From positions 1 through 35,897 of the forward strand of contig JAIEQF010000036.1 of the NCBI GenBank assembly GCA_019747895.1: a stretch of DNA of 35,897 bases. The letters are read 5' to 3'. Position numbers and translations under genes: made by a program. Source of the stretch: Chthoniobacterales bacterium (GTDB lineage: Bacteria > Verrucomicrobiota > Verrucomicrobiia > Chthoniobacterales > UBA6821). Of the stretch, positions 1-35,897 are shown in pieces. Under the pieces are notes generated by a model, which saw only the letters and a program-made list of their open reading frames with translations, ran no database searches and had not been told where the DNA came from. The stretch's first letter is position 1; each line of letters starts with the position of its first letter.

Positions 1-338
1 CGCCTGATCTTTCCATTCCTGATTCCTCTCGCTCTTGGAATGTTTCTGATCTTTTGGAGCTCTTAGAGGATGGAGAAAAAAGCTCATGGAACAGCTCTTG
101 GAAAATCTCTCCTGATCAAAGCTCTGATCATTCCGATCACAGCTTCGGTCGTGAAGCGGCCGGCCACCACTCTGAAGATTCAACACACTCTGAATATTTC
201 TACTACGATCCAATTTCTCAGCAATGCATCCCGATTGATCGTGCAACCCTGAACAATCCTTGTCATTTTGATCAAGAAAACTATCAACAAAATGCAAACT
301 GGACTGTCCCCATTTCTAGCCCGAATATTTCACGGTAA
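1..338 (+). CDS. 3' end of an unrecognised protein (partial)
   Basis: The frame is open from the window edge (first full codon at position 3) to the TAA at 336-338, so this is the C-terminal part of a gene that begins outside the window. The visible 111 residues are rich in Ser, His, Asp and Trp (for example SSWNSSWKISPDQSSDHSDH) and contain no domain I recognise. The low-complexity acidic and serine-rich composition suggests a disordered tail. The last residues (SSPNISR) and the stop codon lie in the left arm of an inverted repeat at 317-422, so the present C-terminus may have been set by repeat insertion. Function is unknown. Confidence applies to its being a real coding end, not to any role. 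Confidence 0.55.
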   Translation, partial: PDLSIPDSSRSWNVSDLLELLEDGEKSSWNSSWKISPDQSSDHSDHSFGREAAGHHSEDSTHSEYFYYDPISQQCIPIDRATLNNPCHFDQENYQQNANWTVPISSPNISR

Positions 339-422
339 ATCGTCATGAGACGCAGTGCAAGGCGCATACAAGTCATGAGCCTTCCACAAGTCGCGATAGA
401 TTCACTATGAATATTCGGGCTA
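317..422. repeat. Inverted repeat with TAGCCCGAATATT arms
   Basis: Left arm 317-329 (TAGCCCGAATATT) is perfectly complementary to 410-422, with a GC-richer core of about 80 bp between. The left arm overlaps the end of the preceding reading frame. No T-run follows, so it is not an ordinary terminator. It has the same architecture as the other intergenic elements here. Confidence 0.75.
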
Positions 423-451
423 AGTAATCAGCATTGGTTTTTATCCCACTT

Positions 452-485
452 TTTCCTTCTGCCTTCTGCCTTTAGTCTTTAGCCT
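452..485. repeat. Short tandem repeat (TTCTGCC / TTTAGTC type) abutting a start codon
   Basis: Degenerate 7-bp units (CCTTCTGCCTTCTGCC, then TTTAGTCTTTAGCC) run directly into the ATG at 486. They occupy the place where a ribosome binding site would lie. No Shine-Dalgarno sequence is visible. Confidence 0.6.
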
Positions 486-1724
486 ATGTTCATCATGTCC
501 TTTGATCCACCAACGCCCTTTCAGCGCAAAGCTTGCTGGAATGCCCTCACAGCCATTGCCCTTGGAAGCATTACCTGCATTGTCGTTCTTGCCGGTTGGA
601 TGATGATCAAAGGAATTGCTCTGCTGCAGCCCATCTTGATTCCAGTCGCCTTGGCAACTGTTCTTACTTACCTTCTCAATCCCGTTGTCACTTGGCTTTG
701 TCATCGTGGTTTCCGCCGCACTTGGAGTGTTATCACGGTCTTTGCGATTTTTCTTTTTTGTGTGGTGGGGCTTGCTTGCTGGATTGGACCCACCTTGCAA
801 CGTCAAACCAACACACTCGTTAAAAATCTCCCCACTTATACGCAGCATGTCCAAAGTTTGATCACCACGAGTTCTGATTTTATCAGTAATTTTTTGGAAT
901 CGTCCCAACATCGTAATGAGGCTCAACCTAGCAGCGTTCACGACTACGCTGCTAACTTGATTGCGGAAGGAATTCAATGGATTCAACAAAAAATTCCTGC
1001 CATGGTGAATGCCTTGGGTCATTTTTTGAAAAACAGTATTGGTGGCGTGTTTGGAATTTTTGGAACGTTGGCCAGTCTCATCCTCGTTCCTATTGTCCTC
1101 TTTTTTTTCCTACTAGAAAGTCCAGCGATCAAAGCCAGGTGGAGCAACTACCTTCCCTTGCCTCCCTCTCCCTTAAAGGACGAAGTCGCTTCTCTACTCC
1201 TCGAAATTAACAACATCATCATCACTTTTTTTCGAGGCCAACTTGTTGTCAGTCTTGTCGATGGTGCCATGATCGCGGTAGCACTCATGATTTTTGTCCA
1301 TCTCGATTTTGCACTGTTACTAGGAATCATGGTTGGTGTCTTGGGCCTCATTCCTTATGCAGGAATCATCATCTGTTGGATTCCTGCTGTGCTCATCGCC
1401 GCTGCTCAATTTGGAGATTGGTGGCATCCTCTCCTCGTCACTTTTATTTTTCTTATCGCTAACAATATTGATGGGATTTTTGTATCTCCTCGCATTGTGG
1501 GTCATTCCGTCGGCCTCCATCCACTAACGATCATCCTCTCTGTTTTTACATGGAGTATCCTTTTAGGCGGACTCTTGGGAGCAATCTTGGCTGTCCCACT
1601 CACTGCATCCTTGTTAGTGCTGCTCCGCCGTTACGTTTGGAAAGAAGCATCAGCATCTGTCCAGCAGACTCGATCACAGACAAGAAAAAGTAATTTAGCA
1701 GCAAAAGTTTTGTTAAGAGGTTGA
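486..1724 (+). CDS. AI-2E family transporter (PerM/YhhT-type membrane protein)
   Basis: A 412-residue polytopic membrane protein of the AI-2E transporter (formerly UPF0118) family. Members have about 7-8 membrane segments and are variously linked to autoinducer-2 export or Na+/H+ antiport; the substrate here cannot be told from sequence. Visible evidence: paired N-terminal hydrophobic helices (about residues 20-75) with PILIPVALATVLTYLLNPVV, a third helix near 85-100, a soluble amphipathic stretch (about 100-180) and a hydrophobic C-terminal half containing GLIPYAGIIICWIPA. Length is typical for the family. ATG at 486 is used; ATG at 495 (MSFDPPT) is an equally possible start. The C-terminal LLRG and stop codon fall in the left arm of the repeat that follows. 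It appears to be a single-gene unit. Confidence 0.85.
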   Translation: MFIMSFDPPTPFQRKACWNALTAIALGSITCIVVLAGWMMIKGIALLQPILIPVALATVLTYLLNPVVTWLCHRGFRRTWSVITVFAIFLFCVVGLACWIGPTLQRQTNTLVKNLPTYTQHVQSLITTSSDFISNFLESSQHRNEAQPSSVHDYAANLIAEGIQWIQQKIPAMVNALGHFLKNSIGGVFGIFGTLASLILVPIVLFFFLLESPAIKARWSNYLPLPPSPLKDEVASLLLEINNIIITFFRGQLVVSLVDGAMIAVALMIFVHLDFALLLGIMVGVLGLIPYAGIIICWIPAVLIAAAQFGDWWHPLLVTFIFLIANNIDGIFVSPRIVGHSVGLHPLTIILSVFTWSILLGGLLGAILAVPLTASLLVLLRRYVWKEASASVQQTRSQTRKSNLAAKVLLRG

Positions 1725-1853
1725 GGGGTTGCTTTCTTCTCAACAGCCACGCTAGCGGCGCTCAACAGCTGCTTTATTCCCGCTTCATTCCCGCGAAGGC
1801 GAGAACGAAGCGGGAATGACGTAACGGCTCAACCTCTCAACTTTCCACAAAAG
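1712..1853. repeat. Inverted repeat with GAGGTTGAG arms and a nested CATTCCCGC hairpin
   Basis: The left arm (GTTAAGAGGTTGAG, about 1712-1726) overlaps the permease stop codon and pairs with CTCAACCTCTCAAC near 1828-1841. Inside lies a second hairpin (ATTCCCGCTTCATTC about 1773-1787 against GAACGAAGCGGGAAT about 1803-1817). A segment at about 1737-1774 is nearly identical to 24636-24673. It lies between convergent genes and could act as a bidirectional terminator. Confidence 0.75.
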
Positions 1854-1893
1854 TAGTTGTACAAAGCTTGTTCTTTATCAGTCAGCCGAACGA

Positions 1894-3810
1894 TTACAAA
1901 GCATCAAGCCAAAAGATCACCATCTCATAAAGTCGATGGATCGTCTCTTCAGATGAAGAGGTCTCTGTCAAAAGATGGGCGTCAGCAGCTGTTGGAATCT
2001 CGTAGGGAGAAGTAATGCCAGTAAAATGATCAATCTCTCCACGACGCGCTTTTTGATAGAGTCCGCGAGGATCTCGCGCTTCACAAATTTCAAGCGGAGC
2101 ATCGACAAAAATTTCTTTAAAAATAATTCCATCTCGCAGGCACGACTCCTTGACTCGTTCTCGATCGGCGTTGAAGGGAGAAATCAAAGCACAAATGACG
2201 ATCAGTCCGGCTTCTGCAACAAGCTTAGCAACTTCTCCGGTGCGTCGGATATTTTCGGAACGATCTTCTAATGAGAAACCGAGATCTCCACACAATCCAT
2301 GTCGTAGATTATCTCCATCGAGCATCATCGTCGCCATACCGTGATGATGAAGTAGCGCCTCTAATCCTCGTGCCACGGTTGATTTTCCAGAACCTGACAA
2401 TCCTGTGAGCCAGAGCACCATTCCAGGATGACCAAACTGTTTTTTCCGCATGTCTCGATCAATCGTACTTACGCTCCATGTAAGATGATCGCTCTTGATA
2501 GTCCGTTCCGCGGCAATATTTTTTCTGGAAGTAAGAATGACTCCACCGCCGGTTAAGCGCTCTTGAGTCATGATCGCAAAACGCCCCATGGCTGCAATCT
2601 CTTCGTAGCAATCATAAATCAAGGGATGTGTTAGGCGAATTTTCACATCGGTAATTTCATGCTGTGTAATAGAATTTTTCTTTGAGTTAGTGATGGCAAT
2701 AAGGCTCCCCAGCACGCGCTGCGTTCCAAGTTGAATAGTGACAGGCTGGTTTAATGCAAGAGGTTCTGCATCGAGCCAAAAAATCCGCGCGCTGATTTCA
2801 CGTCCCTCCAAGGGAGGCTCTGCCTTCGCGCTTCCGACATAACCTCGCTCGACAAAAAGCGGGTCTTCCAACGTGATTGCGACTGACTTTCCAGCAGTTG
2901 CACTCTGCGGCTGCTCAGCCGTTCCCCATTCTTCAATGGATCGCACACGACTTGTTTTTCGACCAGGCCAAAAAATAACTTCCTCTCCAACGTGCAAGGT
3001 TCCTGATTCGACACGGCCGACGATGAGGCGTCGTTGGTCGAAGCGATAGACATCCTGGACAACCAACCGGAGAGGCTTATTTTCAAGCGATGGCGCTGCT
3101 GTCATTTTTTCCAAAGCCTCCAAGACGGTTGGTCCTTGATACCAGCTCATCTTAGCGCTACGTGTGACGAGATTTTCTCCGCTGCGAGCAACGATGGGAA
3201 TCATCTGCGGCAGCACAAGTTCATACTGTGAAAATAATTTTTCAATCTCCTCTGCTCTGATTTTAAAAAGAGATTCGTCACGATCGATTAAATCCATTTT
3301 GTTCAAGAGAACGATCACCTGCTTGATTCCCATCAAGCTTAAAAGCTGAAGATGCCGCTGTGTCTGCTCTTTGATTCCCTCAGCAACATCGATGATTAAA
3401 AGCGCTGCATCGGCCCTCGTTGCGCCTGCGATCATGTTTTTAAGGAATTCTTGATGACCTGGAGCATCAATCATCACGTAGCTTCGCTGAGAGGTCCGAA
3501 AAATAAGTTGTGTCGTATCAATCGTGATATTTTGTGCCTGCTCTTCGAGAAAAGCATCGAGCAAAAATGCCCATTCAAGAGAGACTGAAGGCTGGAGGCT
3601 GGAGGCTGGAGGAAAATCCTTGTGTTGGGTTTGCGAAGCGATCGACTGTAGCATCTGCTTCTGCTGATCGGAGAGCGAATCGGTGTCGTAAAGAAGGCGC
3701 CCTAGGAATGTTGATTTACCATGATCAACATGCCCGACGGTGATGATGCGGAGTGGAGAGGAAAAGGCTGGAGGCTGAAGGCTGAAGGCTGAAGGATTTT
3801 TCAAAGACAT
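1894..3810 (-). CDS. cysNC: Bifunctional sulfate adenylyltransferase subunit 1 / adenylylsulfate kinase (CysN-CysC fusion)
   Basis: A 638-residue fusion for cytoplasmic sulfate activation. The CysN GTPase half drives APS formation with CysD, and the CysC half phosphorylates APS to PAPS. N-terminal GTPase motifs are the P-loop GHVDHGKST (about 26-34), DAPGHQEF and NKMD, followed by EF-Tu-like beta-barrel domains. The APS kinase domain starts near residue 455 with P-loop GLSGSGKST and has DGDNLRHGL. Length fits NodQ/CysNC fusions. Two stretches are encoded by the GGCTGAA/GGCTGGA tandem repeat: residues 6-16 ([11 protein letters not shown]) and, inside the variable loop before the switch region, residues 67-77 (PASSLQPSVS). 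The start ATG at 3810 lies just upstream of the first stretch; no later ATG precedes the P-loop. cysD lies upstream on the same strand, separated by repeats. Confidence 0.95.
   Translation of the reverse strand: MSLKNPSAFSLQPPAFSSPLRIITVGHVDHGKSTFLGRLLYDTDSLSDQQKQMLQSIASQTQHKDFPPASSLQPSVSLEWAFLLDAFLEEQAQNITIDTTQLIFRTSQRSYVMIDAPGHQEFLKNMIAGATRADAALLIIDVAEGIKEQTQRHLQLLSLMGIKQVIVLLNKMDLIDRDESLFKIRAEEIEKLFSQYELVLPQMIPIVARSGENLVTRSAKMSWYQGPTVLEALEKMTAAPSLENKPLRLVVQDVYRFDQRRLIVGRVESGTLHVGEEVIFWPGRKTSRVRSIEEWGTAEQPQSATAGKSVAITLEDPLFVERGYVGSAKAEPPLEGREISARIFWLDAEPLALNQPVTIQLGTQRVLGSLIAITNSKKNSITQHEITDVKIRLTHPLIYDCYEEIAAMGRFAIMTQERLTGGGVILTSRKNIAAERTIKSDHLTWSVSTIDRDMRKKQFGHPGMVLWLTGLSGSGKSTVARGLEALLHHHGMATMMLDGDNLRHGLCGDLGFSLEDRSENIRRTGEVAKLVAEAGLIVICALISPFNADRERVKESCLRDGIIFKEIFVDAPLEICEARDPRGLYQKARRGEIDHFTGITSPYEIPTAADAHLLTETSSSEETIHRLYEMVIFWLDAL
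3582..3612. repeat. GGCTGGA tandem repeat inside the cysNC coding region
   Basis: Four to five 7-bp units (GACTGAA, then GGCTGGA repeated) lie in frame in the CysN GTPase domain and encode residues 67-77 of CysNC. The same unit type occurs at 3765-3795, at 15082-15120 and in intergenic DNA. Confidence 0.8.
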
Positions 3811-3896
3811 TTGTTTATAAAATAGAATGACAGAGTGATTCTGAAATCAATATTTGAATGATCAACTAATAAAATTCTTAGCCTTCAGCCTTCAGA
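3765..3896. repeat. Inverted repeat with GGCTGAA tandem arms spanning the cysNC start
   Basis: The left arm 3765-3795 carries GGCTGGAGGCTGAAGGCTGA and further units, and is translated as CysNC residues 6-16. The right arm at 3878-3896 has the complementary TTCAGCC units. The start codon and 5' leader of cysNC lie in the loop. Another element (3894-4036) interrupts the right side; TTCAGTC-type units resume at about 4038-4050. Confidence 0.8.
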
Positions 3897-4036
3897 GGGT
3901 GTCTTGAAAAAGCTAAAATCGCGCATTACGGCGTCGCTGTGATGCGCGCCTTCGTCGAGTATTACTTATACACTCCTCGGCTGTGCTTCTCGCTCCTTGT
4001 ACTGGATCAATTTTATCCATTTTCAAGACACCCTCT
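3894..4036. repeat. Inverted repeat with 17-bp perfect termini (AGAGGGTGTCTTGAAAA)
   Basis: Termini 3894-3910 and 4020-4036 are perfect 17-bp inverted repeats around a GC-rich core of about 110 bp. The core aligns with that of the 5951-6092 element (CGCATTRCGGCGTC, then TCGAGTAT, ATACACT, and CTCC plus a TGGCACTGCATC-like end). It appears inserted in the TTCAGCC repeat, which flanks it on both sides. No open reading frame of note. Confidence 0.8.
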
Positions 4037-4052
4037 CAGTCTTCAGTCTTTC

Positions 4053-4874
4053 TTAAAGAAATCCTTTCGCACGCAATTTCTGCATCGCATAGCACTCTTG
4101 ATGATCTTGAGCGCGACCGGCACGCTCTGAAGTTTTAGTCTGAAGTAATTCTTCAATAATCTCATTGATCGTCGCAGCAGGACTCTCAATCGGCTTGGTA
4201 ATCGGCCAACAACCGAGAGAGCGATAGCGTTTCCCTTCACGAGCAAAATACATGGCAGGGATTGGAATTCTTTCTCGTTCAATGTAGCGCCAAATATCAA
4301 CCTCGGTCCAATCCAGCAGCGGCTGCACGCGAACATGCTCACCTGGCAACAGCTTCACCATTCCTTGATTCCAAAATTCAGGAGGCTGATTTTTATAATC
4401 CCATTCAAAATTATTTTTCCGTGGCGAAAAATAACGCTCCTTGGCACGCGTTGCATCTTCGTCTCGTCGAATACCCGTGATCAGAGCATCAAAATTTTGT
4501 TCGTTCATGAACTGTTGTAACGCGACAGTCTTGAGTTCATGCGTCACCGTCATCGGATCATGTGTTTCATAACCAATCGACTCTGAATAAGATCCAAAAC
4601 CCTCCCGCGCTTCTTCATTAATTTTGACTAACAATTCAAATTGATAAAAATTTTGCGCCCAAGATCGAAACTCCAACATCTCAGGAAATTCATAGGTGGT
4701 ATCGATATGAAGTAAAGGATAAGGAATGTGACCCGCGAAAGCTTTCTTGGTCAGCCAAAGCAACACATTCGAATCTTTTCCCATGCTCCAGAGCAGACAC
4801 AGGCGCGGAAAGAGATGATACGCCTCTCGAAGAAGGTAAATGCTTTGAGATTCGAGCTCGTCGAGATGATTCAC
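4053..4874 (-). CDS. cysD: Sulfate adenylyltransferase subunit 2 (CysD)
   Basis: The small, catalytic subunit of ATP sulfurylase, which forms APS from ATP and sulfate together with the CysN GTPase encoded downstream. It is 273 residues long, slightly shorter than E. coli CysD (about 300). It has the PP-loop motif SMGKDSNVLL (about residues 30-39), GIRRDEDATRAKER and the C-terminal WPITKPIESPAATINEIIEE typical of PAPS reductase/CysD proteins. The start is GTG at 4874, because the frame has a stop just upstream and the N-terminus HLDELESQSIYLLREA aligns with the usual CysD start. A GGTTACA tandem array occupies the leader immediately upstream. Probably co-transcribed with cysNC despite the 242-bp repeat-filled gap. 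Confidence 0.95.
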   Translation of the reverse strand: MNHLDELESQSIYLLREAYHLFPRLCLLWSMGKDSNVLLWLTKKAFAGHIPYPLLHIDTTYEFPEMLEFRSWAQNFYQFELLVKINEEAREGFGSYSESIGYETHDPMTVTHELKTVALQQFMNEQNFDALITGIRRDEDATRAKERYFSPRKNNFEWDYKNQPPEFWNQGMVKLLPGEHVRVQPLLDWTEVDIWRYIERERIPIPAMYFAREGKRYRSLGCWPITKPIESPAATINEIIEELLQTKTSERAGRAQDHQECYAMQKLRAKGFL

Positions 4875-4875
4875 T

Positions 4876-4910
4876 GTTGCAGGTTACAGGTTACAGGTTG
4901 CAGGTTACAG
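4876..4910. repeat. GGTTACA/GGTTGCA heptamer array upstream of cysD
   Basis: Five 7-bp units (GTTGCAG, GTTACAG, GTTACAG, GTTGCAG, GTTACAG) begin 2 bp upstream of the cysD GTG start, in its untranslated leader. No complementary arm was found close by. Confidence 0.8.
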
Positions 4911-4976
4911 AAAAACTTTTTCTTGGTAGCTCCTTTTTTTTCTTTATGATTTGTCTTAGCTATCTTCATTTTTCTC

Positions 4977-5942
4977 ATGATCTTCAAAAACGCTGACATC
5001 CTTTCTATCGACCAATTTGAAAAAATTGACATCGCTGAAATTTTTTCTGTGGCGGCGGCGATGGAACCTTATGCTCAGCGAAAAAAAATCACTCGCGTGT
5101 TGGAAGGCGCGGTGCTTGGAAATATTTTTTTCGAGCCGAGCACACGCACGCGCATGAGCTTTTCAACGGCATTCCATCGGCTTGGCGGAGCGGTTTTTGA
5201 AATGGCGGACATGGCTTCTTCTTCGTTAGTGAAGGGAGAATCTCTCTATGACACAAGCCGTGTCATGGAAAATTATGTCGACTTGTTTGTAGTGCGCCAT
5301 CCTACCAAAGGAGTTGTTCAGGAATTTGCAGCAGCGACAGAGCGACCTCTCATCAATGGTGGCGATGGAACAGGCGAGCATCCGACGCAAGCATTGCTCG
5401 ATCTTTACACGATCATGAAAGAACAAGGCCGCAGCTTCGAGCAGCTGGATGGTCTTTCTATTGCGATGGTTGGTGATCTCAAGCATGGACGCACCGTTCA
5501 CTCGCTCACCAAACTCCTCTCGCGCTTTAAAAACATTCGCTTTACTTGGATTGCCCCAGAGCCTTTGAAGATGCCGGACTCCATCTTGGAAGAAGCGTGT
5601 CAACGCGGCCATCACGTTCATCAAACGGAAGATTTCAAAACCGGCATTGCTAACGTTGACGTTGTTTACATGACACGCCTACAAGAAGAGCGCTTTCCAT
5701 CATTAGAAGAAGCTCAAGCCTATCGCGGCCACTACAGCCTCAATCGCGCGACCTACGAGCAATGCTGTTCCCCAGGAACAATCATGCTTCATCCGCTACC
5801 ACGTGATCAGCGCGCCAATGAAATTGATGTAGACCTCAACAATCATTCTGCCCTTGCCATTTTCAGACAAGCTGCCAATGGTATTCCTATTCGTATGGCT
5901 CTTTTTGCGATGATGTTGGATGTGTATCCGTTCACACAATGA
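4977..5942 (+). CDS. pyrB: Aspartate carbamoyltransferase catalytic subunit
   Basis: Condenses carbamoyl phosphate with L-aspartate in the second step of pyrimidine synthesis, in the cytoplasm. The 321 residues match the usual catalytic chain (about 300-315). The carbamoyl phosphate site FEPSTRTRMSF lies at about 52-62, the aspartate-domain HPTQALLDL near 135, and HPLPRDQRANEID near 264-276. ATG at 4977 is the first in-frame start and gives a normal N-terminus. No pyrI regulatory gene and no other pyr gene is adjacent. It is flanked by oppositely oriented genes, so it is a single-gene unit. The inverted repeat at 5951-6092 begins 8 bp after the stop. Confidence 0.95.
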   Translation: MIFKNADILSIDQFEKIDIAEIFSVAAAMEPYAQRKKITRVLEGAVLGNIFFEPSTRTRMSFSTAFHRLGGAVFEMADMASSSLVKGESLYDTSRVMENYVDLFVVRHPTKGVVQEFAAATERPLINGGDGTGEHPTQALLDLYTIMKEQGRSFEQLDGLSIAMVGDLKHGRTVHSLTKLLSRFKNIRFTWIAPEPLKMPDSILEEACQRGHHVHQTEDFKTGIANVDVVYMTRLQEERFPSLEEAQAYRGHYSLNRATYEQCCSPGTIMLHPLPRDQRANEIDVDLNNHSALAIFRQAANGIPIRMALFAMMLDVYPFTQ

Positions 5943-5950
5943 TGCCAATA

Positions 5951-6092
5951 TTAGAGCATTTTCACTAAAGTTGTAGCTGCGCATTGCGGCGTCACTCCGG
6001 TGCTCGCGTCCTCGAGTATCAGAATACACTGCGGATCTGCGCTCCTCGTTTCTGGCACTGCATCGGCTACAACTTCATTTAAAATGCTCTAA
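5951..6092. repeat. Inverted repeat TTAGAGCATTTT...AAAATGCTCTAA with GC-rich core
   Basis: Arms of about 27 bp (TTAGAGCATTTTCACTAAAG and onward against its complement ending at 6092) enclose a core related to that of the 3894-4036 element. Its right half recurs, in inverted orientation, at 16602-16660. It lies between convergent pyrB and the desaturase and could terminate both. Confidence 0.8.
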
Positions 6093-6122
6093 GAGAAGAT
6101 GTACGCACTGTGCGCACTCTGT

Positions 6123-7121
6123 TTAAACAGCCGTCGTTGTTGACGGTGCCACAGCCACAGTTTTATTTACTGCTGAAGCTCCTGTTGGCGTCAGCTTAAG
6201 ACCTGGAAGCAAATCTCCTTCTGTCGTGCCAACCCCTTGTGTGCGGCGCTTGGCCTTACGATCTTCAGAAATGCGAACGACATCTTTGGCCAGTCCGCAT
6301 TTTTCCATGATGCGAATAAGGTAAGAGGAAGGATCAATCTGCCACCATTTCATTCCATGAAAAGCAGAACGAGGAAAAGCGTGATGGTTGTTATGCCATC
6401 CTTCACCCATCGCCAAGATGCCAAAAATAAAATTGTTTTTACTCCGATCTGTTGTTTCAAAATCACGTCCACCAAAAGTATGACAGATCGAGTTGACGGA
6501 CCAGGTCACGTGATGATTGAGGAACACACGAACGAGCCCTCCCCAAAGGAATCCTTCCCAGCAACCTTTTTTGAACCCTTCCATTCCTCCACCATGGAGC
6601 GATAAGATCCATCCACAAACAAGCGTAGGAATGAGAAATCCAAGAAAGACCCAGAACAAAAATGTCTTACTCATGAACATAATCAGACGATCTTTCAAAA
6701 GTGGCCCTGCGTACTTTTCAAGATCGGGTTGAAAATCATCCAAAATCCAACCAACATGGCCGTGGAAAAAACTCTTTATAGGGCTATGAGGATCACCATC
6801 CTCATCAGATTTCGCATGATGCTCAATATGAGTTGCAGCCCAATTTATAGCTGGTCCTTGAAGCGTCATTGATCCCAGACCTAAGAAAAAAGCCCTAATC
6901 CAATCATGTGCTTGAAAGGCTTTATGGGTTAGCATACGATGATACCCAATCGTAATTCCAAAACCTCCTAAAATAAACATTACTAGCATAACGAGAAGTG
7001 CTGGCAGATCTACCATACGATTCCATAAAAGGACAATGGCATAAACAGTAGCCAGGAGAGGTACCCAAACAACAAGAGCTAAAATGATTTTATTGAGGGT
7101 CGAAGATTCTTTTTTACTCAT
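6123..7121 (-). CDS. Fatty acid desaturase (acyl-CoA delta-9 type, membrane di-iron)
   Basis: An integral membrane di-iron desaturase that puts a double bond into acyl chains, with the three histidine boxes of the family: HRMLTH, HIEHH and HNNHH (in HNNHHAFPRSAFHG). Hydrophobic helices lie near residues 10-55 and in the middle (about 150-185). Length is 332 residues from the ATG at 7121 (MSKKESSTLNK), normal for this class. A TTG 51 bp upstream would add a Cys/Trp-containing extension that I consider untranslated. The C-terminal tail (TPTGASAVNKTVAVAPSTTT) is low complexity. It lies next to cyclopropane synthase and glycolipid-synthase-like genes, suggesting a membrane lipid tailoring group. 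Regiospecificity cannot be read from the sequence. Confidence 0.9.
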   Translation of the reverse strand: MSKKESSTLNKIILALVVWVPLLATVYAIVLLWNRMVDLPALLVMLVMFILGGFGITIGYHRMLTHKAFQAHDWIRAFFLGLGSMTLQGPAINWAATHIEHHAKSDEDGDPHSPIKSFFHGHVGWILDDFQPDLEKYAGPLLKDRLIMFMSKTFLFWVFLGFLIPTLVCGWILSLHGGGMEGFKKGCWEGFLWGGLVRVFLNHHVTWSVNSICHTFGGRDFETTDRSKNNFIFGILAMGEGWHNNHHAFPRSAFHGMKWWQIDPSSYLIRIMEKCGLAKDVVRISEDRKAKRRTQGVGTTEGDLLPGLKLTPTGASAVNKTVAVAPSTTTAV

Positions 7122-7199
7122 AAGAGTATTAAGGTAATCGCAACCCCAACAAAAAGCAAGGAAGGGTTGCAAATGCAGCTACCAACGTCTCAACAAAGA

Positions 7200-7298
7200 A
7201 TTCACCACAAAGAACACAAAATAAAATTTTTTATGAAAATTTTTATTTTTTTCCTTTGTGTGCCGCTTTAGCGGCTTTGTGCTCTTTGTGGTGAATTT
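7200..7298. repeat. Inverted repeat with CACAAAGAACACAAA arms
   Basis: Left arm ATTCACCACAAAGAACACAA at 7200-7219, right arm complementary at about 7278-7298, with AT-rich (AAAATTTTTTAT) centre. A small hairpin (GCCGCTTTAGCGGC, 7262-7275) interrupts the right arm. It would fold into one long hairpin between the glycosyltransferase and desaturase genes. Confidence 0.8.
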
Positions 7299-7318
7299 CT
7301 TCCTCCCTTAGCACTCCC

Positions 7319-8563
7319 TCACAAACTCAAAATAAACTCCGCTATATTTCGACTTGCTGAAGCACATCCTATCTTTTTTAAATTGTTTTTCCACCGATGC
7401 CACATCCCTGCATCATGATGAAAAATTTCTGTCACAGATGCAGCTAGATTCACAGGGTAATGAACGGCCAATCGCCCGATATCAAGGCGTTCGATGAGTT
7501 CAATATTTCCTTCTTCCTGCCCAGGAACAACATGACTGATTAAAACAGGACATTGAGCAGCCATCGCCTCATGGACGATCGCTCCACCGGCTTTTCCAAT
7601 ATAAAGATGATGGGATGTTAATAATTCTGGTATCTGATCGGTCCATCCTAAGAGTTTTATTTTTTTTCCATCGATGAGAGGAGACTTTTCTAGAGCCGTA
7701 TGCAACTCCTCTAATCGTCCTGTCACTACTGTTACCTCAATGTCAGGTAATTGATGCAGTTCTTGAAGCACCTCCAGTGTATGAGGCAATTTTGAAGAAG
7801 GAAGATAAAGAATCTTCCAAGGCGGAACAGCTGCTACACGCTGCATGGCCAAGGTTGCCAAACGAGGCGTCACCGGAAATCCAAGAATTTTAATTTTTTC
7901 AGGAGTGATGTGATCGTGTTTTACGATTGCGGCTGTCTCTTCATCAGCAACGATGAAAAAATTACTTGCCGGGCAACGATACCAAGAAGTATTGACCGCG
8001 GTAGAATCAGTAATGACCGTCACCAAAGGAGCATGGCAGGCGAGATGGCAATCTTGACGCAATTGATGAATTAAAAAAGAGTAGAGAGGATAAGTTGAAA
8101 TAATAACATCGGGATTAAATTCACCGATCAATTTTCCCAGCGCCAGTTTTAAGTGACGCGCCATAAAAAGCGTCTTTTCAAGACTACCTGGGCGGTTGAT
8201 AAAATTAAAAATCTGTTCCCACAAAAAAGGAGATTTGTTAATTGCAAAAACATATCCCTTTTGCAGCACCTTGTTCACACGAGGATGAGTCAGCGTATAG
8301 ATATCAACCACTCTGGCCGTGACATCAGAACCTGTCTTAAAAGTCGCTGAGGCTGATGAAGAACAAGGAGTCGACGGCGCACAGCGGCTGAGTGTATCGT
8401 TCATACTCGATGACGCGAGCACCGGCGCGACACAGTTATTCGCAGCATCAGTAGACTTTGAAGACAGGTTCTCAGGATGCTCTTGCAAAGCTTCACAGAT
8501 ATTGCGAGCCGCTGTGTTATGTCCTTCTCCAAATCCTGCAGTCAGTATTAAGATTTTTTTCAT
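7319..8563 (-). CDS. MGDG synthase / MurG-like glycosyltransferase, probably lipid-linked
   Basis: A GT-B fold glycosyltransferase of the monogalactosyldiacylglycerol synthase/UgtP type, which transfers a sugar from a nucleotide sugar to diacylglycerol at the inner membrane. The N-terminal acceptor motif KILILTAGFGEGHNTAARN and the C-terminal donor site YIGKAGGAIVHEAMAAQCPV are clear. Length is 414 residues. Residues of about 32-80 are a Ser/Ala/Thr/Cys-rich stretch (ASSSMNDTLSRCAPSTPCSS) placed between the first helix and VVDIYTLTHP, where homologues have only a short linker; this looks like an in-frame insertion. ATG at 8563 overlaps the TGA of the upstream cyclopropane synthase gene (ATGA), implying translational coupling and a shared lipid role. 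The acceptor and sugar are inferred, not shown. Confidence 0.82.
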   Translation of the reverse strand: MKKILILTAGFGEGHNTAARNICEALQEHPENLSSKSTDAANNCVAPVLASSSMNDTLSRCAPSTPCSSSASATFKTGSDVTARVVDIYTLTHPRVNKVLQKGYVFAINKSPFLWEQIFNFINRPGSLEKTLFMARHLKLALGKLIGEFNPDVIISTYPLYSFLIHQLRQDCHLACHAPLVTVITDSTAVNTSWYRCPASNFFIVADEETAAIVKHDHITPEKIKILGFPVTPRLATLAMQRVAAVPPWKILYLPSSKLPHTLEVLQELHQLPDIEVTVVTGRLEELHTALEKSPLIDGKKIKLLGWTDQIPELLTSHHLYIGKAGGAIVHEAMAAQCPVLISHVVPGQEEGNIELIERLDIGRLAVHYPVNLAASVTEIFHHDAGMWHRWKNNLKKIGCASASRNIAEFILSL

Positions 8564-9810
8564 AGTGAATAAAGAGGCGAGTTTAATTCTAAATAATTAT
8601 TAGGTCGTGTGTAGAAAAGTTGAGTCATTGCCAAATACCGAGTTGCAAAGGCTGCTTCCTTATAGCAGAGATAATAAAACCATTTTCTAAGAAACAAAGG
8701 ATCGTATCCTTGCTTTTTTAATGATGGAAGGGCTTCTATCAAATTTTTTCGCCAAACTCGATATGTCTGCGCTGCAGAAAAAGTTCTGTCCTCGGCTTCT
8801 AAGAGATGCAGATCACTAGTTACATTAAGGGCTTCTGTCATGCGACGGAGCGACATAACCTGTGATCCAGGCTCAATATGGTTTTGAACAAAATCAACAC
8901 TATCACGCCGCAATGGATATTCATTATCACCACAAAGAGGAGTTTGAATCACCATCAAGCCACGGGGAGCTAAAAGTTCTTCCATTTTGGAAAAAAAAGT
9001 TTCGACACACCGATCTCCAACATGCTGCAACATTTCAATCGCAACAATTTTATCAAATCGTCCACTCAAATCACGATAGTCACAAAAACTAACTTCCACT
9101 AAATCAGCAACCCCTGCTTGCTCGACACGCAGAGCGGCCTCTCGAAATTGCTCTTCAGAAATTGTGACCGCTTGAACACGGCATTGGTATTTTTTGGCGG
9201 CATAGATCGCAAACTCTCCCCACCCACAACCTGCGTCTAAAAGATAATCGTGTGATCTTAATCGTAGTTTTTGACAAAGCTGTTCCCATTTTTCCTCCTG
9301 TGCCTCCTCTAGCGTTTGTTTAGCAGAATTATAATGAGCAGCAGAGTAAGTCATTGAAGGACCCAGCCAAGCTTTAAAAAAATCGCTCCCCAAATGATAA
9401 GGATCCTGCACCTGTTCACGGCTTTTCTTTTTGTTATTAACGCGAAGATGATATTTCCACTGAGTCAGACTTTTTAAAAAATCAATCTTTCGCCTTTGGT
9501 GTTTCTGGGTAGCGACTGTAGAAAAGACTTCTCGATTGAGGAAACACCAAGCAATCACATGTGTTAAATCATCTGTCTCCCATTCTTGATGGAGATAAGA
9601 TTCGGCAAAACCGAGCGCCCCATAAAAAACACATCTCCGATAAAAATTTCCATCTTTGATTGTGATCTTCGCTTCCAACTCTTTCCCCAAGCCACCAAAG
9701 AGTCGACAAGCACCTCCTGGCATCATCATCCTAAACTCTCCATATTTTCCTCGACTGAAAGCATCGAGAACAAGCTGCCTATAAAATTTTTGGAAAGCGC
9801 CTTCGAACAT
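8560..9810 (-). CDS. cfa: Cyclopropane-fatty-acyl-phospholipid synthase family methyltransferase
   Basis: An S-adenosylmethionine-dependent enzyme that adds a methylene bridge to unsaturated acyl chains of membrane phospholipids. Visible features: an N-terminal domain of about 120 residues, then the SAM motif LLDAGCGWGEFAIYAAKK (about 190-210), MLQHVGDR and the C-terminal YRVWRKN...FLRKWFYYLCYKEAAFA region typical of Cfa/Mmp-like proteins. The 416 residues fit the family. ATG at 9810 is used. The stop overlaps the start of the glycosyltransferase gene by 4 bp. Together with the nearby desaturase, which makes the unsaturated substrate, it forms a plausible lipid-remodelling unit. It could also be a related tuberculostearate-type methyltransferase. 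Confidence 0.9.
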   Translation of the reverse strand: MFEGAFQKFYRQLVLDAFSRGKYGEFRMMMPGGACRLFGGLGKELEAKITIKDGNFYRRCVFYGALGFAESYLHQEWETDDLTHVIAWCFLNREVFSTVATQKHQRRKIDFLKSLTQWKYHLRVNNKKKSREQVQDPYHLGSDFFKAWLGPSMTYSAAHYNSAKQTLEEAQEEKWEQLCQKLRLRSHDYLLDAGCGWGEFAIYAAKKYQCRVQAVTISEEQFREAALRVEQAGVADLVEVSFCDYRDLSGRFDKIVAIEMLQHVGDRCVETFFSKMEELLAPRGLMVIQTPLCGDNEYPLRRDSVDFVQNHIEPGSQVMSLRRMTEALNVTSDLHLLEAEDRTFSAAQTYRVWRKNLIEALPSLKKQGYDPLFLRKWFYYLCYKEAAFATRYLAMTQLFYTRPNNYLELNSPLYSL

Positions 9811-9900
9811 GGTTTTTGGAATTTAGTTCCTTTTCAGAATACAAAAGCTACCTTTTTAAACGCTTGATATCAACATTTGTTCAAATGAAAGTTTGAGCGC

Positions 9901-9977
9901 TAGAAGTTTGAGCTTGAGTCATCTAGGCTTCGCTTTATTTTAAAAAGCGCGAAGCGCGAAAAGAACTCGAACTTCTA
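9901..9977. repeat. Inverted repeat TAGAAGTTTGAG...CTCGAACTTCTA
   Basis: Arms 9901-9912 and 9966-9977 match with one mismatch. A second stem inside (GCTTCGCTTT against AAAGCGCGAAGC) makes a compact hairpin. It lies upstream of cfa and directly precedes the 166-bp MITE-like element. The gap 9811-10198 otherwise holds no reading frame I can support. Confidence 0.7.
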
Positions 9978-9979
9978 TT

Positions 9980-10145
9980 TATAGTCAAATTACTTAGAAA
10001 TTACAGGGAAGAACGCAGGAATTTTTAGAAAAGGCCAGGCCGAAGACCCAGCGCTATCTAAACGATAACGTGACGGGATGAGAACGCAGTCTTTTCCTAA
10101 AAAGGACAAGTCAATTGCTTGTAAGTTCTAAGTAATTTGACTATA
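9980..10145. mobile_element. 166-bp MITE-like palindromic element, copy 1
   Basis: Ends are TATAGTCAAATTACTTAGAA and its inverted complement, at least 19 bp perfect. The rest of the two halves is imperfectly complementary, so the whole element can fold on itself. It has no coding capacity. A second copy at 23040-23205 is the same length and differs at about 3 positions. The terminal TA on each side could be a TA target duplication as in Tc1/mariner-IS630-type MITEs; that assignment is inference. Confidence 0.85.
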
Positions 10146-10177
10146 AACTTAAACCTTCTCCCCGGGAAGGCGGGAAT

Positions 10178-10196
10178 GCCATCGCTTTGCGATGGC
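10178..10196 (-). terminator. Hairpin just downstream of tRNA-Ser
   Basis: An 8-bp perfect stem (GCCATCGC-TTT-GCGATGGC) starts 2 bp beyond the discriminator base of the tRNA on its strand. No U-run follows, so it may be a 3' trailer processing or protection hairpin rather than a classical terminator. Confidence 0.4.
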
Positions 10197-10198
10197 TA

Positions 10199-10285
10199 CG
10201 GATGGGGAGAGATTCGAACTCTCGGTACCGATAAAGGTACACACGCTTTCCAAGCGTGCGCAATCGACCACTCTGCCACCCATCC
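10199..10285 (-). tRNA. tRNA-Ser (GGA anticodon)
   Basis: Read on the minus strand, the acceptor stem GGATGGG pairs with CCCATCC. The D-arm (GCAGAGTGG...) and anticodon loop CTTGGAAAG give anticodon GGA. The long variable arm is typical of class II serine tRNAs, and the T-loop is GTTCGAATC. The discriminator is G (position 10199), as expected for tRNA-Ser. CCA is not encoded. It is divergent from nuoG. Confidence 0.95.
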
Positions 10286-10297
10286 AAAAGCAGATCA

Positions 10298-10324
10298 CAG
10301 GTTACAGGCTACAGCTTGCAGGGT
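10298..10324. repeat. GGTTACA-type heptamers between tRNA-Ser and nuoG
   Basis: Degenerate units (ACAGGTTACAGGCTACAGCT and on to TGCAGGG) sit in the 116-bp divergent intergenic region, where the tRNA and nuoG promoters must lie. Confidence 0.65.
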
Positions 10325-10338
10325 AAAGTCAAAAAAAA

Positions 10339-10367
10339 TTGCAAAGCGTATGACAACAAGAAATATT
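10339..10367 (+). promoter_or_regulatory. Possible sigma-70-like promoter for nuoG
   Basis: TTGCAA (10339-10344), a 17-bp spacer and AATATT (10362-10367) each match 4 of 6 consensus bases, 34 bp before the nuoG ATG. The match is weak and only suggestive. Confidence 0.22.
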
Positions 10368-10401
10368 GAAATCCTTTCAACTCTTCTTTAGACTTTTCGA
10401 A

Positions 10402-12051
10402 ATGAGCGCTCCTGCAAGTCCAACTCCCTCTCCAATGATCAATGTCCAAATTAATGGAACATGGAAACAATTTCCAAAAGGGACTCGCCTCATCGAGGCC
10501 TGCATGCAGAGCGGCGAGCATATTCCTCATTATTGTTATCATCCTAAGCTGAGCGTCCCTGGCAATTGCCGCATGTGCTTGGTAGAAACTGGCTCTCCTA
10601 AAATGAGCCCTGATCGCAAACCAGAGCTTGGTCCTGATGGGCATCCGATCATCAACTGGAGTCCGCGGCCAGCGATTTCGTGCGCGCTTGAAGTTTCCGA
10701 AGGAATGGCGGTCCGCACTAACTCTCCACTCGTGGAAGAGTGTCGCAAAGGCGTCATGGAATTTTTGCTCATCAACCATCCTCTGGACTGTCCTATCTGC
10801 GACAAAGCAGGCGAATGCCGCTTGCAAGAATTTTCTGTGGAGTACGGTCATGGCGGTTCTCGCTTTGAAGAAGAGAAAGTCAAAAAACCAAAACATGTCG
10901 ACATCGGCCAGCACATCGTCCTTGATGACGAGCGCTGCATCCTCTGCTCTCGCTGTATCCGCTTCATGCAAGAAGTTGCCCATGATGATGTACTTGGATT
11001 TGTGAATCGTGGAAGTCACTCGACCTTGACCGTTCATCCTGGAAAGCGGCTCGATAACAACTACTCGCTCAACACCGTTGATATCTGCCCTGTCGGCGCT
11101 CTGACTTCAAAAGATTTTCGTTTTAAAATGCGCGTTTGGTTTTTGAAAGAAACCAAAACAATCGACGTCAGCTGCGGCACTGGCTCCAATATTCTCATTG
11201 GTAGTCGCGAAAATAAAATTCATCGCATCACGCCACGCCAAAATGAAGAGGTTAATTCGTATTGGATGCCTGACTCTCATCGCCTCAACTACAAATACAT
11301 CGAGCGCGAAGACCGACTCACGCAGCCTCATTGGAAACAACAAAATCATCTTGCACCGGCTACGTGGCATGAATCTCTAGAAGCAGCTGCCCAAGGCCTT
11401 CGCGAGGCAACCCCAGGTTCCGTAGCTTTGATTGCGTCTGGTCGCATGACCAATGAAGAACTCTTCTTAACGCGTCGTCTACAGCAAGTGCTCTCCATCG
11501 AGCTCTTCGACATTCGTCCTCGCGTTCAAGAAGGCGACGGCTTTTTAATTTCTAATGATGGCAATCCGAATACTCGTGGCGCTCAGCTCCTAGGGCTCAC
11601 GAGCGCTGAGCCAGGATCACACCTCTCAGCCATCGAAGCAGGCATCGCCTCTGGACGCATTACCTCCTTGATTTGCCTTCACGAAAATGCTGTTGCTTGC
11701 GGTATTTCAGAACGATTATTGGCTTCACTCAAAAACTTAATTGTTCTCGATATTCTCCCAAACACAACCACCTCACTAGCTACAATTCTTTTACCAGGAT
11801 CTGCAGCAGCAGAAAAACGAGGTTCTATGATTAATGTTAAAGGTCGTTTACAACGCCTCCATCAAGCCTTGCAGCCTCCAGGCTCTGCGCGGGATGATTG
11901 GGAAATTCTGAGTGATCTGCTGCGTTTGATCACTTCGCATCCTGGCCCAGCGATGATCGAAGGACTCTTTAGTGAGATGGCAACGGAAATTCCTGCGTTG
12001 ACTGGCCTGAGCCTTGGAAAAATTGGAGATTTAGGAGTTACTTTAAGCTAA
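10402..12051 (+). CDS. nuoG: NADH-quinone oxidoreductase subunit G (NuoG)
   Basis: The iron-sulfur subunit of respiratory complex I, in the peripheral arm, carrying electrons from the NADH site to the quinone arm. The [2Fe-2S] ferredoxin domain has C45, C56, C59 and C94 (in HYCYHPKL, GNCRMC, AISCALE). Next come the His/Cys cluster region DCPICDKAGECRLQEF and [4Fe-4S] ligands in DERCILCSRCIRF and DICPVGALTS. The remaining C-terminal part is a reduced molybdopterin-oxidoreductase-like domain. The 549 residues are shorter than E. coli NuoG (about 900) but within the range of short NuoG forms. ATG at 10402 is preferred over an upstream TTG at 10366. No other nuo gene is adjacent, and the neighbours are on the opposite strand. 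Confidence 0.92.
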   Translation: MSAPASPTPSPMINVQINGTWKQFPKGTRLIEACMQSGEHIPHYCYHPKLSVPGNCRMCLVETGSPKMSPDRKPELGPDGHPIINWSPRPAISCALEVSEGMAVRTNSPLVEECRKGVMEFLLINHPLDCPICDKAGECRLQEFSVEYGHGGSRFEEEKVKKPKHVDIGQHIVLDDERCILCSRCIRFMQEVAHDDVLGFVNRGSHSTLTVHPGKRLDNNYSLNTVDICPVGALTSKDFRFKMRVWFLKETKTIDVSCGTGSNILIGSRENKIHRITPRQNEEVNSYWMPDSHRLNYKYIEREDRLTQPHWKQQNHLAPATWHESLEAAAQGLREATPGSVALIASGRMTNEELFLTRRLQQVLSIELFDIRPRVQEGDGFLISNDGNPNTRGAQLLGLTSAEPGSHLSAIEAGIASGRITSLICLHENAVACGISERLLASLKNLIVLDILPNTTTSLATILLPGSAAAEKRGSMINVKGRLQRLHQALQPPGSARDDWEILSDLLRLITSHPGPAMIEGLFSEMATEIPALTGLSLGKIGDLGVTLS

Positions 12052-12063
12052 AAGCGTGAATGA

Positions 12064-12107
12064 AAATAAATAAATTTGCGTAAGGATTCTTATTCAAATT
12101 TATTTTA
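12064..12107. terminator. AT-rich hairpin between convergent genes
   Basis: AATAAATAAATTTG pairs with CAAATTTATTTTA around a loop of about 16 bp, 13 bp after the nuoG stop. T-rich strands on both sides suit a bidirectional terminator for nuoG and the convergent gene at 12137-13837. This is one of few gaps without a tandem-repeat-armed element. Confidence 0.45.
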
Positions 12108-12136
12108 GCATGGTGATTTCCTTATAGGCATTGGGG

Positions 12137-13837
12137 CTAAGTCTCTTTTTGAGCAAAAGTTTCTAAATTCTCTTCAAATGTTTTCTTAAAATCCCAAGCA
12201 AGCGAGATCATTTCTAAATCTAGAGGGAATGATAATGCCTCATTTTCAAGCTCCTTTTCTTCACTGTTTAATATTTGTATTGCGTAAAATTTCCTCCCAT
12301 CCAACAAGTCATTCATTCTTGGTTTCAGACCTATTTGGCTCAGATTATTAATATTGTTCTTTGTTTCTACCTCCAAAAGTTTCCATCTTTGAGCTAAGGT
12401 AAACCTACGATTACTAATCTCTCTTCTCCCTTCCAATAAATCTTCTTGCGCTGCTTGCAACAAAGAAATTTGTCTATTCAAAAAGTCATTAGGTAACTGA
12501 TAGAGATCAAAAATAGGAGCATAATCTTTTCCTTGAGCTTTGATCATTCCATTCTCATAAGTAGTCAATTGCTCTTTTTTAATCTGAGCAAGCTCATGCT
12601 GTCTTGCTTTTGTTTCGAGTATTGCAGAAAGAAGCCTTATTATTTCTTTATTAGTTTCTACAATTTTCTTTTTCATGCCTTGTATCTGCAGTTCCTTGCT
12701 CATGATTACCTTCATGATTTGATCACAAGCATTCCTCTTTTTATTTAATAGTTGTAGTCCCTCTTCATCTCCCTCAGGAAAAGCCTGATCCAACTTTTCT
12801 GAAAAAACTGATAAAAAAAATCCTGAAAAAATTTTTACTTCTTCCATTTTTTCTGGAGTTAATGTTAATTCTTCTGATTGTTCTAAAACTTGTTTTTGAC
12901 ACTTAGTCAGTGACGTTATTTGAACGAGTTTATTTTCATGATCGTTAAGGATCTGATGTGAAGATTCTATTTCAAGAGGAGATGCTTCTTTTTCCGATAA
13001 TAGCAATTTAATAAGTTTTGCCCTTCCGCTTCCAGTCAGCATAGCAACCTTAATTTTTTCTTTGATAGCCTGGAAAGAGGATGCTAAGAACCTGCCTTTC
13101 TCTAGATTTGAACAGCTTCTGGCCAAGATATATTTTTGATGGATATTTTTCCCTTCTTTTATGCTATCCATAGTAATTTTTAGATAAGGCAACTGTACGC
13201 TCATCGCCTCTATTCCCAAGAGAGCTTTAGGATAATTTTTTTGAGAAATATGCTCCATACATTCAGCCAATGCCTTCTGAACTCCTTTTTTTAAAGTAAT
13301 AAGATGTTCTTTTTTCTTTTTTTCTTCAGAAAGTTGATAGAGATCATAATGTTGACAAGTGTCATCAAGTTCCTGAATCATCTGCTTCGTACGGTTATCA
13401 TAGGGTTCAATAACCTCTATGAATAACTGAGGAGGTAACCCTTCACTGAAAATAGAATGCTCTTGTGGCAACCTTATTAATCTGTGTAGGGCTAGACGAT
13501 AGAGTGTTGGAATTCCTTGCTTCCAAAGCAGGTTATTGATCGCGACTGAGATTGTTGGAATATTCAAAGAAGAATTCTGCGCCTCTTGTGAAGAGGCCTC
13601 TACAATGAGAGATGTCCCCTCATCTTTTCTTCTTTTAGCAGAAATATCATCCTTGTTATTTACTAATTTTTCTTCACTCGATGCTTCTCTTACTTCTTCT
13701 AATCGATCTTCGATAATTGGAAGAGATTGTTTTTCTTTTGGTTCGCCATTCCAGGATCTTTTAGGGGAAGCAAATGTCTCTGTTGTAACAAGAAATATGA
13801 AGAGATTTACTAAAAATAAATTTTTCTTTGATATCAT
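12137..13837 (-). CDS. Secreted helical/coiled-coil protein of unknown function
   Basis: I do not recognise this 566-residue protein. It has a Sec signal peptide (MISKKNLFLVNLFIFLVTTE followed by TFA-SP), then a charged, probably disordered segment (about 25-95, rich in Glu, Lys and Ser) and a long helical region with heptad-like coiled-coil stretches (for example KKKIVETNKEIIRLLSAILE). The C-terminus is LETFAQKET. No catalytic motif was seen. Codon use looks more AT-rich than in neighbouring housekeeping genes, suggesting a fast-evolving or lineage-specific gene. Its organisation (signal peptide, acidic/Ser linker, helical body) resembles the split secreted protein at 16970-18874, though I cannot show homology. 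An envelope-associated or exported role is the most that can be inferred. Confidence 0.75.
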   Translation of the reverse strand: MISKKNLFLVNLFIFLVTTETFASPKRSWNGEPKEKQSLPIIEDRLEEVREASSEEKLVNNKDDISAKRRKDEGTSLIVEASSQEAQNSSLNIPTISVAINNLLWKQGIPTLYRLALHRLIRLPQEHSIFSEGLPPQLFIEVIEPYDNRTKQMIQELDDTCQHYDLYQLSEEKKKKEHLITLKKGVQKALAECMEHISQKNYPKALLGIEAMSVQLPYLKITMDSIKEGKNIHQKYILARSCSNLEKGRFLASSFQAIKEKIKVAMLTGSGRAKLIKLLLSEKEASPLEIESSHQILNDHENKLVQITSLTKCQKQVLEQSEELTLTPEKMEEVKIFSGFFLSVFSEKLDQAFPEGDEEGLQLLNKKRNACDQIMKVIMSKELQIQGMKKKIVETNKEIIRLLSAILETKARQHELAQIKKEQLTTYENGMIKAQGKDYAPIFDLYQLPNDFLNRQISLLQAAQEDLLEGRREISNRRFTLAQRWKLLEVETKNNINNLSQIGLKPRMNDLLDGRKFYAIQILNSEEKELENEALSFPLDLEMISLAWDFKKTFEENLETFAQKET

Positions 13838-13858
13838 CTGCTATAAGCAATGAAAGTC

Positions 13859-15127
13859 TTATGACTTTAACAATCTCTTGGCTGCATCTAAAATTTTTTC
13901 TCTGCTATTAAATGATGACATTCTAAAAAAGCCTTCTCCGGCACGCCCAAAGCCACTTCCAGGAGTAACAACAATTTGCTTGTCATGCAACATCCGATCG
14001 AAAGTTTGCCAGCTACTCTCTCCCGCTGGTCCTTTGATCCAAAGATAAGGAGCATTGAAACCGCCATAGACGGTCAATCCAGCCGCCGTCACAGCCTCAC
14101 GCAAGATCGCTGCATTGCCCATATAATGTTGGATCAATGCTTGGACTTCTACCTTACCCTGCTCACTATAAAGAGCTGCTGCTCCTCGTTGGGTAATATA
14201 ACTCACTCCATTAAACTTTGTCGTGAAGCGACGATGCCAGAGCGGATGCAGTGGCCGTTGATCGCCCTGCGAGGTCGTTGCCATCAGCTCCTTGGGGACG
14301 ACGGTAAAAGCACAACGTACGCCGGTAAAACCTCCACTTTTGGAAAAACTCCGAAATTCAATCGCACATTCACGCGCGCCAGGAATTTCATAAATCGAAT
14401 GAGGAATCTCAGGATCTTGAATGTACGCTTCGTACGCCGCATCAAAAAGAATCAACGCTCTGTTAGCTCGTGCATACTCCACCCAGGCGGTTAGAGCCTC
14501 ACGCGAAGCAACAGCTCCCGTCGGATTATTCGGATAACAAAGATAGATGACGGAAACTTTTTCCTGCGGCAGAGCCGGCACAAAATCATTTTCTGGGTTG
14601 CAAGTGAGATAGAGCAATCCTTCATAAGATCCATCCTCCCTCGCTGGGCCTGTGTGCCCCGCCATTACGTTGGTATCAACATAAACCGGATAAACCGGAT
14701 CCATCACTGCCATGCGATTATCGCTTCCCAATATATCGAGAATATTTCCTCCATCGCACTTGGAGCCATCGGAAACAAAAATTTCATCCGCCTCAATCGT
14801 GATCCCTCGTGCACGATAATCATTTTCTACAATCGCTTGCCGCAAGAAATCGTAACCTTGCTCAGGCCCATAACCATGAAAGCTTTCGCGGCAACCCATT
14901 TCATCCACTGCTTTGTGCATTGCCTCTCGAACCGAGGCCGGCAGAGGTTCGGTCACATCCCCAATGCCACAACGAATCAAGCGGGCAGCCTTGTCAGGAT
15001 GAAGCTCTGAAAATTCTTTAACGCGCCGAGCAATCTCAGGAAAAAGATAACCGGCTTTGAGTTTGAGGTAATTGGAGTTGAGACTGAAGGCTGAAGACTG
15101 AAGGCTGAAGGCTGAAGAATTTTTCAT
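13859..15127 (-). CDS. dapL: LL-diaminopimelate aminotransferase
   Basis: A PLP-dependent enzyme converting tetrahydrodipicolinate directly to LL-diaminopimelate, for lysine and peptidoglycan synthesis. This one-step route is known in Chlamydiae, Verrucomicrobiota, cyanobacteria, plants and some others. It has [18 protein letters not shown] near the N-terminus, [22 protein letters not shown] and the PLP-lysine region [14 protein letters not shown]. The 422 residues slightly exceed the usual 410. The excess is residues 3-16 ([14 protein letters not shown]), encoded by a GGCTGAA tandem repeat at 15082-15120. No ATG lies between the repeat and the conserved NYLKL, so the repeat-encoded residues are probably translated from the ATG at 15127. 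Confidence 0.93.
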
Positions 15128-15252
15128 GTGTTCACTTTTAAAAATCAGTATCTTCTCTTAAATTGATCAAAATGGTATCTAACAAAACTCAAAGCTGAAG
15201 CATTAGCAATGACAATCATTTTATAGTATCAGTCCTTCCGCCTTTAGCCTAA
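15082..15252. repeat. GGCTGAA-armed inverted repeat spanning the dapL start
   Basis: The left arm 15082-15120 (GACTGAAGGCTGAAGACTGA and further units) is translated in DapL. A degenerate complementary arm (CAGTCCTTCCGCCTTTAGCC, about 15230-15249) lies just after the superoxide dismutase stop. The loop holds the dapL start and an AT-rich leader. Confidence 0.65.
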
Positions 15253-15255
15253 AAA

Positions 15256-15861
15256 TTATCCCTGATAATTTTTCTCTGCCACATCCCAATTCACAACATT
15301 CCACCAGGCTTTGAGATAATCAGCACGGCGATTTTGGTAGTTGAGATAATAAGCATGTTCCCAAACATCATTTCCAATGATCGGTTGATGGCCATCCATG
15401 ATGGGAGAATCTTGATTAGGCGTAGAAACAATTTCCAAAGCGCCGCTTTTATTTTTAATGAGCCAAACCCAGCCACTCCCAAAACGTCCTAAACCAGCAG
15501 CTTCAAACTTTGCTTTAAATTCATCAAAGCTCCCAAATGCTTTGTTGATACCCTCTGCCAAGGTGCCAGTCGGTGCTGAAGCGCCACCAGGAGTGAGGAG
15601 CTCCCAAAAAAAAGTATGATTGGAATGTCCACCACCATTGTTGCGTACGACTGTTCGAACGGCTTCGGGAACAACGCTGAGATTAGCAATCAGTTCGTTG
15701 ACCGGCTTTGCTGCTAATTCAGGGAGATCTTTGAGCGCATTATTGAGATTGGTGACATAAGTTCCATGATGCTTGTCATGGTGAATCTCCATCGTCTTGG
15801 CATCGATAGAAGGTTCAAGAACGTTCGAAGCGTAAGGTAGTGGCGGTAGTGTGTAGGACAT
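15256..15861 (-). CDS. sodA: Superoxide dismutase (Mn/Fe family)
   Basis: Dismutates superoxide in the cytoplasm. The 201 residues are a normal length. The first metal ligand His is H27 (in [13 protein letters not shown]). The second is in [12 protein letters not shown], and the Asp and His ligands are in [19 protein letters not shown]. The Gly-rich NNGGGHSNH and the Gln in TPNQDSP favour the Mn or cambialistic type over the strict Fe type, but metal use cannot be proved from sequence. ATG at 15861 has no Shine-Dalgarno sequence, and GTAATGA-type repeats lie just upstream. The next gene on the strand, dapL, starts 129 bp downstream across a repeat. Confidence 0.95.
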
Positions 15862-15872
15862 AATGAAAAAAA

Positions 15873-15898
15873 CGTAATGAGTAATGAGTAATGGGTAA
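15873..15898. repeat. GTAATGA tandem repeat upstream of sodA
   Basis: Three to four degenerate 7-bp units (CGTAATGAGTAATGAGTAAT, then GGGTAA) sit about 12 bp upstream of the sodA start. The sequence type matches the arms of the 25176-25331 element. No partner arm was found nearby. Confidence 0.65.
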
Positions 15899-15996
15899 AG
15901 AGTTTTCTGAATGTGTGTGTTTAACGAATGTTTTCTATTCGTAGTAAAGCATAGTCATGAATATATGTTTTTGTTAGAATTGCTTTTTTCACCAGT

Positions 15997-16614
15997 ATGA
16001 AAAAATTTCTTTTACTTTTGTTCCCTCTCCTCTTTTTTTCAGGTTGCGCTCTTTTTGAAACAAGAGACTCTCGGCTGCACACATTTCATACTGTTGTGCT
16101 CGATCCAGGCCATGGTGGCTGCGACCCCGGCGCTCGCGCGGTCAAAGGAATGGATGAAAAACAACTCAACTTAGATGTTGCTCAACGCGTTAAACCGTTA
16201 CTCGAAGCAGAAGGATATCGCGTCATCATGACGCGCACCAATGACACTTTTATTCCTCTCGAAACACGAACGGCGATCGCCAATGCTCACTCCGATGCCA
16301 TTTTTGTGAGTATTCACTTTAATGCTTCTCCCAAACGTTCTGCCAGCGGCGTGGAAACTTATTACTACTGCTACGGTTCAGAGCCACTCGCTGCTGCACT
16401 TTTTCAAGAGCTATGCTCTCAGCGACGATGCCCTCGTCGTGGCGTGAAGCGTGCTGTTTTTTATGTCCTGAGTCACAACCATTGTCCCGCAACATTGTTA
16501 GAACTAGGTTTTGTTTCCAATCGCAAAGAAAACGCCTTTTTACAAACTCCTCAAGCGCGCGAACAACTTGCCAAGCAGATTGCAGCAGGGATTGCAAAGA
16601 CTAGAGCGTTTTAA
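15997..16614 (+). CDS. N-acetylmuramoyl-L-alanine amidase (Amidase_3), lipoprotein
   Basis: A zinc hydrolase cleaving the amide bond between MurNAc and the stem peptide; it acts in the periplasm during cell separation or wall turnover. The N-terminus is a lipoprotein signal with lipobox FSGC (Cys17), so it should be membrane anchored. Zinc and catalytic residues are visible: H39 (LDPGHGG), E54 (KGMDEKQLN), H107 (VSIHFNAS) and E169 (LLELGFVSN). At 205 residues it is essentially the catalytic domain alone, without AMIN or SPOR domains. Two extra Cys (in YYYCYG and QELCSQRRCP) are unusual. The last codons and TAA overlap the start of a repeat at 16602. Single gene on this strand. Confidence 0.93.
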   Translation: MKKFLLLLFPLLFFSGCALFETRDSRLHTFHTVVLDPGHGGCDPGARAVKGMDEKQLNLDVAQRVKPLLEAEGYRVIMTRTNDTFIPLETRTAIANAHSDAIFVSIHFNASPKRSASGVETYYYCYGSEPLAAALFQELCSQRRCPRRGVKRAVFYVLSHNHCPATLLELGFVSNRKENAFLQTPQAREQLAKQIAAGIAKTRAF

Positions 16615-16969
16615 ATGAAGTTGTAGCTGATGCAGCACCAGGAACGAGAATACAGCTGCCCAGGAGGCCCCTGGATGGATTGCTGTTAACCCCAATGGCG
16701 TCAACTTAGTGAACAGAAGAAGAAAATGAGCCACAAAGAACACAAAGAAATCAAAGAGAAACTGGTAGATGCCATCTCTTGAAAAAGAAGATGGGACTTT
16801 GCTTTGAGTACTTTTCCGGATGCTTATAAGCATCCGGAAAGAGAAGATCTTCAAGAAGCACAATAGATTTTCTTCTCAAAATTTCTTTGGTTTCTTTGTG
16901 TTCTTTGTGGCCAATTTCTCTTAAGTTGACGGCATTGACTGAACGTTTACGAATTTTTTAAAATGCTAA
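16602..16969. repeat. Nested compound of inverted repeats filling the 16615-16969 gap
   Basis: Three layers can be seen. The outermost is TAGAGCGTTTTAAATGAAGT (16603 on) against TTTTTTAAAATGCTAA (to 16969), where the left part is the inverted copy of the right half of the 5951-6092 element. The next layer is ATGGCGTCAACTT (about 16696-16708) against AAGTTGACGGCAT (about 16923-16935). The inner one is a CACAAAGAACACAAAGAAAT-armed element (16731-16766 against 16881-16914). Its core includes a perfect 26-bp palindrome at 16814-16839 (TTCCGGATGCTTA and complement). No reading frame is supported here. Confidence 0.75.
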
Positions 16970-18148
16970 TTATGGCAACCCCTTCCAAACAGGTGGTCTT
17001 TCTATCTCTCTACGAGTTTGATACCACTCTTGATGAGCTTTACGATTTATTTCTTCTAAGTATTTTTGGAAAGAAAATTGCTGGGCACCTTCGTCATCTC
17101 CACGTGCGTAACGTTTAGCAACTTCAAGGCGATAGCGTCTCATTGCATTGGAAAAGCTGGCAAAACCTTTGGCTGCCCGAGTAAAATGCTCAGCTGACGA
17201 GATCGCGGCGTTAGCTGCCTTTCCAAGATTCTCTGCTTGGCTCAGGTTTCCTTCTGCATGGGCTTTAGCTTGATCAAGTCGATAAAAACCTGCTTGTTTG
17301 TACACATCGCTTAGTTCCTCAGAAATCACTACCCTGGCTGCAGCAGCAAGATTAATACCTGCCACATTTGCGAAATGAACTGCCTTTCCAAGATTATCTG
17401 CTTGCCTCTGATTTTCTGCCTGAACGGCTTGAGCTCGCGCAAGAGTATAAGCCTCTGCTAAGGCATTGGCTCTGGAGCTTTGAGCTTCACAAAATAAGGT
17501 ATTTACCCTAATACGCCTGGTTTTTGCTGCTGCTTTTGCTAAGTTTCCTACTTTGACTTGCTCTGCATAAAGCAGGTGGCTTTCTATAGCCAAGGTCATT
17601 TTTTCTGCAGCCTCATTCCAATAGTTGATAGGTGTTTGGCTTGATGCCGCTTTTTCTAAGCACTCACCTCTCTGAGCATGCAAGAGGATTATCTCTTCTG
17701 CTCTCGTGATGAGTTTTTGAAGGTTCTTCTCAATAAGAGGTATTCGCTCATTCAGAGCTTGTGAAAATCGAATGAAGGGTTGTTTTATTTGACTGTACTC
17801 CATTCTGCTTTGCTCGTTCAAAAAGAAATTTTGATAGGAAATAGCATCTTCCATGATCTTCATGGCGTGAAAGAGCCCTACTAGGGTATGAAAGGAGGCA
17901 GGCATCCGCTGAACAAGTGCTTCCATTTTGGTTGCCTGTGTTTTCTTCTCTTCTTTGCCGCTACACTCCACCCATTGAGTCATCCCCTTCTGCCAATTCT
18001 GCAAAAGAGCAATTAGTTCTGGTTGGCTAGCATCAAGCTTTCCTTGTTCTTCTAGGAGTGATTTCTGATGTTCTTTCCAATACTGATTTTTGATTTTTGG
18101 AAGATCACTCATGAACATCGAAGCAGTGACTTTCCCTAACGCTGTCAT
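16970..18148 (-). CDS. Secreted helical-repeat protein, C-terminal part (downstream of in-frame stop)
   Basis: This is the larger piece of an apparently split gene. From ATG 18148 (a TTG precedes it) it gives 392 residues without a signal peptide. It is almost entirely helical, with Ala/Glu-rich repeating segments such as RQADNLGKAVHFANVAG and LSQAENLGKAANAAISSAE that look like TPR/Sel1-like helical hairpins. I do not recognise a family. The reading frame stays open upstream for 95 more codons to a TAA at 18434-18436. That TAA is exactly the stop of the upstream signal-peptide ORF in the same frame. The intact protein would be about 634 residues and exported. Whether this piece is expressed alone is doubtful, as it lacks an export signal. 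Confidence 0.6.
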   Translation of the reverse strand: MTALGKVTASMFMSDLPKIKNQYWKEHQKSLLEEQGKLDASQPELIALLQNWQKGMTQWVECSGKEEKKTQATKMEALVQRMPASFHTLVGLFHAMKIMEDAISYQNFFLNEQSRMEYSQIKQPFIRFSQALNERIPLIEKNLQKLITRAEEIILLHAQRGECLEKAASSQTPINYWNEAAEKMTLAIESHLLYAEQVKVGNLAKAAAKTRRIRVNTLFCEAQSSRANALAEAYTLARAQAVQAENQRQADNLGKAVHFANVAGINLAAAARVVISEELSDVYKQAGFYRLDQAKAHAEGNLSQAENLGKAANAAISSAEHFTRAAKGFASFSNAMRRYRLEVAKRYARGDDEGAQQFSFQKYLEEINRKAHQEWYQTRREIERPPVWKGLP

Positions 18149-18433
18149 CAAGTCAATAGAGGCAAAAGGTGAAGCTGGGTTGCGAAGGCCAAGTTGATCG
18201 GCTTGGGAGACTTGAGGATTTGATATGTTTGCAACGAGAGTAGCGAGTGCCGTATTGTCCGCATTCTTATTTTCCGCTTCTTCTGTGTAAGCAGGAGGTA
18301 CCTGTGATAATGATGATCCAATATTCTCTCTCCATTGGCTATTACCAGAGTTTTCTAAAGCTTCTTCGAGCGCTTGAACAGGTTTTTGAGAAATCTGTAA
18401 AAGTTTTCTAAGGATTTCTATTGTTGTTTTATT
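18149..18433 (-). other. In-frame open segment joining the two halves of the split secreted protein
   Basis: Translated in the frame of both flanking pieces, this has 95 sense codons and no stop (for example ALEEALENSGNSQWRENIGS). It contains no ATG or GTG; its only listed start codon is the TTG at 18149-18151, at the very end. Its composition resembles the flanking protein. This is the evidence that the two ORFs were, or are, one gene. Confidence 0.65.
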
Positions 18434-18874
18434 TTACTGTGGCTCAGTGGTACCTGGGGTGTTGTTTTTTGGTTGAAGGGCCTCCAATGCTTGTTGGTAG
18501 CCCTCGTAGCGTTTCAACCATTTTTCAAGGAGCTCCTCCAATACTGTTGGTTCGATTGCTGGGCCTTTTCCTTGTAAATATTCCAGAACGCTGACAGCTT
18601 CTTCGAGAGTCTTTTTCAGGGTGGAGGGGGGATCAGAAAGATCTTTAACCTCACTCTCTTCTTGTTCCTTTGCTTCTATTACACTTCCTCGCTTTACTGC
18701 ACTGGAATCGTCATGATCATCATTAGAATCTGAAATCCTTCGCCCTTGCTCTGCGGTCGTTTTCCTTTCAGTTGATTCCCATTCTGGAAACATCATTGGT
18801 AGCATCGCTTGCAAAGGAACAAAAGTTCCTCCAAGAAAAAATAAGATCAAAAAGTACAGATTTTTACTTTTCAT
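18434..18874 (-). CDS. Secreted protein, N-terminal part with signal peptide (ends at in-frame TAA)
   Basis: The 146 residues begin with a Sec signal peptide (MKSKNLYFLILFFLGGTFVP, then LQA). A charged, probably disordered acidic/Ser region follows (about 30-85), then a helical segment (LKKTLEEAVSVLEYLQGKGP) and a Pro/Thr-rich end (KNNTPGTTEPQ). The TAA at 18434-18436 is in the same frame as the following 16970-18148 ORF, so it is best read as the 5' part of one 635-codon gene carrying a nonsense codon. Alternatives are a sequencing error, stop-codon readthrough, or a truncated but functional short secreted protein. It lies downstream of dnaJ on the same strand, 39 bp away. Confidence 0.6.
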   Translation of the reverse strand: MKSKNLYFLILFFLGGTFVPLQAMLPMMFPEWESTERKTTAEQGRRISDSNDDHDDSSAVKRGSVIEAKEQEESEVKDLSDPPSTLKKTLEEAVSVLEYLQGKGPAIEPTVLEELLEKWLKRYEGYQQALEALQPKNNTPGTTEPQ

Positions 18875-18913
18875 CTATTCACTTCAAGCGGTTAGTTATG
18901 CTTTCCAATCATT

Positions 18914-20068
18914 TTAAAGTTGCCCTAAAAAATCCTTCAGTCGTTCGGTAAAACTCCGATGAAGTGGCGTATTTTCTTCTCCACAAAGTTGTGAAAACTT
19001 TTCCAAAGCTGCTCGCTGTTCCGCATTGAGCTTGGTAGGAACTTCAACTTCTACGCGAACATGAAGGTCTCCTTTCCCTCCACTTTGGAGCATGGTCATC
19101 CCATGACCTTTGAGACGAAATGAAGAAGCACTTTGTGTTCCTGCTGGAATTTTTAAAGCAACGGACCCGTTTAATGAGGGAACTTGAACTTCTCCTCCGA
19201 GCGCTGCAACCACAAAAGGAATCGGAATTTGACAATACAAATTCATTCCATCTCGTTTAAAAATCGGATGCTCTTGGAGATGAATAATGACGTAGAGATC
19301 TCCTTTGCCACCACCGCGCACTCCTGCTTCTCCGGCTCCTACAGAGCGCAACCGAGAGGCATGCTCGATGCCAGCTGGAATTTTCAAGTTAATTTGAGAT
19401 GTTTTTTCAACACATCCCTCGCCATGACATTTTTTGCACGGCTTATCAATTGTCTGGCCTGCTCCGTGACATTGAGGACACGGTTGAACAACTTGGAAAA
19501 AACCACGCGCTACCGCTACTTGCCCTCGTCCATGACAGAGGGAACATGTTTTTGATTTTCCACCTGCCGCTGCTCCCGAACCATCGCACTCATCACAGGC
19601 ATCTAGCTTGCTAATTTCAATTTCTTTTTCGCAACCAGTAAAAGCCTCTTCTAAGGTAATCTCTAGATCATAGCGCAGATCAGAACCACGCTGCTTGCCA
19701 CTTTGCTGACCACCTCCCTGCGCTTGCCCAAAGAATTGTTCAAAAACTCCAGCCCCAGGCCCACCTTGAGCCCCAAATACCTCTCGAAAAAGATCGAAAG
19801 GATCGTGAAAGCCTGCGGGACGACCTCCACCGCCGCCTGCTCCTTGAAAAGCAGCATGACCATAGCGATCATAGGCAGCTCGTTTTTCAGCATTCCCAAT
19901 AACATCATACGCCTCTGCAAGCTCTTTAAATGAGGCTTCTGCAGCAGCATCTCCTGGATTTTTATCTGGATGATACTTTACAGCGAGTTTGCGATAGGAT
20001 TTTTTAATCTCCTCTTGCTGGGCTGTTCGCGAGACACCCAAAATTTCATAATAGTCACGTTTGGTCAT
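18914..20068 (-). CDS. dnaJ: Chaperone DnaJ (Hsp40)
   Basis: A co-chaperone that delivers unfolded clients to DnaK and stimulates its ATPase, in the cytoplasm. It is a full type I architecture of 384 residues: J domain with HPD at 33-35, Gly/Phe-rich linker ([16 protein letters not shown]), and four CxxCxGxG zinc motifs ([32 protein letters not shown]). Two beta-barrel client-binding domains follow. ATG at 20068 gives the canonical [13 protein letters not shown]. grpE is upstream on the same strand with a 166-bp repeat-filled gap; dnaK is not in the window. A GGTTGCA heptamer array sits 5 bp upstream of the start. Confidence 0.97.
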
Positions 20069-20073
20069 AGAAA

Positions 20074-20250
20074 GAGGTTGCAGGTTACAGGTTGCAGTTT
20101 ACAGGTAAAGTAACTTGTGTCTGGCAAACCAAAAAAATGTGATTGTTAAAAAAAATTAGTTGTAAAGAAGATGCCGTTTTTGTTCATTGATCATTTTTGG
20201 CGAAGCCTAATTTTGGCCTGCAACCTGTACCCTGTTAACCTGCAACCTGA
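20074..20250. repeat. GGTTGCA/GGTTACA-armed inverted repeat between grpE and dnaJ
   Basis: The left arm 20074-20104 (GGTTGCAGGTTACAGGTTGC and on) pairs with a right arm of CCTGCAACCTG-type units at 20217-20250. The right arm overlaps the grpE stop and encodes the GrpE C-terminal QVAG. The left arm ends at the dnaJ leader. The loop is AT-rich. Confidence 0.8.
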
Positions 20251-20834
20251 TTTCCCTTGCTCACGATCACTGCTGCCGGTCTGATAAGCCGATCTGCAAG
20301 CTTGTATCCACGGCGCACTTGACTGATTACATTTCCTTCAGGAACTTGTTCGTGCGATTCATGACCGATCGCTTCGTGCAATTTTGGATCAAATTGCTGA
20401 CCGATAGCTTCAACGACAGTAAGCCCATTATCTTTGACGAAATCAGAGAGTTGACGCTGCACCATGGAAAGGCCTTGTACGATGCTTGCTGCACTGACGT
20501 CAGGAGCTGTTTTTGCAACTTCCAGTCCCAATTCAAAATTATCTAAAATTGGAATCAGTTTTTCTAAAAGTCCCATATTCGCATAACGAATCGCTTCTTC
20601 TTTTTCACGAATCATTCGTTTCCGATAATTTTCTAAATCAGCCGCAGTTCGGAGAGATTGATCACGATATTTGTTAACCTCAGCTTGCAATACTGCCACA
20701 GGGTCTTGCGGAGCAGCTGGCGGAGGCGTTATTGGTTCTGGTGAGACTGGAGCAGCCTCTGCCGCGTCGTGCTCGTGGTGACAACAGTTGCCGTCATGAT
20801 GATGGTGAGAAGAATGATGATCTGTGTTTTTCAT
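20235..20834 (-). CDS. grpE: GrpE nucleotide exchange factor with His/Cys-rich N-terminus
   Basis: The nucleotide exchange factor for DnaK. The 199 residues include the long helix (about 45-105: AVLQAEVNKYRDQSLRTAAD, then LENYRKRMIREKEEAI), the family signature region (LPILDNFELGLE equivalent, here IPILDNFELGLEVA) and the C-terminal beta domain ending GYKLADRLIRPAAVIVSKGN. The N-terminal tail is unusual: within about 23 residues there are nine His and two Cys (HHSSHHHHDGNCCHHEH), a likely metal-binding patch not normal for GrpE. It is followed by a Pro/Ala linker. The last residues (QVAG) and stop are formed by the repeat downstream. ATG at 20834 lies 18 bp after the end of the SpoIIE phosphatase gene, suggesting co-transcription. 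Confidence 0.94.
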   Translation of the reverse strand: MKNTDHHSSHHHHDGNCCHHEHDAAEAAPVSPEPITPPPAAPQDPVAVLQAEVNKYRDQSLRTAADLENYRKRMIREKEEAIRYANMGLLEKLIPILDNFELGLEVAKTAPDVSAASIVQGLSMVQRQLSDFVKDNGLTVVEAIGQQFDPKLHEAIGHESHEQVPEGNVISQVRRGYKLADRLIRPAAVIVSKGNQVAG

Positions 20835-20851
20835 AATAATAAAATGATGAT

Positions 20852-22276
20852 TTAAATTTTTTTGATGGCAATCAAAGTGATGTCATCATACTGAGGTTGG
20901 TGAGCCACAAAATCTTGAAGTTCCTCCGTTAATTTTTTGAGAAAATCTGAAGCGCTTTGTGTCGCATTTTTCTTCAGACAACTGATCAGACGTTCAATTC
21001 CAAATTCGCGTCCGTCAGCATTCAAGGCCTCTGTGACTCCATCCGTGTAGAGCAAGAGACAATCTCCTGACTCAAAATAAAATGGAAAATCAGTACAAAA
21101 CCTATCGAATACTTCTCCGCTGTCAATGCCAACAGCCATTCCCTTAGGATTAAGTTTTTCTACCACTGCATCTTTAGCATGATAAAAAAGAGGCGCATCA
21201 TGCCCTGCGCGCACTAATTGAGCAGTGTTATTGGTCTGATCAATTGTTACGTATGCCATGCTAATGAACATATCCTCTTTCATGTCAGGATAAAGTTGTC
21301 GATTAACCAGCTTCACAACCTCACAGGGAGAGGATTGGCCGGCTGCTTGTGCGCGCAGCACACTACGAGCCATCGTCATGATCAAAGACGCAGGAACACC
21401 TTTTCCTGAAACATCGGCAATAGCGATGCCGAGATGATGTTCGTCAATTTTAAGGTAATCAAAATAGTCACCACTCAATGCACAAGCAGGAATATTGATG
21501 CCGCTAATTTCATAACCAGGTAATGTTGGGGCCTCTGCTGGCAGGAGCAATTGTTGGATATCGCGAGCAATATTCATATCCCGATCCATGATTTTTTTCT
21601 CTCCGGCTTCGTGATAAACAGTTTGATGATAGAGCGCAAAAGCGACCTGCTCCATGATGATGCGAAAGAGTTCTAAGCCTCCTTTAGAAAAAGAAATTTT
21701 TGGAGCATTGCCGAGTGCCAGCACGCCAACTGTTCTATTTCCATAACGCAAAGGACTGATCAAGGCAGCATCAAGGCCTTGTTTTACGAGCTCCGCGGGC
21801 AACTCTTCTCGCGTCAAAAATTTTGGCCCGGGCCAATCCCAAGCTTCTCCCAAGAGACCTTGTCCTCGCAAAATCGTATGAAGCCTTAAAAAACTGTGAG
21901 CAGCAGAAGCGCTTTCTTCATGATCGTGATACGCTGGCGAGACTGGCTGCGGCACCACTTCGGGAAGCATGACAAAAGGAGGCGCCTTTTCTGTTAAGAA
22001 ACAAGGAGAGAGCATCTTTTCTTCACGATCGACAAAATAGAGCGCCCCTCCGGTAGCTTCTAAAATTCGCACACATCCTTCCACGATCAGTCGATACAAT
22101 TCTTTAGACCGAACTCCTTGGGAAGAGGCCTCTCCAAGGCTATGCAAGAAACTAAAAACTCGGTTCTCTTCCAATTGAAGCTCTCGACGCGTTTTCTTCA
22201 ATTCTTTAACACGCCTGCGCTGAGCCCAAAGCAAGACTACTAATACCAAGGAAGAAAGAAAAAAAATGAGCGACAT
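20852..22276 (-). CDS. GAF-domain PP2C/SpoIIE-type serine phosphatase (RsbU-like)
   Basis: A membrane-anchored protein phosphatase of the PPM/SpoIIE family, which in partner-switching systems dephosphorylates a STAS anti-anti-sigma factor. One N-terminal membrane helix (MSLIFFLSSLVLVVLLWAQR) is followed by a short coiled coil. A GAF sensory domain (about 55-225: YRLIVEGCVRILEATGGALY) follows. The SpoIIE domain (about 240-474) has metal-binding Asp motifs SGDYFD, IADVSGKG, LYTDGVTEA and YDDITLIAI. The 474 residues fit a GAF-SpoIIE protein. The likely substrate is the STAS protein encoded just upstream on the same strand (22486-22977). No RsbW-like kinase is visible in the window. Downstream are grpE and dnaJ, consistent with a stress link, which is inference. 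Confidence 0.9.
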   Translation of the reverse strand: MSLIFFLSSLVLVVLLWAQRRRVKELKKTRRELQLEENRVFSFLHSLGEASSQGVRSKELYRLIVEGCVRILEATGGALYFVDREEKMLSPCFLTEKAPPFVMLPEVVPQPVSPAYHDHEESASAAHSFLRLHTILRGQGLLGEAWDWPGPKFLTREELPAELVKQGLDAALISPLRYGNRTVGVLALGNAPKISFSKGGLELFRIIMEQVAFALYHQTVYHEAGEKKIMDRDMNIARDIQQLLLPAEAPTLPGYEISGINIPACALSGDYFDYLKIDEHHLGIAIADVSGKGVPASLIMTMARSVLRAQAAGQSSPCEVVKLVNRQLYPDMKEDMFISMAYVTIDQTNNTAQLVRAGHDAPLFYHAKDAVVEKLNPKGMAVGIDSGEVFDRFCTDFPFYFESGDCLLLYTDGVTEALNADGREFGIERLISCLKKNATQSASDFLKKLTEELQDFVAHQPQYDDITLIAIKKI

Positions 22277-22277
22277 G

Positions 22278-22450
22278 AGGGCATACTACCAACGTCCCGT
22301 TGACAGTGTTAAAAAGTTGAAGGGTTAAAGCGTTAAGAGATGGTATAACATGTTCCCGCAACTTATAAAGCCAGTATTGTTTTTATCGTGAATTTTTCCA
22401 AGCCCCTCCAACGAGGCTCAAAATTTTCCCTTCAACGTTTCAACAGAGCT
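22278..22450. repeat. Inverted repeat with GTTGAAG/TTCAAC arms, related to 30670-30857
   Basis: Left arm about 22290-22338 (AAAAAGTTGAAGGGTTAAAG), right arm 22429-22446 (CCTTCAACGTTTCAAC). The flank (ACTACCAACGTCCCG) and core (TAACATGTTCCCGC then ACTTATAAAGCCAGT) are recognisably the same as in the element upstream of ptsH. It lies between the phosphatase start and the STAS stop. Confidence 0.7.
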
Positions 22451-22485
22451 TATCCGAAAATGATTCTATTATTTGCGGAGAAGCT

Positions 22486-22977
22486 CTACATCATTTCTAA
22501 TAAATTCTGAAACTTTGGCGCATTCGCTTGATTTGCTGTTACGAGGGCTTCATGTGCTGAGCGCACCGTCTCTTCTACTGATTTTTTAGAAATATTGGCA
22601 GCCTCTGTTACTTGAGAAAAAGCGTATTCAGCAGCGGCCGGAGGAAGCTCTTTCCCCTCAGCAATAGGTCTGATAGGAAAGAGCTGATCAAGCCCAAGAT
22701 TTTCCATCAGCTGCTTGTTGCTTTCACTAACATTAATCACCCTTACGCTTCCTTTTTTTCTAGTTTTGAGGCGCTGCGCAATACCAGTCAACGTTCCCAT
22801 AAAGGTAGAATCTAGCTGCTCGCATCCTCCCAAATCGATAATGTAATCGTAACGACCTTGCTCCAATTGCTCTTGCACTATTTTTTTTAAGCAAGGACTA
22901 CATTGAAAACTACCGCGGCCAACAACCCTGATCCAAACATTTTCATCAATACAAGCTAGAGAAACCACAGGGATCAT
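22486..22977 (-). CDS. STAS-domain anti-sigma factor antagonist (RsbV/SpoIIAA-like)
   Basis: The 163-residue protein has an N-terminal STAS domain of about 105 residues. The conserved regulatory serine is S57 in CEQLDSTFMGTLTGIAQRLK, the residue that an RsbW/SpoIIAB-type kinase would phosphorylate. A helical extension (about 110-163) with alternating Ala/Lys/Glu follows, longer than in plain RsbV. The adjacent SpoIIE-type phosphatase would be expected to dephosphorylate S57 and so release a sigma factor or other target. The kinase and target are not in the window. It starts at ATG 22977; no Shine-Dalgarno sequence is visible. Confidence 0.87.
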   Translation of the reverse strand: MIPVVSLACIDENVWIRVVGRGSFQCSPCLKKIVQEQLEQGRYDYIIDLGGCEQLDSTFMGTLTGIAQRLKTRKKGSVRVINVSESNKQLMENLGLDQLFPIRPIAEGKELPPAAAEYAFSQVTEAANISKKSVEETVRSAHEALVTANQANAPKFQNLLEMM

Positions 22978-23039
22978 AGGTTGGAGTTACCTTGAAAATC
23001 GGTTTTTGGAAAGCAATTTCTGCAAAAAGGGAAAAAAAT

Positions 23040-23205
23040 TATAGTCAAATTACTTAGAAATTACAGGAAAGAACGTAGGAATTTTTAGAAAAGGCCAGGC
23101 CGAAGACCGAGCGCTATCTAAACGATAACGTGACGGGATGAGAACGCAGTCTTTTCCTAAAAAGGACAAGTCAATTGCTTGTAAGTTCTAAGTAATTTGA
23201 CTATA
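23040..23205. mobile_element. 166-bp MITE-like palindromic element, copy 2
   Basis: Same length and termini (TATAGTCAAATTACTTAGAA...complement) as 9980-10145, with about 3 substitutions. It directly abuts a CGCAAAGAA-armed element on its right. It has no coding capacity. It sits in the largest gene-free gap (22978-23411), between the tonB-like and STAS genes. Confidence 0.85.
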
Positions 23206-23396
23206 ACCGCAAAGAACGCAAAGAACGCAAAAAAAGAATTTATAAAAACTATTTTTCTCATTGCACTCTCTCTGCATTGGGCTGCCTACAGACAACCTTT
23301 CAAATAGGCATGCTTATAAAAACACTCGAAACTTTTTAAAAAAGCGCTCGATATATTTTTACTTCTTTGCGCTTTCTTTGCGTTCTTTGCGGTTAA
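23206..23396. repeat. Inverted repeat with CGCAAAGAACGCAAAGAA arms
   Basis: Left arm 23206-23232 (ACCGCAAAGAACGCAAAGAA), right arm 23363-23396 (TTCTTTGCGTTCTTTGCGGT). The core contains GCATGCTTATAA, similar to the GGATGCTTATAAGCAT of the CACAAAGAA elements at 16731-16914 and 33250-33436. It is a G/C variant of the same arm type. Confidence 0.8.
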
Positions 23397-23411
23397 TTAT
23401 TCTTTAAACCG

Positions 23412-24491
23412 TTACTCGAGTTCAAAATTAATATTAACCGTGTAAGAAGAATTTTGATTCAAGCCTTCCGGCAATGGTGCAATCTGCTTCACTTTTGCTG
23501 CTGCGGCTAAGACGGATTCATCCATAATCGGATTACCACTTGGCTTGGCTAAAGAAAAATTAGAAATAGTTCCGTCGCACTCAATCGTTAAGCGGAGTGT
23601 ACAGACAAAATCGTGTTTATGCTCGGTTGGGATCGCCGTTGGTTGTTCCCACTGACTATAAAAACGATCATGAATGAGCTCATGGTAGCCAGCAAGAACA
23701 CCGGCATTAACACCATCTCCTCGGCTTCCAGAACCATTTCCAGAACCTTCAGCCCCATTGCCTGTCCCATTTTTGCTGCCTAAAAAAGCTTTCTTGAGAT
23801 CATCTTTCCCATGATCGGCAGCTCCTTTTTTTGCGGAGGAGTTAGTTGAAGATTTCTTACCGCTTTTTTTAGAAGCAGTTGTAGAGGCCGAAGATTTATG
23901 AGAAGAAGAAGTGCTCTTTGCTTTTGGCTTAGGAGAAGAAGCTGGCTCCTCCTCTTCCTCTTCTTCTTTTAGTTTTGGTTTTGGCTTCGGAGAAGACTTC
24001 GGCGTTGCTTTTGGTGTCGGCTTGGGAGTGGCTTTAGGAGTTGATTTGGGAGTCGCCTTGGGCGTTGGTTTCGGGGTTGGCTTGGGCGTTGGTTTCGGGG
24101 TTGCTTTGGGAGCTGGCGTTGCTTTTTGGGCAGGAGTTGGAGTCGCCACAGCAATCTCTGAGTTCGCGACGGGAGGTGGCGTCTCTGCAACTTCTGGCGT
24201 TGGCTCTGGCTTGACATCAGGCTCAGACACAGGCTCAGGAGTTGCCTCTTCTTTTGGTTGAGGAGGCGTTGTGGAAGACGGGGCTTCTTCTGGCGTTGAT
24301 TCTTCTTGTGAAGAAGAAATTTCTTCGCCTGCTGGCGCAGGAGCTGCAAAAGAACCTGTTTCTAGCCAGGTGACCTGACTTCCAACTTTTTTGACTGGCT
24401 TGACTAAAAAAATAATAAGCCCAATCAGTCCCAAATGAATAAGCGCAACGATGACAACAGAGCGACGAAAAGGAGGCCTATTTTTTTTCAT
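23412..24491 (-). CDS. TonB-like energy transducer with Pro-Thr-Lys repeat linker
   Basis: A periplasm-spanning protein with an N-terminal membrane anchor (RRSVVIVALIHLGLIGLIIF, about residues 9-28) and a long linker. The linker contains acidic Pro-rich segments, then tetrapeptide repeats of PTPK/ATPK type (about 125-170), a Glu run and a Ser/Lys-rich part. The C-terminal TonB domain (about 270-359) includes VCTLRLTIECDGTISNFSLAKPSG and AAAKVKQIAPLPEGL. With exbD and exbB upstream it would form a TonB-ExbB-ExbD or Tol-Pal-like motor using the proton motive force to act on the outer membrane. The C-terminus could also be read as TolA-like; TonB is preferred from its sequence. Length is 359 residues. 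ATG at 24491 gives MKKNRPPFRR. Confidence 0.85.
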   Translation of the reverse strand: MKKNRPPFRRSVVIVALIHLGLIGLIIFLVKPVKKVGSQVTWLETGSFAAPAPAGEEISSSQEESTPEEAPSSTTPPQPKEEATPEPVSEPDVKPEPTPEVAETPPPVANSEIAVATPTPAQKATPAPKATPKPTPKPTPKPTPKATPKSTPKATPKPTPKATPKSSPKPKPKLKEEEEEEEPASSPKPKAKSTSSSHKSSASTTASKKSGKKSSTNSSAKKGAADHGKDDLKKAFLGSKNGTGNGAEGSGNGSGSRGDGVNAGVLAGYHELIHDRFYSQWEQPTAIPTEHKHDFVCTLRLTIECDGTISNFSLAKPSGNPIMDESVLAAAAKVKQIAPLPEGLNQNSSYTVNINFELE

Positions 24492-24548
24492 GGCCGAACA
24501 ACGTAACTGTTCAGACTTCTTATAAGAATTAGTTTCATAAATTTTGCA

Positions 24549-24702
24549 TTGTAAAAAGTTGAGTCGCTATGTCCTTCCCGCAAAGGAGGGAATAACGCAG
24601 CTGTTGAGAAGTTGAAGGGTTGAGAGGATGGTTTTTTCTCAACAGCCGCACTAGCGGCGCTCAACAGCTGCTTCTACAGCGGCTCAACCTCTCAACCTTG
24701 TT
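24549..24702. repeat. Repeat element with GTTGAGA/TCTCAAC arms
   Basis: It contains AAGTTGAAGGGTTGAGAGG (about 24609-24627) and complementary CTCAACCTCTCAACC near 24682-24698. A segment at 24636-24673 is nearly identical to about 1737-1774 (CAACAGCC, CTAGCGGCGCTCAACAGCTG). It fills most of the 268-bp gap upstream of the tonB-like gene. Confidence 0.7.
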
Positions 24703-24759
24703 TTTCTTTCAATTTCAATTTTCTTTTTAAGAACACTTTTCTTCACAGTAATCAAAAAG

Positions 24760-25173
24760 CTATTTTTCCTGCTGCGTCATTACTCCTACCTTAGTAATTC
24801 CTGCTTGCTGCAAGAGATCCATCACTCCAATAAATTTTTGAATTGGCAAATCATGATGCGGACGAACCACCACAGCCACAGTGGGCTGAGTGTTTTTCAA
24901 CTGTTTCAGAGCGAGCAGCAGTTGAGGTGTGGTCATGACGTCTTGATTGAGCTTGATCACTTCATTGCGATCAATCGAAATCGTTTGAACTTGTGCTGGA
25001 TTGATTTCATTTCGCGCTGTAGAGCTTGTCGGCACGACAAGATCGATACTATTTTCCAGCAGTGGTGTCGTAATCATAAAAATGATTAGCAACACAAAAG
25101 CCAAGTCAAGCAATGGTGTAACATTCAGCTCACTGAGCGTGTGCAAGGCTGTATGATTGGAATAACGACGCAT
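24760..25173 (-). CDS. exbD: ExbD/TolR family biopolymer transport protein
   Basis: A small inner-membrane protein of the ExbB-ExbD or TolQ-TolR proton channel. The 137 residues have one N-terminal helix with the proton-path Asp in the family motif NVTPLLDLAFVLLIIFMITT. A periplasmic domain follows, ending with KFIGVMDLLQQAGITKVGVM, typical of ExbD. The ATG at 25173 (MRRYSNHT) is chosen over an upstream TTG, because the intervening codons come from the GTAACGGGT repeat. exbB lies upstream and the tonB-like gene downstream on the same strand. Together they form one motor complex. Confidence 0.92.
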   Translation of the reverse strand: MRRYSNHTALHTLSELNVTPLLDLAFVLLIIFMITTPLLENSIDLVVPTSSTARNEINPAQVQTISIDRNEVIKLNQDVMTTPQLLLALKQLKNTQPTVAVVVRPHHDLPIQKFIGVMDLLQQAGITKVGVMTQQEK

Positions 25174-25175
25174 AA

Positions 25176-25331
25176 AAAGTAACGGGTAATGAGTATTTTT
25201 CAGATCGAAATACAACCAGTTTTTCGAAATTCTTATTTTGTTAGATTCAATTTTTTAAAAACCAAATTGTAGAAATAGTACGTTGTCATTTCCGACAGCC
25301 ACTCGTTACCCGTTACTCATTACCCGTTACT
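25176..25331. repeat. GTAACGGGTAATGAG-armed inverted repeat between exbB and exbD
   Basis: The left arm 25176-25195 (AAAGTAACGGGTAATGAGTA) begins 3 bp upstream of the exbD ATG. The right arm 25300-25331 (ACTCGTTACCCGTTACTCAT and on) overlaps the exbB stop and encodes its C-terminal SNG. The core CCAGTTTTTCGAAATTCTTA is shared with the element at 30210-30350. Confidence 0.85.
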
Positions 25332-26072
25332 TTCATGAGAGACATAACGGTGCTCCAACGCACTGGAAAGTTCTGCTGCAAAATTGTCACAAGAAACAAT
25401 CATGGAACGAACACTGGTTACTAAAAAATTGTAGCCAAACATAGCTGGAATCGCGACGAGCAATCCGGTAACAGTCGTAATCAGCGCTCCTGAAACACCA
25501 GGAGCCATCGCAGCAAGACTAGCACTCCCTGAGGCGGCAATGCCACCAAATGCATCCATGACTCCCCAAACTGTTCCCAAGAGCCCAACAAAAGGAGCCC
25601 CGCTTACTGCTGTAGAAAGAATAATCATTTGTGACTCAAGATCGAGAGCCGATTCTCCAACGGCACGCTCCATAGCAGCTGTAACAGAACGCATTTGAGA
25701 AGGGGCTATTCGCGGCGCCATTTGCAAGCGAGCTTGAAATGTCTCATCCACTTCCATCGATCCGAGTAATTGAAAACAAAGTTCGCGACATCCTGCCTCA
25801 TAAATAAAATGAAGTGGAGATCCTTCGAAGCCGATCTTTTGAGACATGATCTGCAAAGGTTGGCGATCTTGACGAAACGCCTCCATAAAACGCACTGATT
25901 GCTTTTTAGCAAAGCTCAACGTCCTCATTTTTGTAATCATAACGGACCAACTAAAAATAGATCCAATGAAGAGAACCAAAAGGACCAGTTTTCCCTCAAA
26001 CGTTGATTCAAGAAAAGCGTAGACGATTCCGCTGGCAAGCGGAGGAAGAAAAAAAGGAAGAAAAGAACTCAC
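25320..26072 (-). CDS. exbB: MotA/TolQ/ExbB family proton channel
   Basis: The inner-membrane channel subunit that, with ExbD, converts the proton gradient into force on the TonB-like protein. The 250 residues have three membrane segments: about 25-45 (GKLVLLVLFIGSIFSWSVMI), and two in the C-terminal half including AVSGAPFVGLLGTVWGVMDA and MAPGVSGALITTVTGLLVAI, the family's conserved regions. The start is GTG at 26072; the frame has a stop about 36 bp upstream and no ATG between. The final SNG and stop codon are encoded by the repeat downstream. Assignment to Tol rather than Exb is undecided; no Pal or TolB gene is in view. Confidence 0.92.
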   Translation of the reverse strand: MSSFLPFFLPPLASGIVYAFLESTFEGKLVLLVLFIGSIFSWSVMITKMRTLSFAKKQSVRFMEAFRQDRQPLQIMSQKIGFEGSPLHFIYEAGCRELCFQLLGSMEVDETFQARLQMAPRIAPSQMRSVTAAMERAVGESALDLESQMIILSTAVSGAPFVGLLGTVWGVMDAFGGIAASGSASLAAMAPGVSGALITTVTGLLVAIPAMFGYNFLVTSVRSMIVSCDNFAAELSSALEHRYVSHESNG

Positions 26073-26099
26073 AGGGATAGAAGCGATGGAAGGGATGAT

Positions 26100-26242
26100 G
26101 CGAGGCTATAGACTATAGGCTATAGGAAGTTTGGTTCAAAACATAAACTAAAAAATCAGTTAAACTTATCAAGGAGCAAAAAAATTAACGAAGGTGATGC
26201 TTTGACCTACAGCCTACAGCCTACAGCCTTTAGTCTTAAGCC
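26100..26242. repeat. GGCTATA/GGCTGTA-armed inverted repeat between hldD and exbB
   Basis: Left arm 26102-26127 (AGGCTATAGACTATAGGCTA), right arm about 26203-26240 (CCTACAGCCTACAGCCTACA, then GCCTTTAGTCTTAAGCC), which reaches the hldD stop codon. The loop is about 75 bp. Arms are 7-bp units allowing G-U-like variation. Confidence 0.8.
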
Positions 26243-27246
26243 TCTTCTTCCTCTCCAAAATGTTTTCCGGGCACTAAATAATTTTTAACGTAATCAGTCA
26301 CCGCCGCCTCTAAAGACCATGATGGCTGCTGGTAGCCGGTAGCCAAGAGCTGCGAAACATCGGCACAGGTGTAATATTGATATTGATGTTGAAGATATTC
26401 TGGCATGTCAATGAATTCAATGACTGGCTCACGATCCAACGCCGCAAAAAGAGCTCTCGTTAGATCCAGCCAAGTACGAGGCGTTGCTGTTCCAACATTG
26501 AAAAGACCTCCTATATTTTTAGAACCTGTCTTCGTAAAAGCTAAATGCAAGGTCATTGCTACCGCATCTTTCACATAAACAAAATCGCGCTGCTGCTCTC
26601 CATCACGATAATCATGCCGATCGCTCTTAAAAAGTTTGACCCTTCCTGTTGCCGCAATTTGTTCGTAAGCCTTACAAACGAGACTCCGCATCTCTTTTTT
26701 ATGTCCTTCATTGGGTCCAAAAACATTAAAATATTTGACCCCCACAATCCGATCAAACCATCCTTGATCGCGCGCATGCAGATCAAAAAGATGTTTCGAC
26801 ATGCCATAAAGATTGAGTGGCTTTAATTGATCAAGATTTTCGATCCCATCTTTCATTCCTTGGCTTCCATTGCCATACGTAGCAGCTGAACTGGCATAGA
26901 CAAACCGAATATCGCGCTTCAACGCCCACTCAGCAAGGATCCTGGTGTATTCAAAATTATTTTCCATCAGGTATTCCCTATTGGTCTCTAACGTTGAGGA
27001 ACAGGCCCCTAAATGAAAAATAGTTTTGAGTGAGGCAACTTCTTCGCTCTCTTGCTTCAATTTTTCCAAGAGATCTGAAGCTGAAAGATAAGCCTCATAA
27101 GAAAGAGGCCTTAAGTGATGATGTTTTTCCTCATCGAGAATATCATCAGTCACTAAAATCTTTTTTTCTCCACGCTGATTGAGCGCATGGATGAGCGCGC
27201 TTCCAATAAAGCCAGCGCCACCGGTGACAAGAATTGTTGATTTCAT
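26236..27246 (-). CDS. hldD: ADP-L-glycero-D-manno-heptose 6-epimerase
   Basis: An extended short-chain dehydrogenase that epimerises ADP-D-glycero- to ADP-L-glycero-manno-heptose for the LPS inner core. The 336 residues have an NADP-binding GGAGFIGSALIHALN at the N-terminus (about 9-23), the HLGACSSTLE motif, catalytic Tyr-Lys in LYGMSKHLFD, and VKYFNVFGPNEGHKKEMRS and DGEQQRDFVYVKDA, all strongly HldD-like. ATG at 27246. Neighbouring kdsA and lpt genes also serve LPS assembly. Its final GCT-TAA merges with the adjacent repeat arm. Confidence 0.95.
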   Translation of the reverse strand: MKSTILVTGGAGFIGSALIHALNQRGEKKILVTDDILDEEKHHHLRPLSYEAYLSASDLLEKLKQESEEVASLKTIFHLGACSSTLETNREYLMENNFEYTRILAEWALKRDIRFVYASSAATYGNGSQGMKDGIENLDQLKPLNLYGMSKHLFDLHARDQGWFDRIVGVKYFNVFGPNEGHKKEMRSLVCKAYEQIAATGRVKLFKSDRHDYRDGEQQRDFVYVKDAVAMTLHLAFTKTGSKNIGGLFNVGTATPRTWLDLTRALFAALDREPVIEFIDMPEYLQHQYQYYTCADVSQLLATGYQQPSWSLEAAVTDYVKNYLVPGKHFGEEEEA

Positions 27247-27280
27247 AAATGAAAATTAGTAGCAGAAAAAGAAAAAAAAT

Positions 27281-27373
27281 TGGCCACAAAGAAATCAAAG
27301 AAAAAGCAGATTTTTAATCCTAGAATTTTTTATAAAAAATTCTTTTTTGTTTCTTTGTGTTCTTTGTGGCCAT
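27281..27373. repeat. CACAAAGAA-armed inverted repeat between secDF and hldD
   Basis: Left arm 27281-27303 (TGGCCACAAAGAAATCAAAG), right arm about 27349-27373 (TTTCTTTGTGTTCTTTGTGG), with AT-rich centre (AATTTTTTATAAAAAATT). Folds into one long hairpin. It lies just after the secDF stop and before the hldD leader. Confidence 0.85.
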
Positions 27374-27386
27374 TCTCTTCTTTCCC

Positions 27387-29702
27387 CTAACGCAATTTTT
27401 TTCCACTCCACTTGGACCACCAGAGCACGATTGGAGAGGCCACAAAAACAGAAGAGTAGGTTCCCACTAAAATTCCAATTAAGATTGCGAAAGCAAAATC
27501 TTTCAGAACAGCTCCACCAAAAAGAAAGAGGGCAGAAACCGAAAGAAAGGTGAGTCCTCCTGTGAGCATCGTCCGACCTAAGGTTTCATTAATACTCCGA
27601 TTCATCAGCGTTTCAATACTTCCAGAATCGCGGTGGTGAAGGCCTTCACGAATACGATCATAAACAACAATGGTGTCGTTGATGGAATAACCAGCGATCG
27701 TTAAAATAGCACCAACCATGACCAACGATAACTCTCCACCGAGCAACGAGAACAATCCTACCGTGATGATCACATCATGCAGCAGCGCTACCAACGCACC
27801 AATGGCAAAGGAAAGTCCGAAGCGCATGGAAACATAAAGTAAAATTCCTAACATTCCGAGACCAAGAGCGAGAAGAGCTTTGCGTGCAAACTCCAATCCA
27901 ATTTGACCTCCCACTTTTTCTTGTTGTTCAGGAACGATCGTCCGATCAGGAAAACTTGTGCGCAAGGTGTTGAGAATTTTGAAAGATGTGTCTTCTGGAC
28001 TACGAATGGAGAGGAGTTGCTTTTCTCCAGCTTGTTCATGCTGCAAGGTGATATTATCGCCCAATCCGAGTGGCAATAAGGCTTGGCGAGCCTCTGCTAT
28101 TTTCATCGTTGGTTTGACATCAAGAACCAGAAGATCGCCGCCGCGAAAATCGATTCCAAAATTATTGGCACCACGTTTTGCAAAAATGGCCATCGATCCC
28201 ACCAATACTGCCAGCGAGAGCCCAACAGCAATCACGCGGTGCTTGAGAAACTGAAATTGTTTTTTAGGAGCAAGATTGGCCATCGTGAGGCGCTTCAATC
28301 CTCCCTTCACCATCATCCAACGGAATGCGGTGCGCGTGAAAAGAATCGCAGAGAACATCGATGCAATAACACCCAAGACTAGCGAAATCGAAAATCCTTT
28401 TACCGGCCCTGTGGCTTGCCAGAAGAGGATTCCAGCAGTGATGAGCGTTGTAACGTTAGCATCAAAAATAGCACTGAATGCTTTGCTATAAGCTCCATCC
28501 AAAGCGGGGCCGAGCGACTTTCCACCAGCCAACTCCTCGCGAAGACGTTCATAGAGGAGCACGTTGGAATCAACAGCAAGACCAATGGTCAAAATGATAC
28601 CGGCAATACCAGGAAGCGTGAGGACAAAATGGAAAAGCGTCATCATTCCAAAAAGCAAAATGATGTTGATGCCCAATCCAAAAAGCGCAACGACGCCGGC
28701 CAAGCGGTAGTAGCAAAGCACGAAGAGCATCACGAGCGCCAACCCGCCCAAACCTGACAGAACGCCAGCGCGAATCGCATCACCTCCGAGCGTTGGAGAG
28801 ACACTGCGGGTCTCTTCAATCTCAACCGGCGTGCGGAGCGGATTTTCTAAAGCACTTGCCAATTCGCGCGCCTCTTTTTCTTTGAAATGACCTGTGATCT
28901 GCGCATGACCACCAGCAATCCCAGAACCAGAATTAATGGAAGGAGCACTTTGAATTTTTCCATCCAACAAAATAGCAAGGCGTCCCCGTGTCGGCGCAAG
29001 TTCTGAAGTCACATTATAAAATGCATCAGCTCCTTCCTTGTCGAGCTCCAGCGAGACGCCGTAGCCCCCCTGATCAAAGAAAACAAAAGCTTTGGTGACA
29101 TGCTCCCCAGCAAGATCTGGCTTTTGCTTGACGATCAGACGAGGAATCATTTTTTCATCAATGACTTCTCCTTTTTCAACCTTCGGAGTCACGTAGCTCT
29201 TGATCTCGTAACCAGGAGGGAGGAGGGCTTCTCCCCGCTCAATCTGAGCAATCAAAGCTTCATTTCCAGGGTAGACTTTAGCAAATTCCAACTTGGCAAC
29301 TTGTTTGAGAGTCTCTCGCGTCGCTTCAATCTGCGCTGGATCAAGCCCTGGTATCTGCACCAAAATTCGTTCGGTGCCTTGTGGTGCAATGACCGGTTCT
29401 CCAACGCCAAACTGATCAACGCGCTTACGAATGACTTCCACTGCCTGCTGCAGCATGTCTGTGGTAATCTGCTGGCCTGGCTGAGGTATCAAGCGAAGCA
29501 AGAAAGAAGTCCCCCCCCGAAGATCGAGGCCCAGTCTTATTTTTTTAGAAGCAGGCGTTGCTAATTCTACGCAATAGCTCACCAAGAGAAAGGTGAGAAT
29601 CAAACCAAGCCAACGCTTGCGCCCTTCGCGAGTTGTAACAAAGTACCAAGCAAAAAGCGCGAGCGTAAAAAGACCAGCAAAGAAAGTGAAGAGAGGATCC
29701 AT
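27387..29702 (-). CDS. secDF: Protein translocase SecDF (fused SecD-SecF)
   Basis: A single-chain SecD-SecF, an RND-type inner-membrane protein that uses the proton gradient to complete Sec-dependent export on the periplasmic side. The 771 residues have 12 expected membrane helices. The SecD half starts with a helix, then LGLDLRGGTSFLLR, the P1 periplasmic domain and GGHAQITGHFKEKEARELAS, then a membrane bundle with GLAVDSNVLLYERLREE. The SecF half starts near 480, with GANNFGIDFRGGDLLVL and IAGYSINDTIVVYDRIREGL. Fusion is common in Bacteroidota, Firmicutes and PVC bacteria. ATG at 29702 is preceded within 5 bp by a heptamer array. yajC is immediately upstream, as in the classical yajC-secD-secF operon. 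Confidence 0.96.
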   Translation of the reverse strand: MDPLFTFFAGLFTLALFAWYFVTTREGRKRWLGLILTFLLVSYCVELATPASKKIRLGLDLRGGTSFLLRLIPQPGQQITTDMLQQAVEVIRKRVDQFGVGEPVIAPQGTERILVQIPGLDPAQIEATRETLKQVAKLEFAKVYPGNEALIAQIERGEALLPPGYEIKSYVTPKVEKGEVIDEKMIPRLIVKQKPDLAGEHVTKAFVFFDQGGYGVSLELDKEGADAFYNVTSELAPTRGRLAILLDGKIQSAPSINSGSGIAGGHAQITGHFKEKEARELASALENPLRTPVEIEETRSVSPTLGGDAIRAGVLSGLGGLALVMLFVLCYYRLAGVVALFGLGINIILLFGMMTLFHFVLTLPGIAGIILTIGLAVDSNVLLYERLREELAGGKSLGPALDGAYSKAFSAIFDANVTTLITAGILFWQATGPVKGFSISLVLGVIASMFSAILFTRTAFRWMMVKGGLKRLTMANLAPKKQFQFLKHRVIAVGLSLAVLVGSMAIFAKRGANNFGIDFRGGDLLVLDVKPTMKIAEARQALLPLGLGDNITLQHEQAGEKQLLSIRSPEDTSFKILNTLRTSFPDRTIVPEQQEKVGGQIGLEFARKALLALGLGMLGILLYVSMRFGLSFAIGALVALLHDVIITVGLFSLLGGELSLVMVGAILTIAGYSINDTIVVYDRIREGLHHRDSGSIETLMNRSINETLGRTMLTGGLTFLSVSALFLFGGAVLKDFAFAILIGILVGTYSSVFVASPIVLWWSKWSGKKLR

Positions 29703-29706
29703 AAGA

Positions 29707-29760
29707 CAGGTTACAGGTTACAGGTTACAGGTTACAGGTTGCAGGTTGCAGGTTGCAGGG
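29707..29760. repeat. CAGGTTA/CAGGTTG heptamer array in the secDF leader
   Basis: Seven tandem 7-bp units, four CAGGTTA followed by three CAGGTTG, plus a partial CAGGG. It begins 4 bp upstream of the secDF start codon. It is the cleanest short tandem repeat of the window, and repeat-count variation would be expected. Confidence 0.92.
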
Positions 29761-29823
29761 CATTGCTAAAGAATAATTCTTTATTTTTCCCATCGCTTCT
29801 ATGCCTGTAAAATTAATTTTTGT

Positions 29824-30153
29824 TTAGGATGCTGCAGAATCCTTTTCAATACCAGTGATCGCTGCTTTATCAATTTCGATTTTGACATTATCAGCGACTT
29901 TCAAGAGGACCGTCTGTTCTTTGACATTAGCAATCATGCCATGAATACCAGAGTTAGTAATAACCTTGTCACCAGTTTTAACAGCAGCTAGCAAAGCTTG
30001 ATGCGCTTTCCGCTGCTTCTGCTGGGGGCGAATGAGGAGAAAATAGAAAATAATTCCGATGAAAAAAAGAGGCGCCAGCTGCACCAAAAAATTGGAAGGA
30101 GCAGCAGCAGGAGTGGCCTGAGCAAGGAATAAAAAGTGGGTAAATGAATTCAT
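29824..30153 (-). CDS. yajC: Preprotein translocase subunit YajC
   Basis: A small single-span inner-membrane protein of the SecDF-YajC complex. The 109 residues have one membrane helix (FLVQLAPLFFIGIIFYFLLI) followed by the family signature RPQQKQRKAHQALLAAVKTGDKVITNSGIHG and a small basic/acidic cytoplasmic domain. ATG at 30153 is preceded by AAGGAG seven bases upstream, the only clear Shine-Dalgarno sequence I found in the window. secDF follows after a 121-bp gap holding the heptamer array. Confidence 0.95.
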   Translation of the reverse strand: MNSFTHFLFLAQATPAAAPSNFLVQLAPLFFIGIIFYFLLIRPQQKQRKAHQALLAAVKTGDKVITNSGIHGMIANVKEQTVLLKVADNVKIEIDKAAITGIEKDSAAS

Positions 30154-30176
30154 AAGCGCTCCTTTTTAGCGTGATT
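30145..30176 (-). promoter_or_regulatory. Shine-Dalgarno site of yajC
   Basis: On the minus strand the leader reads AAAAAGGAGCGCTTATG, with AAGGAG well spaced before the ATG. It is noted because most other genes in the window lack such a site. Confidence 0.7.
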
Positions 30177-30209
30177 GAGACTGCCAGACAAGTCTATAGC
30201 GAATAAAAA

Positions 30210-30350
30210 GTAACGAGTGGCAAGTGGCGGGTAGCGAGTGGCCAGGATCAACAATAAATCAGTTTTTCGAAGTTTTTATTTTAGATGTCGCATTTCAAAA
30301 TAAGCATACCTAAAAATAGTGCCTCAGAACTCGCTACTCGCCACTCGTTA
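30210..30350. repeat. GTAACGAGTGGC-armed inverted repeat between ptsH and yajC
   Basis: Left arm 30210-30241 (TAACGAGTGGCAAGTGGCGG and on), right arm about 30328-30350 (AACTCGCTACTCGCCACTCG). The core CAGTTTTTCGAAGTTTTTAT matches the core of the 25176-25331 element, while the arms differ in their repeat unit. Confidence 0.85.
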
Positions 30351-30357
30351 GTTCTTC

Positions 30358-30666
30358 TCACTCTTCTCCAAAGCGCGACTGCACCAACGCCTCCAACGCT
30401 GCAACCAGCTCTGCAGCATCTTCTCCCTCAGCAATCAAGCGCAAGGAGGATCCTTTTCCAGCTGCTAACATCATTAGCCCCATAATACTTTTCCCATTTA
30501 TACGCTCTCCCTCTTTTTCAATCCAAATCTCTGCTTGAAATCGACTCGCTGTTTTTACAAAAAGTGCAGCAGGACGCGCATGAAGACCATTGCGATTATC
30601 AATCACAATATCTTTGACGACGTTCTTGCGAGACGGAGGATGGTGCAGGGAAGAATTCAAACTCAT
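30358..30666 (-). CDS. ptsH: HPr phosphocarrier protein
   Basis: Both regulatory sites are present: His29 in NGLHARPAALFV (equivalent to His15 of E. coli HPr, phosphorylated by enzyme I) and Ser60 in INGKSIMGLM (equivalent to Ser46, the target of HPr kinase). It is 102 residues from the ATG at 30666, slightly longer than the usual 85-90 because of an N-terminal extension SLNSSLHHPPSRKN. A TTG further up is not favoured. hprK, encoding the cognate kinase/phosphorylase, lies upstream on the same strand, 208 bp away. No enzyme I or sugar permease gene is visible, so a regulatory role rather than sugar uptake is likely, as inferred for similar lpt-linked pairs. Confidence 0.93.
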   Translation of the reverse strand: MSLNSSLHHPPSRKNVVKDIVIDNRNGLHARPAALFVKTASRFQAEIWIEKEGERINGKSIMGLMMLAAGKGSSLRLIAEGEDAAELVAALEALVQSRFGEE

Positions 30667-30669
30667 AAA

Positions 30670-30857
30670 AGGGAGCAACTATCAACGCCCCGCTGGTAGT
30701 GTTGAAACGTTGCATCGTTGAAATGTTGAAAAGAAACTCATGCTAACATGTCCCCCTGAGTTATAAAACCAGTTTCTAAAGATCTTTTTTAAGAATTTTT
30801 AAACAGGCTAAAAACTTTTTCCAACGTTTCAACATTTCGGCGCTTCAACACTGCCGT
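30670..30857. repeat. GTTGAAA-armed inverted repeat between hprK and ptsH
   Basis: Left arm about 30697-30732 (GTTGAAACGTTGCATCGTTG), right arm 30821-30852 (CCAACGTTTCAACATTTCGG). Flank (ACTATCAACGCCCCG) and core (TAACATGTCCCCCTGAGTTA) are homologous to the element at 22278-22450. Confidence 0.8.
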
Positions 30858-30874
30858 GGCTTTTGCCTTGGCAG

Positions 30875-31822
30875 TCACCCCTTATTCATAATGTGGAGCA
30901 ACCGATTATTGAACTCTTCAGCAGCATGATGCCCCATCGATTGCAATTTTTGATCGAGGGCAGCAACCTCGACCAGACGCGCTAAATCTCGGCCTGAGCG
31001 CACTGGAATGGTGATATGAGGAACTTTAATACCAAAAATCTCGATTAGCTCGCGATCGAGTCCTGTCCGCTCGATGTGATCCACATCATTCCAATCTTTG
31101 AGCGTCACAATAATATCGAGCCGTTTTTCAGGACGCACGGCACCAATGCCAAAAATAGCAGCCACATTAATCACCCCAATTCCACGAACCTCCATGTGAA
31201 AACGAGTTAAGTCACTACTCGATCCAAAAAGTTCGCGCCCTCCAAAATTTCGGAATCGCGTTATGTCATCGCTCACGAGACTATGCCCGCGCTCGATTAA
31301 TCCTAAGACGCACTCACTTTTACCCACTCCGCTCTTTCCTTTGATGAGGACACCAATTCCAAGAATATCAACCATGCTTCCAAATTCAGAAACATAAGGA
31401 GCAAAAGAATCTTCCAACGCAATCGTGGCCGCGTTAATAAATTCCATCGTAATCATGGAGGTTCTAAAAATGGGCGTTTTGCTCTCCTCTGCAATTTTCA
31501 ACAAGCCTCCAGGCAACGATTGGTTTCTCGAAATAATCAGGCCGGGAATTTTTTTTCTAAACAAAGCGCGCAACCGCATCTCACGTTCTCTTGTAGGAAG
31601 ACGGCGCAGATAACTCAACTCCGCATAGCCTGCTACCTGCAGCCGCTTATAGGCAAAATAACGAAAAAATCCTGCCAGCGCCAATCCAGGACGATTGATC
31701 GTCGGCTCTTTGATGATGCGATTATTTCCTCGCTCCTTGCTCATCAATTCGAGCTTCAACGTCTTTCCATATTTTTTAAAAAACGTCTCAACGCTGATGC
31801 GAGGCGGAAGTTTTTTTTGCAT
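30875..31822 (-). CDS. hprK: HPr kinase/phosphorylase
   Basis: A bifunctional enzyme that phosphorylates and dephosphorylates the regulatory serine of HPr. The 315 residues have an N-terminal domain (about 1-130, including GLIISRNQSLPGGLLKIAEE) and a C-terminal kinase domain. The kinase domain has Walker A GKSGVGKSECVLGLIERGHS (about 160) and the HprK signature FHMEVRGIGVINVAAIFGIG, followed by PVRSGRDLARLVEVAA. ATG at 31822 lies 26 bp downstream of the lptB stop, so it is probably co-transcribed with lptB. The order lptB-hprK-ptsH resembles the proteobacterial lptB-rpoN-hpf-ptsN-hprK-ptsH cluster without rpoN, hpf and ptsN. Confidence 0.95.
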   Translation of the reverse strand: MQKKLPPRISVETFFKKYGKTLKLELMSKERGNNRIIKEPTINRPGLALAGFFRYFAYKRLQVAGYAELSYLRRLPTREREMRLRALFRKKIPGLIISRNQSLPGGLLKIAEESKTPIFRTSMITMEFINAATIALEDSFAPYVSEFGSMVDILGIGVLIKGKSGVGKSECVLGLIERGHSLVSDDITRFRNFGGRELFGSSSDLTRFHMEVRGIGVINVAAIFGIGAVRPEKRLDIIVTLKDWNDVDHIERTGLDRELIEIFGIKVPHITIPVRSGRDLARLVEVAALDQKLQSMGHHAAEEFNNRLLHIMNKG

Positions 31823-31848
31823 AAAATTAATTTAACTACTTAATTTTT

Positions 31849-32592
31849 TTACATCGAAAAACCTTCTCCGAGATAAAGCTTACGACTAATCGGATCGTGC
31901 AGAAGAAAATCTTTGTCTCCTTGGCTCTCGACGCGGCCTTCAAAAATGAGATAAGCGCGATCCGTAATAGCCAAGGTCTCACGAACATTGTGATCCGTAA
32001 TAATAATCGCAAGTCCCATGGATCGCAGATCTGAAATAACTTGCTGCACATCATAAACAGCAATTGGATCAACACCGCTAAAAGGTTCGTCCAACATCAG
32101 CATCGAAGGATTGGTCACCAACGACCGAGCAATAGTCAAGCGGCGCTTTTCTCCACCACTAAGGGTAAGCGCTTCATTTTTTGCAAGATGATCAATGCCA
32201 AAACGCGTGAGGAGCTCTTCGCAGCGATCTTTTTGCGCTTGGGGAGTTAATGAAGTTGTTTGCAAAATGGACATGATATTTTCTTGCACGGTCATCTTGC
32301 GAAAGATTGACTCTTCCTGAGGAAGGTACCCCATTCCAAGCCGCGCCCGCTTGTACATCGGCTCATGTGTTACATCAACGCCATTAAAAAAAGTCTTCCC
32401 TCCATCAGGGCGTACAAGCCCAACGATCATGTAAAACGTTGTTGTCTTTCCGGCACCATTGGGACCCAACAATCCGACAATCTCGCCAGGCTTAACATTA
32501 ATATCGATTCCATTGACAACAGAACGGCCGTTGTAAATTTTGACAAGACCTTCAGTCTTTAAAATGAAATTTTCGGATGGGGTAGATGTCAT
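31849..32592 (-). CDS. lptB: LPS export ABC transporter ATP-binding protein LptB
   Basis: The cytoplasmic ATPase of the LptB2FG transporter that extracts LPS from the inner membrane. The 247 residues have Walker A GLLGPNGAGKTTTFY (about 36-50), the Q-loop region GYLPQEESIFRKMTV, signature LSGGEKRRLTIARSL and Walker B MLMLDEPFSGVDP, followed by the D- and H-loops (ITDHNVRETL). The sequence is strongly LptB rather than a generic ABC protein. ATG at 32592 has no Shine-Dalgarno sequence, and a heptamer array begins about 10 bp upstream. lptA and lptC precede it; lptF and lptG are not in the window. Confidence 0.96.
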   Translation of the reverse strand: MTSTPSENFILKTEGLVKIYNGRSVVNGIDINVKPGEIVGLLGPNGAGKTTTFYMIVGLVRPDGGKTFFNGVDVTHEPMYKRARLGMGYLPQEESIFRKMTVQENIMSILQTTSLTPQAQKDRCEELLTRFGIDHLAKNEALTLSGGEKRRLTIARSLVTNPSMLMLDEPFSGVDPIAVYDVQQVISDLRSMGLAIIITDHNVRETLAITDRAYLIFEGRVESQGDKDFLLHDPISRKLYLGEGFSM

Positions 32593-32600
32593 TGCAGCAG

Positions 32601-32629
32601 ATTACAGGTTGCAGGTTGCAGGTTACAGG
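32601..32629. repeat. GGTTGCA/GGTTACA heptamer array in the lptB leader
   Basis: About four 7-bp units (ATTACAGGTTGCAGGTTGCA, then GGTTACAGG) lie between the lptA stop and the lptB start, about 9 bp from the start codon. Confidence 0.8.
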
Positions 32630-32655
32630 CAAAAATAATTCTTCTGACTTTTTTC

Positions 32656-33333
32656 TCATTTACTCCCTGTCGCTTCTTTTTCTTGTTCTCCGGCATCCAA
32701 AATCATGGTCCGTGTTTGACCCTTAGTGTGAAACGTTCCCTTGCTATTGAGCACCATCACTGTGCTCGCTTCGGTGGCTACCTGGAAATTTTTTCCCTGC
32801 CGGACTTGAGGCCATTGTTGAGGCAGTGAATTAGGCCATGCTTTGAGCGTGATATCCCCTGTCGCAGGCTCATAAACAGCCACTTCGGCCTTGCCTGCTG
32901 ATTTGACTTTTTCTCCAGAGTCATTTGTTCCTTGCTGCTCAATATTGACATTTCCAGTCGCCGTCACCAATTGAAGACCTTGCCGATTTTTATTCATCAC
33001 GACATTCAGCCGGTCACAGGTCAACGTAAATTGAGGATCTTGCACCACGACTTTTCCAAAAAATTCCACCGTATTACTACCATCGTCAAACCAAGCTCCA
33101 TCTTGAGCATCAATGACCGTACGCGCATCTTGTGGTCGAGGTTGATGACCAAAATTAAAACTCCAAGGGCTCGAGGGAGCTGGCGTCGGAGCCGGCGTTG
33201 AAACCGCTGTGGAACTTGCTTTTTGGGCTTGGGCAGAAGAAAAGAAATTAGCCACAAAGAACACAAAAAAGCACAAAGAAAAACTTACAGATGCCTTTTC
33301 TTGAAAAAGAAAACCATGCTTTTCTTTGAACAT
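32656..33333 (-). CDS. lptA: LptA/OstA-like periplasmic LPS transport protein with repeat-encoded signal peptide
   Basis: An OstA-type beta-jellyroll protein that would bridge LPS across the periplasm. The domain (about 60-190 from this start) has FNFGHQPRPQDARTVIDAQD, VEFFGKVVVQDPQFTLTCDR, LNVVMNKNRQGLQLVTATGN and VNIEQQG. The gene order lptC-lptA-lptB supports the call. Three in-frame ATGs (33435, 33387, 33333) all lie in a CACAAAGAA-type inverted repeat. I choose 33333, because MFKEKHGFLFQEKASVSFSL then CFFVFFVANFFSSAQA-QK forms a convincing Sec signal. Its hydrophobic core (CFFVFFVANFF) is the translated repeat arm. A longer N-terminus (MATKNTKNTENFSQ) from 33435 is possible. The length from 33333 is 225 residues. 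Confidence 0.78.
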   Translation of the reverse strand: MFKEKHGFLFQEKASVSFSLCFFVFFVANFFSSAQAQKASSTAVSTPAPTPAPSSPWSFNFGHQPRPQDARTVIDAQDGAWFDDGSNTVEFFGKVVVQDPQFTLTCDRLNVVMNKNRQGLQLVTATGNVNIEQQGTNDSGEKVKSAGKAEVAVYEPATGDITLKAWPNSLPQQWPQVRQGKNFQVATEASTVMVLNSKGTFHTKGQTRTMILDAGEQEKEATGSK

Positions 33334-33436
33334 TTTTTTCGGATGCTTATAAGCATTCGAAAAAGGAAAGAGATTCAAAAAGAACATTATTCTCTGTGAA
33401 AAATTCTCTGTGTTCTTTGTGTTCTTTGTGGCCATT
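33250..33436. repeat. CACAAAGAA-armed inverted repeat overlapping the lptA 5' end
   Basis: Left arm 33250-33281 (GCCACAAAGAACACAAAAAA then GCACAAAGAA), right arm about 33402-33434 (TCTGTGTTCTTTGTGTTCTT then TGTGGCC). The core (TTCTTGAAAAAGAA, then TTCGGATGCTTATAAGCATT) is homologous to the 16731-16914 element. The element supplies the possible start codons and the signal-peptide core of the LptA-like protein. Confidence 0.88.
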
Positions 33437-33467
33437 CTTCTTTGTCTTGTTTTCTTTGCGGGGTTAA

Positions 33468-33950
33468 TTAATTCTGCGCTGCTCCATTTCTAATGTCTGT
33501 ATGCACATGCCCCTTCATCGTGCCAAAACGCTTCGTCGTATCAAACGTTGCTGAATCTCCAACCATCAAAAAATCTTCTCGCTTGATGGTCGTCGTGCTC
33601 TGCGCAGAGAGAAGGGTATTTGCTAAATTAAACATCGCTTCAGAAGCCGTCACCGTCATATCTTTTCCATCCTTTTCAAAAAACTCAATTTTTAAACCAT
33701 GAATGGTGACATTGTGTTCATCGGTTTTACGAGCGGTCTCACAACTCAACTTCATCTTCAATTTCCCATCAGCATCATATTGAGGAATCGTAATTCCTTT
33801 CATCTCTTCGCCGACAGGGGCTGGAAGGTCGATCTCATCGGACTTAGCTGCTACCGCTTTAGCAGAAGGAGGAGCAACCGTTGTCGTCTCGGGACTAGCC
33901 GCTCTCACTATTGATAGTGTCATCAAAAAAATACAAATAAAGAAGCGCAT
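33468..33950 (-). CDS. lptC: LptC-like LPS export protein
   Basis: A 160-residue exported or membrane-tethered protein with an N-terminal signal or anchor (MRFFICIFLMTLSIVRA-AS), a short Ala/Pro linker and a single LptC/OstA-like beta domain: IPQYDADGKLKMKLSCETAR, KIEFFEKDGKDMTVTASEAM, STTTIKREDFLMVGDSATFD, GTMKGHVHTDIRN. The pattern of repeated beta strands (a more-reduced substrate, free and modified forms) is that of LptC proteins coupling LptB2FG to LptA. It lies directly upstream of lptA (32 bp from the longest lptA reading) and 5 bp downstream of the DUF1016 gene. Cleavage after VRA is plausible, in which case it would be periplasmic rather than anchored. Confidence 0.8.
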   Translation of the reverse strand: MRFFICIFLMTLSIVRAASPETTTVAPPSAKAVAAKSDEIDLPAPVGEEMKGITIPQYDADGKLKMKLSCETARKTDEHNVTIHGLKIEFFEKDGKDMTVTASEAMFNLANTLLSAQSTTTIKREDFLMVGDSATFDTTKRFGTMKGHVHTDIRNGAAQN

Positions 33951-33955
33951 GATGA

Positions 33956-34975
33956 TTAGAAATTTTTACTTAACTCTGCTTCCAAAGTTTCAATACTTGG
34001 TAGAGCAACACTAAGCTGTTCTGGCAAAGCATGACTTAATTGGTATTGAGCTAAACCAATGGGCTTGGCCATATCGCGAAGCGCATATTCTGCCAAAACA
34101 TTATTTTTAGACTTACAAAGAATGAGACCGATAGACGGATGATCGTGAGAATCTTTAATGAGGTCATCAACAGCTGAAAGATAAAAATTCATTTTCCCTG
34201 CATACTCTGGCTTGAAATCATGGTCCTTAAGTTCGATAACAACAAAACAGCGAAGTTTTAAATGATAAAAAAGAAGATCAATATAAAAGTCTTGTTCTCC
34301 AACTTCAAGGTGATATTGACGACCAACAAACGCAAAGCCTGCTCCTAATTCTAATAAGAATTTTTCCATATGCTGAATCAGCGCTTTTTCCACTTCTCGT
34401 TCCTGAGCTTCCTCCCCAATGCTTAAAAAATCAAAAAGATAAGGATCTTTAAGAATGCTATGCGCTAAATCTGACTGAGACTGCGGTAATTTTTCCTTGA
34501 AGTTCGTAATCGCTTTTCCCTGACGCTCATGAAGACTAGATTCTATTTGATGAACCATCACATTACGAGACCAGCTGTGCTCTAAGGCTTTTTTAATATA
34601 GAACACTCTATTTTCTCTATCGGAAATTTTGTCTAGCAAAGTGGTATGATGATACCATGACAATTGTGCAAGCACCTCCTGCACAAATTCGATCTCCGGA
34701 TATTCCTGAGCAAACTTTCGCATGTATTTGAGATTTCTGGGGCTAAAACCTTTCATCTCCGGAAAAGCAGACCTCAAATCATGACTCAATTGATCGATCA
34801 CTTTTGCACCCCAACCATGTTCTTGTTGAGATCTAAGAATTTCTTTTCCTACATGATGATAGAGTAAAATAAGCCCTGTATTAAGAGTGCGAGCAGCCTG
34901 ATAACGTGCCGTGGCTACGCGTTGTTTCAGATCATCTAAAAAATGCTGATAGGTCCCAATATTTTGAATACTCAT
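33956..34975 (-). CDS. DUF1016 / PDDEXK nuclease domain protein (YhcG type)
   Basis: The 339-residue protein matches the YhcG/DUF1016 family. An N-terminal helical domain (about 10-150) has LNTGLILLYHHVGKEILRSQ, GWGAKVIDQLSHDLRSAFPE and GFSPRNLKYMRKFAQEYP. The C-terminal PDDEXK nuclease domain (about 175-330) has DPYLFDFL, the catalytic Asp in EQDFYIDLLFYHLKLRCFVV and the ExK in IELKDHDFKPEYAGKMNFYL. Members occur as accessory-genome genes, often near restriction or transposable elements; the biological role is not well settled. It is sandwiched between kdsA (12 bp) and lptC (5 bp), an unusual place, suggesting horizontal insertion that preserved operon transcription. ATG at 34975 gives MSIQNIGTYQHFLDDLKQRV. 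Confidence 0.9.
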   Translation of the reverse strand: MSIQNIGTYQHFLDDLKQRVATARYQAARTLNTGLILLYHHVGKEILRSQQEHGWGAKVIDQLSHDLRSAFPEMKGFSPRNLKYMRKFAQEYPEIEFVQEVLAQLSWYHHTTLLDKISDRENRVFYIKKALEHSWSRNVMVHQIESSLHERQGKAITNFKEKLPQSQSDLAHSILKDPYLFDFLSIGEEAQEREVEKALIQHMEKFLLELGAGFAFVGRQYHLEVGEQDFYIDLLFYHLKLRCFVVIELKDHDFKPEYAGKMNFYLSAVDDLIKDSHDHPSIGLILCKSKNNVLAEYALRDMAKPIGLAQYQLSHALPEQLSVALPSIETLEAELSKNF

Positions 34976-34987
34976 GCCATTCTAGAG

Positions 34988-35797
34988 TTATTCAAGACCC
35001 GTCAACGCTCGACGAATGGCTAAAAGAGAAGTAAGAACCTCGCGCAATTGTGCATGAGGAATTTGGTTGGGCCCGTCGGAAGGAGATTCCGCGGGATTCG
35101 CGTGTGTTTCAATAAAAATACCATCAACACCTGCTGCCATCGCTGCACGCGCCAAAACGGGAGCCAAAACTCCGTCGCCCGTCGTACAATCACCACCGCC
35201 ACCGGGCCGTTGCACCGAGTGAGTCGCATCGAAGATCACAGGATATCCGGCTTCACGCATCCAATAGAGCGAACGCATGTCGACAACAAGATTGTTGTAA
35301 CCAAATGTCGTGCCACGTTCGGTGAAGAAAAAATTTTGACAACCAGCCTTGATCAGCTTGTCCGCAATCGGCTTCACATCCCAAGGCGCAAGGAACTGAC
35401 CTTTTTTGACATTAACAGCGCGTCCCGTCTCTGCGGCTGCAACAATGAGATCCGTCTGACGACAAAGAAAAGCTGGGATTTGCAAAAGATCAATGAACTC
35501 TGCGGCAATGACAGCCTCCTCGGGCGAGTGAACATCAGTCGTCACAGGCGCCCCCACAGCGGCTCCAGCCTCCGCTAACATTTTAGAACCATCGCGAACA
35601 CCAACGCCGCGATACGACTTCGCCGACGTGCGATTCGCCTTATCATACGAAGCTTTAAAAGTAAAACTGATCCCAAGATCATCGCAAATTCCACGAATCA
35701 CCTTCGCATCACGCAAAAGCTGCTTCTCGCTCTCAATCACACACGGTCCTAAAATAAAATAGGGGTCGGTTCCGTTATTTCGATAATTTGGTGCCAT
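34988..35797 (-). CDS. kdsA: 3-deoxy-8-phosphooctulonate synthase (KdsA)
   Basis: Condenses phosphoenolpyruvate with arabinose 5-phosphate to Kdo-8-phosphate for the LPS inner core. The 269 residues from ATG 35797 (MAPNYRNNGTDPYFI) have GPCVIESEKQ with Cys19, SYDKANRTSAKSYRGVG, DVHSPEEA, VKKGQFLAPWD and DATHSVQRPG. The Cys in the GPC motif points to the metal-dependent class II enzyme rather than the E. coli class I type (Asn there). The start region is contained in a perfect 67-bp tandem duplication (35754-35887). A second, out-of-frame copy of the start codon and first 14 codons therefore lies upstream at 35864. Transcription enters from the right edge. Confidence 0.94.
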   Translation of the reverse strand: MAPNYRNNGTDPYFILGPCVIESEKQLLRDAKVIRGICDDLGISFTFKASYDKANRTSAKSYRGVGVRDGSKMLAEAGAAVGAPVTTDVHSPEEAVIAAEFIDLLQIPAFLCRQTDLIVAAAETGRAVNVKKGQFLAPWDVKPIADKLIKAGCQNFFFTERGTTFGYNNLVVDMRSLYWMREAGYPVIFDATHSVQRPGGGGDCTTGDGVLAPVLARAAMAAGVDGIFIETHANPAESPSDGPNQIPHAQLREVLTSLLAIRRALTGLE

Positions 35798-35887
35798 AGC
35801 AATTATTTTTTCTTTTGTGTATAAAATAGGGGTCGGTTCCGTTATTTCGATAATTTGGTGCCATAGCAATTATTTTTTCTTTTGTGT
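35754..35887. repeat. Perfect 67-bp tandem duplication over the kdsA start
   Basis: Units 35754-35820 and 35821-35887 are identical. Each contains the kdsA ATG, its leader and codons for MAPNYRNNGTDPYF. Since 67 is not a multiple of 3, the outer copy is in a different frame. It would give a 29-codon ORF from 35864 that ends just inside kdsA. Confidence 0.95.
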
Positions 35888-35897
35888 AAGGCTACTC

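Follow-up and report, generated by a model that had tools for sequence, protein, structure and literature searches.

The window analysed here, the whole 35,897-nt stretch of DNA, was contig C33 of the 2.06-Mb draft genome of a lake bacterium (G000). It was compared with its two closest relatives among the genomes available, G005 (JAPLTJ01, LacPavin) and G002 (VHCR01, a deep-cast MAG), which are Verrucomicrobiia/Verrucomicrobia metagenome assemblies; all genomes compared were drafts of 55 to 350 contigs. Near the end of the window lay lptA, identified by its LptA/LptD_N domain and by its neighbours lptC and lptB. The order kdsA-yhcG-lptC-lptA-lptB was kept in G005, and this synteny included a YhcG/DUF1016 PDDEXK nuclease gene (33956-34975) between kdsA and lptC. 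The features referred to below were as follows.

31849-32592, minus strand: lptB-like ABC ATPase gene, directly downstream of lptA (PF00005; role assigned by context)
32656-33435, minus strand: lptA, with the LptD_N/LptA domain at residues 116-198 (PF03968, E=4e-7)
33468-33950, minus strand: lptC, directly upstream of lptA (PF06835, E=4e-5)
33251-33435, minus strand: full-length inverted-repeat element (arms and palindromic centre) over the lptA 5' end, recognised from its genome copies
33251-33282, minus strand: right arm, in lptA-strand sense TTTTTCTTTGTGCTTTTTTGTGTTCTTTGTGGC, coding for the hydrophobic core FSLCFFVFFVA
33331-33333, minus strand: ATG, the most likely lptA start codon, which would give MFKEKHGFLFQEKASVSFSLCFFVFFVANFFSSAQA/Q (slash, predicted cut)
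33335-33364, no strand: central palindrome TTTTTCGGATGCTTATAAGCATTCGAAAAA (pairing computed)
33404-33432, minus strand: left arm (GCCACAAAGAACACAAAGAACACAGAGAA), the polar and basic ATKNTKNTE if translated
33442-33468, minus strand: possible relic of a CGC-type left arm in the gap between lptC and the element (CCCCGCAAAGAAAACAAGACAAAG; read by eye)
16724-16913, no strand: intergenic full-length copy of the lptA-type element
23203-23395, no strand: CGC-type element (CGCAAAGAACGCAAAG arms)
27273-27376, no strand: short element immediately 5' of the gene 26236-27246 (minus strand), also present in G005
7206-7290, no strand: short element 5' of the gene 6123-7172 (minus strand)

The element at lptA was a full-length inverted repeat of about 185 bp, with arms GCCACAAAGAACACAAAG and CTTTGTGTTCTTTGTGGC and a palindromic centre. 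An inverted repeat had been proposed here by the first-pass annotation; its arms paired between 33240-33270 and 33413-33443 over 31 nt at 81%, and the bacterium's own genome held seven full-length copies. The homologous core that the annotation had placed in non-coding DNA at 16731-16914 was also recovered, as a copy at 16724-16913 that was 78% identical to 33251-33435 over its full length. Elements measured about 185-190 bp, with arms of 31-34 nt at 81-91% complementarity, and their copies were dispersed, mostly just upstream of genes; a MITE is likewise a short element (about 100-500 bp) with terminal inverted repeats and many dispersed, mostly intergenic copies.

Within the window the arm pattern occurred 16 times against 0.58 expected, a count reached by none of 100 shuffles. 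At up to 3 mismatches, the genome held 222 arm sites (0 for a reversed-pattern control), G005 held 146 and G002 122, and none was found in three more distant congeners. The exact arm unit occurred in 23 of 388 genomes sampled across the phylum, patchily and with no control matches, and this patchy spread across Verrucomicrobiota suggested horizontal movement. The unit was expanded in several unrelated Verrucomicrobiota families (e.g., G324, G383, G208, G267, and G293) and absent from most.

Sites occupied in one genome and empty in a close relative, a further MITE trait, were found. Over about 11 kb of conserved gene order, G000 and G005 shared one element, two were present in G005 only, and one, the intact lptA element, in G000 only; the arm in gene B, described below, was also confined to G000. 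When read by eye, the occupied and empty pairs showed no clean target duplication. From presence and absence between relatives we infer that the elements are mobile, and they are "MITE-like" only by form. The G005 spacer between hprK and lptB (L144, G005:C146) carried a tandem-arm element and was longer by about 250 bp, where G000 has about 28 bp (window 31819-31849).

All three lptA ATG codons (33435, 33387, and 33333) lay within the element or at its very edge, as the first-pass annotation had stated, and the alternative starts TTG 33378, TTG 33276, GTG 33264, and GTG 33255 also fell in the element or at its edge. The first possible start past it was a GTG that falls within the mature domain, at codon 123 (33069). 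The hydrophobic core had also been assigned to the repeat, and this part stood only as far as the "VA" of CFFVFFVANFF, up to which the right arm encodes it; the following NFFSSAQAQ was mostly flanking DNA. The cleavage region SSAQA/Q was outside the repeat, belonging to old flanking sequence, and was conserved, reading SSAQAQ or SAAQAQ in G005 and G002.

We infer that translation most likely begins at ATG 33333, mid-element, which would yield a 36-aa signal peptide that carries a charge of +1 ahead of its core and ends in AQA. This predicted peptide has the basic n-region, hydrophobic h-region, and A-x-A c-region of a Sec signal; the longer start alternatives would give signal peptides of 54 or 70 aa. 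Reading would pass through the right arm as the hydrophobic core and then join the old c-region, and signal peptidase I would cut at SSAQA/Q. The best 12-residue window had a mean hydropathy of 2.61, no better than the 2.60-3.14 of relatives, and the core was rich in phenylalanine. The transcript can fold into a strong predicted hairpin (-73.8 kcal/mol, z -7.9) within which the likely start codon lies; the hairpin could hinder initiation and may affect lptA translation. The openness of the lptA copy over 61 codons was not special, and we rejected it as a sign of selection, as another copy (C36:7719) was also fully open. An ATG at the end of lptC was considered as a dead ancestral lptA start and dropped, as it falls within the lptC coding sequence.

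Taken together, we consider it probable, with good confidence, that a MITE-like, multicopy inverted repeat came to lie at the lptC-lptA junction, that its right arm became the translated LptA signal peptide, and that lptA is one example among several of such events. Comparison of the lptA 5' end with close relatives, which the first-pass annotation had proposed, agreed with this reading. A four-gene tree placed the genomes as ((G000,G005),G002) with support 0.999. Mature LptA of G000 was 90% identical to that of its sister species G005 and 83% identical to that of G002, and the N-terminus differed, consistent with the suggestion that a mobile-type repeat had replaced or supplied the export signal. 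G005 had no intact element at lptA, and its N-terminus reads MERRRIKILFSMTINSFLISFLLMLFFSSAQAQ; in G002 this junction was occupied by another variant of the element, of CGC type, and the N-terminus reads MSLLNKIKTAGIKKRIPFLVFLFCVSLRSFAAIFFSAAQAQ.

The lptA history therein was either two insertions at the same place or an old insertion that eroded in G005. The second takes its fullest form if the element was already present in the common ancestor of all three genomes and all three signals are arm-derived: G002 would have retained a copy of CGC type, in G005 erosion would have left nothing but a right arm, and G000 would have gained a second, nested copy of CAC type. We give this somewhat less than an even chance; it is the main reading with a different history. 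The right junction G(T/C)GGCTA(A/T)TTTCTTTTCT was shared by the G000 and G002 elements, and a CGC-like stretch lay between lptC and the element in G000. The G005 signal DNA, which may be an eroded arm relic, matched an arm from elsewhere at a score of 18, reached by 1 of 500 shuffles, but this match lies in low-complexity, T-rich DNA that is partly shared with the G000 flank by descent, and a T-rich signal peptide could resemble an arm by chance. Given this possible relic in G005, the lptA signal may have been either replaced or supplied earlier; under both histories, the predicted LptA signal of G000 is arm-encoded.

Genome-wide, most sense arms in G000, G005, and G002 ended 5-20 codons ahead of the gene's own start, and most in-frame arms in the scan were 5'-untranslated DNA and not signal peptides. 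The repeat at lptA might accordingly be 5'-untranslated DNA only, through whose hairpin translation could be regulated, with LptA translated from a start further downstream or produced in the cytoplasm with no leader. This is very improbable, as there was no ATG, GTG, or TTG from the arm to LptA codon 123, the conserved c-region SSAQA/Q was kept in frame although it would be untranslated, and LptA acts in the periplasm and needs export. The same placement of arms means that a small change can fuse an arm to a gene. The elements may also shape the 5' leaders and translation of many genes, given how close most sense arms lie to starts.

The arms read as hydrophobic cores through their composition. 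The 9-nt arm unit keeps its frame on repetition and has no stop in any of three frames; TTCTTTGTG encodes FFV, SLC, or LCV, and TTCTTTGCG encodes FFA, SLR, or LCV, mostly hydrophobic, while the complement encodes the polar, basic HKE, TKN, or QRT. Because the element is an inverted repeat, its downstream end always reads TTCTTTG(T/C)G-TTCTTTG(T/C)G-GC, and the polar-basic part comes first and the hydrophobic part last in either orientation. Judged by the least hydrophobic frame, only 0.4% of all 9-mers reached the level of TTCTTTGTG. When the bases of this T-rich unit were permuted, however, half of the resulting 9-mers were equally hydrophobic in all frames, and the property therefore follows from T-richness. 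Random sequences, as Kaiser et al. reportedly showed in 1987, function as export signals at appreciable rates.

Further N-termini were encoded by arms, in line with the first-pass suggestion that such repeats could repeatedly create signal peptides. Signal-peptide DNA was scored against arms from other loci only, with 500 dinucleotide-preserving shuffles as the null. The lptA arms scored 29 in G000 (null maximum 18) and 27 in G002 (17), the gene B arm 32 in G000 (19), the DUF362 arm 22 in G002 (18), and the SBP_bac_5 arms 21 in G000 (19) and 19 in G005 (16), each reached by no shuffle; the SBP_bac_5 arm of G002 scored 18 (1 of 500). The TPM gene arm scored 20 (0 of 500, and 1 of 500 in G002). 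Orthologous signal peptides without arms scored 9-12, at null level (60 shuffles each). Because the genes were picked by an arm search, arm presence alone is no independent evidence; the shuffle scores confirm arm identity, and what counts independently is that N-termini were swapped while the adjoining mature proteins stayed conserved.

Gene B, which has no Pfam family, was the cleanest case and is polarised by the tree. In G000 it begins MKKFTLIISFFAFFVFFCGYFAVALSAAS, with the arm as its core; G005 (MKTNLLFCCFVIFLTTLSAAS) and G002 (MKIHLLFNCFTAFFITVSFAA) have ordinary, arm-free signal peptides, and the c-region LSAAS is common to G000 and G005. By this comparison, the G000 arm took the place of an ordinary signal peptide kept by both relatives. 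The DUF362 gene takes its start codon and n-region from an arm in G002 only (GTG-FFVVNSFYQFIGLFFLVGVSLWA); in their place G000 and G005 have MKLFSLIGILF(F/C)WGN(V/A)(L/F)AS. The SBP_bac_5 lipoprotein of G000 and G005 starts MRSFVAI, its first base differing from the arm TTGCGTTCTTTTGTGGCTATT (TTG to ATG), with one further change in G005; G002 has a different arm (KKKSLRLILFLFFLVLASC) and G001 and G003 have none. The TPM-domain gene starts MRSLW in G000, G005, and G002 and not in G001. In a distant lineage, an arm exchanged the signal core of an otherwise nearly identical protein. A stretch of about 470 residues was compared between G421 and two genomes of a different family, G208 and G267, and the signal cores differed: NLRRYAVSAALFVCFAATA/EVF in G421 (L303), and NLRLCALCVLCGKSVVSLSA/EVF, encoded by the arm DNA CTTTGCGCTCTTTGCGTTCTTTGCGGC, in G208 and G267 (L336/L341). 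Gene F (MRSLWF...) was weak as a further case, scoring 15 (reached by 8 of 500 shuffles), and MRSFW... genes at C48:24752 and in G005 were rejected, as they open with the motif but lack both an arm and a signal-like N-terminus.

An A/T-rich genome could yield arm-like DNA by chance, given that signal peptides favour T at the second codon position. Hydrophobic readings can arise from composition alone, and such convergence could fit weak cases such as gene F and the TPM gene in G002. As a general account it is very improbable: lptA has a whole element with both arms and the centre, the matches of 22 to 32 nt in lptA, gene B, and gene D stood far above shuffles, arm-free orthologues stayed at null level, and convergence is already excluded for lptA and gene B in G000. 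The assemblies are drafts and the repeat has more than 100 copies, yet we hold it very improbable that a repeat-mediated misjoin placed the element in lptA. Reading frame and synteny (shared with G005) were unbroken through it, and an independently assembled element occupied this position in G002. Moreover, no other full-length copy exceeded 78% identity to the lptA copy, whereas a misjoin would be expected between identical repeats.

On the reading that the arm became the LptA signal peptide, elements accumulate just upstream of genes, and an insertion beside an exported gene could take over its n- and h-regions, since the downstream arm is stop-free and hydrophobic and the other arm polar-basic. 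The takeover would proceed by a new start codon or by joining of frames, and the c-region and mature protein would be retained. A broader proposal, which we hold to be about evenly balanced, is that the TTCTTTGYG arm is a portable signal-peptide core. By virtue of its 9-nt unit and inverted-repeat layout, the repeat would then give rise to export signals for neighbouring genes again and again, an LPS-transport gene among them, across several unrelated lineages of Verrucomicrobiota. If so, repeat turnover would be a main driver of signal-peptide turnover in these genomes.

The kind of phenomenon is already known, as MITE-derived signal peptides have been predicted in Yersinia. There, the palindromic element YPAL (RU-2, a MITE) was predicted to supply the signal peptide of YPO1552, whose relatives from other genera carry signal sequences that show no relation to RU-2 (Delihas 2007, PMC2759123; 2008, PMC2229807). 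That prediction concerned one putative exported protein, whereas the present case involves a conserved LPS-transport gene compared with close orthologues, extends to several genes in more than one lineage, and rests on an arm that reads as hydrophobic in multiple frames; the likeness drawn is one of description. Rickettsia palindromic elements of 100-150 bp are described as translated in frame inside conserved genes (Ogata et al. 2000, via PMC2229807 and PMC10969869), and by that description they resemble the lptA element. The passages on them in those two sources place the fusions within conserved and metabolic genes and leave signal peptides unmentioned, whereas here an N-terminal export signal would be supplied or replaced and the core protein left untouched. 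Enterobacterial ERIC (RU-1f) fusions give predicted membrane segments from a frame-shifted reading rich in hydrophobic residues (Delihas 2007), mostly at small, possibly non-functional loci, unlike the conserved genes with arm-free orthologues considered here. The term signal peptide was absent from a 2024 MITE review, and neither the arm sequence nor GxxExxY repeats brought up anything relevant in the literature searched. The comparative evidence here is stronger than in Yersinia, and what is new is the number of cases with predicted export, the conserved LPS-transport gene, the near-sister comparisons, the several reading frames, and the distant lineages.

Signal peptides turn over fast, but what new ones are made from can seldom be observed. 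In the present case, a single repeat family would supply this material repeatedly, in different frames, next to mature proteins that stay conserved, and also in distant lineages; the orthologues lacking an arm form before-and-after pairs. How bacterial export signals arise from non-coding DNA thereby becomes directly testable, and the lptA case illustrates how mobile DNA can hand out export signals.

An Rfam scan of the window returned a tRNA gene at 10199-10285 (minus strand) and nothing beyond it. Short tandem stretches in the intergenic spacers at 32610-32630 and 26190-26225 (GCAGGTTGCAGGTTACAGG; CTACAGCCTACAGCCTACAGCC) represented a second kind of repeat.
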